From Tissierellia bacterium (GTDB lineage: Bacteria; Bacillota; Clostridia; Tissierellales; Tissierellaceae): a stretch of 64,000 nucleotides of DNA. The position numbers and the translations under genes are program-made. Shown in pieces: positions 1 through 64,000 of this stretch. A model generated the notes under the pieces. That model worked only from the letters and a program-made list of their open reading frames with translations, was not told where the DNA came from and did no database searches. The stretch covers positions 1-64,000 of the forward strand of contig JAAYTL010000118.1 of the NCBI GenBank assembly GCA_012518035.1. Direction: 5' to 3'. Within the stretch, counting starts at the first letter, position 1, and every line of letters starts with the position of its first letter.

Positions 1-54
1 ATCCCAGGTATACTCCTTGGGAATGTCCTTTCTTTCCAGTACTTTCTTTGACAT
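1..54 (-). CDS. pepF: Oligoendopeptidase F, N-terminal 18 codons only
   Basis: Only the first 18 codons are inside the window. The start is the ATG read on the minus strand from base 54, with AAGGAGGAAGTC directly upstream as ribosome site. The translated stretch reads MSKKVLERKDIPKEYTWD, and the KDIPKEYTWD part is characteristic of the N-terminus of oligoendopeptidase F, an M3-family cytoplasmic zinc peptidase of short peptides. The start lies 12 bases after the PBP stop, so the gene is probably the last or a later member of the FHA-FtsW-PBP operon. The HExxH zinc motif would be outside the window, so the identification rests on the N-terminal signature alone. Confidence 0.7.
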   Translation of the reverse strand, partial: MSKKVLERKDIPKEYTWD

Positions 55-66
55 ATGACTTCCTCC

Positions 67-1473
67 TTAAAAATCAATATTATTTAAACCATATAAGATT
101 AAATCCCTTGCAAGTGGGGCTGCCCCCTTACCTCCTGTCATACCTGCTTCCTCTAGAATTACAGCTACTGCCAGTCGGGGATCTTCTGCAGGAGCAAATC
201 CAACAAACCAACTATGGTCATTGCCTGATGGGTTCTCAGCTGTCCCTGTTTTGCCAGCTACTGTAACATTGGAAATCTTAGCATTGCTTCCTGTACCCCT
301 TTTAACGGTATCCACCAGCATTGCCTTGATCTCTCTCGCTACTGATGGACTGGTTACAGTTGATATTATATCTGTACTTATTGATTTAATTATCCTTCCA
401 TCCTTGTTGATTATCTCCTTTACCAGGATAGGCTTCACCATATCCCCATCATTGGCTATGGCTGAGACCATCATAGCCATATTTAGTGGTGTAGTAACTA
501 TCTTTCCTTGTCCTATGGATGATTCGGCTATCTCAGTAGCTCCAATATTAGTCCTATAGGGAAATTGGGATGTTTTTACTGGTAAATCAAAGTCTATTTC
601 CTGATTAATCATAAGGCGGTCTGCTATATTTCCTAACTTTTCCTTCCCTATTAGAAGTGATTTTTCAGCGAAATAGGTGTTACAGGATCTTACAATGGCT
701 TCATGTAAATCTAACCTTCCATGGGCCTTTTCATTATAATCCTTAAGTATATACCCATCAACCTTAGTACTTCCTACACAAGTATAATCTAAGTCTAAGT
801 CAGGGGATTCTAGGGCTGCTATTGCGCTGACAATCTTGAAGATGGAGCCTGGTGGATAGAGGCCTTGAGTTGCCCTATTAAGGAAGGGGCTATCTGGGTC
901 CTCGATAATTTCCTTCCAGTTTTCATTTAGTTCTGAAGTATTGAAGTCGGGCAAACTAACCATTGCATAAACCTCGCCAGTCTTTGGATTCATAAGGACT
1001 ATAGAGCCCTTATTCCCCTTTAAGAGTTCTCTAGCCTTTTCTTGACTTCCATGGTCAATAGTCAGCCTGATATCATTTCCCTCTGATCTTGGCAGTACTA
1101 GATTTCTTAATTCATTAATAGCTGTGTTTTCTCTTATATCTAATAGGACATTATTATATTCCAACTCTAGCCCAGCTTTTCCATACTCCCTATAACTATA
1201 TCCAATTATATGACTATAGAGGTTTCCATACTTATAATACCTCCTGCTTGTATTATTATCCCTTTCGCTATAGGCTAATAGATTGTCATTTCTATCAAGG
1301 ATAGAACCTCTAAGGACGTTTTCCTCATTTATCCATAGCCTTTTATTATATGGATTATTCTTAACTTTTTCTGCCTTGAATACTTGGAAATAGCTGAGAT
1401 AGGCGACTAGGCTAACAAACAAGATAGAAAATGCTGATAATACCAAAATTATCCTTTTTGTCTCCCTATTCAT
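67..1473 (-). CDS. Class B penicillin-binding protein (PbpA/FtsI type transpeptidase)
   Basis: Peptidoglycan transpeptidase that would cross-link glycan strands made by the adjacent FtsW/RodA protein. One membrane anchor lies at about residues 8-30, followed by a short dimerisation region and the transpeptidase domain. All three penicillin-binding motifs are visible: SxxK in PPGSIFKI (near residue 210), SxN in RSCNTYF and KTG in AGKTGTAE (near residue 405). At 468 residues it is shorter than SpoVD or FtsI and resembles the compact PbpA type. The ATG has GGAGG seven bases upstream and overlaps the end of the upstream gene by 8 bases, so translation is probably coupled. Whether it acts in division, elongation or sporulation cannot be told from sequence. 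Confidence 0.93.
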   Translation of the reverse strand: MNRETKRIILVLSAFSILFVSLVAYLSYFQVFKAEKVKNNPYNKRLWINEENVLRGSILDRNDNLLAYSERDNNTSRRYYKYGNLYSHIIGYSYREYGKAGLELEYNNVLLDIRENTAINELRNLVLPRSEGNDIRLTIDHGSQEKARELLKGNKGSIVLMNPKTGEVYAMVSLPDFNTSELNENWKEIIEDPDSPFLNRATQGLYPPGSIFKIVSAIAALESPDLDLDYTCVGSTKVDGYILKDYNEKAHGRLDLHEAIVRSCNTYFAEKSLLIGKEKLGNIADRLMINQEIDFDLPVKTSQFPYRTNIGATEIAESSIGQGKIVTTPLNMAMMVSAIANDGDMVKPILVKEIINKDGRIIKSISTDIISTVTSPSVAREIKAMLVDTVKRGTGSNAKISNVTVAGKTGTAENPSGNDHSWFVGFAPAEDPRLAVAVILEEAGMTGGKGAAPLARDLILYGLNNIDF

Positions 1474-2701
1474 GGTCCATCCTCCATTCCATGTCTTCAG
1501 ATGCAGTCTGAAGTATGCCCAAGGCCATAAAGCTTGATATTATAGAGGTTCCCCCATAGGCAACAAATGGCAAGGTAATTCCAGTGAGGGGGATTACTTT
1601 CAAGACACCGCCTAGAATGATGAATGATTGAATCCCAAACAAACTACTTATACCCAGGGCCAGTATCTTATAAAACCTATTTACTTGACTTATACCTATC
1701 TTAAAGCCCCTATATACTAATAACAAAAAGAGCATTATAATACCTATACCTGTAAATATACCTAACTCTTCACAAATGGCGGCAAAAATAAAATCATTGT
1801 AAGCTAGGGGTATAAATTGAGGGTGCCCTAAACCTAGCCCCTTACCAAAGAACCCCCCTTCTGCGATTGCAAATAGGGATTGGGTAATCTGGTAGCCCTT
1901 ATCATCTATAAACCTCCATGGATCAATCCATATATCAACCCTAATTCTTACATGGCTAAAAAGTCTATATGCTATTAATCCTCCAACAAGTATAAGGCCT
2001 AGATTTATATAGATTAACCTTCGATCTTCCTCAAATATGAATTGTAGGATAATAAAGATACCAAAAAAAATCACTGCCATTCCTAGATCCCTTTGCAAAA
2101 ATAAGAGGCCTATAAATGAAAATACTATGATCGTTAAAATATATGAGGAATATTTTACTTCCTTATATTTGTCATATCGTGAGTAGTAGGTAGCCAATAT
2201 AAATATCAAAATTAACTTGGTCATTTCAGCAGGTTGAAAGCTAAATCCAGCCACTTTAATCCAATTTATTGCTCCATAGGTCCTCTCTCCAAATAAAAAG
2301 GTTATTAAAAATAAGAAATAAGCCCCCCCTATATATAAGTACAATAATCTATCTAAGCTTTTAAAATGCTTGGTTATAAAATAGGTTAAATAAAAAAGAA
2401 AAATACCTAGAGAAAGCCACATTAGTTGACGAATTCCAGCTACTGGGCTTATCCTATAAATCATGATAATCCCTACAGACATGAGCATGGTGGCAATTAA
2501 AAATATATAATTGTCTCCCTTGGAAATCTTTAGAAGTAAATAGTTAGATATATAAACTAGCAATATCAGGCCCATACCTGTGGCCAGGATATACTTATCA
2601 AGTTTATCTATTTGATATACAAATAAGAGGGACAGTGCAAGTATTTCATATAGAAACAATAATCTCCTAGGGGTTCTCCCACTAATTCCTCTACTCAACA
2701 T
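1466..2701 (-). CDS. FtsW/RodA/SpoVE family peptidoglycan glycosyltransferase
   Basis: Polytopic SEDS-family protein that polymerises lipid II in partnership with a class B PBP, here encoded immediately downstream. The protein has about ten hydrophobic helices and the family signature region near the C-terminus (LKVIPLTGITLPFVAYGGTS). An upstream start would overlap the FHA gene by about 40 bases. I prefer the ATG at 2701, giving 411 residues (MLSRGISGRTPRR), because AAAGGGATGTG precedes it and it lies just after the FHA stop at 2706. The FHA-SEDS-PBP order resembles the actinobacterial fha-rodA-pbpA cluster without its kinases and phosphatase. Confidence 0.93.
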   Translation of the reverse strand: MLSRGISGRTPRRLLFLYEILALSLLFVYQIDKLDKYILATGMGLILLVYISNYLLLKISKGDNYIFLIATMLMSVGIIMIYRISPVAGIRQLMWLSLGIFLFYLTYFITKHFKSLDRLLYLYIGGAYFLFLITFLFGERTYGAINWIKVAGFSFQPAEMTKLILIFILATYYSRYDKYKEVKYSSYILTIIVFSFIGLLFLQRDLGMAVIFFGIFIILQFIFEEDRRLIYINLGLILVGGLIAYRLFSHVRIRVDIWIDPWRFIDDKGYQITQSLFAIAEGGFFGKGLGLGHPQFIPLAYNDFIFAAICEELGIFTGIGIIMLFLLLVYRGFKIGISQVNRFYKILALGISSLFGIQSFIILGGVLKVIPLTGITLPFVAYGGTSIISSFMALGILQTASEDMEWRMDHE

Positions 2702-2705
2702 CCAA

Positions 2706-3140
2706 TCACATCCCTTTATTAACAAATAAAAACTCAATATTTCCAATTCTTATAATGTCACCATTTTTTAGCATCACAGCATCCTCTAACCTTTCACCAT
2801 TTAGGAATGTACCATTTGCACTATCTAGGTCCTCAATAAAGTAATTGTCCTCATCCTGAACAATCTTAAAATGGTATTTGGAGACATAGGGATCCTTAAT
2901 TACTATATCGTTATCAACACGTCTGCCTAAAGTGAGTTCTTCATCAATACTATAGTGCTCATTAATCTTGAAGGGTAGTGAATCCTTACGGTTTATTAGT
3001 TTTAAATAGGCATAATCACCTGAACTCACAAAATCCATCCCCTTAATGTCTAAATATATCAATCTAATTATGCTAAATATAAACATATAGATTATAATTA
3101 TAAATATGTATTTGAATAAGAGAGATACTATATTAAACAT
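2706..3140 (-). CDS. FHA-domain membrane protein
   Basis: An N-terminal membrane helix (about residues 8-28) is followed by a cytoplasmic forkhead-associated domain in roughly the last 75 residues. It carries the phosphothreonine-binding core LGRRVDNDIVI, SKYHF and the SANGTFLNG loop. Such proteins recruit phosphorylated partners. Position ahead of FtsW/RodA and PBP genes suggests control of wall synthesis by Ser/Thr phosphorylation, although no kinase lies in this window. Two ATGs are possible (3146 and 3140). The second has GGAGG at a proper seven-base spacing, whereas the first is only one base from it, so 3140 is used (144 residues). Confidence 0.88.
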   Translation of the reverse strand: MFNIVSLLFKYIFIIIIYMFIFSIIRLIYLDIKGMDFVSSGDYAYLKLINRKDSLPFKINEHYSIDEELTLGRRVDNDIVIKDPYVSKYHFKIVQDEDNYFIEDLDSANGTFLNGERLEDAVMLKNGDIIRIGNIEFLFVNKGM

Positions 3141-3222
3141 ATCCATTCCTCCAAAGATTGAAAATGCTATGATTAGATATTATCATAATCACAGAGCAAA
3201 GGGAATTATTTTGCGAGAAGTA

Positions 3223-3251
3223 TTTCAATCTCAATGAATATTTGATATTAT
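3223..3251 (+). promoter_or_regulatory. Candidate sigma-A promoter for the PspC-domain gene
   Basis: TTTCAA (3223-3228), a 17-bp spacer and TATTAT (3246-3251) lie about 30 bases before the TTG start in the divergent region between the FHA gene and the PspC gene. Both boxes are imperfect; this is a consensus match only. Confidence 0.35.
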
Positions 3252-3279
3252 TAAACTATAACTGAGGAGGTGTCTTTTC

Positions 3280-3699
3280 TTGAAAAGATTAACACGTTCA
3301 AATACTAATAAGGTTTTTTCAGGTGTTTTTGGAGGACTAGGAGAATATTTTGGAATAGATGCTGTTATATTACGGATTGTTTATATTATCATTGCTTTTA
3401 ATAATATATTCTTAGCCCTTGTTGCTTATGGAATAGCTGCAGCAATAATACCAGCAGATGATGTCATATATCAGGATTCAGATAATAGCTATTATTCAAC
3501 AGCTAAGGATAATAGTGCAATCTTTGTTGGTGTTGGCCTTATAGCTTTAGGGCTTGTATTGTTGGTTAGGATCTTTATGCCATCCCTCCATATACTCTTT
3601 CCTAATTTTAGGCATATTATAAGAACTATAAGGGATTTATGGCCAGTTCTCTTGATACTACTTGGCGTATTTATAATTGTTAATCAAAAGAAAAATTGA
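3280..3699 (+). CDS. PspC-domain membrane protein
   Basis: The first 60 residues form a PspC domain (KRLTRSNTNKVFSGVFGGLGEYF, given in two parts: KRLTRSNTNKVF and SGVFGGLGEYF) with a hydrophobic helix following. Two further membrane helices fill residues about 75-135, as in Firmicute envelope-stress proteins of the PspC/LiaF neighbourhood. The start is a TTG at 3280 with GAGGAGG nine bases upstream. It is the first gene of a plus-strand group and may be co-transcribed with the hydrolase that begins 12 bases after its stop. Role in envelope stress is inferred from the family. Confidence 0.88.
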   Translation: MKRLTRSNTNKVFSGVFGGLGEYFGIDAVILRIVYIIIAFNNIFLALVAYGIAAAIIPADDVIYQDSDNSYYSTAKDNSAIFVGVGLIALGLVLLVRIFMPSLHILFPNFRHIIRTIRDLWPVLLILLGVFIIVNQKKN

Positions 3700-3710
3700 T
3701 TGTGGTAAAA

Positions 3711-4718
3711 ATGAAAATAGATTTTAATTATACTAGACAAGAAATCAAATATACATCAGGTCACATTTTTAAAGGGAACAGCTATAGATGTTCCTTTATA
3801 AAATTTGGCTCCCTATACAGAAATCCTGCCCCAGGAACTGAAGTTGTAGAATTATATAACTTTCAACCAAAAGACAAGGTCAGGGCTTCAACCATGATTC
3901 TCCATGGTTTGGGAAGCAGTAACATTAAGTTCCTCTTATGGTTAGGACCTCATCTAGCTTCTGCGGGTGTTAATACGAGTATTCTAATTTTACCAGGTAA
4001 CTATACTAGGGTTGAGAATAAATCTGTAAGTGGCCGGTCTTTTCTCTACCCAGACATCAATCTCATGTTTCAGTTTTGGGAACATGCAGTAGTAGATGTT
4101 TTAACCTCCATAGATTTATTGGAGGATATGGGTTTATGGAAAGAAAATAACTTGCTCATGGGATACTGTCTAGGTGGTATGATAAGTACTATTGTAGCTG
4201 CCATTGACAGTAGAATAGCCCATACCCTGTTTATGACTACTGGTGGTAATATACCTAAAATCCTCCACCAATCTCCAGCTACTTCCTTTGTAAGAAGATT
4301 GTTTGCAGATAAGAGTTTTGATGCCAAGGGTTTAGAAGACAAGGACCAGCTCTATACGGAATATGAAAACCAATTTCCTATGGTAAATAGTATGGATATA
4401 GATGATTTATTAAATAGTGATGAAATAAATCCTTTGTTTAAAATTGACCCTATATCATATGCACATTTTATTGACAAGAAAAAGGTTACTTTCGTGGATG
4501 CCTTCTTTGATAGCACCCTGCCTATAGAATCAAGAAGGGACTTATATAAATTAATGGAAGGATCCAAAAGAAGAATCCTACCAATTTCACATATTAACTG
4601 GTTACCTTTTTCATATTTTATTGCAAAATACATGCTCCATAAATTAGAAATCAATGACAGAGTTGCTAAAAAGGCCCTTTTAAAAAAAGAGCGCATCCAA
4701 AATCCATTGGATAAATAA
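3711..4718 (+). CDS. Alpha/beta hydrolase with a cysteine in the nucleophile elbow
   Basis: The oxyanion region is visible as LHGLGSSN and the nucleophile elbow reads LLMGYCLGG, giving GxCxGG instead of GxSxG. A late aspartate (FVDAFFDSTLP) and histidine (ISHINWLPF) could complete the triad. Cysteine at this position is known in dienelactone hydrolases and PHA synthases, but the rest does not let me assign either activity. No signal peptide is seen. TTG at 3696 and GTG at 3702 are also in frame; the ATG at 3711 (MKIDFNYTRQ) is preferred because it does not overlap the PspC stop. The substrate is unknown. It sits between a PspC gene and a second hydrolase. Confidence 0.75.
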   Translation: MKIDFNYTRQEIKYTSGHIFKGNSYRCSFIKFGSLYRNPAPGTEVVELYNFQPKDKVRASTMILHGLGSSNIKFLLWLGPHLASAGVNTSILILPGNYTRVENKSVSGRSFLYPDINLMFQFWEHAVVDVLTSIDLLEDMGLWKENNLLMGYCLGGMISTIVAAIDSRIAHTLFMTTGGNIPKILHQSPATSFVRRLFADKSFDAKGLEDKDQLYTEYENQFPMVNSMDIDDLLNSDEINPLFKIDPISYAHFIDKKKVTFVDAFFDSTLPIESRRDLYKLMEGSKRRILPISHINWLPFSYFIAKYMLHKLEINDRVAKKALLKKERIQNPLDK

Positions 4719-4732
4719 TAAGGGTTGATTGT

Positions 4733-5722
4733 ATGAAAAAGTATAAGGATAAAATAAAGAGTTCCTACTTTATTGTCAACAAAGTGTATTTGTTTGTTAT
4801 TTTTTTGCTTTTAACCATCTCCGATTTAACCCTTGCCTTTGCCTATTTTATTGCATCACTTTTTATTTTTTTATGGAAGAGTCTCACTTATAAGTTGCCA
4901 ATGGATGTTAAGGTTGATATTCCATTTGAAACCTATGTTTATAAGGTGACTGATAAAAGGGAATTAAAACTAGACCTTTATTATCCCCCCACAAAAATAG
5001 GCCATAGTAGACCTTTAATCTATTTTTGCCATGGGGGCGGCTGGATTTCAGGTTTCAGAAATCAGTCAAACAATGTTTCTTGGTGTAAATTTCTTGCCTC
5101 CAGGGGATTTATAGTGTCTAGTATAGATTATAGGTACGGATACAAGAATAGTATGGATGATATATTAAGGGATTTTACTGATGGACTAGAGTATTTAAAA
5201 AAACATAGCAAAAAACTTCATATAGACAAGGATAATATAGTCCTGATGGGCTTGTCTGCAGGGGGGCATTTGTCCCTCTTGTATGCTGCCTATAATGCAT
5301 TATTAGATAATTCAGAGAAAATCCAGGGGATTAAGGCTGTTGTAGCCTACTATGCCCCTTCAAATTTAAAGGATATTTTTTCTTCGGATACAAAATCCCT
5401 ATTTGCTAAATTTGGTGCAAGCCAAACACTCAATGGTAGACCTACTGATATAGAGGAGATTTATGATTATTATTCTCCTATTAATTGGATAAGTGAAAGA
5501 ATGCTGCCTACCCTACTGGTTCATGGGAAATTGGATGAAGTTATACCATTTAGTTCTACTGTTGAATTATTTAAAAGATTAAAAAAACACAATATCCCTT
5601 CTGAGCTTTATGTCCATAAGACTGCGGGTCATTCCTTCGATACAAGACTGAAGGATCTAACTACCATAAATATATTAGAGAAAACCCTCAGATATTTGAA
5701 AAAATCCGTTAAAGGTGGTTAA
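4733..5722 (+). CDS. Membrane-anchored alpha/beta hydrolase (esterase/lipase)
   Basis: A hydrophobic segment spans about residues 15-48, so the protein is probably membrane anchored. The catalytic domain has the HGGG oxyanion motif (FCHGGGWISGF), the nucleophile elbow GLSAGGH, an aspartate in VHGKLDEVIPF and a histidine in TAGHSFDTR. This is the carboxylesterase/lipase pattern of the hormone-sensitive lipase or BD-FAE type. It follows the GxCxGG hydrolase by 14 bases and precedes recX directly, suggesting one transcript. Lipid or acyl-ester turnover is plausible but the substrate is not evident. Confidence 0.85.
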   Translation: MKKYKDKIKSSYFIVNKVYLFVIFLLLTISDLTLAFAYFIASLFIFLWKSLTYKLPMDVKVDIPFETYVYKVTDKRELKLDLYYPPTKIGHSRPLIYFCHGGGWISGFRNQSNNVSWCKFLASRGFIVSSIDYRYGYKNSMDDILRDFTDGLEYLKKHSKKLHIDKDNIVLMGLSAGGHLSLLYAAYNALLDNSEKIQGIKAVVAYYAPSNLKDIFSSDTKSLFAKFGASQTLNGRPTDIEEIYDYYSPINWISERMLPTLLVHGKLDEVIPFSSTVELFKRLKKHNIPSELYVHKTAGHSFDTRLKDLTTINILEKTLRYLKKSVKGG

Positions 5723-5723
5723 G

Positions 5724-6347
5724 ATGAAAATTACTGATATTGTTGCTCAAAAAAACAAGGATAGGGTAAATATTTATATAGATGGAAGCTTTGCCTTTGG
5801 TTTGAGTCAAGAGATTAGGTTTAAATATGACCTTTTTGTAGGTAAGGAAGTAGACCAAACCTATATTGATGATGTTTTACGGGCAGAGGAAAAAAATAAG
5901 GTCTTAAATAATGCTTTTAGTATCCTTTCCTATGGACAGAATTCAAAAAAGCAAATCTATATCAAGCTTATGAAAAAAGGTTATGACGAGGAAGATGTAA
6001 TAGATGCTATAGAATTTTGTGAGGAAAAAGGTTTTATTAACGACAAATTATTTGCTGAAAGTTTCATAAGGGACAGGACCAATCTCAAAAATTATGGTTC
6101 TATGAGAATTCGTTACGAGTTAATCTCCAAAGGTATATCTAAGGATATCATCGAAGAGGTACTCAATCTAGATTTTCAAGATGAATTCGATAGGGCATTA
6201 AACCTGGCTAAAAAGAGGATAAAACAGTATAAAGATGATGATAAGAATGCCGTTTATAGAAAGTTGGGAGGTTTTCTATATAGGAGAGGATATTCCTATG
6301 AAATAGTATCAAAAGTATTGGATGAAGTATTGAATGATTTGGATTAA
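5724..6347 (+). CDS. recX: Regulatory protein RecX
   Basis: RecX binds RecA filaments and limits recombination and SOS activation in the cytoplasm. The 207-residue protein shows the RecX pattern of repeated three-helix modules: the basic stretch SKKQIYIKLMKKGYDEED, FINDKLFAESFIRDR with NYGSMRIRYEL, and a final module DKNAVYRKLGGFLYRRGY. The N-terminus has the usual Firmicute extension (KITDIVAQKNKDRVNIYIDG). The ATG at 5724 is chosen since AAAGGTGG precedes it, whereas the GTG at 5715 would lie inside that ribosome site. recA is not in this window, so control is in trans. Confidence 0.9.
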   Translation: MKITDIVAQKNKDRVNIYIDGSFAFGLSQEIRFKYDLFVGKEVDQTYIDDVLRAEEKNKVLNNAFSILSYGQNSKKQIYIKLMKKGYDEEDVIDAIEFCEEKGFINDKLFAESFIRDRTNLKNYGSMRIRYELISKGISKDIIEEVLNLDFQDEFDRALNLAKKRIKQYKDDDKNAVYRKLGGFLYRRGYSYEIVSKVLDEVLNDLD

Positions 6348-6357
6348 GGTGATGATT

Positions 6358-6600
6358 TTGTTTTATGTATACATGCTTAAGTGTAGCGATAATACCTTAT
6401 ATACTGGATATACAGTTAATCTAGAAGCAAGGATAAACTCTCATAATAAGGGCAAGGCTTCTAAATATACTCGTGGTAGGCTGCCCGTTGAACTAGTCTA
6501 TTATGAAGAGCTATCTAGCAAGAGTGAAGCTTTAAAAAGAGAATGTGCTATTAAAAAATTGACTAGGGATGAAAAATTAGAGTTAATTAAAAGGTCGTGA
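6358..6600 (+). CDS. GIY-YIG nuclease-superfamily protein (UPF0213/YhbQ type)
   Basis: Small single-domain protein with the GIY-YIG variant FYVYMLKCSDNTLYTGYT, the conserved arginine/histidine segment LEARINSHNKGKASKYTRGR and the glutamate region KSEALKRE. Members of this group are stand-alone nuclease-fold proteins of uncertain physiological role. In-frame starts exist at 6334, 6352 and a TTG at 6358. I prefer the TTG because the ribosome site TAAGGTGAT is then properly spaced and the product begins as family members do. The gene starts 10 bases after recX ends, consistent with one operon. Confidence 0.85.
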   Translation: MFYVYMLKCSDNTLYTGYTVNLEARINSHNKGKASKYTRGRLPVELVYYEELSSKSEALKRECAIKKLTRDEKLELIKRS

Positions 6601-6604
6601 TTCG

Positions 6605-7168
6605 ATGAGCATATTTTTTGAAAAGGTAAATGATAATCCAATTATTGCTGCGGTAAATAATATTGACGGTTTAGAAATGGCTATAGAGTCTCCATGTGAA
6701 GTTGTTGCCTTACTAACCGGAAACATTTTTAACCTAAGGGAAATCTCAAATAAGGTTCACAAAAATAATAAACTACTCTTGATATACATAGACAAGATCG
6801 ATGGGTTTTCCAAGGATACCTGGGGATTGGAATACATTGTAAAAAACATTCCCCTTGATGGAATTATAACCTCTAGGGAGAACCTAGTAAAATTGAGCAA
6901 GGACATGGGGGTTTTTACCATAAGAAGGATGTTTATTCCTGATAGTGAGAGTTTAGAATATGTTCTAGAGTCAATGAAAAAAAACAGGCCCCATTGTTTA
7001 GAGATCTTACCTGGAATCATGCCAGCTGTTATAAAAAAAATAGTAGATGAAAGTAAAATACCCCTGATTGCTGGGGGGCTTATATCTAGTTTTGATGATG
7101 TTGAATCCAGCCTAAAAGCTGGCGCCATTGCTATATCTACTAGTAATAAAAGGGTTTGGTATAGATAA
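6605..7168 (+). CDS. glpP: GlpP-type glycerol-3-phosphate-responsive antiterminator
   Basis: The 187-residue protein matches GlpP from end to end: NPIIAAVNNIDGLEMAI at the start, the central GIITSRENLVKL and the TIM-barrel phosphate-binding ending LIAGGLISSFDDV with AGAIAISTS. In Bacillus, GlpP with glycerol-3-phosphate stabilises leader mRNA of glp genes and prevents termination. No glpF, glpK or glpD gene lies nearby, so targets must be elsewhere or the protein has another role. It ends the plus-strand group, four bases after the GIY-YIG gene and directly before a strong terminator. Confidence 0.88.
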   Translation: MSIFFEKVNDNPIIAAVNNIDGLEMAIESPCEVVALLTGNIFNLREISNKVHKNNKLLLIYIDKIDGFSKDTWGLEYIVKNIPLDGIITSRENLVKLSKDMGVFTIRRMFIPDSESLEYVLESMKKNRPHCLEILPGIMPAVIKKIVDESKIPLIAGGLISSFDDVESSLKAGAIAISTSNKRVWYR

Positions 7169-7208
7169 AAAGGGGACAAGACAAACAGATTGTCTTATCC
7201 CCTTTTTT
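7167..7208. terminator. Bidirectional intrinsic terminator between glpP and the membrane protein gene
   Basis: AAAAAGGGGACAAGAC and GTCTTATCCCCTTTTT form a 16-bp stem with one mismatch and a short loop. A-tracts and T-tracts flank it on both sides. It lies between two convergent genes and can serve both. Confidence 0.88.
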
Positions 7209-7590
7209 ATGCATCTACTTCTTTTTCTTCGATTCTTCTAGCCTTCTTCTTTCTAGGTTTTTTGGGCTTCTTCTCCTTTGATATTACTCCCAAAATTAAA
7301 CTAAACAGGAGGGTTGCAATTCCAACACTAGTTCCAGTTATAAACCAAATCATGCCTTTTTCCTTGAGGAATTCCTCAGTGGATAGGTCCAACATAAATA
7401 AATTGAACAGCCCAAATATTAATAAGAGTAACCCTGGTATATACTTGGCCCACTTATATTGCTTATACTTTCTAAGGAACCAGAAAATCAAAAATGTAGT
7501 CACAATTCCAGCCAGGGCAAAAAAAACTATTAAACTGGTATACTCTGTATAATCTAATAACTCCTTAAATACTTCTACTAATCTGCTCAT
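7207..7590 (-). CDS. Small membrane protein with basic C-terminal tail, function unknown
   Basis: No family recognised. The 127-residue product has three predicted membrane helices (about residues 18-40, 49-68 and 82-104) and a strongly basic lysine/arginine-rich tail (KEKKPKKPRKKKARR) that probably lies in the cytoplasm. AAAGGGG precedes the ATG. It follows the lipoprotein gene by about 30 bases and is the last gene of the deacetylase-two-component operon, ending at a bidirectional terminator. Involvement in the same envelope response is only inferred from position. Confidence 0.65.
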   Translation of the reverse strand: MSRLVEVFKELLDYTEYTSLIVFFALAGIVTTFLIFWFLRKYKQYKWAKYIPGLLLLIFGLFNLFMLDLSTEEFLKEKGMIWFITGTSVGIATLLFSLILGVISKEKKPKKPRKKKARRIEEKEVDA

Positions 7591-7619
7591 CTAAAAAACC
7601 CCTTTTACTTTAGTATAAT

Positions 7620-9137
7620 CTATTTGATATAGTTTGCTCCCTGATAAATCATTTCATTTTCCCATATAGTTGGATATCTACCAAGAGCCCATTCTGACAT
7701 AATAATGGATGCCTTGCTTGGTATTTCTATTTTTGAGAATGAATCAGGATTTATTATCTCGCCATCCTCAATATTATAAACCTGCAACTCACTATTGGTA
7801 GCTACAACTATAAATTCTTTATTAGGTGAAGAAAATATATCTACAGCATTGGGAAATAGATCTATCATCTTATCCCATGGAACACTCTGCTCATCATAGG
7901 TCACCATTGTTTCTGGCGGAATTGCCCTAATATTGAAATCCTTAAAGAGTTCTTCCTTGTTCTGTCTATAGTTCACCCTTCCCTTGAGACTCCAGTGCCC
8001 ATTTTTCCTCTCCAGGCCTATGTTTGATTCATCTAGAACCGGGCGTTCACCTAAAGATTGAAGATTCTCAGAGCCTTCATTGAAAAGGAACTTGCCATCT
8101 TCTCCAATTATATCCGACAACCTAATGGGTTTTTCATCCTCAATATTATCTATAGCATAGATTTCTAGAGTCTTCCTATTATCCTTATCTACCTCTGTTT
8201 TTTCTACAGCAACATAGTCATTACCCACAAACTGTATGCTCTTTAGTACAGTAGGTCTATTTCCTATCAAGGATAATGGTTTGAAATTGTCCACTATGGA
8301 TTCTTCACTGGACTTATTTTTTGAAGTATTGATAAATTGAGGAATTGCTACCAGTTTATCAGTAATAGAATTGCTACTCTTGCTCCTATCTACCCTCAAG
8401 ATCCAAAATCCATTTTTCCTTGGTACAAGTAACTTATCTAACTCACAAATAGTTATTTCCCTATTTTTACTTCTTATCCAAATGGTCTTGTATTCCCAAT
8501 CAGGAGTGTCATTCTCCTCATCATAAATGGGGTTTCTTATCCCCAACAAGATTCCTGAGTCTAGACTCTCCAATTCAATATTATCAAAGCTCCTAATCAT
8601 GTCATTTTCTATAGCAATATATCTATTGACCTCTTCTAGACTCACCTCTTCTACCCTATTCTTAAGCTTATAGAAGGAGTTATCTATATAAACCAGAAGT
8701 TCATCATCATTATATCTGACAAACTCATAAAACAATTTATTATTCTTCATTGAGGTTATTACCTGCACAGTTTCACTATTTATATTTAACTTACTGGGAC
8801 TAATCTTATATTTATAAAGGAAATAATCATAGGTATTTACATTTTTTAGGCTAAAGGTTGGACTAATCGTAAAGTCATCCGCAACCACAAGGGCATCCTT
8901 ATTAAATAATACTTCCTTACCTACATAAGTATCTCTATCTTCATGGACAAAATTATTAACTTCTCCTTCCTCCTCTTCAGAGCTTGCAAGTTTTTCTTCA
9001 ATAACCCATTTACCCTGGATAGGAATAGTCTTGTTTTCTGGTGAAGTAATCTTATCCTGAATATTGCCTTCTGAAAGTGAGCAGGCAGATAGTAATAATA
9101 ACAAGAATAAGATTAAGATAATAGTTAGCTTTTTCAT
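7620..9137 (-). CDS. Large lipoprotein of unknown function, linked to a two-component system
   Basis: The N-terminus MKKLTIILILFLLLLLSAC is a lipoprotein signal with the lipobox LSAC, so the mature protein would be anchored outside the membrane. The remaining 485 residues are rich in beta-strand-like segments and acidic residues, and I recognise no known domain. Its ATG overlaps the stop of the histidine kinase gene (ATGA), implying translational coupling. Such tight pairing suggests it modulates or reports to the kinase, or acts in the same envelope response; this is an inference. Confidence 0.75.
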   Translation of the reverse strand: MKKLTIILILFLLLLLSACSLSEGNIQDKITSPENKTIPIQGKWVIEEKLASSEEEEGEVNNFVHEDRDTYVGKEVLFNKDALVVADDFTISPTFSLKNVNTYDYFLYKYKISPSKLNINSETVQVITSMKNNKLFYEFVRYNDDELLVYIDNSFYKLKNRVEEVSLEEVNRYIAIENDMIRSFDNIELESLDSGILLGIRNPIYDEENDTPDWEYKTIWIRSKNREITICELDKLLVPRKNGFWILRVDRSKSSNSITDKLVAIPQFINTSKNKSSEESIVDNFKPLSLIGNRPTVLKSIQFVGNDYVAVEKTEVDKDNRKTLEIYAIDNIEDEKPIRLSDIIGEDGKFLFNEGSENLQSLGERPVLDESNIGLERKNGHWSLKGRVNYRQNKEELFKDFNIRAIPPETMVTYDEQSVPWDKMIDLFPNAVDIFSSPNKEFIVVATNSELQVYNIEDGEIINPDSFSKIEIPSKASIIMSEWALGRYPTIWENEMIYQGANYIK

Positions 9138-10534
9138 ATTTGGTCCTCCTTCATAGGCAGGATAGCTTTTACGATGGTTCCCTTATTTACTTCTGATTCG
9201 ATTACCAAACTACCATTGGAGAGAGTGGCAATCTCTTCACATATCGATAATCCTATGCCACTGTGTGATTTGCTGCCCTTTCCCTTATAAAACTTATCCT
9301 TTACATAAGGTAAGTCCTCTTCGGGTATTCCTATTCCCGTATCTTTTACACTAAGTATTAGGTTTTTATCCTTGATATATGCCTCCATCCAGATCTTCCC
9401 ACCTGGCGGTGTAAACTTGATTGCATTATCAAGAAGGTTTATCAATAATTGCTTAATCCTATTCTCATCTCCCAAAAAAATATTGACTTCATCACTCATA
9501 TTAACTATTAAGTCTATATCATTATCCCTCGCCCTAGGCATATATTGTTTCCCAAGCATAATGAGCATATCCCTAACAGAAAACTCAGCTTTTTCTAAGG
9601 TGATCCTACCCGATATAAATTTAGAGAAATCCAACAGGTCTTCAACCATTCTGGATAGCCTATCACTCTCATTTTCAATAATCTTTAACCCATCCTCCAA
9701 TAATTCATAATCAATATTCTCATCCCCCTGTAGGGTCATGGCCCATCCTTTTATAGAGGTTAAGGGTGTTCTTAGTTCATGGGAAATTGACGATATAAAA
9801 TCATTCTTTATTTGCTCTTTTTTCTGCAGTTCTTCAGCCATATAGTTGAGGGTATTGGATAATTTCCCTATTTCATCCTTTAACCTAATACTACCACGGA
9901 CATTTAATTGACCGTCTGCCATCTTCTCAGCTACCTTAGTTACTTCTAGTAGGGGCTTAACAATGGAGTCTGCTAGGAAGATACTAACTACACCTGAAAC
10001 AACAACTACAGCAAGTCCAACTGAAATGAGTAGGATAATTAATCTATTTACAGTGCTATTAATTGCCTCTAATGATGTAATATATCTCAGTATGCCAATT
10101 GGCTCTTCATTATTCCTTAATGGCATGGATACTGCCATTACTGGGTTATCATCATAGTGAACATTTCCAACCCAAACTCCCTTTTCTAAATTCATAGCCT
10201 TCAATACATCAGATGTGGCAATGGGGTCATCATAAACAACACCCAAGGAGTCCATTAAGAGCTCGCCTTCTAGAGATAAGAGCTGGACCTGTGCAGTTGT
10301 CTGCTTCCAAAAAAGATCTATGTCCCCCATAATTATATCATCTAGAGTATAGTTTGAGAAATACTTAGAATGAAATTCAGTAGAGTACTCGATTTGGCTT
10401 GTAAGTATATCTTCAACATTTTTATAATAATAACTTCTTATTGCATTCGATAAAACTACTTGTAGTATTACAACCGTAATCACAATGATTAGCATAAAAT
10501 TTATAACTAATCTACTCTTAATACTTCTTCTCAT
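9134..10534 (-). CDS. HAMP-domain sensor histidine kinase
   Basis: Membrane sensor kinase partner of the response regulator encoded 9 bases upstream. Two membrane helices (about 10-30 and 165-190) enclose an extracellular sensor domain of some 130 residues, followed by HAMP, a HisKA domain with the phospho-accepting histidine in SSISHELRTP and a HATPase domain. The latter shows the N box LLINLLDNAIKF, DTGIGIPEEDL and the G2 box SGIGLSI. All catalytic boxes look intact. AGGAGAACAAG precedes the ATG. The stimulus is unknown; the linked deacetylase and lipoprotein point to the cell envelope. Confidence 0.93.
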   Translation of the reverse strand: MRRSIKSRLVINFMLIIVITVVILQVVLSNAIRSYYYKNVEDILTSQIEYSTEFHSKYFSNYTLDDIIMGDIDLFWKQTTAQVQLLSLEGELLMDSLGVVYDDPIATSDVLKAMNLEKGVWVGNVHYDDNPVMAVSMPLRNNEEPIGILRYITSLEAINSTVNRLIILLISVGLAVVVVSGVVSIFLADSIVKPLLEVTKVAEKMADGQLNVRGSIRLKDEIGKLSNTLNYMAEELQKKEQIKNDFISSISHELRTPLTSIKGWAMTLQGDENIDYELLEDGLKIIENESDRLSRMVEDLLDFSKFISGRITLEKAEFSVRDMLIMLGKQYMPRARDNDIDLIVNMSDEVNIFLGDENRIKQLLINLLDNAIKFTPPGGKIWMEAYIKDKNLILSVKDTGIGIPEEDLPYVKDKFYKGKGSKSHSGIGLSICEEIATLSNGSLVIESEVNKGTIVKAILPMKEDQI

Positions 10535-10543
10535 CTTGTTCTC

Positions 10544-11239
10544 CTAGTCTTGGTTTTTCCATCTATAACCTAAACCCCATACAGTCTCTATGTACTCTGG
10601 TTTACTGGGGTCTTCTTCTATTTTGGCCCTTAATCTCCTAATATTTACATCCACTATCTTGGAATCACCTACAAAATCATAACCCCAAATTAAATTCAAA
10701 ATCTCATCACGTTCAAAAGCCTTTCCTGGGTTTTCTATAAAAAGCTTGGCTATGGAAAACTCAGTAGGTGTTAGGTCCATTTCTACCCCATTCTTAAAAA
10801 ATTGTCTAGAATACTTATCTATTCTAAACGGTCCAAATTCCAAGATGGACTCATCATCTTCTCCATCCCTAATGTCCATTCTCCTTGCTAAAGATTTTAC
10901 CCTAAGGACTAACTCAGTGGGATTAAATGGTTTTGTCATATAGTCATCAGTTCCATATTCAAGTCCCATTATCTTATCAATATCTTGACTCTTTGCAGTT
11001 AGCATAATGATACCGATTTTGGGATACTCTTCTCTCAAAATCTTACATACCTCAAATCCATCGATTCCTGGTAGCATTATATCCAATACTAGTATATCGA
11101 TATCCTCTTTCCTGGCAATTTCTATACCTTTTTCACCAGTATCGGCCTCAAGAACTTGAAATTCAGCCCTTTCTAGATTTATTTTGACAAACTTTCTTAT
11201 GGAGTCCTCATCTTCTACTATTAAGATTTTTCTACTCAT
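10544..11239 (-). CDS. OmpR/PhoB-family response regulator
   Basis: Receiver domain (residues 1-120) with acidic pocket E9-D10, phospho-acceptor D53 in LVLDIMLPG, conserved T in IIMLTAKS and K in MTKPFNP, followed by a C-terminal winged helix (about 130-231, ending YIETVWGLGYRW). It would bind DNA as a dimer and control transcription when phosphorylated by the downstream kinase. The gene lies between the polysaccharide deacetylase and the kinase with 9-11-base gaps, so the deacetylase is probably in the same transcript and may be a target. Confidence 0.93.
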   Translation of the reverse strand: MSRKILIVEDEDSIRKFVKINLERAEFQVLEADTGEKGIEIARKEDIDILVLDIMLPGIDGFEVCKILREEYPKIGIIMLTAKSQDIDKIMGLEYGTDDYMTKPFNPTELVLRVKSLARRMDIRDGEDDESILEFGPFRIDKYSRQFFKNGVEMDLTPTEFSIAKLFIENPGKAFERDEILNLIWGYDFVGDSKIVDVNIRRLRAKIEEDPSKPEYIETVWGLGYRWKNQD

Positions 11240-11250
11240 GGTATCACATC

Positions 11251-12159
11251 CTAATCATTTTTCTCTTCTAAAAGTCTGAAATTATAGCCTTGTGAGATTA
11301 AATAATCTATATTTTTTCTCAAAGTCTGAACGGTACCTACCTTAGAGTCTAAATCATGCATTAATATTATAGCATTTTTTTTGCCCCTTGTGGTGGCTTT
11401 TAACCTATTTATTAGATAGCTATTCTTCAGGTTTAAGCCCTCTGCATCGCCATTCAATGCATTCCAATCATATACGGTATATCCAGCCTTTTCTATAGCC
11501 TTAATCATGGGAATCTTGTTCTTGCCAAAGCTGCCACCTGGAAATCTAAATAACCTAGTCTCAAATTCATCTCCCAATACCGCTTTCAGTGCCCTATCAG
11601 CCCTATTTACATCATACATAAAGTTTTTAGTATTCTTATATATAAATCTATAGTTATGTGTAAAGGTATGATTTCCAATAGCATGACCTTCTTCATAGAT
11701 CCTCTTTACAAGTTCCGGATACTCCATAACCCTAGACCCTACTACGAAAAAAGTAGCCTTGATATCATACTCTGCTAAAATATCTAGAATGGCTGGTGTT
11801 GCTTTAGGAGAAGGCCCATCATCAAAGGTTAAATAGGCAAACTTAGCATTGGGATCCTTCTCTAGGGCTTGCATTTCTTCCTTCATTCTCTCCTTTTCCT
11901 CTTCAAGCCTTTGGATTTCTAATTCTCGTCGTTTTTCTTCTAAGAGCTCCTTAGACCTTATCTCTTGATATCGATCAGTCTCAATGGCAATCAAGGAAGC
12001 AATTGGCCCGTTTTCACCTAGATAATCAAAAGAATGCATTACATCTATAGCCCTAACTGGTTTCATCGAAAACAACCCAGAATTAATTGAAATACAGCCG
12101 ATTGCAATAATAACTACTATTAGAAAAATAATTAAAAGAATCTTATGTCCCTTTCTCAT
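11251..12159 (-). CDS. Membrane-anchored polysaccharide deacetylase (CE4/NodB)
   Basis: Zinc-dependent deacetylase likely acting on peptidoglycan or another extracellular glycan. An uncleaved membrane helix spans about residues 5-27, then a charged coiled-coil-like linker (about 65-103). The NodB domain follows with all motifs: TFDDGPS (motif 1), GNHTFTHNY (metal histidines, motif 2), RFPGGSFG (motif 3), YDWNALNGD (motif 4) and ILMHD (motif 5). The ATG is preceded by GAGGTGGGGCA. It is the first gene of the two-component operon, which suggests that the kinase/regulator pair controls wall modification. Confidence 0.92.
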   Translation of the reverse strand: MRKGHKILLIIFLIVVIIAIGCISINSGLFSMKPVRAIDVMHSFDYLGENGPIASLIAIETDRYQEIRSKELLEEKRRELEIQRLEEEKERMKEEMQALEKDPNAKFAYLTFDDGPSPKATPAILDILAEYDIKATFFVVGSRVMEYPELVKRIYEEGHAIGNHTFTHNYRFIYKNTKNFMYDVNRADRALKAVLGDEFETRLFRFPGGSFGKNKIPMIKAIEKAGYTVYDWNALNGDAEGLNLKNSYLINRLKATTRGKKNAIILMHDLDSKVGTVQTLRKNIDYLISQGYNFRLLEEKND

Positions 12160-12194
12160 TGCCCCACCTCTCTACTATGTCATAATTAAATCTT

Positions 12195-12223
12195 ATTACA
12201 TAATATATTAGGATTAGTTACAA
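12195..12223 (-). promoter_or_regulatory. Candidate promoter of the deacetylase-two-component operon
   Basis: On the minus strand, TTGTAA (12223-12218), a 17-bp spacer and TGTAAT (12200-12195) lie about 35 bases before the deacetylase start and downstream of the terminator of the preceding gene. Each box differs from consensus at one position. Confidence 0.45.
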
Positions 12224-12258
12224 GCACATTAATAATAGATTACAAATAAGTAACAAGC

Positions 12259-12288
12259 ACCCTCCTTATAGGATATGATAAGGAGGGT
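12259..12288 (-). terminator. Hairpin after the ABC exporter pseudogene
   Basis: ACCCTCCTTAT and ATAAGGAGGGT form a perfect 11-bp stem with an 8-base loop, about 10 bases after the exporter stop. The following T content on the minus strand is modest, so termination may be incomplete. Confidence 0.6.
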
Positions 12289-12297
12289 AAAATGATA

Positions 12298-14025
12298 TCA
12301 ATTAGTCAGTCCTTCGAACTGCGAATTATAAAGTTGAGAATATAATCCATCTTGTGATAATAATTCCTGGTGCTTGCCCCTTTCTACTATTCCTTCATTT
12401 GTCAATACCAAGATCTCATCTGCATTCTTCACAGTTGATAATCTATGGGCTATGATTAGGGAGGTCCTACCCCTAGATAAGTCATTTAGCGATTCTTGTA
12501 CTAGAGCTTCTGTTTCATTGTCTAAGGCTGATGTAGCTTCATCCAATATTAAGATAGCAGGGTTCTTAAGAAATATCCTAGCAATTGAAATCCTTTGTTT
12601 TTGTCCTCCAGACAACATTACACCTTTTTCCCCTATATAGGTGTCATAACCGTTGGGTAAGGTCATGATAAAATCATGAATTCTGGCCTTCTTTGCTGCT
12701 TCTGTCACTTCTTCTTCACTGGCTGATGGCTTCCCATAGAGGATGTTGTCCTTAATAGTTCCCGTAAACAAGAATACATCTTGTTGGACTAGCCCTATAT
12801 TAGCCCTCAAGGATTTAAGTCTAATGTCCCTAATATCGGTACCATCAATCATAATCCTACCATCATCAATTTCATAAAACCTTGGAATCAAATGACATAG
12901 TGTAGACTTGCCAGCTCCAGATGGACCAACTATGGCCACTGTCTTGCCTTTTTCTATGGTTAAATTGATATTGGATAGCACCCTTTCCTCTCCATTTTTA
13001 TAGCTAAAGGAAACATTTTCAAATTGAATCTCACCCTGAGGCTCCACTAATTCTGCCGCATCCTCTTTATCAACTATATCAGGCTCTATGTTCATTATCT
13101 CCAAGAATCTTTCAAATCCCGTAGCTCCATCTTGAAGTTGCTGAGTTATGTTAGTAAGCCTTTTAATAGGTTGCATAAAGAAGTTAACATACAAGGTATA
13201 TGCAAACAAGTCACCTATATCTATAATCTTGACATATACAAAATATCCACCCAAGGATATAACTATCAGATTCAGTACATTGGAAATAATCCCAACTCCA
13301 GAAATAAACTCTGCCATAACCTTATATGCCTGTTTTCTAGCCCTTGAAAAGGCATGATTCCCCTCATTAAATCTTTCTATTTCATAATCCTAATTGGTAA
13401 AGGACTTGGCAATCCTAATTCCTGAAATGCTATTTTCTAGACGGGCGTTTACATCTGCTATTTTAGACCTTACCTCCCTAAAGGATTTTTCCATCTTCCT
13501 CCTTTTTTTAATAGCAAAAAGGATCATCAATGGTATAAAGGCAAATATTATGAGGGTCAACCTCCACTCTATACCCAACAAGATAATGAATGACCCCAAT
13601 AGCATAACTAAAGAGATAAATACATCTTCAGGTCCATGATGGGCAAGTTCAGTTATATCCCTTAAGTCGTTGATAATTCTAGACATGATGTGACCTGTTT
13701 TATTATTGTCATAATAGCTAAAGGGCAGGGTTTGTAAATGAGTGAATATATCCCTTCTCATATCTTGCTCGATTTTTACTCCTAATACATGTCCCCAATA
13801 GGCCACAATATACTCACTAATGTACCTCAAGATGAATAAAAAGAGCATAATTATTGACCATCTTAATAGCAAGTCCATCCTACCATCAGGAATTATTACA
13901 TTAATCATCTTCCTGGAAAAAATAGGGAAAACAAGGTCGAACAAGGACACTAAAAAAGCAAAGAACATATCTATAAAGAATAACTTTCTATGAGGTTTGT
14001 AATAGGAAATAAATTCTTTCAGCAA
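12298..14025 (-). pseudogene. ABC exporter (MsbA/BmrA type), interrupted by one in-frame TAG
   Basis: Half-transporter with an N-terminal six-helix membrane domain and a C-terminal ATPase with Walker A GPSGAGKST, signature LSGGQKQR and Walker B ILILDEATSAL. A single TAG at 13392-13390 splits it after AKSFTN. The codons on the far side continue in the same frame (DYEIERFNEGNHAFSRAR) into the rest of the exporter, so no frameshift is involved. With the stop read through, the protein would be a normal-length exporter of about 575 residues. A TTG at 14025 with AAAGGGG upstream is the likely start; 14106 is the furthest in-frame start. The TAG may be a real nonsense mutation or a sequencing error. 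A separate internal start for the second half would give a non-functional protein. Confidence 0.85.
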
Positions 14026-14131
14026 CTCTTCAACCCCTTTGGATAGACAGAATATGTTTCGATACTCGAATATATTATACCTCAGCCCTATGGCTTTTTC
14101 AATCAAGAGAGTATATGTTTAGCCATTCCCA

Positions 14132-17100
14132 TCACCTAGATTCAGGCTGGCAAAATGCTTGATATATGCAGTACTTGTCGCAATCCACTGCTGGTTCATA
14201 TGAGGCTAAATCCTTATGTTGTTCAACATAATCAATGAAGTCTCTAATTCTATTGAAGTTCTCTTCAAGTTTGTCTTTAGATATATCCACCTCGGCCACA
14301 TCTCCATTTTCTAGGAATACTATCTTAGATTTAGCCACGCTTTGACCCAATATCTTCTCTACTGCATAGGCATAGAGCTGTAATTGAGGTTCGTATAGTT
14401 CAATTAATTTATTCTTATTCCATAATCTATTGGTTTTAAAGTCTACTATCTCTATGTTTCCTTCTTTGATGGTTATCCTATCGATAATACCCTTAATATA
14501 CTTATCTCCAACTGCTAGATAAAAGGGCCTTTCAGTATATATTTCATCATAGTCCTCCCTATGAATCTTCATATAGTTATCTACATAGGGCCTAATTTCT
14601 TCTTCTAAGCCCTGATTATATTCGATACCATAGGAGTTGACTATTTCTAGTAGAAGATTATCAACATCCATTCCATCCCTATATTTATGGCAAAATTCAT
14701 GTACTATATTCCCTTTTTCATGACCCTTGAGGATTTTCGTCTCCTCTTTCAAGTCAAAATCATAGTCAATATCCTCTATTTCATCACTTTCTTGCATCAT
14801 GCCCAGCTTCAATCCCCAATAATGCTCCAGATAAAAGAGTCTTCTACATATTTTAAATTTCTGATATTGACTGATATTGAACGAGATAAATTCTTTTGAA
14901 TTATAGCCACCTAGGTCATAAAGAAGGGGTAGGGATGTAGATTTAACATCACTAACTGTTAAATTATCACCTAGTGTCTTTACCGGAATGTAGGCTTCCT
15001 TCTCCATATCTATATCAGATAGAATCCTATACTTGTCAGATGGTAGATAATCCTTAATCATCTTTTTAAACCCAGAATTCTTCCCGAAACATCCCAGTAT
15101 TAGCATTTCTTCAGCCCTGGTCATGGCTACATAGAGGATTCTAGAAAGTTCCTCATCTTCACTTTCCTGCTTATCCTTCTTAATTAATTGAAATAATCCT
15201 TCACTTTCCTTGGATTTTATGCCAATCCCAAGTTCCTTAGCATAGAGGATATTGGATGAGCTATGTTTGTGAGACTTGGCCATCTCAGGTATTATGACTA
15301 GCGGAAATTGAAGTCCCTTTGATCCGTGTATAGTTAATAACTTTACGGCATCATCTTCTTCAGATTGGATTATTCCTTCACTCTCACTTGATTCCTTTAG
15401 TCTCTCCAGATAATCTATATAGTCCTCTAATGATTTATTGTGTTCTGCCTGAAAATCATTAGTCATCTCAATAAACTTGTAGATATTGGCGACTATTTGG
15501 TCACCTTCGGCCTTCAGTAAGGAGCTTTCTATAAAATAGGTTTTATCTACTAGGAGACTCACAACTTCTGATAGGCTATAAAAGCTCTTAGCCTTGTAAA
15601 AATATCCCAATAAGGCTGCAGCCTCCTTCAACTTAACCCTTTCCGATTCATTAAAGATTGGATTATCCTTTATCTTTAATATGGTCTTGTATATATTGTC
15701 TTCCAAATATTTAAGCGTCCAATAAATACTTGTATCCTTCAAGCCTACCATGGGACTTCTTAAGAATCCTATGGTCGCTATCTTATCATAGGGATTACTA
15801 ATGGCCTTAAGACCATTTAATAAGTCCAAAATCTCCTGCCTATAGAAGAATCTTTTGCTGCTTGAATTAAAATAGGGTATATTATAATCTTTTAGTGCTT
15901 CTTCATATATGTAGTTTCTAGTACTTGCCCTAAATAGTATGGCTATGTCCTTGTATTTAAACCTTCCCTCTTTCACCAGGGACTTGATCCTTTTGGCTAT
16001 TAAATCAGCCTCATAATAACTAATTTCATCAGCATTACCTTGGATATCCTCTTTCTCAAGGACCTCGATATCAATTTCATTATTAGACTTCTTGAAGGGA
16101 ACTAATTCATCGTACTTGTCTTCCATAATTGGAGAAAATACGGCATTTACAAAGTCCAAGATTGTGTCTAGGCTCCTATAGTTGGTCTTTAGGGTGATAA
16201 CCTTGTCCTGGTTCTTGCTCTGGATATCATTCATGACATCATAAAAGACATCAATGTCAGCACCTCTAAACCCATAAATGGACTGTTTAGGATCACCTAC
16301 AATAAATAGGTTCTGCCTATCCAATGGCTTTTCCTTTGTAGCTAATTTATAGAAGATTTTTTTCTGTAATTCGTTGGTATCTTGAAACTCATCAATCATA
16401 AAATATCTATACTTTTCTTGGTATTTCCTAAGTATTTCTGGATTTTCCAGGAGATTTAGAACCTTGATTTGCAAATCATCATAGTCCAGACCTCCTAGTT
16501 CAGCCTTTCTTAATCTATACTCCCTATCAATTTCAATTAAGATATCTGTCAAGGATTCATAAATCCACAAATATTCCTTTTCCTTATACAAGAGTAGGCA
16601 ATCTATTAGATAATGGACCCTGTCTACTTCCTCCTGTGCACTTTTATTGTTACCTAAATGTTCCTTAATAAATTCGATATAGGTAAAGATATCCTCCTTA
16701 AAATCCTTATTCTTAAAATCCAACCATAAGTCATCATCTCTAATTCTGAGTATCTTGGCATTGGACCTTGATTTACTCATAATATACTCAATAAGGCCTA
16801 TTATTTCTTGAATGTATTCTTCCTTAAATTCAAGGGAGCTGATATAGGTCAAGGTCTCTTCTTTAACCTCTTCAAATGATACACCTATTGTACGAATCTC
16901 GTTATAAAGAGAATAGATATCCCCTTTTAAATCCTCTATTTTATTCTTGTTTAATAGTTTCATCATAGGCAAGGTGTCTTTTTTGTCATCCAACCAATTC
17001 CCTAATACCTTTTGGATAGATTCATTAAGTAACTGACAGCTTAAAACATCATCTAGTACCTCAAAATATGGATCAATATTTGCCTCGATGGGGTTTTCTC

Positions 17101-17425
17101 TAAGAAGCCCTGCACAAAAACCATGGATGGTGGATATATTTGCCCTGTCTAAATCCCTATAAAACCTTCTCCACCTATCTCCCTTAGGGATGTTTTGACT
17201 TATCCCATCACGAATTCTCTCAATCATCTCCTGGGTAGCCTTATTAGTGAAGGTTATGGCAACAATGGATTCAATCTCCTTGTTTTCTTTCAAATCTCCT
17301 TTTTCTAGTATATATAGAAACCTATCTGTTAATACCTTGGTCTTACCAGTCCCAGCACCAGCATTTACTGCTAAATTACTATCTATGGTCTCAACAGCCT
17401 TTAATTGCTCCGGATTTAATTGCAT
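14132..17425 (-). CDS. addA: AddA helicase-nuclease subunit, with a C-terminal four-cysteine signature
   Basis: Superfamily 1 helicase and nuclease subunit that processes double-strand breaks. Helicase motifs are visible: NAGAGTGKT (Walker A), DEFQDTNELQ (motif II), VGDPKQSIYGFRGAD (III), TIHGSKGLQFP (V) and VAMTRAEE (VI). The C-terminal RecB-type nuclease has VHEFCHKY, IKGIIDRI and IEIVDFKTNR. Unusually, the nuclease is framed by cysteines at about 859 (FKICRRLFYL) and at 1082, 1086 and 1092 (CDKYCIYQAFC), the arrangement of an Fe-S nuclease normally described for AddB. Its ATG overlaps the addB stop (TAATG). Confidence 0.93.
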   Translation of the reverse strand: MQLNPEQLKAVETIDSNLAVNAGAGTGKTKVLTDRFLYILEKGDLKENKEIESIVAITFTNKATQEMIERIRDGISQNIPKGDRWRRFYRDLDRANISTIHGFCAGLLRENPIEANIDPYFEVLDDVLSCQLLNESIQKVLGNWLDDKKDTLPMMKLLNKNKIEDLKGDIYSLYNEIRTIGVSFEEVKEETLTYISSLEFKEEYIQEIIGLIEYIMSKSRSNAKILRIRDDDLWLDFKNKDFKEDIFTYIEFIKEHLGNNKSAQEEVDRVHYLIDCLLLYKEKEYLWIYESLTDILIEIDREYRLRKAELGGLDYDDLQIKVLNLLENPEILRKYQEKYRYFMIDEFQDTNELQKKIFYKLATKEKPLDRQNLFIVGDPKQSIYGFRGADIDVFYDVMNDIQSKNQDKVITLKTNYRSLDTILDFVNAVFSPIMEDKYDELVPFKKSNNEIDIEVLEKEDIQGNADEISYYEADLIAKRIKSLVKEGRFKYKDIAILFRASTRNYIYEEALKDYNIPYFNSSSKRFFYRQEILDLLNGLKAISNPYDKIATIGFLRSPMVGLKDTSIYWTLKYLEDNIYKTILKIKDNPIFNESERVKLKEAAALLGYFYKAKSFYSLSEVVSLLVDKTYFIESSLLKAEGDQIVANIYKFIEMTNDFQAEHNKSLEDYIDYLERLKESSESEGIIQSEEDDAVKLLTIHGSKGLQFPLVIIPEMAKSHKHSSSNILYAKELGIGIKSKESEGLFQLIKKDKQESEDEELSRILYVAMTRAEEMLILGCFGKNSGFKKMIKDYLPSDKYRILSDIDMEKEAYIPVKTLGDNLTVSDVKSTSLPLLYDLGGYNSKEFISFNISQYQKFKICRRLFYLEHYWGLKLGMMQESDEIEDIDYDFDLKEETKILKGHEKGNIVHEFCHKYRDGMDVDNLLLEIVNSYGIEYNQGLEEEIRPYVDNYMKIHREDYDEIYTERPFYLAVGDKYIKGIIDRITIKEGNIEIVDFKTNRLWNKNKLIELYEPQLQLYAYAVEKILGQSVAKSKIVFLENGDVAEVDISKDKLEENFNRIRDFIDYVEQHKDLASYEPAVDCDKYCIYQAFCQPESR

Positions 17426-20400
17426 TATTCCACCTCCAAAACGTCTCTATATCTACAAATATCCTTGTAGATACAGTAGGGTGAGCATTCTTGGGGCTCC
17501 ACACGAAAATCCCCTTTTTCAATATTGGATAAAATATTATAGATATTTTCCTTTGTAATCAGCATAAGCCTGTCCCACTCTTCTTGGGTTAATATGCTCT
17601 TTCCTCTACCCCTAATAAATGGTTTTAGTCCTAGTTTAATCTCTGTTTTGGCATTATTAATTATGCTATAAGCCCCTGCAACCATATCCCTACCTTCTTG
17701 GGATAAGATGTAAACTGGTAATTGTAAAGAAAGGCCTGATTCCATGTCTTCAATACTCTTGACACCACCAGAAGAACTTTTGTAGTCAATGGCAATATAC
17801 TTGTCTTCCTTGTCTAGCTTGTCTATTCTATCGATTTGCCCAATTATAGGGATTGATCTATCCCTGACATTCAAAATAAATGACTCATACTTCCCAAATT
17901 CCTTTTCAAACTCATAGGGAATGTAGCCATCCTTTATTATCCTATCTACATCCTTCTCAATAAAGTCTCTTAATTTATCAATTGCAACTTCTATAACCAA
18001 GAGGTCCTTTTTATTGTCTAGATTCAAACCTATTTCAGGAGCTGTGTTAACTAGTATTTCTTTCAAGTTTGATATGGTATCTTGAAAATCAAAGTCTGAA
18101 CCTCCTACAACTGAATTTTCGATTTCTTTAGAATAGGTTTCATAATATTTTCTTAAGACTTCATGGTATAAGTTCCCGAGATTTCTCGGACTGTAATCTT
18201 CAAATTCCCTCTCCATCTGCTCTACCTTAAATATATTATTTAGCAAAAAGAAGTATGGACATCTACTATAGGCTTCAAGATAGGATATACTATAAGCCTT
18301 GGGAAGCATTGATTTAATGTCCTTGATGATGGTTTCATCATCAAGGACTCCTCGATATTCATCATATTCGTTTCCATAACGATTTACTTCAGAAAGGACT
18401 TTTTCATTTATCTTCTCCAGGACCTCAAGTAATGCTTCATTGTATAGGTTGAGAATAGAGGAATCTAGGCTATCTCCCATAAAATAAGAGCTAATTATAT
18501 ATCTAAGCAAATCCCTAAAATTGGTAATATCTTCCGCCCTTTTCTTTACCAAATAATCTAAGTTTACCTTAGTCTCTTTTAAGGTATACTTCTCATCCTT
18601 ATCCTTCTTAATCAAGGAAATCACTTCTTCTAAAAACAAGGATTTTATTATGCTATCATCGTAGCCACTACTATAACTTAAGTAGAGTTTCTTTTTACAT
18701 GAGGCTATTATAGATGCAAACTTTAATCCCTCATTATCTAGCCTTTCCCCATAGCTTTTAACATCTATACCTATGGATTTTAAGTCCTTGTAATTATAAT
18801 CATTGATGAAGTAATTCCTATCATCTAAGGCTGGATAACTCCCCTGGGCAAGGCCAGTTATAAAAATTATTTCCTTGATTGTCCCCCTACTATTAATAGG
18901 ATCTAAAATATGTAATCCATTGATATTTCCTTCTAACTCTATAACAGCCTCCTCCTCAATATGATCCACAAGGAGGAAGTAATAATCATCGATGGTAATC
19001 TCATCTTTAAATCCTATTAGTAAATCCATTTTCTCAATAACTTCTTCTATCTTATCTATAGTTCGAAAATCCCTCAAGAAGAGATCTTCATCTTCTTCAT
19101 CCCTATATTGTTCTACAATTCTCTCCCTTATCTTAAAATCATCAATCAGTGAAAGGATTGTCTGGTTAAAGATTGATATTTTAGACTTACTAGGTATCCG
19201 ATTTGCTTCATGCTTAATTATATCAATGATAGAATTAAGGGATTCTATCTCTTCCATAGGTATTTTTAAATCCTTGTTTGATTCTAGCAGGTCCTCCAAA
19301 TCCTTTATGTCAGAAAAATCTTCCCTTCTTAGGAATAACTCGTAAAGGTCCCTCTTATCTTCTGGGCATACCTCAAAATAACTAGACTTAATCCTGTTTA
19401 TCAATAATGATTTGGGATAGGAATTTAGCTTATTCTCCATTATGGTTAGGAGTTCCCTAGCTATGGGCAAGTTTTTTAAGGGACTGGTCTTGTTTATGCT
19501 AAGGGGAATCCTTTCCATAGCTGAAACCTTGTACAAGGGTTCTAGGTAGTCCGAATTTGATATGATTATCCCAATATCTCCAAGGTCGATGCCAGAGTGA
19601 TGATGCTTCTTTACCTCTTCAAAAATCTTTCTTAGTTCAAGATAGGGAGTAGCCCCATTAATTATAGAAATCTCATCTTCGACTTTTAATACATCTACCT
19701 CATCGACAAATAGATATTTTCCAAGTTTCTCAAAGACGTTTGATGGTTCATCATATATGTACTCTATTTGGAAACCTAGCTTACTTAAAACCTCCAAAGT
19801 TTTATCTATTACTATAGATTTATTATCAGTTAAATAAGGCATATTGATAATAATGTCCATACCTGTCTTAGTTAACTGTTCTAATATGGCTAACTCAATG
19901 GGTCTGAAGTCATAAAATTCATCAATAATCATTGTTTTAACATGACTAAATATTTCCTTTTGTTCCAATAACCTAGCTGACTTAAGATAGGCACCTTCCC
20001 TATCTGTAACATGTAAATTTTCTAAGATTCTTTCATATTCAGCATAAATAAGTCCTATCTCTTCATAGAATGGATTCTTCGGACACCTTGCCAAATATTC
20101 ATCTGGATAAACCAAGGACCGCTTGATATCCCCTAGGATATCATTCATTGATTTAACAAAACCCTGCATATCATAATGGTTCTTATAGTAGGTTAGCATT
20201 CCTTCATCGGTTAAGCTTTTGATAAGATTTCTTAAGATTAAGTTCTTAGTTGGATTGTCTATAATGTGGGTGAAATCACCCTCTAAGACCCTAGAGACTA
20301 TATCGTCAAAAGTAAACAGGTTTATTTCAAATGCCTGTCCTACTTGTCCAATAAAACAGCTTCTATATTCTCTCAAAAGCTCACCATTTGGCAGGATGTA

Positions 20401-20508
20401 GTAGAACTCATTCCCACGATTATTCTTCAAATCTGTAATTGCTCGGTTAATTAAATCTCCTTTTTTGTAATTATTAAAACTACCTATATACACAATCCTT
20501 TTCGCCAT
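17425..20508 (-). CDS. addB: AddB-like nuclease subunit (RexB-like, no Walker A)
   Basis: Partner of AddA in the RecBCD-like end-processing complex that recognises Chi. The C-terminal PD-(D/E)xK nuclease shows LGNLYHEVLRKY, IIGQIDRIDK and YIAIDYKSSSG. The Fe-S cysteines are present: SRCPYFFLLN (about 749) and CSPYCIYKDIC (1008, 1012, 1018). The N-terminus reads YIGSFNNYKKGDLI where Bacillus AddB has a Walker A loop, so ATP binding by this subunit is unlikely, as in RexB. TAGGTGATGAA precedes the ATG. The gene follows the ROK kinase by 8 bases. Confidence 0.88.
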   Translation of the reverse strand: MAKRIVYIGSFNNYKKGDLINRAITDLKNNRGNEFYYILPNGELLREYRSCFIGQVGQAFEINLFTFDDIVSRVLEGDFTHIIDNPTKNLILRNLIKSLTDEGMLTYYKNHYDMQGFVKSMNDILGDIKRSLVYPDEYLARCPKNPFYEEIGLIYAEYERILENLHVTDREGAYLKSARLLEQKEIFSHVKTMIIDEFYDFRPIELAILEQLTKTGMDIIINMPYLTDNKSIVIDKTLEVLSKLGFQIEYIYDEPSNVFEKLGKYLFVDEVDVLKVEDEISIINGATPYLELRKIFEEVKKHHHSGIDLGDIGIIISNSDYLEPLYKVSAMERIPLSINKTSPLKNLPIARELLTIMENKLNSYPKSLLINRIKSSYFEVCPEDKRDLYELFLRREDFSDIKDLEDLLESNKDLKIPMEEIESLNSIIDIIKHEANRIPSKSKISIFNQTILSLIDDFKIRERIVEQYRDEEDEDLFLRDFRTIDKIEEVIEKMDLLIGFKDEITIDDYYFLLVDHIEEEAVIELEGNINGLHILDPINSRGTIKEIIFITGLAQGSYPALDDRNYFINDYNYKDLKSIGIDVKSYGERLDNEGLKFASIIASCKKKLYLSYSSGYDDSIIKSLFLEEVISLIKKDKDEKYTLKETKVNLDYLVKKRAEDITNFRDLLRYIISSYFMGDSLDSSILNLYNEALLEVLEKINEKVLSEVNRYGNEYDEYRGVLDDETIIKDIKSMLPKAYSISYLEAYSRCPYFFLLNNIFKVEQMEREFEDYSPRNLGNLYHEVLRKYYETYSKEIENSVVGGSDFDFQDTISNLKEILVNTAPEIGLNLDNKKDLLVIEVAIDKLRDFIEKDVDRIIKDGYIPYEFEKEFGKYESFILNVRDRSIPIIGQIDRIDKLDKEDKYIAIDYKSSSGGVKSIEDMESGLSLQLPVYILSQEGRDMVAGAYSIINNAKTEIKLGLKPFIRGRGKSILTQEEWDRLMLITKENIYNILSNIEKGDFRVEPQECSPYCIYKDICRYRDVLEVE

Positions 20509-20516
20509 TTCATCAC

Positions 20517-21416
20517 CTACACTAATCTATCAAATACAAGCTTGCCGGCCCCAATCATGCCCGCATCGTTTAGATAATGGGCTGGAACTATATCCATACC
20601 CTCTGAATCATTTACATGTTCCTTGTAGGAATCAATCATATCATCCCACCAGATATTCCTTGAATTAATAACTCCTCCCCCTATAACAATTCCTTCAGGA
20701 TCAAATGCATTCTTTAAACTAGTAAGATAGATGCCTAAATTTCTACTAAATTCCCTTATAAGTCCCTTTGCTATTTCATCCACATGTATATTATTAAATA
20801 TCTCCTTGCCACTTTTACTTATGGATGTTAATTCTTCGTACATTTTTTCTATGGCTTTACCAGATACATACTGTTCTACACAACCTTTTTGACCACAGGT
20901 ACACTGCCTTCCATTGGGATAGAGGATAAGATGACCTAACTCAGCTCCTTGATAGCTGTGCCCATATAAGAGTCCATGGTTTTCAATATATATGGCCCCG
21001 CCAACCCCTGAACCCAAGGTAAGCATTAGAAAACTATCATAGTCCCTGGCAGCCCCCTTCCAGTGCTCGCATAAGGCTGCTATATTGGCATCATTCTCAA
21101 CGAATATGGGTAGGTCATTAAACTCTTTCTGAAGTTCCTCCTTTATAGGAGTGCCAGCCCAGTCCTTGATGTTTCCTCCCACCTTAAGAACCCTACCCTC
21201 CTTGGTATCTATAAAGCCTGGTGAGCCAATGGTTATACCTATTACCCCATCCTCCATTAGGGCGTTTATAATTTCGCTTATCCTTTTTAGGACCTCTTTC
21301 CTTCCCTTTGCAGTTCTGCTCTCTGTTTCAGCCCTTTTTATGATCATACCATCCTCATCAATTAGTCCTCCAAGTATGCTTGTCCCTCCTAAGTCAATAC
21401 CTATAGCTTTTTTCAT
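20517..21416 (-). CDS. ROK-family sugar kinase
   Basis: Cytoplasmic ATP-dependent sugar kinase. It has the phosphate-1 motif IGIDLGGTSILGG, the catalytic END in VENDANIAALCEHW and the ROK zinc motif CTCGQKGCVEQ. Family substrates include glucose, GlcNAc and MurNAc. Because it directly follows NagZ (12 bases), phosphorylation of amino sugars released from peptidoglycan is a reasonable guess; glucokinase is the alternative. The ATG at 21416 is chosen since GGAGG precedes it; a TTG at 21428 would overlap that site. The product has 299 residues. Confidence 0.9.
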   Translation of the reverse strand: MKKAIGIDLGGTSILGGLIDEDGMIIKRAETESRTAKGRKEVLKRISEIINALMEDGVIGITIGSPGFIDTKEGRVLKVGGNIKDWAGTPIKEELQKEFNDLPIFVENDANIAALCEHWKGAARDYDSFLMLTLGSGVGGAIYIENHGLLYGHSYQGAELGHLILYPNGRQCTCGQKGCVEQYVSGKAIEKMYEELTSISKSGKEIFNNIHVDEIAKGLIREFSRNLGIYLTSLKNAFDPEGIVIGGGVINSRNIWWDDMIDSYKEHVNDSEGMDIVPAHYLNDAGMIGAGKLVFDRLV

Positions 21417-21428
21417 CTTAACCTCCAA

Positions 21429-22595
21429 TTACTTAACTCGATTTTTTATTTCTTCAGCCATATTGTTTAGTTCTTCAAGATTCAAGTCCACATTACCTAC
21501 TTTTAAATACCTATCCTTTAATTCAAGAATCCTGTAGACCTTTTCATCTATTTCTTCCATTGATAGTTCACCAATTTCCACTGCATCTATTATTTTATCA
21601 AATACAATCCTAGGATTATCCTCCCCATGACATACCAGAAGGATATCTCCTCCTGCTTTTAAAAAATCTATGCAGGCATCTTCTAAAGTAAAATTGTTAA
21701 CAATGGCTCCCATGGTCATGTCATCTGATACTATGACCCCTTCATATCCCATTTCATCCCTTAGCAAATCATGGACAATCTTTTTAGATAGGGTGGCAGG
21801 GTAATCTTTGTCAAGTGAAGGAAGTAGTATATGGGCCATCATAATCATTTCTATATTATTCTCAATAGCATCCTCAAATGGTATTAATTCAAAATTCCTC
21901 AATTCTTCTAAGCTTTTGTCAATAATCGGCAACTCTAAGTGAGAATCTGTCGAAGTATCCCCATGTCCCGGGAAATGTTTAACGGCAGGAATAATGGAGC
22001 TATTCCTTATTCCCTTAGCAACCTCTAAACCTATATCAGAAACTCTTTCCGGGTTTGTTCCATAGGCCCTCTTTCCTATGACTGGATTATCGGGGTTGGA
22101 ATGGATGTCAAGAACAGGAGCAAAGTTCAGGTTCAAGCCAAGACCTTTAACCCTGTTCCCAAGAAGCTGACCAAATTGGAAGGCAATATCTACGTCATTC
22201 GTCTCTCCTATTTGAAAAGGATCAGGTAATCTCCTGTACTCTTTAGGAAGACGGCTTATTGATCCACCCTCTTCATCTATACATAGGAATAAGGGGATAT
22301 CCTCTTCTGCATTACTACCTTTTATCTCTTCCACTAACCCTATGATTTGACCTTTAGACTCAATATTTCTATCAAAGAGTATTAGGCCACCTACCTTTAA
22401 ATCATTAATATAGGATTTGGTTCTATCATTCAAAAAAGTACCCTTAAATCCTACTATTAGTAGTTGTCCTGCCTTTTCTTCCAAGGTCATACTATCCAGC
22501 TTATCTTGGATTTTATCTTCTTCTAAAGATTTACAAGCGGTGGAAATTACTTGGAGAATAAGCATTATGATTAGTAATTTACCCAGTTTTCTCAT
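21429..22595 (-). CDS. nagZ: Beta-N-acetylhexosaminidase, GH3 (NagZ) lipoprotein
   Basis: Exo-hydrolase removing GlcNAc from muropeptides or other glycans. The N-terminus MRKLGKLLIIMLILQVISTAC is a lipoprotein signal with the cysteine in STAC, so the enzyme would act outside the cell, as in Firmicute NagZ. The GH3 signature KHFPGHGDTSTDSH carries the catalytic His/Asp loop and VSDDMTMGAI the nucleophile aspartate. At 388 residues it is a single-domain form without the C-terminal extension of Bacillus NagZ. GATGAGGAGATTTT precedes the ATG. It leads the group nagZ-ROK-addB-addA-ABC. Confidence 0.92.
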   Translation of the reverse strand: MRKLGKLLIIMLILQVISTACKSLEEDKIQDKLDSMTLEEKAGQLLIVGFKGTFLNDRTKSYINDLKVGGLILFDRNIESKGQIIGLVEEIKGSNAEEDIPLFLCIDEEGGSISRLPKEYRRLPDPFQIGETNDVDIAFQFGQLLGNRVKGLGLNLNFAPVLDIHSNPDNPVIGKRAYGTNPERVSDIGLEVAKGIRNSSIIPAVKHFPGHGDTSTDSHLELPIIDKSLEELRNFELIPFEDAIENNIEMIMMAHILLPSLDKDYPATLSKKIVHDLLRDEMGYEGVIVSDDMTMGAIVNNFTLEDACIDFLKAGGDILLVCHGEDNPRIVFDKIIDAVEIGELSMEEIDEKVYRILELKDRYLKVGNVDLNLEELNNMAEEIKNRVK

Positions 22596-22929
22596 AAAAT
22601 CTCCTCATCTGTCATTATCTTGATTTTATAATATATTATGTCCATTTACAACTTAGATAAAAAAAGAAAAACTTTCCTAATGAATCATCCTAGATTCTTA
22701 CAAGGAAAGTTTTGTTTTGATAGCATGGTTTACTTAATACAAAATGCAAGCAATTATTCTATTAATATGATTACATAATAGAAAAAGAATATGATAATGA
22801 TTAACTTAGTAATCGACTTATTTATACTTGGTTTCTGAAATCCTGTTTTCATGAATTATTAAATCTTTATTACTGTTTGTAATGATTGGATTACTATATT
22901 TTTGAGACCAATTATATGCTTTGGAATTA
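22596..22929. other. Intergenic region of 334 bp between nagZ and the flavodoxin gene
   Basis: Contains the terminator listed at 22658-22716. The remaining 210 bases next to the flavodoxin stop are AT-rich. On the minus strand a 37-codon open stretch follows the flavodoxin stop in another frame, but it has no start or ribosome site. No convincing nagZ promoter boxes were found. Confidence 0.6.
22658..22716 (-). terminator. Intrinsic terminator upstream of nagZ
   Basis: On the minus strand AAAACTTTCCT pairs with AGGAAAGTTTT, with an inner GAATC/GATTC stem, followed by TCTTTTTTT. It probably ends the transcript from the flavodoxin operon about 210 bases after the last stop. Confidence 0.85.
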
Positions 22930-23409
22930 TCATTTTTCAAACGAATTCACTAAATCAATTATAAACCTTCCTGCCATGAGAAGATCCTTATCATTTGGGT
23001 GTCCATCAGCTAACTTGCTCATTAGATGGAAAACCTTAATGTCTGTAAAGTCCTCCGCCCTATAGGCCCCCTTACAAGCAAAGCTTCCCCTAATTATTGC
23101 TCCTTTGGTTTCCAATTTATTAATCAAAGCCTTATTGTAGAATTTCATACCAACTCCGCTGGTTGAAAATACAAAGACATTTTTACCTTTTAAATCCAAT
23201 CCATCTACTAGCTTAAACATCTTTTCTGAAAGATTTTCCTGGTAGACTCCTGAGCCAAATCCAATTAAATCATAGTCCCCTAAATCAATTGGAAGCATAT
23301 TCTCCTTATTAATCTTTATTAGTTCACAAGGGATAGTCTTAGCAAAAACTTCAGCAAGTTTTTCAGTGTTATTATTATGATTGGAATAATAAATAATTAA
23401 GTATTTCAT
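22930..23409 (-). CDS. Flavodoxin-family protein
   Basis: The 159-residue protein starts with the flavodoxin phosphate-loop pattern LIIYYSNHNNNTEKLAE and contains the FMN-contact regions GFGSGVYQENL and VFSTSGVGM. It is predicted to be a cytoplasmic FMN-binding electron carrier or small oxidoreductase; the partner is unknown. The start ATG has AAAAAGGTGAAC upstream. It lies 39 bases after a hypothetical secreted protein gene and may be the last gene of the spmA-spmB-ydcF group. Confidence 0.85.
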   Translation of the reverse strand: MKYLIIYYSNHNNNTEKLAEVFAKTIPCELIKINKENMLPIDLGDYDLIGFGSGVYQENLSEKMFKLVDGLDLKGKNVFVFSTSGVGMKFYNKALINKLETKGAIIRGSFACKGAYRAEDFTDIKVFHLMSKLADGHPNDKDLLMAGRFIIDLVNSFEK

Positions 23410-23448
23410 TACTTGTTCACCTTTTTATGATTTCTATGTAACTGCTTT

Positions 23449-23874
23449 TTAATACCCCCATGTTTTAAGTTCCCACTTACCACCTTTATTCCTTACTAAA
23501 ATCCACTGCCAGTCCCTATAGCTAGTATTTGGATTTAAGCTACCATCTCCACCAGAAGCATCTACATCAAAGTTTGATAGTAAAACAATGGCCTCATCCG
23601 CCTCATATTGTTCTGCCCACCCTACAGAATCCCTGTTAGACACACCTTCATCATACCAAAGTTCTCTTAAGCTACAACCTTTAAACTCTCTTTTAAAATA
23701 GTCTAAGACTATGTCCATGACAGCCTTTATGTCTTCTTGGGTATATAATTGGGACTCCGAAGATTCTAACTTAACCTTACTGATATCTCCGCCTTTATTT
23801 GCAGATAATAATATGCTAGTTATTGCTATGGCAGACAGTAGGATAAGTAATCCTATAATGCTTCTCTTTTTCAA
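23449..23874 (-). CDS. Conserved exported protein of unknown function
   Basis: The first 27 residues form a signal peptide or membrane anchor (KKRSIIGLLILLSAIAITSI). The remainder has strongly patterned segments, among them YTQEDIKAVMDIVLDYF, GCSLRELWYDE and GGDGSLNPN, and a tryptophan-rich ending with ILVRNKGGKWELKTWGY. I remember this pattern from uncharacterised clostridial proteins but not a function. The start is a TTG at 23874 with GGAGG eight bases upstream. It sits between ydcF and the flavodoxin gene with short gaps. Confidence 0.7.
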   Translation of the reverse strand: MKKRSIIGLLILLSAIAITSILLSANKGGDISKVKLESSESQLYTQEDIKAVMDIVLDYFKREFKGCSLRELWYDEGVSNRDSVGWAEQYEADEAIVLLSNFDVDASGGDGSLNPNTSYRDWQWILVRNKGGKWELKTWGY

Positions 23875-23899
23875 CTAGAAACCTCCTCATAAACACATA

Positions 23900-24487
23900 T
23901 TATCTATCAAAGATAAATGATTTTATTACTGCAAAGTACTCCCTTATGTAGGATTGGACAATAACACTAGGGGGTATTCTTGCAGGCAACCCATATGGTA
24001 CCATGCCTAGTCGTTTTGCCAAAAATTTTGCCCTAAAAAGATGAAACTTATTAGTCACTATTAGAACTCGGTAATCTTCTTTTTCATCCAGTCCCCTTAT
24101 TATATCTCGGGTATACTTTAGGTTTTCAAATGTATTAGTTGATTCATCCTCCATTATGATACGGTTTTCTTCAATCCCATTGTTGACGAGATATCTCTTC
24201 ATGGCCTCTGCCTCTGGAATAGATTCATCATGACCTTGGCCACCAGAAACTATTACTTCTACATCCTTGTGCTCTTTTAAATATTCATTTGCTACTTTCA
24301 ACCTTTCCAACAAGGCTGGTGAGGGTGTATCTCGATAAAGTCTGGCTCCCAGAACTATTACATAGTCCACCTTATCAATATTGGGGTCCCTATTGGCTTC
24401 CAGGAAAATTAATCCTTCTATGGTAAGAAAGGAAGCTAGTCCTATTACGATTAGAATAAACAATACCTTAAACAAGTTTAGTTTCAT
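23900..24487 (-). CDS. YdcF/SanA-family (DUF218) membrane protein
   Basis: An N-terminal membrane helix (about residues 6-25) precedes a DUF218 domain with its typical motifs YVIVLGARL, VIVSGGQG, ESTNTFENL and NKFHLFRA. Members such as SanA and ElyC influence envelope integrity or lipid-carrier metabolism, but the reaction is unknown. The ATG at 24487 (MKLNLFKVL) has GGTGA five bases upstream. An in-frame ATG at 24499 is the alternative. It is followed after 25 bases by the exported hypothetical gene. Confidence 0.85.
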   Translation of the reverse strand: MKLNLFKVLFILIVIGLASFLTIEGLIFLEANRDPNIDKVDYVIVLGARLYRDTPSPALLERLKVANEYLKEHKDVEVIVSGGQGHDESIPEAEAMKRYLVNNGIEENRIIMEDESTNTFENLKYTRDIIRGLDEKEDYRVLIVTNKFHLFRAKFLAKRLGMVPYGLPARIPPSVIVQSYIREYFAVIKSFIFDR

Positions 24488-24598
24488 TTGAGTCACCATA
24501 ATCCTTTAGTCCTTAGCTTAATTAAGATAAGTATACCATATTTAACCAGGAAATCATGAGATATATTTTCTTCTAGAAGTTTTGTAAGCGGATAAAAG

Positions 24599-25135
24599 CT
24601 AGTTGAATACCAGGTTTGTCACTATAACTGCAGTTACGATACCTACAAAATCAGCAATTAGTCCTGCTGGAAGTGAATGCCTGGTTTTCTTGATGGATAC
24701 TGCTCCAAAATAAATGGCAAGGACATAGAAGGTAGTCTCAGTGGACCCCATCATAACAGAAACCATTCTACCTATTAAGGAATCTGGTCCATGAGTGGTA
24801 ATTAATTCACTCATGATCCCCATAGCCCCTCCACCAGACAAGGGTCTTATAAAGGCCATGGATAATACTTCTGCTGGCATACCAATGAGATTAGTTATTG
24901 GTGCTAGCGCTTCTATAAGCAGATCTAGGGCTCCAGAAGCCCTAAAAACTCCAATGGACACCAACATAGCAACTAAAGAAGGGATTATCCTTACAGCTGT
25001 ATCAAATCCTTCCTTGGCTCCTTCTACAAAGGATTCATAAACCTTAATCTTTATTAAGATCCCATACAAGGGAATAAACAAGAGTATAAACGGTATAGCA
25101 TATCTGGAAATATCATTTATTAAGTCTATAATCAT
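24599..25135 (-). CDS. spmB: Spore maturation protein B
   Basis: Integral membrane protein of about 178 residues with several helices and the SpmB signature VRIIPSLVAMLVSIGVFRASG, here split as VRIIPSLVAMLVS and IGVFRASG, then FIRPLSGGGAMGIM and MMGSTETTFYVLA. In Bacillus, SpmA and SpmB are needed for normal spore core dehydration; similar nucleoside-recognition-fold proteins also occur in non-sporeformers. It starts three bases after spmA ends with GGTGGAG upstream. About 110 bases separate it from ydcF. Confidence 0.92.
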   Translation of the reverse strand: MIIDLINDISRYAIPFILLFIPLYGILIKIKVYESFVEGAKEGFDTAVRIIPSLVAMLVSIGVFRASGALDLLIEALAPITNLIGMPAEVLSMAFIRPLSGGGAMGIMSELITTHGPDSLIGRMVSVMMGSTETTFYVLAIYFGAVSIKKTRHSLPAGLIADFVGIVTAVIVTNLVFN

Positions 25136-25138
25136 TTT

Positions 25139-25738
25139 TTACTCTCCACCCCTCACCCTGTATCTAGATACTCTTTGAAGTATTTTAACAGCTATAATAG
25201 CAGCTATTGTAGATGCTGTTGTAGCTATTATAGTAGGTCCTATGATTTCAGTGGGATTTGCAGAACCTGCTGATGTCCTAATTGCTATAACTGTTGCTGG
25301 TATTATGGTTAGGGACGAGGTATTTATAGCTAAAAACATCACCATAGAGTTTGTTGCAGTATCCTTGTTTGGATTTAGCTTTTGTAATTCTTTCATTGCT
25401 TTTATCCCTAGGGGAGTGGCTGCATTTCCCAATCCAAGTAGATTTGCTCCAAAATTCATAAGGATAGCTCCCATGGCTGGATGGCCTTGTGGAATCTCAG
25501 GAAATAGTGGTCTTATTATCAAACTAAGTCCTTTTGCCATATAGCTTACAAGACCAGATTCTTCTGCGATTTTCATTATTCCAAGCCACAAGGCCATAAC
25601 GCCTATAAGCCCTAAAGATATGGTAATGGCTAATTCAGCATTGCTAATGGCAGCCTCTGTTACAGCATCAATATTTCCAGAAATTGCACCAACAATTATT
25701 CCACTAGCTAAAAGTACAAACCAAATTATATTAATCAT
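25139..25738 (-). CDS. spmA: Spore maturation protein A
   Basis: Polytopic membrane protein of 199 residues, the usual SpmA length. It has the gate/nucleoside-recognition fold features MALWLGIMKIAEESG, GAILMNFGANLLGLGNAATP and FLAINTSSLTIIPATVIAIR. It pairs with SpmB, whose gene follows after three bases. GGAGGGTTATT precedes the ATG. The pair suggests a spore-forming ancestry, but no other sporulation genes are in the window. Confidence 0.92.
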   Translation of the reverse strand: MINIIWFVLLASGIIVGAISGNIDAVTEAAISNAELAITISLGLIGVMALWLGIMKIAEESGLVSYMAKGLSLIIRPLFPEIPQGHPAMGAILMNFGANLLGLGNAATPLGIKAMKELQKLNPNKDTATNSMVMFLAINTSSLTIIPATVIAIRTSAGSANPTEIIGPTIIATTASTIAAIIAVKILQRVSRYRVRGGE

Positions 25739-25811
25739 AATAACCCTCCTCCCTATATCATATTGGAGGATTAAGAAAATATTATAGATAGATACTGGTC
25801 TTTATATCCAA

Positions 25812-25868
25812 AATAAAAAAGCTTCCAAGTAGATAATTATTATGATTGAATCATCTACCTTGGAAGTA
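25812..25868 (-). terminator. Intrinsic terminator after the DUF3887 lipoprotein gene
   Basis: On the minus strand CTTCCAAGGTAGAT pairs with ATCTACTTGGAAG across a loop of about 18 bases, followed by CTTTTTTATTTT. It separates the lipoprotein gene from spmA. Confidence 0.85.
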
Positions 25869-25895
25869 TAATATCAGTAGCCTACCCAGCTATTC

Positions 25896-26318
25896 TTACC
25901 TAATTCTTAAGTCAGTAATCTGATTATCCATATCAATGGTTAGTCTAAAGGTAAGGTCTGCGTCCTTAAATGACCCTGTGATAAATACTAAATAGTATCT
26001 ATCAATTTTTTCTGCTGAATGGAATTCCTGTTGGATATAATCACCAAACTCTTCCTCTAAGCCTAACCATATCTCCTCCAATTCCTCAGAATTTAATTTA
26101 TCAATCATGCTATCATCAAGTCTTTCCACTGCCTCCTTGTATTCACCGTTGCTTAGCTGCTCAATAAAACCCTTGGCTAAATTGATAATATCAAAATGTT
26201 CTCCAGTATATTCTTCATCCTTACTTACTTTTTCATCTGCTTGAAGCTGTCTTAGTCCACACCCAGCCACAAGGTATATAGCTCCCAGTAATAAGCTTAG
26301 GAATATTAGTTTTCGCAT
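25896..26318 (-). CDS. DUF3887-like lipoprotein
   Basis: Lipoprotein signal with lipobox LVAGC at residues 16-20, then a small domain of about 110 residues. It begins with DIINLAKGFIEQLSNGEYKEAVERLDD and ends with a strand-rich stretch; the first part can be quoted as LAKGFIEQLSNGEYKEAVE. This helical start plus beta sheet is the DUF3887/NTF2-like pattern seen in Firmicute surface lipoproteins. Function unknown. CAGGTGATTGT precedes the ATG. It appears monocistronic, flanked by terminators on both sides. Confidence 0.75.
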   Translation of the reverse strand: MRKLIFLSLLLGAIYLVAGCGLRQLQADEKVSKDEEYTGEHFDIINLAKGFIEQLSNGEYKEAVERLDDSMIDKLNSEELEEIWLGLEEEFGDYIQQEFHSAEKIDRYYLVFITGSFKDADLTFRLTIDMDNQITDLRIR

Positions 26319-26348
26319 ACAATCACCTGTTTTCTTCTACCTAGTATA

Positions 26349-26382
26349 TAAATAAGACCTGATTAAAACAGGTCTTATTTTA
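26349..26382 (-). terminator. Intrinsic terminator after the MBL-fold hydrolase gene
   Basis: AAATAAGACCTG and CAGGTCTTATTT form a perfect 12-bp stem with a seven-base loop directly at the hydrolase stop codon. Confidence 0.82.
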
Positions 26383-27063
26383 AAATTCGTAGGATTCTCC
26401 AATTTCCAAAATCTTAGTATCAGAATATTTGTTCTGAGTCTTGAAGTCATTTGGGTCTGCCTTGATTAATGGGAAGGTATCATAATGCATTGGAATTACA
26501 AGCTTTGGCTTAATAAATTCAGTTGCAATAACAGCATCATCTATATCCATTGTAAAGTTGCCACCTATTGGTAGCAGGGCCACATCTATGTTTTCAGCTT
26601 CTAAGAGTTTCATATCCATGGTCAAACCCGTGTCACCAGCATGATAGATCTTCTTATTGTTTACCTCAATTACGAAACCACAGGGATTACCCCCATACAG
26701 CATACCATCCTCAGTAGGAATTCCGGAACCATGAAGGGCAGGTGTTAACTTTACAACTCCGAAATCAAACTTATACCTACCACCTATATGCATAGAATGA
26801 GTATTTAGGCCCATACCTGATAGATAATTAGAGATCTCTGCATTGGCAATTACCAGTGCATCATTTGATTTGGCTAACTCTAAAGTATCCCCTAAGTGGT
26901 CTCCATGACCATGACTTACAAAAATATGTGTTAAGTCCCTAATATCTTCTAACTTAATATTAGATAGGGAGTTTCCTGTAATATAGGGGTCGATTATAGC
27001 CTTAAATCCTTCTTCTTCAACTACAAAAGCTGAATGACCAAGATAGGTCAATTTCATCTTCAT
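26380..27063 (-). CDS. UPF0173 metal-dependent hydrolase (MBL fold)
   Basis: Metallo-beta-lactamase-fold protein of 227 residues. Metal ligands are visible in FVSHGHGDHLGD (HxHxDH), the histidine of LHGSG, YHAGDTGLT and the final VIPMHYDTFP. This fits the UPF0173 group, whose substrate is unsettled. It has no signal peptide. AGGAGAGGTGA precedes the ATG at 27063; a second ATG two codons later is also possible. It seems to be a single-gene transcript between terminators. Confidence 0.9.
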   Translation of the reverse strand: MKMKLTYLGHSAFVVEEEGFKAIIDPYITGNSLSNIKLEDIRDLTHIFVSHGHGDHLGDTLELAKSNDALVIANAEISNYLSGMGLNTHSMHIGGRYKFDFGVVKLTPALHGSGIPTEDGMLYGGNPCGFVIEVNNKKIYHAGDTGLTMDMKLLEAENIDVALLPIGGNFTMDIDDAVIATEFIKPKLVIPMHYDTFPLIKADPNDFKTQNKYSDTKILEIGESYEF

Positions 27064-27114
27064 TCACCTCTCCTTTATATACTTACCCAAATCAATTGAA
27101 ATACAACAAAGGAT

Positions 27115-27185
27115 AAGAAGCAAGCCTAAGGTATAGGTCTTATAATATAGCATACTGTCTAATAAAATATTAGGCAAAGCTTCTT
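27115..27185 (-). terminator. Possible long-loop hairpin after glutaminase
   Basis: AAGAAGC with GCCTAA on one side pairs with TTAGGC and GCTTCTT on the other, with a loop of about 40 bases and no long T-tract. It begins just after the glutaminase stop, so a terminator is plausible but weakly supported. Confidence 0.45.
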
Positions 27186-27186
27186 A

Positions 27187-28101
27187 CTAAAAGATTCTCA
27201 AATCAAATTCCTCGGATATTGATTTCAGTATCCCTAATCCCGCAATGGAATTACCATTCTCATCCAAAGGTGGGCTGAATACACCTATACCCAGTTTATT
27301 TGGAACAACAGCTAAGATTCCACCACCTACTCCCGATTTTGACGGAATCCCAACCTCTACAGCATATTGACCGCTATAGTTATACATTCCTGAAGTTACC
27401 ATAATTCCAAGTAATATGGAACTTAAGCTATTTGGACTTGACTTACCGTAATCATCCAATCCCCTGCATCCATTGGCTAAAAAGGCTGCTATATTTCCTA
27501 AATCTTCAGCATCCACCTCAATTGAACATTGTTTAAAGTAGGCGTCTAAAATTTCTTCCACATCTCCATCTAAGATGCCCCTGGCCCTCATAAGGTTGGC
27601 TATAGCACGATTTTTGTCACCTGTAGCCTTTTCAGATTGGTAGACCTCTTCGTTATAAATAATGTTAGGGTTATTAGTCATTATTCTAGTTAACTCCAAT
27701 ATCCTCTGGAACTTCTCATCACCTGAGCCATGAACCAAGGAAGTAGTAAGTATGGCACCAGCATTTATCATAGGATTTGCCGGCTTAGTAATATGAGGTA
27801 AGTCCAACTTATAGAGCGTATTAAAGGGTTCATCTGTCCCCTCATAACCTACCCTCCCAAACACATAATCTTGTCCCTTGTCCATAACAGCCCGCATCAA
27901 GGTAATTACCTTTGAAATACTCTGGATAGTAAACTTAATAGAAGTGTCTCCAGCCGTGGTTATAGTTCCATCTAGGTCAACTAGGCAAACCCCAATATGG
28001 TTGGGATTTGCTTTTGCTAGGGCTGGGATATAGTCAGCTACCTTCCCCTCTTTTAAGAGATATCTGTTTTTCTCAACTATGTCTGTCAGTACTTTTTCCA
28101 T
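27187..28101 (-). CDS. glsA: Glutaminase A
   Basis: Hydrolyses glutamine to glutamate and ammonia in the cytoplasm. The serine-dependent beta-lactamase-like fold is supported by the SxxK motif S61-x-x-K64 (IQSISKV), NPMINAGAI, the glutamate/asparagine region ATGDKNRAIANLMR and the glycine loop SGVGGGILAVVP. The length of 304 residues is typical. The ATG at 28101 is preferred because AGGAGGCGAGGTT precedes it; an upstream ATG at 28119 would overlap both that site and the rluA stop. It follows the pseudouridine synthase by 14 bases. Confidence 0.93.
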   Translation of the reverse strand: MEKVLTDIVEKNRYLLKEGKVADYIPALAKANPNHIGVCLVDLDGTITTAGDTSIKFTIQSISKVITLMRAVMDKGQDYVFGRVGYEGTDEPFNTLYKLDLPHITKPANPMINAGAILTTSLVHGSGDEKFQRILELTRIMTNNPNIIYNEEVYQSEKATGDKNRAIANLMRARGILDGDVEEILDAYFKQCSIEVDAEDLGNIAAFLANGCRGLDDYGKSSPNSLSSILLGIMVTSGMYNYSGQYAVEVGIPSKSGVGGGILAVVPNKLGIGVFSPPLDENGNSIAGLGILKSISEEFDLRIF

Positions 28102-28115
28102 AACCTCGCCTCCTA

Positions 28116-29084
28116 TCATATAAATAAATCCTGTTCAATCTTTAAGTATTCCTCACTCGGTCTGGTCTCAAAGATCTTACCATTCAAATATTCAAGGTCC
28201 TCCCTTAATCCTTGAAGCTCTATCTTATAGCCATGAAGCCATTGGCTGGTTAAACCATAATTATCTTTAAATCTTTTGTTTACATTTTTATCTCCATACT
28301 TACCATCACCTATAATGGGAAAACCTAAAGTTGAAAGTTGACTTCTTATTTGATGGGTCCTCCCGGTAATTAGCTCGATTTCCAGTAAGGTGTAACCATC
28401 AGAGTATTTTAATGGCTTAACATTGGTGACAATAAGCTTTGCACCATCCTTGTTCTGTTGACTAATCTTAACCCTATTATTACTTTTATCCTTTATAAGG
28501 TAGGCCTCAACCCTAACCTCATCCTTAAATCTACCCTTTACAATAGTCTTATAGAAGGTCCTAATATACCTATTCCTAATCGCCTCATTAATCTTCTTTA
28601 AACTATCATAACTCTTGGCTCCTATTATAAGTCCAGACGTATTTCTATCCAATCTATTACATATAGAAGGTTTAAAGGTCCTATTATCTTCAGGTTTGTA
28701 GTCCCCCTTTTCGATTAGGTAATTAATCATTCCATCAGCTATATTGTCATCATTTGGATTGCCTGCTCCATGGGACAAGATGCCTACTTTCTTGTTAATC
28801 AAGATGATATTCCTATCTTCGTAGACAATGTCTAGTTTTAGATGTGATTTTATATGTTCTCTTGTTCCAAGGAATTTTTCAATTGTCTCATCTGACAAAA
28901 AGAGTTGGATCCGATCACCTGCATATATAATCATTTCTGGTGTGGCTTTTTTCCCGTTAACCTTGATATTTTTCTTTCTTATCATTTTGAATATGAAATT
29001 CCTAGGAGCCCTTTCAAGATATTTCTGCAAAAATCTATCTAGTCTTTGTTCATTTTCATTTTTTTGGATAATTATTTCCTTCAA
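28116..29084 (-). CDS. RluA-family pseudouridine synthase
   Basis: Converts uridine to pseudouridine in rRNA or tRNA. An S4-like RNA-binding segment occupies about residues 10-75 (RLDRFLQKYL to VNGKKATPEM). The catalytic domain contains the active-site aspartate in CNRLDRNTSGL and the conserved ending GRTHQIRSQLSTLGFPIIGD. The layout is that of the RluC/RluD group; the exact target cannot be deduced. The start is a TTG at 29084 with AAAGGTGG upstream. It leads a two-gene operon with glutaminase. Confidence 0.92.
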   Translation of the reverse strand: MKEIIIQKNENEQRLDRFLQKYLERAPRNFIFKMIRKKNIKVNGKKATPEMIIYAGDRIQLFLSDETIEKFLGTREHIKSHLKLDIVYEDRNIILINKKVGILSHGAGNPNDDNIADGMINYLIEKGDYKPEDNRTFKPSICNRLDRNTSGLIIGAKSYDSLKKINEAIRNRYIRTFYKTIVKGRFKDEVRVEAYLIKDKSNNRVKISQQNKDGAKLIVTNVKPLKYSDGYTLLEIELITGRTHQIRSQLSTLGFPIIGDGKYGDKNVNKRFKDNYGLTSQWLHGYKIELQGLREDLEYLNGKIFETRPSEEYLKIEQDLFI

Positions 29085-29172
29085 TTTATACCACCTTTAA
29101 TATTACTTGTGCTATAATTATAATATACTATTGGACAAAATGAAACTTTTACAAGATAAATGGGGTGAGCTT

Positions 29173-29712
29173 GTGCAAAGCTTTTTTGAAAGATTAAAGG
29201 ATTTTATATATGAATCAATGGATTACATACTTATACTAGCTATTATAGTTGCTGTTGTCTCCTTAATAGGATGGAGATTGGATATATTATTTAACGATGA
29301 CGCAGTCGCAAAATCACCACCTGTTGTTTCCGACGAAACAAATGGTTGGACTGATGAAGAGGATGATGATATTGGAGATTCCAATCCTGACCCAACAACA
29401 AATGAAGATGAAGAACCTACAGGTGAAGAAACTGATGTGGCAGACAATCCAGATGTAGATACACCAGATGATACATCCGATAATACACCTGATGACACTC
29501 CTGATACTATTACCATAAATATTCCAGATGGAACCCTACCATCCGGCATTGGTAGTATACTTGAATCAAATGGGTTAATTGAAAGCAAGAATGAATTCGT
29601 ATTAAGGGCCCAATCCTTAGGCCTAGATAGGAAACTTAAAGCTGGTACCTTTAGAATTAAAACCAATAGCTCCCTTGATGAAATAATTAAGATACTAGCA
29701 CAAGGGAATTAA
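29173..29712 (+). CDS. Membrane protein with acidic linker and MltG-like LysM-type domain
   Basis: A membrane helix (YILILAIIVAVVSLIGW) is followed by an acidic, proline/threonine-rich low-complexity linker and a C-terminal domain of about 65 residues (IPDGTLPSGIGSILESNGLI through LKAGTFRIKTNSSLDEIIKI). That domain resembles the LysM-like subdomain of MltG/YceG, but the catalytic transglycosylase domain is missing, so enzymatic activity is unlikely. The GTG at 29173 follows GGGGTGAG; ATG at 29140 is an alternative. It stands alone, divergent from rluA and convergent with the next gene across a strong terminator. A wall-binding or regulatory role is a guess. Confidence 0.7.
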   Translation: MQSFFERLKDFIYESMDYILILAIIVAVVSLIGWRLDILFNDDAVAKSPPVVSDETNGWTDEEDDDIGDSNPDPTTNEDEEPTGEETDVADNPDVDTPDDTSDNTPDDTPDTITINIPDGTLPSGIGSILESNGLIESKNEFVLRAQSLGLDRKLKAGTFRIKTNSSLDEIIKILAQGN

Positions 29713-29728
29713 TTTAAATAAGCACGTA

Positions 29729-29757
29729 AAAAGCGATGGTGTCACACCATCGCTTTT
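29729..29757. terminator. Bidirectional terminator, perfect 13-bp stem
   Basis: AAAAGCGATGGTG and CACCATCGCTTTT pair perfectly around a TCA loop between two convergent genes; A and T ends allow termination in both directions. Confidence 0.92.
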
Positions 29758-30307
29758 AGTATGTCTCGTTTATGTAATCATCTATTAGGGATACCTTCTT
29801 TTCTTCAATAAACACCTTCTCTTCTCTTAGGATTTCTAATAGCCATGTGGCTTTTGAATGAAAGATTGCTTCTTTATAATCCAAGAGTACGATTTCGTAA
29901 AGCTTATCCCTTAAGGATTTAGATTCCATCTTCACAAAGTAGGCTTCTACACCCTTAAACTCTATGAGCTTGAGTAGTGAAAGGGCAGCCCTATCCTTCT
30001 CATGATAATAGTTATTACCTTTGTTTAGATAATATGAATAATACCTCTGATGCTTTCTAGTATTCTTGATTTCCTTTGCTAGCATGGTATAGTATTTTGC
30101 TAGGACATTATAGTATTGGTAGTTAAACATACCTTTTTCATAGCTATCAACCCTTAAGAAGGGTTTAAGATTCGATTTTCTAACTAAATCAAAATTCTGC
30201 TCCAAAAACTCCCTTTTAGATAGATCTCCATTGGCGTATTGCATAATCAGAGACGACCTGCAATCAAAAAAGCGTTCAAAAGCGGTCTTTCTTCTATTAA
30301 TTATCAA
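29756..30307 (-). CDS. Conserved hypothetical protein (possibly DUF6648)
   Basis: Soluble, mostly helical 183-residue protein rich in tyrosine, lysine and arginine, for example FNYQYYNVLAKYYTMLAKE and RYYSYYLNKGNNYYHEKD. I recall similar uncharacterised clostridial proteins (perhaps DUF6648), but I am not sure of the family and no catalytic motif is visible. The likely start is a TTG at 30307 with GGGTG seven bases upstream. It follows the rsuA-type gene by about 40 bases on the same strand. Confidence 0.6.
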   Translation of the reverse strand: MIINRRKTAFERFFDCRSSLIMQYANGDLSKREFLEQNFDLVRKSNLKPFLRVDSYEKGMFNYQYYNVLAKYYTMLAKEIKNTRKHQRYYSYYLNKGNNYYHEKDRAALSLLKLIEFKGVEAYFVKMESKSLRDKLYEIVLLDYKEAIFHSKATWLLEILREEKVFIEEKKVSLIDDYINETY

Positions 30308-30347
30308 AATTATACACCCATTCTAATACAATATTATAATCATTATA

Positions 30348-31085
30348 TCATACTTCTATAGTTTTTAATAAGGTTATTTCTTCTTCAGTAAGCTCCCTAA
30401 ATTGCCCAGGTTCTAATTTATCATCTAGCTTCAAAGGACCCATGGAAATCCTTTTTAAGTAGACAACCCGAGTAGAAATGCTTTCAAACATCCTCTTAAC
30501 TTGATGATATTTCCCTTCCTGAATGGTTATATATACCTTTGATATGACATCGGATTCAACTATTTCCAGCTCAGCCGGTAGAGTTTGATAACCATCGTCT
30601 AATACCAGTCCATTCCAAAATCTCTCTTTATAGGATTCATCTATGTACCCTGCAACTTCAGCATAGTAGACCTTGTCTACTCCTTTTTTGGGTGAAAGCA
30701 GCCTATGGGCTAATTGTCCATCATTTGTAATGAGTAATAGACCCTCGGTATCCTTGTCCAGCCTTCCAGCAGGAAATGGCTTATAGACTAGGTATTCATC
30801 AGGCAGCAAGTCTATGACAGTCTTGTTTGATGGGTCATTAGTAGATGAGACCAACCCTTTAGGCTTGTTCATCATCAAATATATAAATCTCCTATAATTG
30901 ATTTCCATATTATTGAATTCAATTCTATCCTTATAAGGGTCTAGTTTTAAACTATTGTCATTTATGATTTCTCCATTTACCTTTACAAGACCCCTTTTTA
31001 TATATGCTTTAACTTGCTTTCTGCTTCCAAATCCCATATTAGAAATAAGTTTATCTATTCTTTCAAGTTTTTTCAAACCTCCCAC
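30348..31085 (-). CDS. RsuA/RluB-family pseudouridine synthase
   Basis: N-terminal S4 RNA-binding domain (RIDKLISNMGFGSRKQVKAY, VKVNGEII) and a catalytic domain with the active-site aspartate in FPAGRLDKDTEGLLL and the conserved KYHQVKRMF. It would modify one uridine of ribosomal RNA, most probably of the RsuA (16S) type. The listed start is a GTG at 31085 with TAGGTAG upstream; a TTG at 31076 is less likely because GGGAGG lies too close to it. No terminator separates it from the downstream hypothetical gene. Confidence 0.9.
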   Translation of the reverse strand: MGGLKKLERIDKLISNMGFGSRKQVKAYIKRGLVKVNGEIINDNSLKLDPYKDRIEFNNMEINYRRFIYLMMNKPKGLVSSTNDPSNKTVIDLLPDEYLVYKPFPAGRLDKDTEGLLLITNDGQLAHRLLSPKKGVDKVYYAEVAGYIDESYKERFWNGLVLDDGYQTLPAELEIVESDVISKVYITIQEGKYHQVKRMFESISTRVVYLKRISMGPLKLDDKLEPGQFRELTEEEITLLKTIEV

Positions 31086-31172
31086 CTACCTATGATTATC
31101 ATATTGAATAAATAAAAGTAAAATGTAAAAACTAAATATAATTAATAATTAATCTTGAAAGGAGAAATATTG

Positions 31173-31349
31173 ATGCATAATGAAAAAATAACTGAAGGTG
31201 TGAAATGTGTCGTTAATACTTGTCATTACTACAAATCAGGAGATTTATGTACAGCAGGTAAAATTGAAATAAAACCTAGGAATGCAAAATCAGTTGATGA
31301 AACAGACTGTGGTACTTACGTCAATGAGAATGAAATGAGGTTGAATTAG
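31173..31349 (+). CDS. DUF1540 small cysteine-rich protein
   Basis: 58-residue protein with four or more cysteines in the DUF1540 pattern: VKCVVNTCHYYKSGDLCTAG, then ETDCGTYV. Small DUF1540 proteins are common in Clostridia and are thought to bind a metal through these cysteines; function unknown. The ATG at 31173 has AAAGGAG upstream at good spacing; an in-frame TTG at 31155 would precede that site. It is transcribed alone, divergent from the rsuA-type gene. Confidence 0.82.
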   Translation: MHNEKITEGVKCVVNTCHYYKSGDLCTAGKIEIKPRNAKSVDETDCGTYVNENEMRLN

Positions 31350-31350
31350 A

Positions 31351-31378
31351 AATAATGCAGGGAAGGCCCTGCATTATT
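31351..31378. terminator. Perfect hairpin after the DUF1540 gene
   Basis: AATAATGCAGGG and CCCTGCATTATT form a 12-bp stem with an AAGG loop between convergent genes. T-tracts are short on both sides, but position favours a terminator. Confidence 0.75.
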
Positions 31379-31406
31379 CATATACACTATTAAATCTAAT
31401 AAATCT

Positions 31407-31829
31407 CTATAGTTCTAATTCAATACAATGCTCTTTTAATTCATCAGGCATATCCTTCAATCTATAATCAACATTGATATAAAATTGTGTACCATATTTC
31501 TCCTTAATCAATGTAAGTCGATCTAATAAGTCCTTTAAATCATCTATGCTTAGATTTATTACCTTATATATAGAATCTACATATATTTTCTCTAAATCAT
31601 AATCCATACCTATAGTTCCACACAAAAAGCCATAGAAAGATTCAACACTATCAATATTGAATTCCATGGCATTTATCAATCTAACATTATAATTTAATGT
31701 AAAGATATGGTCATCATCCACATCAATAAAGGCAATATTACCATTACCCTCTTTCATGTCCTTATTGGCATTGTCTATTAGCCATTTGGTTTTACCTGCA
31801 CCCTTTTCGCCTAAAATAAACTTGCACAT
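31407..31829 (-). CDS. Small P-loop protein, function unknown
   Basis: 140-residue protein that begins with a Walker A motif (FILGEKGAGKT) and has a hydrophobic strand ending in acidic residues (IAFIDVDDD) that could serve as Walker B. No further NTPase domain is recognisable, and the family is unknown to me beyond being an ATP/GTP-binding P-loop protein. AAAGGTGGGGG precedes the ATG. It follows the radical SAM gene by 38 bases. Confidence 0.68.
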   Translation of the reverse strand: MCKFILGEKGAGKTKWLIDNANKDMKEGNGNIAFIDVDDDHIFTLNYNVRLINAMEFNIDSVESFYGFLCGTIGMDYDLEKIYVDSIYKVINLSIDDLKDLLDRLTLIKEKYGTQFYINVDYRLKDMPDELKEHCIELEL

Positions 31830-31867
31830 AATAAACCCCCACCTTTCTTTTTATTGGTCTTATTTAA

Positions 31868-32824
31868 TTAATCATTTAAACTTTTTAAGGCTTTACCATT
31901 CAAATAATTGAATTTAATTCCCTGATATGTCCCTCTTTCCTTCATTAAGGAGATTATTTCATCCCTAATTTTCCACCAAGACTCTTGCCAATTAACAAAC
32001 AAGGTATTTTCCTCTGGTGCCCTACCAATTATCCTTTGGACTATAATCTCAGGATCTAAATTTTCTAAAAAGGTGATTACCCTCTCTAAATATTCAGTCT
32101 TAGTAATCATGGCAATTTCTTTATTTTTATATTGGTTTGCCATAGCTGTTCCTTCCACTATATAGAGAGAATGAAGTTTAACTTCTTCTACTTTTAAGGC
32201 AGAAATAATTCTAGCATTTTCCACTACATCTACCATATCATCCCAAGGGAGATTAAGTATTAAATGTGTACATATTCTGAGTCCACTACTTTTAATTCTC
32301 AAGACTGCATCGATAAACTCAGCTAGGGAATGTCCCCTATTTATCTTTTTTAGGCTATGATAATTAACTGTTTGTAAACCTAGTTCTATAGTAATTTCTA
32401 AATCATGTTGTTCTTTTATCTCTTTTAGAAACAAGAGGTATTTTTCATTAATGCAATCAGGTCTTGTAGATATGGATATACCTACTATATCCTTTCCTAT
32501 TGCCTGGGTGATATAGTCCTTGAACTCATCCAATGGTAAATAGGTATTTGAGAAGCTTTGGAAATATGCTATAAACTTCTTAGCCTTGTATCTCTTTCTA
32601 ATATAGGCCATATTTCTTGAAATTTGCTCCTCTACTGATAATTGGTTAGGTAGATTTTCGAAGGATCCTCCCTCTTCTCCACAAAAGGTACAACCTCCGT
32701 AACCTATGCACCCATCCCTGTTTGGGCAAGTCAATGGTAAACTAATAGGCAGCTTGTAAACCTTTTCACCAAACCTATTATTTAAGTAGTCAGAATAAGT
32801 TCTATAAACATCTATTTGATTCAA
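31868..32824 (-). CDS. TIGR01212-family radical SAM protein (YtqA-like)
   Basis: The N-terminal cysteine cluster CPNRDGCIGYGGCTFC is the spaced [4Fe-4S] motif of the TIGR01212/YtqA group, followed by the radical SAM barrel with ISISTRPDCIN, ITIELGLQTVN and HLILNLPWDD. The length of 318 residues is usual. Substrate and biological role are not established for the family. The start is a TTG at 32824 with AGGAG eight bases upstream. It is preceded by a terminator and followed by the P-loop gene. Confidence 0.9.
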   Translation of the reverse strand: MNQIDVYRTYSDYLNNRFGEKVYKLPISLPLTCPNRDGCIGYGGCTFCGEEGGSFENLPNQLSVEEQISRNMAYIRKRYKAKKFIAYFQSFSNTYLPLDEFKDYITQAIGKDIVGISISTRPDCINEKYLLFLKEIKEQHDLEITIELGLQTVNYHSLKKINRGHSLAEFIDAVLRIKSSGLRICTHLILNLPWDDMVDVVENARIISALKVEEVKLHSLYIVEGTAMANQYKNKEIAMITKTEYLERVITFLENLDPEIIVQRIIGRAPEENTLFVNWQESWWKIRDEIISLMKERGTYQGIKFNYLNGKALKSLND

Positions 32825-32925
32825 CTGCTCAACTCCTATACTATCAAAAAGCTTGTCCTTATGAAGATACCCATTTTAGTTATTAAACTAACAAATTATA
32901 CTGACAATGCTGATGGGTTTATGAT

Positions 32926-32962
32926 AAGAAAGTACCTTGCATCAGCAAAGTACTTTCTTAAA
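32926..32962 (-). terminator. Intrinsic terminator after the DUF1292 gene
   Basis: AAGAAAGTAC and GTACTTTCTT form a 10-bp stem with an inner TTGC/GCAA pair, close after the DUF1292 stop on the minus strand. Confidence 0.78.
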
Positions 32963-32964
32963 TT

Positions 32965-33297
32965 TTATTCAGTATCCTCTAAATCATCAAATTCATCAGC
33001 AAATAACTCATAGTAAGCCTCTGCTGCTAGGTCAAATTCTTCATCATCTTCGATTGGTGTGATTTCAAAACCTTCCTCATCTTCTTCATAATTAAATAAT
33101 AAGATTTCTTCGTCTTCAATCGCTAATAAGGCCATATAAGACTTATCTTCAACTTCATAAGTCCCAATAATGCCACATTCTACCTCTGTACCATCATCTA
33201 AGGTTAAGGTAATTATCTCCAAATCTTCATCGTGATCATGTCCGCAATCACATGAATGGTCATGTTGGTGCTCAAAATCAGGATTTTCTCTGTTCAT
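32965..33297 (-). CDS. DUF1292 protein with a His/Asp/Cys-rich N-terminus
   Basis: 110-residue acidic protein. Residues about 30-100 match DUF1292 (ITLTLDDGTEVECGIIG, YMALLAIEDEEILLFNY, FDLAAEAYYELFAD). The first 28 residues contain a metal-ligand-like run, EHQHDHSCDCGHDHDEDL. Related proteins in Firmicutes lie beside yrrK/yqgF; here it stands alone. Role unknown, metal binding by the tail is inferred. TTTGGAGGAAAAGAT precedes the ATG. Confidence 0.85.
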   Translation of the reverse strand: MNRENPDFEHQHDHSCDCGHDHDEDLEIITLTLDDGTEVECGIIGTYEVEDKSYMALLAIEDEEILLFNYEEDEEGFEITPIEDDEEFDLAAEAYYELFADEFDDLEDTE

Positions 33298-33395
33298 ATC
33301 TTTTCCTCCAAATCATTATTGACTATGTTCTTATAATATCCTATTTTAAAGATAAAGTACATAGGAATATTTGATTATTTTAAATTCTTGTAAGT

Positions 33396-34739
33396 TTAGG
33401 CCTCCACATTTTGTAAATACTCCTGGCCAAATACATCTACTAATCTTATTATTGCTTTTTTAGTCTTAAGTAATTTTACCCTTAGGTTAGTATCTATTAT
33501 TAGCCTATTGCTTGTTCTTGATTCATCATATTTGATTATTATTTCATTTTCACACTCCATATAACCAATACCGATATAATCTACAAGGGATAATGAGTTG
33601 GTCTCAAGTATTCTTTCTAATCTTAATCTTTCACTATCACTTAAATCTAACTTATGAATATCAATTATATATCCCTTAAACTTAAAACTATAGGTAATAT
33701 AGTCCTTGTCCTCCTTGGTGGTTAAATCATAGATTAGTCTATTTTCCCATACAAAATCATCGGAATTCATGATTATATATTGGCTAGTTCCTATCTCCGC
33801 TAATCTCTTCCGCATTATAACAGTTGATATATCTCCTAGATCTGCACTGACCCATCTTCTATTGTTCTTCTCTGCTACTACAGATGTAGTTCCGCTTCCA
33901 CTAAAGAAGTCAGCCACTATAGAGCCTTCCCTTGATGAGGACAAAATGATTCGTTCTAATAAGGCCTCTGGCTTCTGGGTCCTATAGCCTACCCTTTCCT
34001 TGGATGTACGCCCAACCATATCTATTTGCCATATATCCTTTAAATTCACAAGGGTATACCAACCCAAGTCATCCTCATATTCTTTCACGTTCTTAAACCT
34101 ATAGGGCTTAAAACCCCTATTATAAGATTTCTCCTTCTGTGGATTGAAGATGTAATCCTTGGTCTTTGTATAAAGCAAAATATTATCATGTTTTCTAGAA
34201 AAATATTTATTACTAGTGCCTCCTGATTTATATGCCCAGATTATCTCATTAATAAAATTATCACTACCGAATATACAATCCATAATTATTTTAACATAAT
34301 GTACCACTCTAAAATCCAAATGCACATATATACTACCCTGGTCTGATAGCAAGTCTCTCATTAAAAATAATCTTAGGGTGAGCATCTCTAAATATTGACT
34401 TATACCCTGCTCCCAAGTATCCTTATAGCCGATTATTTCTATAGCCTGTCTACTATCCTTATCTAGTACCTCTATACGATGAGTATAGTTTGCCCTTGTA
34501 AAAAATGGGGGGTCTATATAAATTAAATCAATTTTACCCTTATATCCCTTTGTCAACAAATCCAACATGGCATTTAGATTGTCGTCTTTATATAAGAGAT
34601 TGTCCTCTATAAAATCATCTAAAGGCTTAATTCTTTCTAAATTAAACCTAAGCTTCTGATCTTTAATAATATCTTTCAGTTTTAGCCTAGCATTCTCAAT
34701 AATCTCAGGTATTTGCCTAATTATATCAATTTCTTTCAT
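33396..34739 (-). CDS. Orphan beta-class adenine/cytosine-N4 DNA methyltransferase
   Basis: S-adenosylmethionine-dependent DNA methyltransferase of 447 residues. The catalytic motif IV DPPF (LIYIDPPFFTR) precedes motif I (VADFFSGSGTT), the order of beta-class N6-adenine or N4-cytosine enzymes, with RTQKPEALLERII ahead of motif I as in type III Mod and solitary enzymes. The final 110 residues after motif I are unrecognised and could take part in target recognition. No restriction endonuclease, helicase or specificity gene is adjacent; neighbours are msrA and a DUF4153 gene. An epigenetic role is possible, but the target sequence is unknown. Confidence 0.88.
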   Translation of the reverse strand: MKEIDIIRQIPEIIENARLKLKDIIKDQKLRFNLERIKPLDDFIEDNLLYKDDNLNAMLDLLTKGYKGKIDLIYIDPPFFTRANYTHRIEVLDKDSRQAIEIIGYKDTWEQGISQYLEMLTLRLFLMRDLLSDQGSIYVHLDFRVVHYVKIIMDCIFGSDNFINEIIWAYKSGGTSNKYFSRKHDNILLYTKTKDYIFNPQKEKSYNRGFKPYRFKNVKEYEDDLGWYTLVNLKDIWQIDMVGRTSKERVGYRTQKPEALLERIILSSSREGSIVADFFSGSGTTSVVAEKNNRRWVSADLGDISTVIMRKRLAEIGTSQYIIMNSDDFVWENRLIYDLTTKEDKDYITYSFKFKGYIIDIHKLDLSDSERLRLERILETNSLSLVDYIGIGYMECENEIIIKYDESRTSNRLIIDTNLRVKLLKTKKAIIRLVDVFGQEYLQNVEA

Positions 34740-34779
34740 GGCTATCCCCCCATAAATATGAAGGTCACTAAATTACCAG

Positions 34780-35256
34780 TTATTTACTCATATCAATATG
34801 ACAATATCCATTGGGGGTCTTCTTAAGGTAGTCTTGGTGGTATTCTTCAGCAGAATAGAACACCGATAAAGGCATTATCTCAGTAACAATCTTCTTATCA
34901 TACTTACTTTTTTGATCTTCTAAGGTCTTATTAATTATAGGTAAATCACTTCTATCAACATAGTAAATGCCAGTCCTATACTGGGTCCCAATATCTCCAC
35001 CCTGTCTATTTAACAGGGTTGGATCGATTATCCTCCAAAATCTATTTAAGAGATCTTCCAGTGAAATAACCCTTTCATCGTATTTTATATAGGTGGTTTC
35101 AACATGGCCGGTCTCACCTGTACATACCTCTTCATATGTGGGGTTGTTCTTATGTCCATTAGCATATCCCACTTCTGTATCAACAACTCCCTCTATTCTG
35201 GACATGTATTCCTCTACGCCCCAAAAGCAACCACCAGCCAAATATATCTCCTTCAT
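34780..35256 (-). CDS. msrA: Peptide methionine sulfoxide reductase A
   Basis: Repairs methionine-S-sulfoxide in proteins using the nucleophile C10 in [12 protein letters not shown]. Other family features are [31 protein letters not shown] and [13 protein letters not shown] resolving cysteine is present near the C-terminus in [10 protein letters not shown]. Length 158 residues, no MsrB fusion. AAGGGATGATTTT precedes the ATG. It follows the DUF4153 gene by 19 bases and precedes the methyltransferase by 40, suggesting one transcript. Confidence 0.95.
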
Positions 35257-35275
35257 AAAATCATCCCTTCATTCA

Positions 35276-37045
35276 TTACTCTTTATTTAAATCATCTATT
35301 AATAGTATATACTCAATACTTTGAATCTCAACTTCTTCATCAGTTACTACACCTGATATAGTAGTGAAGATGATTTTAATCTTCAAATCCTTGCCGGTAT
35401 GTTCATAGGTCATCTCCTCCGGAGAATTCTGAGCCTTTTCAAGATCTGGATCAGTACCAAGCCTAGTCACTATATCCATAGCAACTTCTTCGATATTTAA
35501 TGAAATAAGGACTTCATCTTCCCTTTCCATTGATAGGTTCAACAATGGGTCCTTAATTAATATATCGTCTAAGGGGATAGACTCATTAATCCATGAGGCT
35601 AGTTGAAGATAGTAATCATAAGAAGCTATATCAATAGGATTTCCTGCCAGATATATATTATGATGAAAATATCTCTCTGTGTATGGACTAGTAGGTGTCC
35701 CCCAAATATTTGGGTTATATTCAAAACCAAATACAGCCACCATATTCTCTGTATCAAAATCATTAGGTAGTAGCTTGACATCATCCAAAGAATGCTTGTT
35801 ATCAAAATAATAGATGATATTGCTGATCTGTGTCTTGTCTTCATCAGATATATCTGCCTTCCTTACTATATTGTTACCAGAAATCATGGAATTGCTATTT
35901 AGTATATCCTCAAGGCGCTTATTCTGGCTATATTTCGATATGGAATAACTACTTAGAGGCCCTATCACAGAGTTTAGTACTACAAGGGACAGGGATATAG
36001 GAATGATAAGATTTTTTAATGGCTTCTTTATGGAGAAGTAAATCATTATCAAGGCTATCCATATTCCAAAAACTAGGACATAATACCTATTTTCAGTAAC
36101 TCCATATTGATTGATTCTCTGTCCAATGGAGAGAAACATCATTAATAAGATTGGTAGAACCAACTTAGGAAATAAGGTTTTAAAATATCTGCTTATCTTA
36201 TCAGTTTCCAAAAGTGGAGTTATTAAGAATAACACACCTATGCTAATTGCAGTATACCAAACTACTAGGTGAGATACCAAGCCCTTTGGCCATTCCCAGG
36301 TTATCAAGATTTTAGCAAAGTAAACATATAATATGAGGGTGTAAACACTTATCAAGGGTATTACAATATAAGTTAGTAGTATCCTCATTGATTGAGAATA
36401 ATTCTTTTTATCAAAGGTCTCCCCATCCCTTGGTAACTTGGACAAGAAGAAAGATATGGCAAAGATAAAAAACACAATCAAGAAAATATAGTAATACAAC
36501 TTAAACTCAATATCGATATCAAATAGACTATCTATTGTAAATATAATTGCAAATATACCTAACAATAAGACCAAGGAATAGATTGCAGTCTCAAAAATGC
36601 TACCAAATATATCGATAACCCTTAATTCGTAATTCCTATCCTTATTCCAAATCACAGGAACATAAAAAAATACTATCAGTAGAAATATCATCATACCAAT
36701 ATATCTAGTTAATGATACTATATTAAAATCCTCTAACAATACCATATAATTGAATCCTAATACGACCAAACCAAATAAATAAGTTAGGAAGGTCTTTCTT
36801 TTATCATCTTTAAAGAAATTCTCCTTAAGTAAATCTAGACACAAGGATAATAATATGCCCATTCCCAAGGTCATATTTAGACGAACCCATCTTTCTTGTT
36901 GCAAGCTTGCCATAGACTGGAGGTTTTCATTAAAGTATATAAGAAGTACTGTCAGCAAGGTTGATATGCTGATTGTTATGGGAAACCTCTCTGAACTCTG
37001 TTTGATACCTTGAAAGATAGACCTTAGTCTATATAAAAATTTCAT
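35276..37045 (-). CDS. DUF4153-type polytopic membrane protein
   Basis: 589 residues with roughly twelve predicted membrane helices in the first two thirds and a soluble C-terminal region of about 190 residues. Segments such as LVVWYTAISIGVLFLITPLLE and the arrangement around YIVIPLISVYTLILYVYFAK, here only partly quoted (ILLTYIVIPLISVYTLIL), fit DUF4153, a poorly characterised membrane family. Function unknown. AAGAGGTGTAGGAT precedes the ATG. It is the first gene of a group with msrA and the methyltransferase, downstream of the crp terminator. Confidence 0.75.
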   Translation of the reverse strand: MKFLYRLRSIFQGIKQSSERFPITISISTLLTVLLIYFNENLQSMASLQQERWVRLNMTLGMGILLSLCLDLLKENFFKDDKRKTFLTYLFGLVVLGFNYMVLLEDFNIVSLTRYIGMMIFLLIVFFYVPVIWNKDRNYELRVIDIFGSIFETAIYSLVLLLGIFAIIFTIDSLFDIDIEFKLYYYIFLIVFFIFAISFFLSKLPRDGETFDKKNYSQSMRILLTYIVIPLISVYTLILYVYFAKILITWEWPKGLVSHLVVWYTAISIGVLFLITPLLETDKISRYFKTLFPKLVLPILLMMFLSIGQRINQYGVTENRYYVLVFGIWIALIMIYFSIKKPLKNLIIPISLSLVVLNSVIGPLSSYSISKYSQNKRLEDILNSNSMISGNNIVRKADISDEDKTQISNIIYYFDNKHSLDDVKLLPNDFDTENMVAVFGFEYNPNIWGTPTSPYTERYFHHNIYLAGNPIDIASYDYYLQLASWINESIPLDDILIKDPLLNLSMEREDEVLISLNIEEVAMDIVTRLGTDPDLEKAQNSPEEMTYEHTGKDLKIKIIFTTISGVVTDEEVEIQSIEYILLIDDLNKE

Positions 37046-37123
37046 ATCCTACACCTCTTAAATAGTATTTGTCATAATTATACCCAAAGACTGGGCTTAT
37101 ATAGTTACATTAAAATTACAAGT

Positions 37124-37154
37124 AAAAAAGCTCTGAAGTATAAGCTTCTAGAGC
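37124..37154 (-). terminator. Intrinsic terminator of the pfl-crp operon
   Basis: On the minus strand GCTCTAGAAG pairs with CTTCAGAGC around TTATA, followed by TTTTTT. It overlaps the stop region of the Crp/Fnr gene. Confidence 0.85.
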
Positions 37155-37930
37155 ATTTCTTTTAATCTTTCCTCATCCTTGATAATTATTACCCTATTCC
37201 CTTTAAAATCTATTATTCCTAACTCCTTAAAAGTTCTCAATTTCCTGGTCATGGTCTCCCTAGATATGCCTGCATAACTTCCCATTTCTTCCCTATTTAT
37301 AGTGAGGTTTAGAATTATCTCATCACCTTCCCTTGTACCAAAATCATCCTCAAGCCTTAATAGTAGACTAGCAACCTTTGCATCTGTGCTTATGGTGGAA
37401 AGCCTATCGACTAAGTCTTCTGCCCACCTTATACGCTCATAGGCTTGTTCTAATATTTTTAACATGATAGTAGGATTATTAACTATTATTTCATCAAACT
37501 TCTTCTTACTCAATGTACTTACTACTGTATCCTCCAAGGCTTCAGCATTGTATTTGTATTCATCCTCTTTTAAAAGATTAAATCCTCCAACGAAATCTCC
37601 AGTTCCATAGATATAGAGGATTTGCTCCCTACCATCAGATAAATACTTATATATCTTCATTTTCCCTGAGCATACTATATATAGCCTATCAGCCCTATCC
37701 CCTGTTCTAAAGATTTGTTCACCTTTTTTGAACTCTTTAACAAGGACGCCCTTGGATATCTCTAGACTTTCTTCCTCAGTTAAGCTTGATAAGAGGGGTA
37801 TATTCTGTAAACATGAGAGGCCTTCACATTCAAGACAGTTTTTATTGCATATAATACATTCTTTTATTTGAATCACATCCTCATATATTGTAGACATATG
37901 ATAAGAAAGGTAATTAATATAAGTATACAA
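37148..37930 (-). CDS. Crp/Fnr-family regulator with cysteine-rich N-terminus
   Basis: Transcription regulator: a cyclic-nucleotide-binding-type beta barrel (about 50-165; VKEFKKGEQIFRTGDRADRL in part: FKKGEQIFRTGD) and a winged helix with the recognition segment AGISRETMTRKLRTF. An N-terminal cluster CIICNKNCLECEGLSC holds five cysteines, which could bind an Fe-S cluster or act as a thiol switch, as in FNR-like proteins. The last gene of the pflB-pflA operon, it probably controls that operon by oxygen or redox state. The listed TTG start has a weak ribosome site; ATG at 37897 (MSTIYEDV) is the alternative. Confidence 0.88.
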   Translation of the reverse strand: MYTYINYLSYHMSTIYEDVIQIKECIICNKNCLECEGLSCLQNIPLLSSLTEEESLEISKGVLVKEFKKGEQIFRTGDRADRLYIVCSGKMKIYKYLSDGREQILYIYGTGDFVGGFNLLKEDEYKYNAEALEDTVVSTLSKKKFDEIIVNNPTIMLKILEQAYERIRWAEDLVDRLSTISTDAKVASLLLRLEDDFGTREGDEIILNLTINREEMGSYAGISRETMTRKLRTFKELGIIDFKGNRVIIIKDEERLKEML

Positions 37931-37957
37931 CCTATACTAATTACCTGGTTCCATGTA

Positions 37958-38719
37958 TTATACAATTTCTTTTCTTAACCTAATCCTGTCTCTTTCTTCT
38001 TCTAATAGTTTATTTATTAATTCTTCTAAGTTTTTGGCCTTGCCCTTATCCATTTCTGGTACATCTTTTAGAGGGTACTCCCTGTTTAATTCTTCATATT
38101 TCTCTATTCCCATTCTATGATATGGCAAGATCTCAAACCTATCTATCTTTTCAGCCAAATATGATATTTCCTTAAAGAGACTATACATACTTTCTTCATT
38201 ATCCGTAATAGATGGAACCATTACATGTCTTAACCATATTGTACCATGAAAATCATCTAGATAGGATAAGAATTTATTAAATCTCTTTTTAGATCTACCA
38301 GTTAAAGATTTATAGTCTCTATCATCGAAGTGTTTTATGTCTAGGATAACCACATCTACTAGTTTGAGTATCTCCTTGTAATATCTTTCGTCCCCAAATC
38401 CACTGGTATCTATGGCAGTGTTAATTCCAGCTTCCTTTAATAACTTTAAGGTTTCAACTAAGAATTCTCCCTGTATGAGGGGTTCTCCTCCAGAAAAGGT
38501 AACCCCTCCACCTGAACTATCATAGTAAGACTTGTATCTTAAGGCTGTTTGTAAGACCTCATCGGGACTTATTAGTTTGTTGGAATACATGGTCTGGCTA
38601 TCAGGATTATGACAATAAGCGCACCTTAAGGGGCAGCCCTGTAGGAAAAATATTGTCCTAATTCCAGGGCCATCTACTAAACCCATTGTCTCTATTGAGT
38701 GTAACCTTGCCTTAGTCAT
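37958..38719 (-). CDS. pflA: Pyruvate formate-lyase activating enzyme
   Basis: Radical SAM enzyme that abstracts a hydrogen from PflB to create its glycyl radical. The [4Fe-4S] motif CxxxCxxC appears as GCPLRCAYCHNPDS, followed by GGVTFSGGEPLIQ and IDTSGFGD. The length of 253 residues and lack of extra ferredoxin domain match PflA rather than other glycyl-radical activases. AGAGAGGCTGGTTAAA precedes the ATG. It starts 14 bases after pflB ends. Confidence 0.95.
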   Translation of the reverse strand: MTKARLHSIETMGLVDGPGIRTIFFLQGCPLRCAYCHNPDSQTMYSNKLISPDEVLQTALRYKSYYDSSGGGVTFSGGEPLIQGEFLVETLKLLKEAGINTAIDTSGFGDERYYKEILKLVDVVILDIKHFDDRDYKSLTGRSKKRFNKFLSYLDDFHGTIWLRHVMVPSITDNEESMYSLFKEISYLAEKIDRFEILPYHRMGIEKYEELNREYPLKDVPEMDKGKAKNLEELINKLLEEERDRIRLRKEIV

Positions 38720-38733
38720 TTTAACCAGCCTCT

Positions 38734-40977
38734 CTAAATTCTCTCGTGGAATGTTCTATTAATAACTTCTAACTGTTGTTCCTTTGTAAGTCTATTGAAG
38801 TGAACCGCATATCCTGAAACCCTAATTGTCAATGTAGGATATTTTTCAGGATTATTCATAGCATCTATTAAGAGTTCCCTATCAAGTACATTAACATTTA
38901 GGTGGAAAGCACCTTGGGCAAAATATCCATCCATGATGCCCACTAAATTCTTTATTCTATCCTTTTCATTCCTTCCAAGTGATTCAGGAACCATGGATAG
39001 CGTGTTTGAAATACCATCCTTGCATATATTGTCATAAGGTATCTTAGCTACAGAGTTTAGTGATGCTAAGGCTCCGTTTTCATCTCTTCCATGCATTGGG
39101 TTAGCACCTGGTGCGAATGGTTCTCCCTTTTGCCTACCATCTGGTGTTGATCCAGTCTTTTTACCGTATACTACATTTGATGTAATTGTAAGCACTGATA
39201 GGGTGTGCTCTGCATTTCTATAAGTTGGGGTTTTTCTTAATTCATTAATAAAATAGCTTACCAAGTCTACGGCTATCTGATCTACCCTGTCATCATCATT
39301 ACCAAATTTAGGAAAATCGCCTTCTATTTCAAAGTCTATGGCTATACCATTTTCATCTCTAATTGGCTTTACTTTTGCATATTTTATAGCGCTTAAGGAA
39401 TCAGCTACTATCGAAAGACCTGCGACTCCAAAGGCCATGTATCTATGAACATGGATGTCATGTAGGGCCATTTGACCTTTTTCATATGCATACTTGTCAT
39501 GCATATAGTGGATGGTATTCATAGTATTAACGTATAACTCTGCTAATTCATCTATGACCTTTTTATAATTATCCATTACCTTGTCATAGTCTAGGACTTC
39601 ATCGTCTATCCTTTCAATATCATCAAATACTTGAATTAAAGAGCCATCCTTGTTTCTTTTAATCTCATCTACTGCACCATTTATTGCGTATAGTAAGGCC
39701 TTTGCAAGATTTGCCCTAGCTCCGAAGAATTGCATCTCCTTACCAACCCTCATGGCTGATACACAGCAAGCTATTGCATAATCATCGCCATAGATTGGTC
39801 TCATAATGTCATCATTCTCATATTGGATTGAGCCAGAACGTGTAGTCATCTTGGCGCAATACTCCTTAAACCCTGTTGGTAAATCAACTGACCAAAGCAC
39901 TGTCATGTTTGGCTCAGGAGCTGGTGAAAGTGTAGTTAGGGTGTGCAGAAACCTAAAGGCAGTCTTAGTAACTAAAGTCCTACCATCTTCACCCATACCT
40001 CCTATGGATTCTGTAATCCAGTTAGGGTCTCCTGCAAATAGCTCATTATAATCAGGAGTTCTCAAATGTCTCACGGTCCTTAGTTTAATAACGAACTGGT
40101 CTATCAATTCTTGAGCTTCTTCCTCAGTAAGTGTTCCATTTTTCAAGTCTCTTTCTATATAGATGTCTAGGAAGGTAGTATTTCTACCTAGTGACATTGC
40201 TGCTCCATTGTTTTCCTTTATTGCAGCTAGATAACCAAAGTATAAGAATTGGACTGCTTCCCTGGCATTTTTAGCTGGTTGTGAAATGTCAAAACCATAA
40301 CTTGCTGCCATTTTCTTTATTTCATCTAACGCAGCTATTTGCTCTGAAACGTCTTCTCTCAGTCTTATGATTTCTTCAGTTGCTGGTCCTTTGATATTTT
40401 TCTTATCCTTAATCTTCTCTGCCTTAAGGAAGTCTATCCCATATAGAGGAATCCTCCTATAGTCTCCAATAATACGTCCCCTACCATAGGCATCTGGTAG
40501 TCCAGTGAGCAAACCTACAGTCCTGGCCTTCCTCATTTCCTCAGTATAGGCATCGAAGACACCTTGATTATGGGTCTTTCTAAACTCGTTAAAGTGCTTC
40601 TCAAGGGTGTCATCCATCTCTGCTCCATAGGCATCTAAGGAATTCCTTACCATTCTATATCCTCCATATGGATTAACAAGCCTCTTTAGGGGTTTATCTG
40701 TTTGATAACCAACAATTAATTCGTTCTCTCTGTCTAAGTACCCTGGTTCATGATTGGCTATTCCAGAAAAAGCCCTAGTGCAGATCTCTACTTCCTTATT
40801 TAGGATTTCTTTCTTTATCAAGTCCTCTGTTTTCTTCCAGAGTGATTTAGTTCTTTCTGTTGGCTCAGCTAAGAAGTCCTCATTACCTTCATAAGGTGAA
40901 TAATTCAATTGTATAAAATCTCGTACATTTATTTCTTCGGTCCAACTTCCTTTTTTAAAGCCTTCCCATTGTTTCAT
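38734..40977 (-). CDS. pflB: Formate acetyltransferase (pyruvate formate-lyase)
   Basis: Converts pyruvate and CoA to acetyl-CoA and formate in anaerobic fermentation. The adjacent catalytic cysteines are seen in [15 protein letters not shown] and the glycyl-radical loop near the C-terminus in [14 protein letters not shown]. The paired cysteines are diagnostic of PFL as opposed to glycerol dehydratase-like relatives. The ATG at 40977 ([10 protein letters not shown], 747 residues) has AGGGGATGAG upstream; an in-frame ATG at 41031 would lie at the promoter -10 box. It heads the pflB-pflA-crp operon. Confidence 0.97.
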
Positions 40978-41029
40978 AATCTCATCCCCTAATCTATATA
41001 AAAGTAATTTTACTGTTTTTCTTGATTTC

Positions 41030-41057
41030 ATTATATAGTAGGTTAAATTTTTGTGCA
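41030..41057 (-). promoter_or_regulatory. Promoter of the pflB-pflA-crp operon
   Basis: On the minus strand TGCACA (41057-41052), a 16-bp spacer and a perfect TATAAT (41035-41030) lie about 50 bases before pflB. The poor -35 box suits a promoter that needs an activator. Confidence 0.7.
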
Positions 41058-41071
41058 GTGATTCAAATCAC
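41058..41071 (-). promoter_or_regulatory. Predicted Crp/Fnr-type operator of the pfl operon
   Basis: GTGATT-TG-AATCAC: two six-base arms with perfect inverted symmetry around a two-base centre. It abuts the -35 box, placing its centre near -42, the usual position of class II Crp/Fnr activators. The operon encodes a Crp/Fnr protein, which is the obvious candidate to bind here. Confidence 0.6.
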
Positions 41072-41082
41072 ACTTTATAAAA

Positions 41083-41113
41083 AATAAAAAAGTATTTGGA
41101 TAACCAAATACTT
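41083..41113 (-). terminator. Intrinsic terminator after the RelA/SpoT-domain gene
   Basis: AAGTATTTGG and CCAAATACTT form a perfect 10-bp stem with a four-base loop, followed on the minus strand by TTTTATTTTTT. It overlaps the stop and insulates the pfl promoter. Confidence 0.9.
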
Positions 41114-42458
41114 AGATTTCATTCTGCTGTATGCTATTTATTATGTCCTCCTTATGCCTTATCCAATCACTATAGGTCTCAATATCTACTAGAAGGTCAT
41201 CTATCAGATTGATGAGTATATTAATACTGCATTCATGAATAAAATCTATACTTATTTCACTATTGAAATTATGGGCTATTGCATCTAATATTTTGTTGGC
41301 TACCTCTTCTTTTTCATCAAAACTCATATCCTTATCTCTCAAGACTGACATAATACCTTCATAATAAAGAAACCTTAAATATAGGATAAATCCTTCAAAG
41401 TCTTCAGCATTGCTTCCCTTTTCAATCTCGAAGATGATTTTAAATAATAGATTCCATCTAAAATCAATGTTTAAAGTGGATAAGATCATAGATCCGATTT
41501 TCCTAGTAAAGCAATCATTAAAGAATACTTCACGCTCAAATTCTATACATTTGCTAAAATTAATTTCATCATTTCCTATCTCATCCAATCTTTTTAGTAT
41601 CCTTAAAAAGTTCTTATTATAACTTGTTTGGTCCTTATGTTCACCCTTCATAAATAGATAATCTACTATTACATCAATTGTTTTTTTGAAGTCAATTACA
41701 AAGCCGAGTTCTTGGCGTACTTTTGTTATATATATGTCATGAGTGATCTTAGATACTAAGGATTTCAACTGATTTTCTTTCTGAACCAAATCACTTGTAT
41801 CCATCTCAGTTAGGTGGTCATGTAATATCATCAACTGTCTATCAATCATGGTTAAATTATCCTTAATTGATGACATTATATCCCTAAAAAAATCCTCTGT
41901 CAGCATATAGTTAAAGTTCTTATATAGTACCTTATGATCTATTTCTCCCCAAAAAACATTAACTAGAGATTTGATTTGTAATTCAAAGTTAATCTCTACA
42001 TCATCTTTCTTATACTTGCCATCTATCTTATAGATTTCAAATCCATTCTTTTGCTTTTGAGGTTGTTCGGTATCTAACTTAAGTAAGATTGCAGAGTTCA
42101 AAGGATTTGAGTAATACCCATCCCCTTCTGCTGTATCAAATAATTCTAATATATCTTCGTATATCTTCTTTTCATCCTCTACAAACCTACATTCTATCCT
42201 AAAACCAATTAAATCCGATAGATTGTTTAGGAGGTTCTCTGGTGTTTTATATTTAACGTAAAGATTATGCCTAAGTATCTTCTCCTTTAAACTTTCTATG
42301 GATTTAATCCTATAATTCACATTTAAAAAATGATCCTTAATAAAAAAGCTATCGTTAAAAAACTTTTCTAATTCTAGGGCAACTGTATCTATCTTATCCG
42401 CGTTTTCTTCTAAGATTTCCATAGTTTTGTCAATAAAATTAAAAATTTCTAGCTTCAT
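41112..42458 (-). CDS. RelA/SpoT synthetase-domain protein with long C-terminal extension
   Basis: Residues about 40-215 match the (p)ppGpp synthetase domain: YRIKSIESLKEKILR, LSDLIGFRIECRFVED and the catalytic FELQIKSLVNVFWGEIDHK with YKN following. No HD hydrolase, TGS or ACT domain is present. The 448 residues exceed small alarmone synthetases (about 200-260), and the extra 230 residues are helical and unrecognised. It likely makes (p)ppGpp or a related nucleotide, but EIQIRT is here ELQIKS, so activity needs proof. GGGGGAAGGAC precedes the ATG. Confidence 0.8.
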   Translation of the reverse strand: MKLEIFNFIDKTMEILEENADKIDTVALELEKFFNDSFFIKDHFLNVNYRIKSIESLKEKILRHNLYVKYKTPENLLNNLSDLIGFRIECRFVEDEKKIYEDILELFDTAEGDGYYSNPLNSAILLKLDTEQPQKQKNGFEIYKIDGKYKKDDVEINFELQIKSLVNVFWGEIDHKVLYKNFNYMLTEDFFRDIMSSIKDNLTMIDRQLMILHDHLTEMDTSDLVQKENQLKSLVSKITHDIYITKVRQELGFVIDFKKTIDVIVDYLFMKGEHKDQTSYNKNFLRILKRLDEIGNDEINFSKCIEFEREVFFNDCFTRKIGSMILSTLNIDFRWNLLFKIIFEIEKGSNAEDFEGFILYLRFLYYEGIMSVLRDKDMSFDEKEEVANKILDAIAHNFNSEISIDFIHECSINILINLIDDLLVDIETYSDWIRHKEDIINSIQQNEI

Positions 42459-42598
42459 GTCCTTCCCCCTTGAGCATCTTTCTCGAGAATATTATATCAT
42501 AATCTATCCAAACATCATAAAATAGTTTTAATTTTCTAAAAATAAAATCTCACTTTCCTAATCACTCCATAAGATGTTATTAGGAGGTGTTAGATAAT

Positions 42599-43069
42599 AT
42601 GACTCAAAATGTGAATAGAGCCTATGCAAAGTTAAGAGGTGGTCCCTTAGGTCCGGATATAAGAGGATATGCCTACTTTTACGCCGTGGAAGGGGGGACT
42701 GAGTTATTTGTTGAAGTCTGGGGATTGCCCATGTATCAGCCAAGTAATGGATATAACCCTATAGGACCTTTTGGTTTTCACATCCATGAATACGGTATTT
42801 GTCAAGTAACTAACCCATCTGAGCCTTTTATGTCAGCAGGTGGGCATTATAACCCAACAAATCAGCCCCATGGCAACCATGCGGGAGATCTCCCGGTCCT
42901 ATTCTCAAATAATGGTTATGCCAGAATGAGCTTCTTCACCAATAAGTTTAGTGTTGAAGATATTATTAATAGATCCATTATTATTCATGAGAACCCGGAT
43001 GACTACAGAACTCAACCTTCTGGGGATTCTGGTAAGAGACTTGCTTGTGGTGTTATTGAGACCTGGTAG
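42599..43069 (+). CDS. Cu/Zn superoxide dismutase family protein, apparently cytoplasmic
   Basis: All metal ligands of Cu/Zn SOD are recognisable: FGFHIHEYG (two Cu histidines), SAGGHYNP (bridging histidine), QPHGNHAGDLPVL (Zn histidines and aspartate) and IIIHENPDDY (Cu histidine). The active-site arginine and the disulfide pair appear in GICQV and GKRLACGVI. There is no signal peptide, whereas bacterial SodC is usually exported. The ATG at 42599 has TTAGGAGG 11 bases upstream. It is monocistronic with its own hairpin terminator. Similar short forms occur in other Clostridia. Confidence 0.9.
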   Translation: MTQNVNRAYAKLRGGPLGPDIRGYAYFYAVEGGTELFVEVWGLPMYQPSNGYNPIGPFGFHIHEYGICQVTNPSEPFMSAGGHYNPTNQPHGNHAGDLPVLFSNNGYARMSFFTNKFSVEDIINRSIIIHENPDDYRTQPSGDSGKRLACGVIETW

Positions 43070-43095
43070 AAATGTATCTACTCAGTTAATTAAGA

Positions 43096-43130
43096 AGAAG
43101 GACATATCATATACAATGATATGTCCTTCT
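43096..43130. terminator. Perfect 15-bp hairpin after the Cu/Zn SOD gene
   Basis: AGAAGGACATATCAT and ATGATATGTCCTTCT pair perfectly around ATACA between convergent genes. The T-tract is short, but stem strength and position indicate a terminator. Confidence 0.8.
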
Positions 43131-43205
43131 ATCACCTATGTGGGTCTTCTTGCATAAGAAATATAAGTATAATTTATACGTGAGAGTTCATCTACGAATT
43201 GGTAT

Positions 43206-43427
43206 TTACTTTCCGAATGTCGTATTTTCGTATACTCTTCTGCCAAGAATCTTTATTTCGATCCCTGTATCGTAACCATCTACTCCTCTTAGGGCATGAT
43301 AATCTGTTATGCTGTATAATAATGCTTGATATTTAACAGTACCGCCATCTTTGTATCGTATTGGGATTGGGAATAGTAAAATCAAAGCTATAATAATTAT
43401 GATGAATCTAATTGAAGGTTTCCTCAT
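43206..43427 (-). CDS. Small membrane-anchored protein, function unknown
   Basis: About 73 residues: an N-terminal membrane helix (IRFIIIIIALILLFPIPI) and a short exported part with RYKDGGTVKYQALLYSITDYH and GYDTGIEIKILGRRVY, the first of which I quote as YKDGGTVKYQALLY. This YKDGGT pattern is found in uncharacterised small Firmicute proteins. Two adjacent ATGs are possible; 43427 has the better distance to GGGAGG. It is last in the group that begins with the zinc-ribbon protein. Confidence 0.65.
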   Translation of the reverse strand: MRKPSIRFIIIIIALILLFPIPIRYKDGGTVKYQALLYSITDYHALRGVDGYDTGIEIKILGRRVYENTTFGK

Positions 43428-43473
43428 CATCTTCCTCCCGCAAATTACTATTTACTGTTTCAGTTCATGCAAC

Positions 43474-44142
43474 TTATCCAATAATTTCAAAGGTTGTAGG
43501 TTTTAATTCCTTATCCAATACCTGTAAATAATATAAAAGATCTTTAAGGGATCTTTCTATTGTGTCTTTATGGATTCCTTCAACCCCCATGATTACAAAC
43601 ATAATATTCTTACTTGCATCTGTTACCCTGGTTCTCATGTCCTGGCCATAAATATTGCTGATTATAATACCCTCAGTATCCTGTATGTAGATATCCTTCT
43701 TCTTTAAGGTAATCAATTTCTCTTGAACTCCCATATAGCTTTCTCCACCATCAGCAACATCAAGGGTAAGAGGCCCCTTCATCTTATCCCTATCAAAAGC
43801 AGCTATAAGTAAACCATGTTTTAATTCAGTCAAAAACATGGCTTGAACTGCCAGCACGGTATCAGGGAAATCCTGATTCCATATAAGAATTGATTCTATT
43901 TGAAGCAGAACAATATATGTTTTTTTGAACTTTTTAAAATACCTGATGTAGTGGCATATGGGTTCTGTTTTTATAAACTCAGACCTCTGGTAAGTTTCAA
44001 ACTTGGTTTGTAATTGAGTAATTAAATTTTGCCTAAGTTCAACAAAGGTTGCCAAGTTTTCCGGGTTAAAGTTATGAATCTCCAATATGCCAAAGGGGGC
44101 TTTAGGGTATATGGACCTTAGTTTATCAGTTCGTAACTCCAT
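43474..44142 (-). CDS. B3/B4 domain-like protein (PheT-related), function unknown
   Basis: The sequence fits the stand-alone B3/B4 domain related to the phenylalanyl-tRNA synthetase beta chain: CHYIRYFKKFKKTYIVLLQ, VLAVQAMFLTELKHGLLIAA, DRDKMKGPLTLDVADGGE and IISNIYGQDMRTRVT. Such proteins are proposed to interact with tRNA or amino acids, but no reaction is established here. The ATG at 44142 has GGAAGGTGGAT upstream; a GTG at 44148 overlaps that site. It follows the SRAP gene by about 57 bases. Confidence 0.65.
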   Translation of the reverse strand: MELRTDKLRSIYPKAPFGILEIHNFNPENLATFVELRQNLITQLQTKFETYQRSEFIKTEPICHYIRYFKKFKKTYIVLLQIESILIWNQDFPDTVLAVQAMFLTELKHGLLIAAFDRDKMKGPLTLDVADGGESYMGVQEKLITLKKKDIYIQDTEGIIISNIYGQDMRTRVTDASKNIMFVIMGVEGIHKDTIERSLKDLLYYLQVLDKELKPTTFEIIG

Positions 44143-44199
44143 ATCCACCTTCCTTTCTATACTCTTAAGACCTAGTTCTTATAGACACTATTCCTATCA

Positions 44200-44817
44200 C
44201 TAATTTGCGTAAAGCTTATAAAGCATATTCTGCTCTTCTTTTGATTTAAAGAGGGATAGGTCTTCACCTTTGAGCCAGTCCTCTACCTGGTTACTATCAA
44301 TGATTAAAGGCATACGATGGTGGATTTTAGCTAGGTAGTTGTTGGCTTCCTTAGTTATGATTGTAAAAGCTAGGTAGTCAGTTCCATTAGCCTCATCCAG
44401 AAGACTAAGCTGCTCAGCCTTTTCAGTGAAGGTGTTGAAAAGCCCTGCCATGTAAAGGATTGATTTTTCTTTTCCTATGATATACTTTCCCTTTTCACCA
44501 TCCTCTGAGGTTTTTTTCCACTCAAAATAAGCTGAAGCTGGTATTATGCACCTCTTCTTATCAACTAAATCCTTAAACATATCCCTTTGCCTCAGACTCT
44601 CTGACCTAGCATTGATTATAACTCCCTTTTTATCCCATTTGGGAAATCCCCATTTAGCTATGGTAATACCCTGAGGAGTAATAATAGGAACCCTATTGGT
44701 GGGGAAGATTTCCCCTGTCTTATATCCACTAGAGTGACTATCGGGTTTTTCTTTTATACTTGAGAATAATTTTGTTAATTCAGGATCATCCATATCTAGG
44801 TAAAACCTACCACACAT
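44200..44817 (-). CDS. SRAP-domain abasic-site shielding protein (YedK/HMCES)
   Basis: Forms a covalent DNA-protein crosslink with abasic sites in single-stranded DNA, protecting them from breakage. The catalytic cysteine is C2 of MCGRF, which fixes the start at 44817 (AGGTGGTAGG upstream). Other conserved parts are IINARSESL, CIIPASAYFEWKK with the glutamate, and HHRMPLII with the histidine. The length of 205 residues is normal. It lies in a group with an aldehyde dehydrogenase, 37 bases downstream. Confidence 0.95.
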   Translation of the reverse strand: MCGRFYLDMDDPELTKLFSSIKEKPDSHSSGYKTGEIFPTNRVPIITPQGITIAKWGFPKWDKKGVIINARSESLRQRDMFKDLVDKKRCIIPASAYFEWKKTSEDGEKGKYIIGKEKSILYMAGLFNTFTEKAEQLSLLDEANGTDYLAFTIITKEANNYLAKIHHRMPLIIDSNQVEDWLKGEDLSLFKSKEEQNMLYKLYAN

Positions 44818-44854
44818 CCTACCACCTCATATTATTTATAAATTGGTTTTATAC

Positions 44855-46240
44855 TTACTTCATAACTCTTTTGACCAAATTAAACTTCTTGGCACTATAT
44901 GGTGGGTATCGTAGAGACATATCAATCCTATTGAAGGATTTTAGTATACTTTTATAATGGGTAAAGGTAGCGAAACTATATTTCCCATGATACTTCCCCA
45001 TTCCACTGGTACCCACTCCACCAAAGGGAACCCTGGGATTCAGTATGTGAAGGAGGCTATTATTTATGCAACCGCCTCCAAACTCTAACTTTTTAACTAA
45101 GAAATCTTGGAGTTCCTTATTCTGGGTAAAGAGATATAAAGCCAAAGGATATCTATTCTCCCTTACTATATCCACTACTTCATCTATTACCTTATAAGTC
45201 CAAAGGGGAAGGATAGGCCCAAATATTTCCTTTTTCATTATAGGACTTTCCATATCCTGGCATTCCAAGATAGTTGGTTGGATATATAAGTCATTCCTGT
45301 CACTGTCTCCCCCGTAAAGGATTTCTCCATCCTCTAAATAAGAAGCTAGGGTTTCATATCTCTTTTCATTGATAATTCTCCCATAGTCTGGGCTATCTTT
45401 AGGATTTACACCATAAAATTCTTCTATGTACTTAATCAAATAATCCATCAAGTCCTTCTTTATGTCTTCATGGACTAATAGATAATCAGGTGCTATGCAG
45501 GTTTGACCTGCATTATAGAACTTTCCACTTACTATCCTCCTTGCTGCTAAGTCAAGATTAGCATCCTTATGGACTATACCCGGGGACTTGCCCCCTAGCT
45601 CTAGGGTAACCGGTGTTAAGTGCTGAGAGGCTAATCGCAGTACTTCCTTTCCTACATTAGGGCTCCCAGTAAAGAAGATATGGTTAAAGTCATACCTATC
45701 TATTAGTTCTGGAACAACCCTTGAGCCCGATCCTTGTACTATACTTATATATTCCCTGGGGAATGCTTCTTCAATAATCTTCTCAATAATTAAAGATGTA
45801 TTTGCTGATTTGTTTGATGGCTTGACTATAGCACAATTTCCAGCTGCTATCGCCCCTATTAAGGGTGCTAGTATCAACTGAAAGGGGTAGTTCCAGGGGC
45901 CTACTATCAATACCACACCTAGGGGTTGGGGGTATATATAAGTTTTTGAAGGTAGGGTTACTATACTGTCCATAACCCTCCTAGGCTTCATCCATTTTCT
46001 CAATTTCTTTATAGTGTAGTTAAGTTCTCCATATACGTACCCTATTTCAGATGAGTATGCTTCCAATCCTGATTTGTGGAGATCCTTATGTAATGCTCTC
46101 AAAATCTCTGCTTCATATTTTTGGATTGCAGCTTTAAGCTTTTTTAGCTGCTTAATCCTAAATTCATACCCCTGGGTCTTGCCTGAATCAAAATATTCCC
46201 TCTTGCTATAGAAAATATCCTTATCCAAATTACTCCTCAC
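44855..46240 (-). CDS. Aldehyde dehydrogenase (class 3-like, membrane-end type)
   Basis: NAD(P)-dependent oxidation of aldehydes. Key parts: the cofactor-binding region VLIVGPWNYPFQL and FFTGSPNVGK, the general base in LELGGKSPGIV, the nucleophile cysteine in NAGQTCIAPDYL and the ending RVPFGGVGTSGMGKYHGK. The short, 461-residue form lacking an N-terminal extension, with a hydrophobic/basic C-terminus (RYPPYSAKKFNLVKRVMK), resembles the fatty or aromatic aldehyde group (AldH3). The GTG at 46240 is chosen because AAAGGAG lies eight bases upstream; a TTG at 46261 has no ribosome site. Confidence 0.92.
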   Translation of the reverse strand: MRSNLDKDIFYSKREYFDSGKTQGYEFRIKQLKKLKAAIQKYEAEILRALHKDLHKSGLEAYSSEIGYVYGELNYTIKKLRKWMKPRRVMDSIVTLPSKTYIYPQPLGVVLIVGPWNYPFQLILAPLIGAIAAGNCAIVKPSNKSANTSLIIEKIIEEAFPREYISIVQGSGSRVVPELIDRYDFNHIFFTGSPNVGKEVLRLASQHLTPVTLELGGKSPGIVHKDANLDLAARRIVSGKFYNAGQTCIAPDYLLVHEDIKKDLMDYLIKYIEEFYGVNPKDSPDYGRIINEKRYETLASYLEDGEILYGGDSDRNDLYIQPTILECQDMESPIMKKEIFGPILPLWTYKVIDEVVDIVRENRYPLALYLFTQNKELQDFLVKKLEFGGGCINNSLLHILNPRVPFGGVGTSGMGKYHGKYSFATFTHYKSILKSFNRIDMSLRYPPYSAKKFNLVKRVMK

Positions 46241-46269
46241 CTGCCCAACTCCTTTAAACAATCATGCAT

Positions 46270-46488
46270 TTAGATTAAGTCTTCAATATCTATAATCATC
46301 TTTTTACAATCCCTACATAAATATGTTTCAACTTGATTAGTTCCCCAGGGATTCGTGATTTTTATACCCCTCTTAAAGGCATTAATAATCGCTCCCTTAT
46401 TTCTATCTTCCTCTATCCATTTCAATGAGTACCTATCACCGCTGATTACACCCTTCTCCATTTCCATTTTGCAGAAAGGACATTGCAT
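46270..46488 (-). CDS. Small zinc-ribbon protein (DUF6487-like)
   Basis: 72-residue protein with two CxxC pairs, MQCPFCKMEMEKG and LCRDCKKMIID, on either side of GDRYSLKWIEED. This CPxC...GDRYxLxW...CxxCxK pattern is that of a small family I believe is DUF6487; it likely binds zinc. Function unknown. TAGGAGGTAATAGTC precedes the ATG. It leads the group with aldehyde dehydrogenase, SRAP and B3/B4 genes. Confidence 0.75.
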   Translation of the reverse strand: MQCPFCKMEMEKGVISGDRYSLKWIEEDRNKGAIINAFKRGIKITNPWGTNQVETYLCRDCKKMIIDIEDLI

Positions 46489-46592
46489 GACTATTACCTC
46501 CTAATAAACCTAATCTATTAGATTAATATCATAAAATCAGATTTTCGATACATTTTATTTCAAGTTAAACTTGAACTTTAAGTATATAGTAA

Positions 46593-46619
46593 ACGACAGG
46601 GTCTTAATGACCCTGTCGT
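46593..46619 (-). terminator. Terminator hairpin after aspartase
   Basis: ACGACAGGGTC and GACCCTGTCGT form a perfect 11-bp stem with a five-base loop a few bases after the aspA stop. Confidence 0.85.
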
Positions 46620-46625
46620 CTTGAA

Positions 46626-48047
46626 TTATTTGTCTAATAAATGTTTAGCTGCGATTCCTGGTTCGGTCATTGCAAATGGATCTAAGATTTCATCCAGCTC
46701 CTCTTCTGATAAGAGGCCTTCCTCAAGAGCTATTTCCCTAACCGGTTGGCCAGTTTTTATGGCTATCTTTGCTATTTTTGCAGCATTCTTATATCCTACA
46801 TGAGGTACTATAGCAGTAATTACCCCAACACTATTATCTACTAATGATTTACATCTTTCTTCATTAGCAGTAACTCCTACTATCAGGTTCTCCCTAAAGG
46901 TTCTAACCCCATTTCCTAAGGTTTCTATAGATTCATATAGATTATACAAGAGAACTGGTTCGAAAACATTAAGCTGTAGCTGACCTGCTTCAGCAGCCAT
47001 GGTTATGGTCAAGTCATTACCTATAAGGTTGAAGGCAACTTGGTTCATTACCTCTGCTATAACTGGGTTTACCTTACCTGGCATTATGGATGAACCTGCC
47101 TGTCTTTCTGGTAGATTGATCTCAGATATTCCTGTCCTAGGACCTGATGCCAATAATCTGATATCATTGGCCATCTTGGAAAGGTTCACCGCTGCAGTTT
47201 TAAGAGCTGATGATAGAGCCACAAACCCATCTAGGTTATTGGTTCCGTCTACCAAGTCTTCTGCCTGGGTTAGGCCTAGGTCTACAACCTTATCTAGATT
47301 AGGAACAATTACTTTTAAGTATTCCGTGTCTACATTAATACCTGTTCCTACTGCTGAAGCACCCATATTTACAACTCTTAAACCATCTAGGGCATTTTCT
47401 ATTCTGTTGATATCCCTCTTGATAACTGAACTATAGGCATGGTATTCTTGTCCAAGCCTAATGGGTACAGCATCTTGTAGGTGGGTCCTACCCATCTTTA
47501 TAACATGATCAAATTCCTTGGATTTTTCAAGTAAGGCTGCTTGTAGTTTTCTTAATTCTTCTAGGGTCCTTTGGCCAAGTTGTAAGGCAGCTATCTTGCC
47601 TGCTGTTGGAAAGGCATCATTTGTTGATTGTCCCATATTTACATGGTCATTCGGATGGACCTTATCATAAACTCCAAGTTCACCACCAAGGATTTCATTT
47701 GCCCTATTAGCAATTACTTCGTTGGCATTCATATTGGCTGTCGTTCCAGCTCCACCTTGGATTGGATCACAAATAAATTGGTCATGAAGCTTACCTTCTA
47801 TTATTTCTTCACTAGCTTGTACTATGGCGTCTTTTACCTCTTCAGTCATTATGCCAGCTTCAAAATTGGATATGGCGCATGCCTTTTTAACTTGAGCAAG
47901 AGCTATAACTAACTCCTTATGAATGGTTCTACCTGTAATACCAAAATTTTCAGCTCCTCTAACGGCGTTAATACCATAGTATGCATCTGCTGGTATCTCC
48001 TTTTCACCTATAGAATCGCTTTCAATTCTGAATTTTAATTTATCCAT
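46626..48047 (-). CDS. aspA: Aspartate ammonia-lyase
   Basis: Reversibly deaminates aspartate to fumarate and ammonia. The N-terminus RIESDSIGEKEIPADAYYG and the C-terminal parts GSSIMPGKVNPVIAEV, NQVAFNLIGNDLTITMAAEA, AGQLQLNVFEP are those of aspartase; the lyase superfamily also includes class II fumarase, which differs in these stretches. Length 473 residues as usual. AAAGGAGGATTAGG precedes the ATG. It is preceded by a strong promoter and followed by a terminator, so it forms its own transcript. It may feed aspartate into fumarate/succinate metabolism. Confidence 0.93.
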   Translation of the reverse strand: MDKLKFRIESDSIGEKEIPADAYYGINAVRGAENFGITGRTIHKELVIALAQVKKACAISNFEAGIMTEEVKDAIVQASEEIIEGKLHDQFICDPIQGGAGTTANMNANEVIANRANEILGGELGVYDKVHPNDHVNMGQSTNDAFPTAGKIAALQLGQRTLEELRKLQAALLEKSKEFDHVIKMGRTHLQDAVPIRLGQEYHAYSSVIKRDINRIENALDGLRVVNMGASAVGTGINVDTEYLKVIVPNLDKVVDLGLTQAEDLVDGTNNLDGFVALSSALKTAAVNLSKMANDIRLLASGPRTGISEINLPERQAGSSIMPGKVNPVIAEVMNQVAFNLIGNDLTITMAAEAGQLQLNVFEPVLLYNLYESIETLGNGVRTFRENLIVGVTANEERCKSLVDNSVGVITAIVPHVGYKNAAKIAKIAIKTGQPVREIALEEGLLSEEELDEILDPFAMTEPGIAAKHLLDK

Positions 48048-48127
48048 CCTAATCCTCCTTTGAAATTTTATATCTACTATCCTTCATTTAATTATAAAGG
48101 GAATAGTCTCAAATAACATTCAATTAC

Positions 48128-48156
48128 ATAATACCCTTACGGGAAATCGTTGTCAA
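48128..48156 (-). promoter_or_regulatory. Strong sigma-A promoter of aspA
   Basis: On the minus strand a perfect TTGACA (48156-48151), a 17-bp spacer and TATTAT (48133-48128) lie about 80 bases before aspA, immediately after the LacI-type gene. Confidence 0.8.
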
Positions 48157-48158
48157 CT

Positions 48159-49199
48159 TTATTCAGTAGAAAACATACCTTCAGTTGATTGCCTCTTATG
48201 GATCTCATAGGGAATAATAATCCTTCTATTTTGCATTCCTTTCTCTAAGGCTTCCACCAGTATATTGATGGATTCTAAACCTAGATCATGGGCATTTACA
48301 TCTACGGAAGTAAAGGGGATTTGTGAATATCTTGATATAATGCTGTTATTAAAGCTGGCAATAGCAATATCTTCTGGAATCTTAAACTTTAAACCTTCCA
48401 AAACCTGAATTGCTCCAAAGGCTACTAAGTCATCAGTGATTATAACTGCATCAGGCCTAGGAACAAGGCCTATCAACTCCCTACCGAACTTAAATCCTGT
48501 CTCCTCATCAAAGCTACCGATAAAAATATAATCTTCATCACAGGTTAGGTTACAATCCTTAATGGCCCTTTTATAACCCTCAATCCTCTTCTTGGTAACC
48601 AAGAGACTAGGATCAGCTGCAATCATGGCTATTTTTGACCTGCCTTTAGATATCATATATTTGGTTAATTCATATGCAGCCATAAAATTGTCATTGTCTA
48701 CATAGTTGATTCTGCTATCTTCTATATAAGGCGTTCCAATAAGAGAAAAAGGAAAGTCTATGGATAATAAATAGCTTATGTTGTCATCGTTAATTCTACT
48801 GGACATCAGTACAAGACCATCAACCTTGGAAGCCCTAACAAAATTCTTGATGCTTTGTAACTCATCCCCTACTTCGGTGTTGGTTGATAGAAGAATATCA
48901 TAGCCAAATGTCGCAGCCCCCTTAACTATACCCCTCAAGGTTTCTGGAAAAAATGGATTCAGAAATATATCCTCATCCCTACTGGGCATGATAACGCCAA
49001 TATTACCAGTCTTATTTTTAGCTAAGGACCTTGCAATGGCATTTGGATAGTAACCTAATTCATCCATGCATTTTTGGACCCTTTCCTTGGTAGCCTTGCT
49101 AATTCTTGAGCTATCCGAAATGACCCTTGAAACCGTAGATGGTGAGACTCCCGCCTTTTTTGCTACATCACTTAATGTGACTTGGTTTTTTCTTGCCAA
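48159..49199 (-). CDS. LacI/MalR-family transcription repressor
   Basis: N-terminal helix-turn-helix (VTLSDVAKKAGVSPSTVSRV) and hinge LGYYPNAIARSLAKN, followed by a periplasmic-binding-type sugar sensor domain (IGVIMPSR, VIITDDLVAFGAIQVL, IASFNNSIISRYSQIPFTSV). It is the third gene after malQ and glgP, so maltodextrin or glycogen breakdown products are the likely effectors. The TTG at 49199 (346 residues) is chosen because GAGGTGATTAGC precedes it. A longer reading frame to 49307 would overlap glgP and add 36 residues of non-homologous sequence. Confidence 0.9.
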   Translation of the reverse strand: MARKNQVTLSDVAKKAGVSPSTVSRVISDSSRISKATKERVQKCMDELGYYPNAIARSLAKNKTGNIGVIMPSRDEDIFLNPFFPETLRGIVKGAATFGYDILLSTNTEVGDELQSIKNFVRASKVDGLVLMSSRINDDNISYLLSIDFPFSLIGTPYIEDSRINYVDNDNFMAAYELTKYMISKGRSKIAMIAADPSLLVTKKRIEGYKRAIKDCNLTCDEDYIFIGSFDEETGFKFGRELIGLVPRPDAVIITDDLVAFGAIQVLEGLKFKIPEDIAIASFNNSIISRYSQIPFTSVDVNAHDLGLESINILVEALEKGMQNRRIIIPYEIHKRQSTEGMFSTE

Positions 49200-49285
49200 G
49201 CTAATCACCTCTTGTTTGATGTAAAAGGATAAAGACTGAATCTTTTCCTGAATTCGATAATTTGAATAACTTATAAACAATACTT

Positions 49286-51652
49286 CTATGCCTTTTCTAT
49301 ATGCCAAATCTCTTTTACATAGTCTTGAATGGTCCTGTCAGAGCTGAATTTCCCAGCCTTAGATAGGTTAATCCAACATTTTCTAGCCCAGCCTAATTTA
49401 TCCCTATAAGCTTGGTCCACCATCATCTGGCCCTCCCTATAACTCTCAAAATCCTTTAAGACATAATAGACATCTGCCTTATGCCAGTGGGTCCCTCTTA
49501 ACAGAGAGTCATACAAGTCAGTATACTGATCCTTGGCTCTTCCATTAAACTCTCCACTAATCAGGCTATCAACAACCCTTTTTAGACCAGGAATTCCATT
49601 ATAATAGTCCCATGGATTGTAATAGGCATCGATTTCAGTTAACTCTTCAACCCTAGCTCCAAATATGAAGTTGTTTTCTTCACCAGCCTCTTCGACTATT
49701 TCTACATTGGCCCCATCATAAGTCCCTAGGGTAGGAGCACCATTTAGCATAAACTTCATATTACCAGTGCCTGATGCCTCTTTACCTGCAGTAGAAATCT
49801 GCTCTGAAACATCTGCTGCTGGAAATAGCTTTTCAGCATAAGATACCCTGTAGTTCTTTACAAATACAACCTTTATCTTGCCTCTTATATCTGGGTCATT
49901 ATTTATTAATTCCTTGATATCATTTATAAACTTAATAACTGTCTTGGCCCTATAGTAACCAGGTGCAGCCTTGCCTCCAAATATAAAGGTCCTGGGGACA
50001 ATGTCTAAATCTGGATTCTCTTTTAATCTATAGTATAAATCCAAGATATGGAAGGCATTTAATAGTTGTCTCTTATATTCATGAAATCTCTTAATTTGAA
50101 TGTCAAAGATAGAATTGGGATCTATCTCGATCTCCTCGTGTTCCTTAATATACTTTGCCAGTTGAATCTTCTTAGTCATCTTTATATCCATAAACCTATT
50201 TAGGATGTCCTCATCATCGGCATATCTTTCTAACTTCTCAAGCTCATCCAGTTTTGTAATCCATCTGTCTGAGCCCAATAACTCGGTAATCAGACTGGAT
50301 AATTCAGGGTTGGATAAGAGGAGCCATCTTCTCTGAGTTATCCCATTAGTTTTATTATTAAATCTTTCGGGGAACAAGTCAGCCCAATCCTTAAGCTCCC
50401 TAGTTTTAAGGATTTCAGTATGAAGTCTAGCCACTCCATTTGTTGAGTGGGAACCGTAGATTGACAACCAGGCCATTTTGATCTGCCCATCCTGGATTAT
50501 TCCATATGAATTTATCTTTTCAGTAGGTATCCCCCTATGCAAAAGCTCCCCTCTTAATTGGTTATCAATTAACTCTATAATCCTATAGACGTCTGGCAAG
50601 AGCTCCCTATATAAAACCACATCCCATTGCTCCAAGGCCTCCGACAAAATGGTGTGGTTGGTATAAGCAAAGGTTTGAACCGTTATTTCCCAGGCCTTCT
50701 GCCACTCCATATTCTCCACCCTGGTGAGTATTCTCATCAATTCTGGTATGGCAACTGTTGGATGGGTATCATTCAATTGGATTGCATGGAAGTGGTGAAA
50801 ATTATCAAGACTACCATACTTCTCCTTATGTCTATTTACAAGGTCCTGGATGGATGCAGATACAAAGAAGTATTGCTGCTTAAGTCTTAGCTTCTTGCCT
50901 TCTCTATTGGAATCATTGGGATAGAGTACCTTGGAGATATTCTCAGCATTATTCTTCTCCTTGACAGCTAAATCATAGTTTTGGTTGTTAAACTCTTCAA
51001 AATTAAAAGGCTCAAAGGGTTCTGATTTCCATAGCCTAAGTGTATTAATGGTCTCTCCCTTATAGCCGATAATCGGGGTATCATAGGGAACTGCCTTAAT
51101 ATCACCATCAGCAAAGTGGACTTGCACTGCATCTGATTCTCTCCTGATTGACCAAGGATCACCATATTGAAGCCAGTTGTCCGCCTTTTCATCTTGAAAA
51201 CCATTCTTAAATCCCTGCTTGAAGAGGCCATACTCATACCTGATTCCGTAGCCTGATAAGGGATAGTTGAGGCTGGCGGCTGAATCTAGAAAACATGCAG
51301 CCAGTCTTCCCAGACCACCATTGCCCAGGGCTGCATCATTTTCTTTTTCTTCAATCTCATTATAATCTATTCCAATCTCCTCTAACATATTTTTTACAGC
51401 GTCAATACAGCTAAGATTCATCAGATTATTGCTCAGAGCCCTACCCATAAGATATTCAGCAGAAAAATAGTAGGCTTGTTTCTTACCTTCAAATTTCTTT
51501 TTAGATTCCATCCATAATGGTAGGACCTCGTCCATAACAGCCTCTGAAAGGCCTGTATATTTTTCTACTGGATTACAATCCTTCAGATCCTTCCCAAAGT
51601 TTTTTAAGGCATATTTTTTCATATTGGTCTTTATACTCTCTATCCTATTCAT
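49286..51652 (-). CDS. glgP: Glycogen/maltodextrin phosphorylase
   Basis: PLP enzyme releasing glucose-1-phosphate from alpha-1,4-glucans. The cofactor lysine lies in EASGTGNMKFMLNGAPTLGT, and the N-terminal half shows YYFSAEYLMGRALSNNL and ALGNGGLGRLAACFLDS. The 788 residues are normal for the family. GGAGGTAATTTA precedes the ATG, which starts four bases after the malQ stop. With MalQ it degrades internal or imported maltodextrins; no glycogen synthesis genes are nearby. Confidence 0.95.
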   Translation of the reverse strand: MNRIESIKTNMKKYALKNFGKDLKDCNPVEKYTGLSEAVMDEVLPLWMESKKKFEGKKQAYYFSAEYLMGRALSNNLMNLSCIDAVKNMLEEIGIDYNEIEEKENDAALGNGGLGRLAACFLDSAASLNYPLSGYGIRYEYGLFKQGFKNGFQDEKADNWLQYGDPWSIRRESDAVQVHFADGDIKAVPYDTPIIGYKGETINTLRLWKSEPFEPFNFEEFNNQNYDLAVKEKNNAENISKVLYPNDSNREGKKLRLKQQYFFVSASIQDLVNRHKEKYGSLDNFHHFHAIQLNDTHPTVAIPELMRILTRVENMEWQKAWEITVQTFAYTNHTILSEALEQWDVVLYRELLPDVYRIIELIDNQLRGELLHRGIPTEKINSYGIIQDGQIKMAWLSIYGSHSTNGVARLHTEILKTRELKDWADLFPERFNNKTNGITQRRWLLLSNPELSSLITELLGSDRWITKLDELEKLERYADDEDILNRFMDIKMTKKIQLAKYIKEHEEIEIDPNSIFDIQIKRFHEYKRQLLNAFHILDLYYRLKENPDLDIVPRTFIFGGKAAPGYYRAKTVIKFINDIKELINNDPDIRGKIKVVFVKNYRVSYAEKLFPAADVSEQISTAGKEASGTGNMKFMLNGAPTLGTYDGANVEIVEEAGEENNFIFGARVEELTEIDAYYNPWDYYNGIPGLKRVVDSLISGEFNGRAKDQYTDLYDSLLRGTHWHKADVYYVLKDFESYREGQMMVDQAYRDKLGWARKCWINLSKAGKFSSDRTIQDYVKEIWHIEKA

Positions 51653-51656
51653 TAAA

Positions 51657-53135
51657 TTACCTCCAATATCGTATTGTTAGGTCCTTGAGTTTATAAGCCA
51701 AATCATCAGTTAATTGATTGGCTTTTAATCTCCAAGTCCAATTATCACCTAGGCTGCCGGGAGTATTCATCCTAGCATCATCGTCTAAACCTAGGACGTC
51801 CTGCATCGTTGTTATTGCTATATTTGCTGTAGATGCCCAGGCCCCCCTTATTATCCCCCAGTTCAACCCTTCATCAATACTTAACTTCAAATACTGGACT
51901 ATGTATTCATACATGTCCCTAGGTAGGGTTTCTAACCATCCCATTATAGTCTGGTTGTCATGGGTGCTCGTGTAGACAATACAGTTTTTTTCAAACTTGT
52001 GGGGGGTATGCTCACTGTCATAGATAGGGTTGAACCCAAATTGTAGGACCTTCATATTGGGAAAGCCAGATTCTTTTACCATCTTAATTACTTCCGGAGT
52101 GTTAAATCCTAAATCCTCAACTATTATATCAAGTTGACCAAGTTCTTCTATGATTTTATCAAATAGCTTAAGACCTGGTCCTTGAACCCACCTACCATTT
52201 ACGGCAGTTTCAGACCCATATTTTACTTCCCAATAGGACTCGAATCCCCTGAAATGATCAATTCTTATAACATCGTAGATCTTAAAGCTATGTTCTACTC
52301 TCTTTATCCACCAAGTATAGTTATCTTCTTCCATGGCATCCCAGTCATATATTGGGTTACCCCATAATTGGCCTGTATCTGTATACCCATCAGGTGGGCA
52401 ACCAGCAACTGTTATTGGGAGGAGGTTTTCGTCAAGCTTGAAAAACCCAGGATTCCTCCATACATCTGCGCTATCCTCAGATACATAGATGGGTAAATCT
52501 CCTATTATTTTTATTCCCTTTTTATTGGCATATTTTTTTAATCTCTTCCATTGCCTGAAAAAGTAATACTGGGTAAAGACCCAAAAATATACCTCATCCT
52601 GGTTCTCACTTTCAAAGTTTAAAACCCTATCTGAATCATATCTTTTATATGCTATGTCCCAGTCATACCATGATTTATTTTGGTTTTTTGTTTTTATGGA
52701 CATGAACAGGCAAAATTCTCTCAACCAGTCTAGATTGGCCACATAAAAGTTTTCTAATTTATCCAAAAGATCTGATCTTGCATTCTTGTAAGCTGTCCTT
52801 AGGAGGGCCATCTTGTTTTCAAATAATAAGCCATAATCTACCTTATTGTTTACTTTATTCAACCTATAGTTGTCTATGTCCTCTTGCTTAAGATAGTTAA
52901 GACCCAGAAATTCATCTAAATCTATAAAATATGGATTACCTGCGAAGGCTGAAAAGCATTGGTAGGGTGAGTCACCAAAACCGGTAACACCCAAGGGTAG
53001 GATCTGCCAGTTTTTCTGATTTGCCTTATGCAAAAAATCAACAAACCTATATGCTCCCTCCCCAAAATCACCTATACCATATTTTCCTGGCAAGGAGGAT
53101 ATATGCATTAATATTCCACTAGATCTTTTATTCAT
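51657..53135 (-). CDS. malQ: 4-alpha-glucanotransferase (amylomaltase, GH77)
   Basis: Transfers alpha-1,4-glucan segments between maltodextrins. Typical GH77 stretches are GILMHISSLPGKYGIGDFG, WQILPLGVTGFGDSPYQCF in part (LPLGVTGFGDSPYQ), the catalytic nucleophile region IRIDHFRGFESYW and the acid region DIIVEDLGFNTPEV, with STHDNQTIMGW. The ATG at 53135 has AGGTGA five bases upstream; the GTG at 53144 overlaps that site. It is the first gene of the malQ-glgP-lacI operon. Confidence 0.95.
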   Translation of the reverse strand: MNKRSSGILMHISSLPGKYGIGDFGEGAYRFVDFLHKANQKNWQILPLGVTGFGDSPYQCFSAFAGNPYFIDLDEFLGLNYLKQEDIDNYRLNKVNNKVDYGLLFENKMALLRTAYKNARSDLLDKLENFYVANLDWLREFCLFMSIKTKNQNKSWYDWDIAYKRYDSDRVLNFESENQDEVYFWVFTQYYFFRQWKRLKKYANKKGIKIIGDLPIYVSEDSADVWRNPGFFKLDENLLPITVAGCPPDGYTDTGQLWGNPIYDWDAMEEDNYTWWIKRVEHSFKIYDVIRIDHFRGFESYWEVKYGSETAVNGRWVQGPGLKLFDKIIEELGQLDIIVEDLGFNTPEVIKMVKESGFPNMKVLQFGFNPIYDSEHTPHKFEKNCIVYTSTHDNQTIMGWLETLPRDMYEYIVQYLKLSIDEGLNWGIIRGAWASTANIAITTMQDVLGLDDDARMNTPGSLGDNWTWRLKANQLTDDLAYKLKDLTIRYWR

Positions 53136-53161
53136 AATATTCACCTAAATATTTTTGGTTT

Positions 53162-53177
53162 GTGCAATCGGTTGCAC
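53162..53177 (-). promoter_or_regulatory. LacI-family operator at the malQ promoter
   Basis: GTGCAACCGATTGCAC on the minus strand is a nearly perfect 16-bp palindrome with the central CG typical of LacI/MalR operators. It overlaps the expected transcription start of malQ, a repressing position. Its core also matches the general cre pattern, so a CcpA-like protein could bind instead of the operon-encoded repressor. Confidence 0.72.
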
Positions 53178-53183
53178 TATTTT

Positions 53184-53212
53184 AATATATCAATATATGT
53201 AGATTTTGTAAA
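53184..53212 (-). promoter_or_regulatory. Promoter of malQ-glgP-lacI
   Basis: TTTACA (53212-53207), exactly 17 bp, then TATATT (53189-53184) on the minus strand. The operator at 53162-53177 starts seven bases downstream. Confidence 0.7.
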
Positions 53213-53238
53213 GATTCGTTTTGAATTTGATGGATAAA

Positions 53239-53285
53239 TAAAAAAGGCCGTTTCATAATCCAATAACTGGATATGAAACGGCCTA
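53239..53285 (-). terminator. Strong intrinsic terminator after uspA
   Basis: On the minus strand AGGCCGTTTCATATCC pairs with GGATTATGAAACGGCCT (one bulge), followed by TTTTTTATTT. It lies just after the uspA stop and insulates the malQ promoter. Confidence 0.92.
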
Positions 53286-53298
53286 TAAGATTAAAACC

Positions 53299-53724
53299 CT
53301 ATTTAACAACTAATACTGATGTCTTAATATAATGGATAACTTTATCTGATACACTACCTAGAAGGGTTCTTGAGAAAACCCCTAATCCTCTACTTCCCAT
53401 TACCACCAAATCAAATCCTTCTTCTTCTGCATATTTTACAACTTCGTTAGCTGGGTCTCCTCTCTTATATAAGGCCTCAACCTTTCCTGGGTAATCCTCG
53501 AAGTGTAGCATTTGTTTTTCTAGTAGCTTTCTACTTTGACTTAAAAGACTTCTTTCCATATCCTTGTAAAAATCCTTATTATGAATATATTTATAGTCCT
53601 GCATGGGGCGAATTACATTTAGGATAGTGATGTCGCTGTTAAACTTTGACCCTATTTCCTTAGCCTTTAATAGGGCTTTGATTGAATACTCGGATCCATC
53701 GACTGCCACTAAAATCTTATTCAT
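53299..53724 (-). CDS. Universal stress protein A family, ATP-binding type
   Basis: Single UspA domain of 141 residues with KILVAVDGSEYSIKAL at the N-terminus and the ATP-binding ending VVMGSRGLGVF with LLGSVSDKVI (G-2x-G-9x-G-S). Cytoplasmic stress-linked protein of unclear biochemical role. The ATG at 53724 (MNKILVAV) follows GGGGAGGTATGGTCT; an ATG-containing frame upstream to 53745 would cover that site. Monocistronic, ended by a strong terminator. Confidence 0.92.
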   Translation of the reverse strand: MNKILVAVDGSEYSIKALLKAKEIGSKFNSDITILNVIRPMQDYKYIHNKDFYKDMERSLLSQSRKLLEKQMLHFEDYPGKVEALYKRGDPANEVVKYAEEEGFDLVVMGSRGLGVFSRTLLGSVSDKVIHYIKTSVLVVK

Positions 53725-53818
53725 AGACCATACCTCCCCTATCAATTATTACCGTTAAGATATTATCAATTTATTTATACCCATTTTCCCCTTAAATAAT
53801 TGACCATATAGCCTTTTT

Positions 53819-53848
53819 TTGATATTATTACCACTAGGCAGTTATATA
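53819..53848 (+). promoter_or_regulatory. Candidate promoter of the degV-type gene
   Basis: TTGATA (53819-53824), an 18-bp spacer and TATATA (53843-53848) precede the DegV gene by about 45 bases. Confidence 0.4.
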
Positions 53849-53892
53849 TTTTAGGAAAATATCATGGTAGGGATCTAGAAAGGACTATTAAG

Positions 53893-54744
53893 ATGAGTAA
53901 AATAATATTGAGCGCTGATAGTATTTGTGATTTAAATCAGGAGCTTATTGAAAAGTATAATATACATACAACACCATACACCATCGTCATTGGTGAGAAT
54001 ACATATAAGGACAATGTGGACATTACCCCATCTGATATCTATAAGGCATACTGGGAAGAAGGAATCTTACCGAAAACAGCATCAATAAACGTAGGTGAAT
54101 ATTACAATTATTTTAAACCTTGGGTGGATGATGGTTACGAGATTATTCATATTACCCTGGCCAGTGTCTTAACTAGTAGTTATAATAACTGTAACTTGGC
54201 TGCTACTGATTTAGATGGAGTACATATTATAGATTCCCAGAATCTTTCAGTTGGGACAGGCCTCTTAGTTTTGAAGGCCGCTGAACTGATAGAGGAAGGA
54301 CTTGGGGCCCAGGAAATCGTAGAGAGATTAAAGAAACATAGGGAAAAAATACTTATGAGCTTTATATTAGATAACTTGGAGTTTCTACATGCAGGCGGCC
54401 GATGTTCCAAGATTACTTCACTGAGCTCTAGTGTATTAAAGATTAAACCAGTTATAAACGTAGATAATTTATCAGGTTCCATGTCCCCAGGTAGCAAATA
54501 TAGGGGAAATTTGGACAAGTCCATCGTAAAGTACATAAAAAACAAGATTTCTTCTTATGAGAATATAAATGATGAGAAGATATTTATAGTACACTCTGGA
54601 ATAGATGATTCCTATATAGATTTAGCTAAGGAAACAATTAAGAAGATGATGGATTTTAAGGAAATCCATATTACAAGAGCTAGCTGTACTATTTCCAGTC
54701 ATTGCGGACCAAATACATTGGGTATAGCGTTTGAAACTAAATAA
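53893..54744 (+). CDS. DegV family fatty-acid-binding protein
   Basis: Matches DegV/FakB: ILSADSICDLNQELIEKYNI at the N-terminus, with the lipid head-group threonine/serine regions LPKTASINVGEYYNYF, HITLASVLTSSYNN and IIDSQNLSVGTGLLVL. FakB-type members present fatty acids to FakA kinase for phospholipid synthesis; fakA is not in the window. Length 283 residues is normal. AAAGGACTATTAAG precedes the ATG. Monocistronic with a terminator directly after. Confidence 0.92.
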   Translation: MSKIILSADSICDLNQELIEKYNIHTTPYTIVIGENTYKDNVDITPSDIYKAYWEEGILPKTASINVGEYYNYFKPWVDDGYEIIHITLASVLTSSYNNCNLAATDLDGVHIIDSQNLSVGTGLLVLKAAELIEEGLGAQEIVERLKKHREKILMSFILDNLEFLHAGGRCSKITSLSSSVLKIKPVINVDNLSGSMSPGSKYRGNLDKSIVKYIKNKISSYENINDEKIFIVHSGIDDSYIDLAKETIKKMMDFKEIHITRASCTISSHCGPNTLGIAFETK

Positions 54745-54749
54745 AATAT

Positions 54750-54776
54750 AAGCGTAGGAATCCTCCTACGCTTTTT
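54750..54776 (+). terminator. Intrinsic terminator after the DegV gene
   Basis: AAGCGTAGGA and TCCTACGCTT form a 10-bp stem with a four-base loop, followed by TTT, right after the stop. Confidence 0.88.
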
Positions 54777-54818
54777 CATCATTGCCTAATATGAATTCAA
54801 TTACTTATAGGCCAAATA

Positions 54819-55364
54819 TTACTCATTGAACTCTTCCTTTAATATTGCGTAGCTTTTTAAGTCAATTGCCACACCATTCTTGATAATATCTTGTCTCCGT
54901 GTGCCTTCATACTTCATTCCTATTTTTTCCATTACTTTGTAGGAAGCCACATTGCTTTCCATGGCTAATGCGTATATCCTATTTAAATTCAGCTCTTTAA
55001 ATCCAAAGGCTAAAAGAGCCCTTGATGCTTCAGTACAATAACCCTTACTCCAATAAGGAACTCCAATCCAGTAGACTAGTTCTGCTTTCCTGTGAGTATT
55101 ATTTATATGTAATCCTACTGTACCTACTAATTCATTGTCTTCCTTCTTCACTATGGCATATATAATCCCTTTCTTATTAATAAAGATATCCTTGTGCATA
55201 TTAATCCATGCTTCCGCCATCCCATCCTCATATGGATGTGGTACATTTAAAGTTGTTTCGGCAACTTTTGGATCACCTGCTAATTCTCTTACTCTACTAG
55301 AATCACGTAGTTCAAATGGTCTTAATTGTAATCTATCTGTATTGATTATTGGTTGTTTACACAT
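54819..55364 (-). CDS. GNAT acetyltransferase, RimJ/RimL type
   Basis: The sequence begins IINTDRLQLRPFELRD as in ribosomal-protein N-acetyltransferases, with the acetyl-CoA segment YWIGVPYWSKGYCTEASRAL and the ending NVASYKVMEKIGMKYEG. It acetylates an unknown amine, protein N-terminus or small molecule. The ATG at 55364 is preferred (AGGGGATATAGAA upstream; it places the domain start properly); the ORF also extends to an ATG at 55409. No operon partners. Confidence 0.87.
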   Translation of the reverse strand: MCKQPIINTDRLQLRPFELRDSSRVRELAGDPKVAETTLNVPHPYEDGMAEAWINMHKDIFINKKGIIYAIVKKEDNELVGTVGLHINNTHRKAELVYWIGVPYWSKGYCTEASRALLAFGFKELNLNRIYALAMESNVASYKVMEKIGMKYEGTRRQDIIKNGVAIDLKSYAILKEEFNE

Positions 55365-55462
55365 TTCTATATCCCCTATTTTATTAGATTTGTGATTAAT
55401 AGACTCCATTACTCACCGTTGATAATAAAGAATTTACTAGTCGCACTTGTCTCTTACTAGAT

Positions 55463-56314
55463 CTATTCATTATACAAGGTGACCTTGATTATCTGAGGTC
55501 TGTTGAAGATTCTTATGGGAATTATACTATTACCTAGTCCTCTGCTAACGTACATGGTTGAATCTTCAACTGTATAAGGTCCACTTGAGTACTTGGGGAA
55601 AATTCCCTGGTCTGGTGCTATTAACCCACCTAAGCCTGGTATTCTAAACTGGCCTCCATGAGCATGTCCAGAAAATATCATGTCAACACCATAAGAAGCG
55701 TATATATCGATTAACTCTGGTCTATGGGACAGAAGAATTTGAAAAGTATCATAATCGACTAAGCTTGACAAATGCTCTTCTAAATTGGCTGTAATTACAC
55801 CATCTAGGTAACTCCTTGTAAGGAAATTAGGGTCCGATAGACCTAAAATTTCTAATGCACTATTTCCCTTAACTAATCCTACCTTAGTATCATCAAGGAC
55901 TACTACACCTAGGTCTATCAATCCACTATGTATGTCTTCATACTTCCCTAACCAGGCCTCATGGTTACCAGAAACATAATAGACTGGAGCGATTTCCATT
56001 GCACCTTCAATAAAGGTAAGGGCTTGACCTAAGTTATACCTTCTCCTATCTATTAAATCCCCTGTAATTACTATAAGATCCGGTTCAGTTGAGCTAAGCT
56101 TGTCTAAAAGATACTTTTGGTTCTTTCCGAAGGATTTATTATGTAAATCAGAAATATGGGCTATGGTAAGCTCATTAAAACCTTTAGGTACTTTGCTACT
56201 CTTATAGATGAAGCTAGAAATTACTATATGGTTATTTTGCCAAAAACAAAACACAATCATGAGTATGATGATACTTATTAAGATTGGCATCCTCCTAATT
56301 CTCCTGGACTTCAT
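55463..56314 (-). CDS. Membrane-anchored metallophosphoesterase (YkuE/YaeI type)
   Basis: An N-terminal membrane helix (about residues 10-27) precedes a calcineurin-like domain with the full metal motif set: IAHISDLHNKSFG (DxH), VITGDLIDRR (GDxxDR), YVSGNHEAW (GNHE), ILLSHRPE and FSGHAHGGQF (GHxH). Relatives hydrolyse lipid-linked or cell-wall phosphoesters; the substrate here is unknown. GGAAGTGTTATTAAT precedes the ATG. It follows the ABC-F gene by 40 bases and could share its transcript. Confidence 0.92.
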   Translation of the reverse strand: MKSRRIRRMPILISIIILMIVFCFWQNNHIVISSFIYKSSKVPKGFNELTIAHISDLHNKSFGKNQKYLLDKLSSTEPDLIVITGDLIDRRRYNLGQALTFIEGAMEIAPVYYVSGNHEAWLGKYEDIHSGLIDLGVVVLDDTKVGLVKGNSALEILGLSDPNFLTRSYLDGVITANLEEHLSSLVDYDTFQILLSHRPELIDIYASYGVDMIFSGHAHGGQFRIPGLGGLIAPDQGIFPKYSSGPYTVEDSTMYVSRGLGNSIIPIRIFNRPQIIKVTLYNE

Positions 56315-56354
56315 ATTAATAACACTTCCATTTTATTATTAGTAGAACTTTCTT

Positions 56355-57995
56355 TTATAGTAAGGACTTCAAATCCCTTAATTTTGTTAGGAGTTCATAG
56401 TACTCCTGGTCTAATACTTCTATTTCCTCACTATTAGATTCTATAGATAACTTACCTATCACTTCTGAAATCCGTGTTTCAAGTACCATGATTCTTTTTT
56501 TTATTTCTTCTTTATCCTGTGACTTATCTATTCTTTCTAGAAATTCTTCATATCTACCCTTGAACATATGAATCTTATGATTCTCTATTGTCATAATATG
56601 ATCTGCAATTGAACTGATAAATCTTCTATCATGGGAAACAAATAATAGCGTTTTATCATATTCCTTCAATAGGGATTCTATTGCTTCAAGGGAGTCTACA
56701 TCCAGATAGTTTGTGGGTTCATCTAATATAAGTAAGTTGTTGTCTTGTAGTATTAGCTTAGCAAAAGATACCTTGACTAGTTCTCCTCCACTTAAAACAC
56801 TAACTTTTTTATATACTGTATCCCCCTTAAATAGTAACCTTGCTAGAATCAATCTTGCTAAATTCTCAGGATAAAAACTCGTATTCATCACGTTTTCAAG
56901 AATATTTAAATCTTGGTCTAAAATATCCATGTCTTGACTAAAATATCCAATCCTAGCCTTTTGTGCAATTTTAATTCCTTCTTCTTTATTGATAATCATC
57001 TTAATTAGGGTACTTTTACCAGATCCATTGGGTCCTAATAGGGCTACCTTGTTACCATTATAGATAGTAAAATCTGCATCCTTAAATATAATCTTATCCT
57101 CGAACTTCTTATTAATATCCTGTCCTTCAATTATAATTCGACTATAAAGATTACTAGAACCCAACATCTCAATCTTGATTTTTCTAGCTTCTATGGGATT
57201 ATCCTTCTCTTCTAAGTGTTCAATTCTCTTTCTTAGATTATTTATTTTCTTTTCAAGGTTTGCCTTTGATTTTTGTCCCCCCATCTTATGAAGTCTTGCT
57301 TCTGAAATTCCCATTCTCTTTGGTGGTCCTTTAATACTTAGAGATTTTTGTCGAGTGTCTTGGATGATGGCTTCAAGTCTTTTCTTCTCATTTATATACT
57401 GATTATACTCAAATAAGGCCCTTTCTCTTTCGTCTTCTTTCTGCTTCCGATAATCTGTATAATTACCATTATAAACTTTTATCTTAGCATTCTCTACTTC
57501 AATAATCTTATTGCATAACTTATCAAGTAAATCTCTATCGTGGGATATGATGATCAGGGTTCCCTTGTATTCATTCAGTCTTTCTTCTAATAGTCTTATT
57601 CCATCTATATCCAGATTACTAGTAGGTTCATCAGCAAATATTATTTCACTATCCTTATCCAAGGCTTGAGCTAGTTTAAATCTTGTCTTTTCCCCACCAC
57701 TCATATTATCATTCCAGGTACTTGCTACTCTAAACTTAGAAGACATTTCGCTGCTGATATTCTTGTGATCAGGCCTACCAGATTGAGAAATATAGACAAA
57801 TTCTCCAAGGAGTTTTACCCGACCTTCATCAGGATTTATTCTTTGGCTAAGAATGTCTATCAAGGTTGTTTTACCTGCACCATTTAAACCAACTATGCCA
57901 ATACGGTCACCTAGGTATATCTTTAATTCGTCTATATCTAAAATTAGCTTGTATCCATAGAATTTCTTAACCTTATTTAATTCAAGTAATAACAT
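56355..57995 (-). CDS. ABC-F ribosome-protection ATPase (VmlR/Vga/CplR-like)
   Basis: Soluble twin-ATPase protein: first domain GLNGAGKTT, MSGGEKTR, IIFADEPTSNLD; second domain GPNGSGKSTL, LSGGELVK, LLILDEPTNYLD. It has no membrane domain. The interdomain linker (about 190-290) holds KGPPKRMGISEARLHKM, a stretch shared with Vga/VmlR/MsrA-type resistance ABC-Fs, and a charged C-terminal extension follows the second domain. At 546 residues it is VmlR-sized. Such proteins dislodge pleuromutilins, lincosamides and streptogramin A from ribosomes; resistance here is inferred. A 250-nt structured leader with SD-masking hairpin precedes it. Confidence 0.88.
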   Translation of the reverse strand: MLLLELNKVKKFYGYKLILDIDELKIYLGDRIGIVGLNGAGKTTLIDILSQRINPDEGRVKLLGEFVYISQSGRPDHKNISSEMSSKFRVASTWNDNMSGGEKTRFKLAQALDKDSEIIFADEPTSNLDIDGIRLLEERLNEYKGTLIIISHDRDLLDKLCNKIIEVENAKIKVYNGNYTDYRKQKEDERERALFEYNQYINEKKRLEAIIQDTRQKSLSIKGPPKRMGISEARLHKMGGQKSKANLEKKINNLRKRIEHLEEKDNPIEARKIKIEMLGSSNLYSRIIIEGQDINKKFEDKIIFKDADFTIYNGNKVALLGPNGSGKSTLIKMIINKEEGIKIAQKARIGYFSQDMDILDQDLNILENVMNTSFYPENLARLILARLLFKGDTVYKKVSVLSGGELVKVSFAKLILQDNNLLILDEPTNYLDVDSLEAIESLLKEYDKTLLFVSHDRRFISSIADHIMTIENHKIHMFKGRYEEFLERIDKSQDKEEIKKRIMVLETRISEVIGKLSIESNSEEIEVLDQEYYELLTKLRDLKSLL

Positions 57996-57999
57996 AAAA

Positions 58000-58020
58000 T
58001 CCTCCTTTTTTCTAGGAGGA
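58000..58020 (-). promoter_or_regulatory. Shine-Dalgarno-sequestering hairpin of the ABC-F gene
   Basis: TCCTCC and GGAGGA pair perfectly around a nine-base A-rich loop. GGAGGA is the ribosome site, four bases before the ATG, so the hairpin would block translation. Confidence 0.68.
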
Positions 58021-58117
58021 TAGTATTCTTAACAATAACTCTATTAGTATGAGAAGTAAGTCAACAAAATTGTTGACTTTTTTTAATAGCAAGTTATTAT
58101 AGCTGTTGATACTATCC
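58018..58117 (-). repeat. Nested inverted repeat in the ABC-F leader
   Basis: Four pairs of arms are complementary in nested order (minus strand): GGATAGTAT/ATACTATCC, AATAACT/AGTTATT, CTATTA/TAATAG and AAGTCAACAA/TTGTTGACTT. The outer right arm shares its last three bases (TCC) with the sequence that masks the ribosome site, so the two structures exclude each other in part. Confidence 0.78.
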
Positions 58118-58206
58118 ACCTATATAATGCATAAGAAACAGGTAAAAGAATCATTAAAATAATGATTCATGCCGATATCTTGTTAATCTTCTAATAGTAA
58201 AGTGGA

Positions 58207-58218
58207 TTATATGAACAT
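58207..58218 (-). CDS. Candidate three-codon leader ORF (M-F-I) upstream of the ABC-F gene
   Basis: ATG TTC ATA TAA begins at 58218, about 30 nt from the predicted transcript start. Purine-rich AAGAGG, AAAGG and CAAGG lie upstream, the nearest (CAAGG) about ten bases from the ATG. A very short leader peptide would fit an antibiotic-sensing switch, but an ATG this short could also arise by chance. A second possible ORF of 16 codons starts at 58170 without a clear ribosome site. Confidence 0.4.
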   Translation of the reverse strand: MFI

Positions 58219-58253
58219 TCTATAAATACCTTGCCTTTCCTCTTGATAATTTA

Positions 58254-58281
58254 ATTATATCATCATTATATTTAGTGTCAA
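58254..58281 (-). promoter_or_regulatory. Consensus sigma-A promoter of the ABC-F gene
   Basis: Perfect TTGACA (58281-58276) and perfect TATAAT (58259-58254) separated by 16 bp on the minus strand, right behind the selO stop. Confidence 0.85.
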
Positions 58282-58304
58282 TTAGTGATTATCAAGCACT
58301 AACT

Positions 58305-59768
58305 CTAGGTTCCACAAAAGGTTCTATAATTTCTATTGGGATTGGGGTCAAGTTGGGCATACTTTTCCTGCTGGCAAGTATAGCCGTAAGGGTTAGATAA
58401 GGCTTCTAAAAGTTCCTCCATAACCCTTAATTCTCCCTTATTAACTGCTGCATCTAGGGCTTCTTCAACCCTATAATTTCTAGGTATTATAGCTGGATTA
58501 TTTCCCTTCATCTGCCTTACCCTCTCTGCCTTTGGTTTGCCTTCCTTAGCTAATCTTGACTCCCACCTTCCCTTCCATTGGGAAAACTCTTCACTTGCAA
58601 AAAGCTCCATACCAGATAAGTCATCAATGCTTAGGGCCCTAAAGGTATTTGTAAAGTCTGCCCTATACTTCTTCATCAAGGATAACAAGTCCATAATTAT
58701 GGACTCATCACCTGATTCTGCCTCAAATATACCTAATTTCCTTCTCATTCCATCTATCCACAAGTCATTATAGGTATGCGTGAAGTCTACTATAGCCTCA
58801 TTTGCTAATTCTAAGGCCCTATCAGCATCATCATGGATAAGGGGAAGGAGGGTCTCAGCGAATCTAGCTAAATTCCAGGCTGCAATCATAGGTTGATTGC
58901 CATAGGCATATCTACCTTGTCTATCGATTGAAGAAAAGACTGTAGCAGGATTATAGGCATCCATAAAGGCGCAAGGTCCATAATCAATGGTTTCTCCGCT
59001 AATAGCCATGTTGTCTGTATTCATAACCCCATGGATAAAACCCACTAGCTGCCATTTTGCAATTAAGGTTGCCTGTTTCTTGACAACCTCCTTGAGAAAT
59101 TTTAGATATCTATTGTCTCCAACTTCTATAATATCAGGGAAATGTCTCTCTATGGTGTAGTCAGCAAGTTCCTTTAGTTCTCCTAGGCTTTCATAGGTGC
59201 TAATATACTGGAAGGTTCCGACCCTGATATGACTTGAAGCGACCCTGGTTAAAATTGCACCAGCTAAAGGTTGCTCCCTTAGGATCACCTCTCCTGTAGT
59301 TACCACTGCCAGGCTCCTGCTAGAGGGAATGCCTAGCTTATGCATTGCTTCACTGATGATGTATTCCCTAAGCATGGGTCCTAGAGCTGCCCTCCCATCC
59401 CCTCCACGAGAATAGGGAGTCCTGCCTGATCCTTTCAATTGAATATCATATCGCTTACCCTTAGGAGTGATATGCTCTCCCAGTAATAGGGCCCGCCCAT
59501 CACCTAACATAGTAAAGTGGCCAAATTGATGGCCAGCATAGGCTTGGGCAATAGGTAACCCACCCTCTGGAATCCTATTCCCAGATAAAACACTTACTCC
59601 CTCTTCGCTTTTTAACCCATCTATATTAAGTCCTAATTCTCCTACTAACTCTTCATTCAAAACCACTATCTTTGGGGCCTTAACTGGGTTTAGTCTTATC
59701 CTAGAAAATAGGTTTGGACTTAAATTTACATAGGTGTTTTGAAAGTTCCACCCCATATTATTATTCAT
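58305..59768 (-). CDS. selO: Protein adenylyltransferase SelO (YdiU)
   Basis: Pseudokinase-fold enzyme that transfers AMP to protein hydroxyls. Signature regions: [20 protein letters not shown] (quoted to 20), [36 protein letters not shown] and the catalytic loop [16 protein letters not shown] with DYGPCAFMD. The C-terminus ends FCGT, close to the Cys-x-x tail typical of bacterial members. The ATG at 59768 has AAGG about eight bases upstream; an ATG at 59777 is directly on that site. The gene appears to be transcribed on its own; a redox link is known only for other SelO proteins. Confidence 0.93.
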
Positions 59769-59842
59769 TAAATTCATTCCTTTATTTATAATCTATAACT
59801 TATTATCTACATACAGCTAAATAATATTAGTATCTTTGGATT

Positions 59843-59869
59843 AGAAAAGGCTAAGGTAATCCTTAGCCT
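59843..59869 (-). terminator. Intrinsic terminator after the DUF1801 gene
   Basis: AGGCTAAGG and CCTTAGCCT form a nine-bp stem with a four-base loop, followed on the minus strand by TTTTC, at the stop of the DUF1801 gene. Confidence 0.85.
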
Positions 59870-60236
59870 ATCTCCAAAACTTGGTATGGCCTGCCTTGTC
59901 TTGAATATTGAATTCAATAATTTTCCTTAATAAGTCATAGTCCACTTCCATTTTAAAAGGTATACGAAAGAGCTCCTTGGAACGACTATATCCAGCCTTA
60001 TTAATTTCATTAGTGAATCTATCCAAAGCCACCCTTTCAGGAGCAACGGAAATATGATGTTTAGCCCTACTAAAGCCAATGATAAAAGTTCCTTCATGGG
60101 TAAACATAGGCTGGTTCCAGGCAATCCTTGACTGTAATTGAGGGAATGTCTCTGAAATCCAGTCGAAAATCTCCTCAAATCTCTTCCGCTTGTCTAAGTC
60201 GTCGATAGTCATTAAATAATCATTTAGGGTTTCCAT
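59868..60236 (-). CDS. DUF1801 (YdhG/Fra-like) small protein
   Basis: The 122-residue protein fits DUF1801: FPQLQSRIAWNQPMF, IIGFSRAKHHISVAPE and a final IIEFNIQDKAGHTKFW. The family shares its fold with frataxin-like proteins, and Bacillus YdhG (Fra) has been described as an iron chaperone; the assignment to iron handling is only by family. TAGGAGAAAAAT precedes the ATG. It stands alone between aspartate dehydrogenase and selO. Confidence 0.85.
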   Translation of the reverse strand: METLNDYLMTIDDLDKRKRFEEIFDWISETFPQLQSRIAWNQPMFTHEGTFIIGFSRAKHHISVAPERVALDRFTNEINKAGYSRSKELFRIPFKMEVDYDLLRKIIEFNIQDKAGHTKFWR

Positions 60237-60311
60237 ATTTTTCTCCTATTTCTTATACTTACTTTCTTAGATTTTACCCAAAACTGGAGGAAATAAATAC
60301 ATAGATTCAAA

Positions 60312-61118
60312 TTAAAAAGTAATAGGTGAAGCCATCCTCTTGAGTAGGGAAATGACACTCCAAGCAGCAAGAGTACTTGATTTGGGATTTTCTGGTGATG
60401 GTTTTGATTCTATATCTACAAGGACTGAAACCGTGTCGCCTTCCAGCCTAATACTGTGCCTATTACTTTTCATTCCTGGCACACTCCTTATAACCACCTT
60501 AGTCTTATCAACGCCAACGCTGGATAGGGCAGTAGCCACTGCTACATTAATGTTTTTGGGAAATACCTTTATGGCCTCCCTAGCAGTACCTGTAAACACC
60601 TCTTCTACATCCACTTCAGAAAGGGTTCTACCCTTTAAGAATGGTGCTCCATTTAAGGACTTTGGTGCCTTTTCAGTCAATATTTCAACCCTAGCATCCT
60701 CCATAAGTATAGCCGAATTTAATACATCAAATCCTCCCACAGCTCCAGAAGCTAGATGAACCCTAGCCTGGTTTTCTCTCGCTAGCTCTTCTACCTTTTT
60801 ATAGAAGTCATCATCAGCAAAGGCTCCTACAGACAAGACTATGAGGTTGATTCCCTTTGCCAGGATTTCAAGAGCCATCTCCTTAATTGCACTAGGTGAT
60901 GCTGCCTCTATAATATAGTCTGGCCTATCTTCTAGCATCTCTTCTAAGGTCTTGTAGGCCTTGGTCTTAATTTCATTAGCCAACTTATAGGCATTCTCAT
61001 AGTCTCCACTCAAGACGCCAGCTAACTCATAGTCCTGGTAAAGGTCTCCTGCTACAGTTCTTCCAATAATACCTCCTAGGGAACCACTTCCAATGATCCC
61101 TAACCTAACTTTTGCCAT
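60312..61118 (-). CDS. nadX: L-aspartate dehydrogenase (NadX-like)
   Basis: NAD(P)-dependent enzyme producing iminoaspartate/oxaloacetate from aspartate. The N-terminal Rossmann loop is LGIIGSGSLGGIIG; conserved parts include EAASPSAIKEM, HLASGAVGGFDVL, VFPKNINVAVATALSSVG and the catalytic histidine in KSNRHSIRLEG. The start at 61118 has GAGGAGAGATTGG upstream; an extra five-residue start at 61133 is on that site. 268 residues. nadA and nadC are not adjacent, so the product could serve NAD synthesis from elsewhere or aspartate catabolism. Confidence 0.9.
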   Translation of the reverse strand: MAKVRLGIIGSGSLGGIIGRTVAGDLYQDYELAGVLSGDYENAYKLANEIKTKAYKTLEEMLEDRPDYIIEAASPSAIKEMALEILAKGINLIVLSVGAFADDDFYKKVEELARENQARVHLASGAVGGFDVLNSAILMEDARVEILTEKAPKSLNGAPFLKGRTLSEVDVEEVFTGTAREAIKVFPKNINVAVATALSSVGVDKTKVVIRSVPGMKSNRHSIRLEGDTVSVLVDIESKPSPENPKSSTLAAWSVISLLKRMASPITF

Positions 61119-61244
61119 CCAATCTCTCCTCATCTAAAATAATATTGAATAATTACACTTCGAACACAATAAATATGTGCTTAACCTTACCTATATTATA
61201 TACCCTTGTACAAAAAATTTAATGAAATTCTAATATTTATCAAA

Positions 61245-61280
61245 TTAAAAAGACCCTAGATGGATAGCATCTAAGGTCTC
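61245..61280 (-). terminator. Intrinsic terminator after the anti-sigma gene
   Basis: AGACCTTAGATG pairs with CATCTAGGGTCT on the minus strand (one mismatch) around CTATC, followed by TTTTTAATTT, directly after the stop. Confidence 0.88.
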
Positions 61281-61286
61281 TACTAA

Positions 61287-62519
61287 CTAATCAAGGTCTA
61301 TGACCCAGTCTCCCAGCATAACGCTTGAAGGTGATTCAAAATAGAGGGTAAAGTTCCTTCCTAGCTCTGTTAGGTCAAGGAATAGCTCAATATGGCCTGT
61401 TTCCTCATTTGGCCCAATTCCATAACCATCGATTCCCCTAACTCTTACATAATCTAAAATTTCATCTTCTGGAGAATTCCAAATCATTGCCACTACTACC
61501 TCTCTATCACTTCTTCTTACATCCACAATTTCTATTGAAAAGTCTCCTAGACTAAGCACCTCATTGATGGCCTCTCTTTCTCCATCCTTAGGTGTCTTGA
61601 TCTTAATCTTATGGGATTTTAGATCATAATACCTTACCTTTAAATATGGAAGTACTAGTTTTAGGCCTTCCTGGTCCTCAATATCAAAGTAAAAGTCCGA
61701 CATGAGGTTTCCGAAGGATGAAGGTAGGCTTGGATAGATCCTTTTACCATCCTTAGTCAAGATATACATGCTCTTCTCCTCAATCAAGTCCTCTGCAAAC
61801 ATAAGACTCATCTCGAAGGGATAATCCTCAATATACTTATCCTCTGTTTGATGGAGTAGGCTTATCATCAACTTATCCTCTAATTGCTTCTTAATAGCTA
61901 CCAAGTTGACTCCCTTATCACTCGCATGGTTTCCTAATTGCAAGAAATCCTCAACCTCTGCTGTCTTCTCTAGGGTAAATGGAAGTTCTATATCTTTAAA
62001 AAGAAGAAAGTAATTTTTCATATCATCATTCTCTACTTCAAAGTAAAAGTCGCCCTCCCAGAACTCTCCACCACCAGACCTACTATAGGCAGCTGCATAT
62101 GATATATTTCCATCCCCATCCTTTAAATATATATCATCTTCTTCATAGTTGCTTTCTACAGTCAGGCTAAGGTTCTTTCCAAGTTTTGAAGCAGCCTTAA
62201 TCACGAGATAATAATCTCCTTCTTCATGCATAACCTGATCTTTGAGGGCTAGGACCCTACCTTCCTCAGTATCCACTACCACATTATAGCCTGGAACATA
62301 CTGTAAGGCTCTCCTTATGGCTGCTTCTACCCTGTCAAATCCTACAATCCCAGTAAAGGCAAGCAGGATGACCAATGATGCAGCAATGGCTAATAATGGC
62401 TTATAAGATTTCCTCCTTCTGTGCTCTTCATCAGCCTTAGATAGACCTATTTCTATATAATCATCTATTTCATCTGGAACGGGAATGTTATTTAACATAT
62501 CCTTAAGGTTATTGGTCAT
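61287..62519 (-). CDS. DUF4179-domain membrane protein, probable anti-sigma factor
   Basis: A short cytoplasmic N-terminus (about 40 residues, VPDEIDDYIEIGLSKA) precedes one membrane helix (LLAIAASLVILLAFTGIVGF) and a large extracellular part of some 350 residues. This is the topology of DUF4179-type anti-sigma factors in Firmicutes. Its ATG overlaps the sigma factor stop (ATGA), implying coupled translation and paired function: binding the sigma factor inside and sensing a wall or membrane signal outside. GAGGAGGAATCGAT precedes the ATG. No protease motif was seen. Confidence 0.82.
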   Translation of the reverse strand: MTNNLKDMLNNIPVPDEIDDYIEIGLSKADEEHRRRKSYKPLLAIAASLVILLAFTGIVGFDRVEAAIRRALQYVPGYNVVVDTEEGRVLALKDQVMHEEGDYYLVIKAASKLGKNLSLTVESNYEEDDIYLKDGDGNISYAAAYSRSGGGEFWEGDFYFEVENDDMKNYFLLFKDIELPFTLEKTAEVEDFLQLGNHASDKGVNLVAIKKQLEDKLMISLLHQTEDKYIEDYPFEMSLMFAEDLIEEKSMYILTKDGKRIYPSLPSSFGNLMSDFYFDIEDQEGLKLVLPYLKVRYYDLKSHKIKIKTPKDGEREAINEVLSLGDFSIEIVDVRRSDREVVVAMIWNSPEDEILDYVRVRGIDGYGIGPNEETGHIELFLDLTELGRNFTLYFESPSSVMLGDWVIDLD

Positions 62520-63007
62520 ATCGATTCCTCCTCTAGCTTTAACTTTTCCAAAGCCCTATAATATCTGCTCTTCCCCGTACTAACAGTTATTCCAAGTTCA
62601 TCAGCAATCATCTCAAAAGTATAGTTAAAATATATCTTTAAAACTATGATATTTTTTTCATCTAAGGACAGGGTTTTTAAATTGTCAAGGAAGATAGCTA
62701 GGCTAGCCTTATCTTCAGCTTCTATATTTTCTAGAATGGATATGTCCCCTACAAGTATGGGCTTGTTTTTTCTAAGGAGGTCCTTAGACTTATTTGCTGC
62801 TATCTTTAAAATCCATGATTTAAACTTACTCTTATCCTTTAGTTTGTTCTTGGATAGGTAGGATTGGTAGGCTGTTTCCTGGACTATATCCAGGGCATCA
62901 GCTTGATTGTTAACATAGGTATAGGCAAGCCTATAGATATCAGTCTTATACTTATTAAACAGTTCTTCAAATTCTTTCCTATTTATTTTAATTTTGATAC
63001 ACCTCAC
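62516..63007 (-). CDS. ECF-type RNA polymerase sigma factor
   Basis: 163-residue extracytoplasmic-function sigma factor with region 2 (TDIYRLAYTYVNNQADALDI and QETAYQSYL) and region 4 (LSLDEKNIIVLKIYFNYTFE, IADELGITVSTGKSRYYRAL). The 4-base overlap with the DUF4179 gene identifies its partner. The listed start is a GTG at 63007, which has no ribosome site of its own. A good GAGGTG lies seven bases before ATT at 62992, so a rare ATT start is possible; see the finding. An autoregulatory-type promoter precedes it. Confidence 0.9.
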   Translation of the reverse strand: MRCIKIKINRKEFEELFNKYKTDIYRLAYTYVNNQADALDIVQETAYQSYLSKNKLKDKSKFKSWILKIAANKSKDLLRKNKPILVGDISILENIEAEDKASLAIFLDNLKTLSLDEKNIIVLKIYFNYTFEMIADELGITVSTGKSRYYRALEKLKLEEESI

Positions 63008-63029
63008 TTAGAAGATCTTCTATCTATAA

Positions 63030-63056
63030 GACGGATTATAGTCAAAAAAAGTTTCA
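63030..63056 (-). promoter_or_regulatory. ECF-type promoter of the sigma/anti-sigma operon
   Basis: TGAAAC (63056-63051), 17 bp and CGTC (63033-63030) on the minus strand match the general promoter form used by Bacillus ECF sigma factors such as SigM/SigW. It lies about 20 bases before the gene, consistent with autoregulation. Confidence 0.68.
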
Positions 63057-63089
63057 ATAAAAATAGATAGTATATAAATACTATCTATT
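63055..63089 (-). terminator. Intrinsic terminator after the YjdJ-type acetyltransferase gene
   Basis: AATAGATAGTAT and ATACTATCTATT form a perfect 12-bp stem with a four-base loop, followed by TTTATT on the minus strand. It sits just upstream of the ECF promoter and insulates it. Confidence 0.85.
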
Positions 63090-63130
63090 CTAAGGTCAAG
63101 AATCATTCTAGACAATCCTATTATACCATT

Positions 63131-63409
63131 TTACTTATGAATCATGTCGTGGTATTCTGGATTTTTCTCCATCTGGTATTTTACATAAGGACATACGGGA
63201 ATAATCTTCTTATCTTCTTTCCTTGCCCAATCCACCGCTGTTTTTAATAGCTGTTTTGCAATTCCTTGCCCCCCCATCTCCTTGGGCACATAGGTACTAT
63301 CAATGATAATAGCACCTTCTCCAGTATGCACATAGGAAATATATGCTATTGGGTCATTCTCTGATTCTCCTATATAGAATTTATTGCTTCCACTTTTAAT
63401 CTCCAACAT
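63131..63409 (-). CDS. GNAT-like acetyltransferase (YjdJ type)
   Basis: Short single-domain N-acetyltransferase of the YjdJ group: ISYVHTGEGAIIIDSTYVPKE, quoted as GAIIIDSTYVPKE, the acetyl-CoA loop MGGQGIAKQLLKTAVDWAR and the tail KIIPVCPYVKYQMEKNPEY. Substrate unknown. The ATG at 63409 follows AAGGAGGTTGACT; the TTG at 63415 would overlap that site. Monocistronic, with terminators on both sides. Confidence 0.88.
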   Translation of the reverse strand: MLEIKSGSNKFYIGESENDPIAYISYVHTGEGAIIIDSTYVPKEMGGQGIAKQLLKTAVDWARKEDKKIIPVCPYVKYQMEKNPEYHDMIHK

Positions 63410-63513
63410 AGTCAACCTCCTTAGAACTCTTAATTAAATTCTACCCTTTAGAGAGATTTATAAGCAGTATCAATTAAATATTGGAGATTATGCCGATTAT
63501 ATATCAAAATTTT

Positions 63514-63538
63514 AGGCCGGATGAGATTTCATCCGACC
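63514..63538 (-). terminator. Terminator hairpin after the threonine-synthase-like gene
   Basis: GGTCGGATGA and TCATCCGGCC pair on the minus strand (one mismatch) and are followed by TAAAATTTT, about 20 bases after the stop. Confidence 0.72.
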
Positions 63539-63556
63539 TGCTTATACTTGTTTGTT

Positions 63557-64000
63557 CTATATATTGATGTATTTTAAAATCTTTTCGCTTGCCTTTAAAC
63601 CATTACCTGATACAATAACAACCGTCTTATCCTTAGGGCTTATTTTCTTATCCCTGATTAGATGACTAGCTCCTGCAAAAGCTGTAGCAGATGTAGGTTC
63701 GATATAATATCCCTTCTTACAAATGGCTTTGAGTGCTTTTATAATATCTTCTTCTGTTACTTGAACCATTTCACCCTTGGTAGCTCTAATGGCCTCTACC
63801 AGCTCCTTGCTCTTGCTAGATGATAAAAGGGCTATCCCCTCTGCAATCGTTGGTTTCGGTTCAAATTCATCCTTTATACCATGGAACTCCCTATAAACAG
63901 AGTTACGGTTTTCAGACTGGACCCCAAAAATCCTTGGAAGCTTGTCTACTTCTCCATTGGCAAGTAGCTCATTGAAGCCTTGGGCCAGGCCTAGACCTAT
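63557..64000 (-). CDS. Threonine-synthase-like PLP enzyme, C-terminal 147 codons (gene runs off the window)
   Basis: The reading frame is open to base 64000, so an ATG at 63769 is internal and not the start. The upstream part reads LAQGFNELLANGEVDKLPRI, then FGVQSENRNSVYREFHG and ATKGEMVQVTEEDI; the downstream part has GYYIEPTSATAFAG and VVIVSGNGLKA. This is the C-terminal half of a fold-type II PLP enzyme, best matched by threonine synthase (threonine from O-phosphohomoserine). The cofactor lysine lies in the missing part, so a related enzyme such as cysteate synthase is possible. Confidence 0.82.
   Translation of the reverse strand: MGLGLAQGFNELLANGEVDKLPRIFGVQSENRNSVYREFHGIKDEFEPKPTIAEGIALLSSSKSKELVEAIRATKGEMVQVTEEDIIKALKAICKKGYYIEPTSATAFAGASHLIRDKKISPKDKTVVIVSGNGLKASEKILKYINI

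Follow-up and report, generated by a model that had tools for sequence, protein, structure and literature searches.

With a probability that we put at roughly four in five, both nuclease domains of the AddAB-type gene pair described here carry a four-cysteine staple holding one cluster each, most likely [4Fe-4S], and this dual state is the likely older one, from which the staple of AddA would have been lost several times. The pair lies in a stretch of 64,000 nucleotides from a Tissierellia bacterium, hereafter the window, and is encoded on the minus strand in the order addB, addA, where the stop codon of addB overlaps the start codon of addA by one base (TAATG; Table 1). AddA unites the Pfam domains UvrD-helicase, UvrD_C and PDDEXK_1 in one protein, and AddB has ADDB_N and PDDEXK_1 together with a UvrD-helicase match of 33.5 bits (cut-off 23) that sets in only at profile position 73; by eye, no Walker A motif was seen in the first 40 residues of AddB. 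The catalytic residues are present in both nucleases, namely His909, Glu965, Asp982, Asp995 and Lys997 in AddA, and His782, Asp893, Asp908 and Lys910 in AddB. In the broad sense this is an AddAB-type arrangement, with an AddA-like motor-nuclease adjoining an AddB-like helicase-like nuclease. Since the genome (1.93 Mb in 131 contigs, 99.72% complete) has three PDDEXK_1 matches, which are AddA, AddB and one frame of 170 amino acids, and six UvrD-helicase matches, two of which are addA and addB, the pair is the only one of AddAB type found in it. Its nearest named relatives belong to Tissierella and other Tissierellia, and we know of no Chi site for this bacterium. Downstream of addA, an ABC transporter (14106..12298, minus strand) is split by one in-frame TAG (stop 13392-13390) into two open frames; both parts are in the same frame, as would result from a sequencing error or from decay.

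Table 1. Features of the addB-addA pair in the window, with the cysteines of the two predicted staples
Feature	Position	Strand	Description	Basis
addB-like gene	17425..20508	minus	1027 aa; helicase-like N-terminal part and C-terminal PD-(D/E)XK nuclease	Pfam ADDB_N (N-terminal part)
addA-like gene	14132..17425	minus	1097 aa; UvrD-type helicase (motor) and C-terminal PD-(D/E)XK nuclease	ORF and Pfam
AddB nuclease domain	17452..18294	minus		Pfam PDDEXK_1
AddA nuclease domain	14147..14881	minus	residues 849-1093	Pfam PDDEXK_1
AddB Cys750 codon	18259..18261	minus	first cysteine of AddB staple	aligned with residue 801 of B. subtilis AddB
AddB triplet Cys1008, Cys1012, Cys1018	17455..17487	minus	C-terminal cysteines of AddB staple	last two align with B. 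subtilis AddB 1124 and 1130
AddA Cys860 codon	14846..14848	minus	first cysteine of predicted AddA staple, on N-terminal side of nuclease core	shares alignment column with AddB Cys750
AddA Cys1082 codon	14180..14182	minus	second cysteine of predicted AddA staple	count and alignments
AddA Cys1086 codon	14168..14170	minus	third cysteine of predicted AddA staple	count and alignments
AddA Cys1092 codon	14150..14152	minus	fourth cysteine of predicted AddA staple	count and alignments

Counted in the translated reading frames, the cysteines of AddA stand at residues 104, 130, 276, 779, 860, 912, 1082, 1086 and 1092, and those of AddB at 51, 142, 381, 604, 750, 1008, 1012 and 1018. An earlier note on this DNA had claimed a cysteine near 859 and three at 1082/1086/1092 in AddA, and likewise one near 749 and three at 1008/1012/1018 in AddB with the same spacing; all of them are there, the exact first positions being 860 and 750, and the C-terminal triplet reads C-x3-C-x5-C in both proteins. 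The AddA domain has therefore the layout of an iron staple, C...C-x2/3-C-x5-C, with one cysteine before the core and three after it. Moreover, the conservation among close AddA relatives which the same note had proposed to check is found, both in an alignment of 24 C-terminal domains and in a larger set of 170 AddA proteins. In the 24 AddA domains, all from the same order (the window and 23 relatives that are 27-55% identical to it), Cys860, Cys1086 and Cys1092 are as invariant as the five catalytic residues, and the first triplet cysteine shifts by one place, giving C-x3-C or C-x2-C. Chance cysteines without function would hardly keep three invariant places, and a fourth shifted by at most one, down to 27% identity, nor would they be present all together or not at all in 164 of 170 AddA, where 2000 column shuffles, a null that ignores relatedness, gave 34.5 on average and never more than 49; we consider such an explanation practically negligible, and the alignments confirm that the cysteine finding is real and exceeds chance.

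The AddB domains provide the reference for the cysteines of AddA. Among 23 AddB domains three of the staple cysteines, the first and the last two, never vary, and the remaining one is kept in at least 90%. A profile-profile comparison of the AddA and AddB nuclease sets aligns the cysteines with a probability of 98.9, and when 110 nuclease domains (55 AddA and 55 AddB) are aligned together, the four cysteine pairs of the window share columns, so that the likeness drawn in the earlier note is borne out and the AddA cysteines are the counterparts of the AddB staple. In turn, three cysteines of the AddB profile align with Cys801, Cys1124 and Cys1130 in the solved structure of B. subtilis AddB (3u44 chain B), and the first triplet cysteine falls one place from Cys1121, the spacing there being C-x2-C. 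These four residues of B. subtilis AddB, 801, 1121, 1124 and 1130, we take to be its [4Fe-4S] ligands; the original paper on this cluster is reportedly that of Yeeles in 2009. As for B. subtilis AddA, the AddA profile matches its solved structure up to residue 1229 of 1232, where the core ends, with no staple segment behind it, in line with the previous statement that the Bacillus complex has its cluster in AddB only. A metal-binding staple in the nuclease domain of the window AddA is thus well supported at the level of sequence. A further cysteine of AddA, Cys912, lies three residues past the catalytic histidine; in 51% of the AddA rows a cysteine stands at the corresponding place.

The predicted fold is consistent with this reading. 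The model of AddA residues 780-1097 (318 residues) has a mean pLDDT of 78.7 with most of the core above 90, and the block means at the three C-terminal cysteines are 63 and 54; in a control model of the window AddB nuclease the confidence also dips at the cysteine hairpin, to 75 and 61. The Foldseek hit with the best E-value is the core of B. subtilis AddA, and a second comparison restricted to the Foldseek hits gives Z values of 16.9 for mycobacterial AdnA, the best structural match, 15.6 for ACE1 of the Cas4 family, 15.3 for EXO5, 15.2 for B. subtilis AddB, 14.0 for Cas4 and 12.7 for Dna2. All these matches extend to model residue 316-318 of 318, and those of the RecB chains, with Z between 10.2 and 12.5, reach no further than 283, before the cysteine segment. 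Such a superposition on staple nucleases speaks against the objection raised in the earlier note, that the four cysteines might lie too far apart to bind one cluster. RecE, which to our knowledge has no cluster, also matches up to 318 (Z 13.6), so the C-terminal match is supportive of a staple rather than a proof of it. Cas4, Dna2 and EXO5 have the same fold as the AddA domain, and two reports describe the four-cysteine layout for them and for Bad (PMC3466216, PMC7430649); they differ from AddA in being single-domain proteins or in standing in another helicase context, not in the motor subunit of an AddAB-type heterodimer.

As to the metal, the four AddA cysteines could bind zinc, with AddB alone being an iron protein. 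In fact zinc occupies the same four-cysteine site in a related nuclease of Eubacterium rectale (DUF3799, PDB 3L0A), where the authors themselves allow that it may be artefactual (PMC3466216), and our AddA model also matches 3l0a with a Z of 13.9. However, Cas4, Dna2, Bad and AddB, which share the cysteine layout, are described as iron-sulfur proteins (PMC3466216, PMC7430649, PMC4176176), and the spacing C-x2-C-x5-C or C-x3-C-x5-C is found in 99 of the 110 AddA that have four cysteines. Zinc is regarded as unlikely, and the metal of the AddA staple is most likely iron-sulfur in the form of [4Fe-4S].

It should also be asked whether the protein is an AddA at all. UvrD-Cas4 fusions, in which a UvrD-type helicase is joined to a Cas4-like nuclease, have the same domain order as the window AddA, and they are described as a monophyletic helicase group that is often found in Type III restriction-modification or Dcm contexts and is linked with defence systems (PMC5704561). 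Two family models would allow for such an assignment: the Cas4 model TIGR00372 matches with 40 bits (cut-off 65), and the best NCBIfam match, TIGR02785 addA_Gpos, reaches 359.3 bits, about half of its curated cut-off of 707.65, for which reason the window protein should not be filed under that equivalog. But addA shares its first base with the end of an AddB-like gene; in the stretches fetched, some of them truncated at contig ends, 149 of 170 AddA could be paired with an AddB-like neighbour; the genome has no second PDDEXK_1 pair; and no restriction-modification gene was seen by eye among the neighbouring open reading frames. The fusions, on the other hand, stand alone or near restriction-modification or methylase genes, and in section 8 of that study AddB is not named as their partner (PMC5704561). 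We therefore hold a UvrD-Cas4 fusion to be very unlikely, and the window protein most likely works like an AddA. Low scores against TIGR02785 are in fact seen in other dual-type AddA, with 360-422 bits for L225, L229 and L256 and 367 bits for L146 from Acidobacteriota, whereas the cysteine-free classic AddA of L088, L092, L101 and L292 score 1090-1344 bits; a cysteine-free Halalkalibacter AddA is below the cut-off too (361 bits). As all five dual-type AddA that were scored fall below the cut-off, such genes are probably under-named in the databases.

The distribution of the staples was followed in 170 AddA and 149 AddA-AddB pairs, drawn from the order of the window, from its phylum and from named relatives. 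In the order sample, 98 of 150 genomes matched the AddA C-terminal query and loci were taken from 80 of these; in the phylum sample, 342 of 398 genomes matched the profile and 74 loci were hand-picked among the matches listed, with close kin left out, one of which (L251) gave no AddA; 16 of 80 named loci and the window itself complete the set. Of the 170 AddA, 110 have four cysteines, 54 have lost or lack them all and six have one to three. These six partial rows, all kept in the set, comprise two that end early (L066, L247), one with a shortened hairpin (L141), two whose cysteines seem stray (L170, L052) and L290. The four-cysteine form accounts for 46 of the 80 AddA of the order and 51 of the 74 phylum loci; since the loci outside the order were chosen by similarity to the four-cysteine AddA profile, the frequencies are given as lower bounds, that is, at least 46 of 150 genomes in the order and at least 51 of 398 in the phylum. 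It occurs under 38 of 62 sampled family labels, where group codes and NCBI names are mixed and the sample leans to such forms, so the view of the earlier note that a dual staple would be unusual is not supported.

Among the 149 pairs, 90 have both sets, 46 have that of AddB only, and four have neither; one has a single AddA cysteine and none in AddB, in five, one subunit has a partial set and the other is complete or cysteine-free, and three have four cysteines in AddA with fewer than four read in AddB. In the last three, the AddB of L162 has three cysteines and a serine in the last place, and those of L263 and L286 contain runs of unknown letters, so that among the 149 pairs none was found with the AddA set present and the AddB set plainly gone. 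The AddB cysteines are kept in 95-96% of the 149 rows when read in aligned columns. Pairs with a staple in AddA only, which came out of a regular expression applied to the last 70 to 120 residues, were rejected as an artefact, for many AddB have longer tails or other spacings. Oxygen-free life, another cause suggested previously for the dual form, fits poorly with its occurrence in Pyrinomonadaceae and other Acidobacteriota (L145, L146, L150, L163 and L165), a phylum that is mostly aerobic. In one genus, g6, two species differ, the dual form being present in L042 and the AddB-only form in L087, and this mixture suggests that the gene pair was replaced by transfer.

The history of the two staples can be approached from trees of the helicase part and of the nuclease domains. 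Had duplication, gene conversion or a domain swap recently passed the staple from AddB to AddA, the same spacing in both window proteins would be readily explained. However, in nuclease-domain trees built without the cysteine columns, AddA and AddB are split by a single branch, with a support of 100 for 110 rows and of 96 for the outgroup tree of 70 rows (55 AddA and 15 AddB), and in both trees the domains of the window each group with their own kind, although many long branches are flagged in every tree. A recent origin from AddB is therefore extremely unlikely, and the gene duplication proposed at first is given up in its recent form; the nuclease domains of the two proteins may still share an ancient ancestor.

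The reading that we prefer, an old dual state with repeated loss from AddA, agrees with the helicase-part tree, which was computed with FastTree for 147 AddA with the last 330 residues left out, three or more cysteines being scored as the four-cysteine state. Of its rows, 96 are four-cysteine, 50 are cysteine-free and one is undecided, and the four-cysteine rows are scattered across the tree; the fewest state changes are eight, of which well-supported branches force at least four. When AddB is used as the outgroup of the nuclease domains, the cysteine-free AddA of B. subtilis type lie inside a group with four-cysteine lines (supports 84-87), and the other cysteine-free lines (L111; L051 and L052; L170, L236 and L248) join at the unresolved base. 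Because staples are present in AddB, Cas4 and Dna2 alike, parsimony would favour a loss from AddA over a gain. Dual-staple AddAB is thus widespread and probably older, and AddA of B. subtilis type has probably lost its staple.

Loss seems to have gone further in family f4, which belongs to the order of the window. Here both sets are found in L048; in L047 the AddB set is complete, and AddA keeps the segment before the hairpin without cysteines; L052 has one stray AddA cysteine and no staple set in either subunit; and L050, L051, L097 and L112 have staple cysteines in neither subunit. With L097 set aside, as its AddA is a classic one of another line, we read this series as a graded loss.

A comparison with the known two-subunit systems helps to place the window complex. 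It resembles B. subtilis AddAB (PDB 3u44, 4ceh) in the motor and nuclease of AddA, in the helicase-like part and nuclease of AddB and in the matching AddB staple cysteines, but the B. subtilis AddA ends after the nuclease core without a staple segment, and the window AddA is 135 residues shorter than it. Mycobacterial AdnAB (PDB 6ppj, 7sjr, 9np6) is similar in that each of its two subunits has a RecB-like nuclease (PMC13309787). Unlike the window AddA, however, the motor subunit AdnB has an aspartate at the place of the first staple cysteine (7sjr, 6ppr, 6ppu chain B), and the idea that the solved AdnAB is already a dual-staple complex was dropped, as mycobacterial AdnB is without the first cysteine. 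AdnA carries an iron-sulfur cluster. On an actinobacterial contig (L309, 772-1713; L303), an AdnA-like frame with the cysteine triplet was observed beside an AdnB-like fragment with the first staple cysteine, the contig ending inside the AdnB-like gene before the other three cysteine places. AdnAB may thus have dual-staple members as well; in a second actinobacterial pair, L311, a pattern search found the triplet in neither protein, which argues against a general dual-staple rule in that phylum.

How the dual-staple complex would work can be proposed from the B. subtilis enzyme, in which the AddA motor unwinds the DNA and the 3' strand runs via the AddB scanner to the AddA nuclease, AddB cutting the 5' strand (PMC4824097, PMC4027173). 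By homology, the AddA of the window would act as the motor and unwind a broken DNA end; of the separated strands, the 3' one would travel past the AddB scanner to the AddA nuclease, the 5' one would be cleaved by the nuclease of AddB, and both strand-cutting domains would be stapled. In each of them, one cysteine before the core and three after it would hold one cluster and fasten the two domain ends to each other. AddAB needs its cluster to bind DNA ends and to keep its structure intact (PMC4176176, PMC7430649). The AddA cluster may likewise stabilise its domain and aid in holding DNA, and the AddA staple would do for the 3'-strand nuclease what that of AddB does for the 5'-strand one, by linking the C-terminal hairpin with the stretch that precedes the core. 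During evolution the AddA staple would have been lost repeatedly, one such loss being that in the AddA lineage of B. subtilis type, and one family of the window's order would have lost the AddB staple too. Nuclease-dead variants of B. subtilis AddA and AddB support repair at a nick as well as the wild type (PMC12748557), and this speaks against a general need for cutting. As for the supply of clusters, the genome of the window has an IscU/NifU-type scaffold, which makes a supply route likely; a SufB/SufD match was not found in it, and was present in 14 of 14 control genomes.

Taken as a whole, the staple is now placed on the AddA nuclease of many species as well, and for a staple in AddA no report was found in the open-access titles and beginnings of abstracts among the matches listed. 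The explanations offered at first, duplication and oxygen-free life, are replaced by a broader one, namely that dual staples are widespread and probably old. Going beyond this, we lean slightly towards the view that AddAB as known from textbooks, with its single cluster, is a reduced version, that the ancestral AddAB, and perhaps also the ancestor shared with AdnAB, was stapled on the nuclease of each strand, and that the order of loss was fixed, AddA losing its staple first and AddB following later in one family of the window's order. If so, the dual form would still be common in the phylum of the window and in Acidobacteriota, and about 8 Fe would be needed per heterodimer. In a well-studied machine with a known fold and a known cofactor site, the staples form a clean and testable series, and these natural complexes with two, one and no staples would offer a direct test of whether the cluster serves the stability of the fold, the binding of DNA ends or sensing.

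Follow-up and report, generated by a model that had tools for sequence, protein, structure and literature searches.

What would keep the ABC-F gene of this window (the whole 64,000-nt stretch of DNA analysed here) from being translated when its ribosome site is folded away, and what would release it? The earlier note had proposed that a nested inverted repeat competes with an SD-masking hairpin in the leader and that ribosomes stalled by an antibiotic switch translation of the gene; it did not say which state is the default. All four arm pairs and the masking hairpin are present on the minus strand: the outer arms GGAUAGUAU (58117-58109) and AUACUAUCC (58026-58018) with 9 bp, the arms AAUAACU (58098-58092) and AGUUAUU (58040-58034) with 7 bp, the arms CUAUUA (58089-58084) and UAAUAG (58046-58041) with 6 bp, the innermost arms AAGUCAACA(A) and (U)UGUUGACUU (about 58080-58057) with 9-10 bp, and the mask UCCUCC (58020-58015) over GGAGGA (58005-58000). 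The UCC at 58020-58018 is used by the mask as well as by the right outer arm; outer-arm pairing and SD masking are therefore mutually exclusive, as had been claimed. The 130-nt segment 57993-58122 folds at -33.3 kcal/mol compared with -19.1 +/- 2.9 kcal/mol for shuffled sequences (z -4.89, 0/200), and the longer stretch 57960-58250 (291 nt) has a z of -3.48 (0/200).

These elements form the 3' half of a minus-strand leader of about 250 nt that lies between a SelO-type gene (58305-59777) and the ABC-F gene. The 5' half, 58281-58118, was left out of the earlier coordinates and contains a promoter, a uORF and a competing helix (Table 1). Promoters with 12/12 consensus matches and a 17-nt spacer occur at the equivalent position in the related leaders L002, L003, L004, L006, L036, L038 and L041, and from the position of the promoter in this genome (58281-58254) we predict that the transcript starts near 58247. 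The uORF would begin about 30 nt beyond this start, behind GAGGAAAGGCAAGG. Because arm A, which holds the uORF, also pairs with the left outer arm of the repeat, we describe the leader as a four-part (1-2-3-4) attenuator composed of A:B (P1), B:C (P2) and C:SD (P3), in which P1 and P2 both use arm B, so that the uORF-bearing 5' hairpin and the antiterminator exclude each other. The earlier description of the leader was accurate for the repeats; it overlooked the candidate sensor uORF and the pairing of the left arm with the uORF region. The hairpin in the P1 loop may make RNA polymerase pause, given a position like that of SL-2 in the vmlR leader (PMC9226507); the relatives have a U-rich stretch (often UUUUGUUGUG) at the same place after this hairpin.

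Table 1. Features of the ABC-F leader and gene, in the direction of transcription
Feature	Coordinates	Strand	Basis or remark
Promoter TTGACA-16-TATAAT, TG before the second hexamer	58254..58281	-	sigma-70, 12/12 consensus matches
GAGGAAAGGCAAGG, probable ribosome site of the uORF	58229..58242	-	AAAGG..AAGG conserved before the uORF in relatives
uORF AUG UUC AUA UAA (Met-Phe-Ile-stop, MFI), proposed antibiotic sensor	58207..58218	-	2-3 codon uORF in this position in 43 homologous leaders
Arm A, 5' strand of P1 (anti-antiterminator), holds the uORF	58200..58235	-	MFE structure of the free leader; AUCCAC/GUGGAU core conserved
P1-loop hairpin GAAUCAUUA/UAAUGAUUC, then CUUUU	58148..58168	-	folds in every state
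Arm B	58088..58122	-	58121-58088 is the P1 3' strand; 58122-58109 is also the P2 5' strand and includes the left outer arm
Inner arms of the nested repeat	58034..58098	-	7 bp, 6 bp and 9-10 bp hairpin 58079-58058; lengthen P2 in this genome
Arm C AUACUAUCCUCCUA	58013..58026	-	pairs with arm B (P2, predicted ON) or via UCCUCC with the SD (P3, predicted OFF)
P3 hairpin AUCCUCC...GGAGGAU, SD-masking, terminator-like	57999..58021	-	then UUUU only, counting its last U
GGAGGA, ABC-F ribosome site	58000..58005	-	four U separate GGAGGA from AUG 57995-57993
ABC-F ribosome-protection protein, 546 aa, ARE1 group (CplR/Vga-like)	56355..57995	-	NF000355, 519.9 bits

Folding predicts that this leader is OFF by default and turns ON once a ribosome is held at the uORF. 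In the free leader, the masked P3 state is favored over the P2 state by 9.9 kcal/mol of ensemble energy (-68.2 vs -58.3), and the probability that the SD is unpaired is 0.002. The earlier note had suggested that folds with and without a blocked upstream region be compared. When 58234-58202 is covered to mimic a ribosome at the start codon of the uORF, the masked state leads by only 1.1 kcal/mol (-51.2 vs -50.1); however, the SD of the complete leader is then just 3-5% open at equilibrium, and the proposed switch would therefore require co-transcriptional folding. In the covered nascent RNA that ends at 58012, where the SD has not yet been made, the best structure is P2, with UAGGUGGAUAGUAU paired with arm C.

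Based on these structures and on the homologous leaders described below, we hypothesize that the leader very probably works as a uORF-dependent, ribosome-dependent attenuator of the cplR type. In the absence of drug, arm A would pair with arm B (P1) and arm C would be left to pair with the SD (P3), masking the start site and keeping the gene OFF; some transcripts may in addition terminate at P3. A drug that arrests ribosomes at initiation or directly after it (by analogy a lincosamide, pleuromutilin or streptogramin A) would hold a ribosome on the MFI uORF, where it would cover arm A and free arm B. Arm B would then pair with arm C (P2) as soon as C is made, while the SD is still to be transcribed; the SD would emerge unpaired, allowing the ABC-F protein to be made.

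Within the order, 44 genomes, the present one among them, were found to carry a close ABC-F homologue, and the DNA upstream of these homologues was read together with earlier hits. In 43 leaders an AAAGG-type site precedes a uORF of two or three codons with UAA as its stop, and a C-rich arm masks the SD; these 43 are the leaders with an identified uORF (the automatic finder missed that of L005, which by eye reads AUG UUC AGA UAA). Covering the uORF increases the predicted P2 pairing, between arm B and the anti-SD arm, in 43/43 leaders, from a mean of 0.09 to 0.81. The increase exceeds 0.5 in 91% of the real leaders but in 1% of 258 dinucleotide-shuffled upstream cases, and in 23% when a neighboring 33-nt stretch is covered instead. 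A scan of 249 genomes of the order with the core A-N-B pattern TAATCCRCTT-N{65,95}-GTGGATAGT gave 8 hits, all located just before this ABC-F gene and none before other genes, and the B-C pattern has a single site in the present genome. The closest named genome, that of a Tissierella sp. MAG, is the sole close match among named relatives.

The homologous leaders form three clades that use different arms (GUGGAUAG/CUAUCC; GAAGG..GAUUA/UAAUCCCUUC; GGGAUUAG/UAUCCUCUCUAG), yet in every leader the arms match one another, so that they change in concert from clade to clade. The mean energy of the B:C duplex is -16.1 kcal/mol with a leader's own partner and -8.8 kcal/mol with partners from other clades, a comparison that leans towards P2, as folding helped to position the arm B windows; the A:B duplex, for which only the uORF stop was used to position arm A, has values of -10.9 (own) and -6.2 (other clades). 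The earlier note had asked for compensatory changes in an alignment of homologous leaders, and the outer arms (P2) have them at two AU/GC pairs: in clade I, pairs 17:50 and 18:49 switch between G-C and A-U, the former in 6 and the latter in 9 of 20 leaders. The P2 covariation score is 0.221 compared with 0.147 after shuffling, 0/500 shuffles attain the score of the real leaders, and slid registers give 0.03-0.13; the swaps may represent one or two inherited events. P1 covariation in clade I does not exceed that of shuffles (0.219 vs 0.220), so that P1 is judged by its conservation, with 91% of the core cells paired and mostly one-sided changes, and by the comparison between clades.

Only part of the nested repeat is a conserved unit. 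The conserved parts are the outer arms, the uORF helix and the SD hairpin, and the full 100-nt repeat is not conserved as a whole. Among the relatives examined, the 7-bp arm recurs in the same-genus leader L002 alone, and the 6-bp and 10-bp arms recur in none and appear private to this genome. The failure of the two innermost arm pairs to be conserved is what one would expect if the repeats were chance structures in AT-rich intergenic DNA, an explanation that holds only for these inner arms; in the case of the outer arms and the SD hairpin it is refuted by the folding strength of the 130-nt segment and by their conservation, with compensatory changes, in several families of the order, and as an account of the leader we give it practically no chance. 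On the plus strand, the innermost hairpin (58058-58079) resembles a terminator, with a stem followed by TTTTTAATAG, and no plus-strand gene lies just upstream.

The 43 leaders encode 19 different uORF peptides, including MRI, MRM, MK, MFI, MNK, MSI and MYN, a wider range than the MR[I/M] consensus published for clostridial cplR uORFs (PMC10201436). The conserved architecture together with freely varying uORF residues supports stalling at initiation over stalling on a specific peptide. Two-codon uORFs (AUG AAA/AAG UAA, Met-Lys-stop) occur in L004, L006, L035, L038, L039 and L040, of which two are identical and which come from several families of the order. These leaders keep the remaining parts of the switch, which suggests that stalling at initiation may be sufficient. 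The leader has one longer open frame that could encode a classical erm-type leader peptide, MNHYFNDSFTCFLCII (58170-58120), a 16-codon frame that ends at the left arm and whose UAG at 58122-58120 abuts arm B. However, its AUG has no ribosome site and lies at the hairpin that folds in every state, and the frame is missing from the sister leader L002, whereas the 2-3 codon uORF is found in all 43 leaders. We have rejected MNHYFNDSFTCFLCII as the leader peptide on account of its missing ribosome site and lack of conservation, and consider an erm-type attenuator highly improbable here.

That the uORF is kept while its amino acids vary fits a ribosome sensor, and this bears on the possibility that the leader responds to temperature, a metabolite or a protein rather than to ribosome stalling. 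The response is predicted from sequence, and SD hairpins can serve as thermometers; yet the downstream gene protects ribosomes, and a search of 4227 Rfam families, covering the whole window at the gathering score and the leader down to an E value of 10, gave no match at the gathering score and, at lower scores, nothing beyond chance matches. We regard a signal of this kind as very unlikely. Stall-switched translation of the ABC-F gene, the antibiotic response put forward by the earlier note, is the best-supported reading, given the cplR precedent and its layout, the uORF in 43 leaders and the covarying outer arms.

A further question is at which level such a switch would act. The hairpin 58021-57999 could be chiefly an intrinsic terminator that a stalled ribosome antiterminates, with SD masking secondary, as in vmlR. 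The hairpin is terminator-like and is followed by 5-7 U in 42/43 leaders (6-7 in 40, 5 in two more), and in Clostridioides difficile the cplR transcripts made in the absence of drug stop at the start codon (PMC10201436). In the present genome, however, only UUUU stands between the hairpin and the AUG, the shortest U-tract of the 43 leaders, and in C. difficile a U-tract mutant continues to be regulated by translation alone (PMC10201436). We treat transcription attenuation as a possible, though not the probable, main control. Equally tentative is the opposite extreme, that this lineage has largely abandoned transcription termination and switches by translation alone, an idea based on the U-tract shrunk to four and on the genome-specific stems that strengthen the antiterminator; if true, the leader would be a natural counterpart of the C. 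difficile U-tract mutant.

The gene at the end of the leader passes the NCBI general model for ribosomal protection-like ABC-F proteins (NF000355; cut-off 380) and is, by model score, an antibiotic-resistance ABC-F gene. Its best-scoring model is that of CplR (NF043038), at 634.6 bits; as this is below the cut-off of 780, we name the gene CplR-like and not CplR. Among the solved chains closest to it in sequence are those of a lincosamide-streptogramin A resistance protein (7nhl) and of Lmo0919 (7nhn), and by analogy the drug range would comprise lincosamides, pleuromutilins and streptogramin A. A gene for a YaeI-like phosphoesterase (55463-56314, minus strand) starts 40 bp past the ABC-F gene, from which no visible terminator separates it, and is followed by a gene for a GNAT acetyltransferase (54819-55409, minus strand). 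Both may be co-transcribed with the ABC-F gene and hence be under its control; in L002 the downstream neighbor looks different. For a Tissierella-like anaerobe, a CplR-like gene behind such a leader suggests an inducible resistance to blockers of the peptidyl transferase center that stays silent until challenged.

The earlier note had compared the leader with the attenuators of erm and cat genes. The leaders of erm genes encode longer arrest peptides on which macrolides stall ribosomes in a sequence-specific manner. The present leader resembles erm attenuators in its mutually exclusive hairpins and in an SD that would be hidden until a ribosome stalls upstream, but its uORF and those of its relatives have 2-3 codons with variable residues. 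The likeness thus applies to the exclusive pairings, and the match to erm and cat is less exact than that to cplR and vmlR. In C. difficile cplR and Bacillus subtilis vmlR, induction by PLSA drugs needs the start codon of the uORF (PMC10201436, PMC9226507). The vmlR leader (Takada et al. 2022, PMC9226507) follows the same logic, with induction by drugs that stall initiating ribosomes, and shares with our leader a three-codon uORF (MIN, located in the SL-1 bulge), a pause hairpin (putative in our leader) and an SD-sequestering hairpin; vmlR, however, has a terminator (SL-3) distinct from its SD hairpin (SL-4), whereas here one hairpin would do both. The cplR leader of C. difficile 630 (Obana et al. 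2023, PMC10201436) has the uORF MRI in a 5' hairpin, an antiterminator and a 3' terminator hairpin that hides the SD; its reporters are induced by retapamulin and lincomycin, lose induction when AUC replaces the AUG of the uORF, and are expressed constitutively when the SD-masking stem is broken (PMC10201436). The same source aligns the Listeria monocytogenes leader of Lmo0919/VgaL with those of clostridial cplR genes across the uORF and the anti-SD element. Our leader has the corresponding three-codon uORF in a 5' hairpin, an antiterminator alternative and a single 3' hairpin that resembles a terminator and at the same time masks the SD of an ARE1 ABC-F gene, and is of comparable length (about 250 nt vs 212 nt for cplR). 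It differs from C. difficile cplR in its uORF (MFI), its U-tract of 4, its genome-specific antiterminator stems and a protein that scores below the CplR cut-off. The MFI peptide and the short U-tract may matter little, because the vmlR uORF variants MDN and MDK work at least as well as MIN (PMC9226507) and the cplR U-tract mutant stays regulated. The details that are new are small (MFI instead of MR[I/M], the shortest U-tract of the 43 leaders and Met-Lys-stop uORFs in relatives), and the leader is most likely a new example of the switch worked out in C. difficile and not a new kind of switch.
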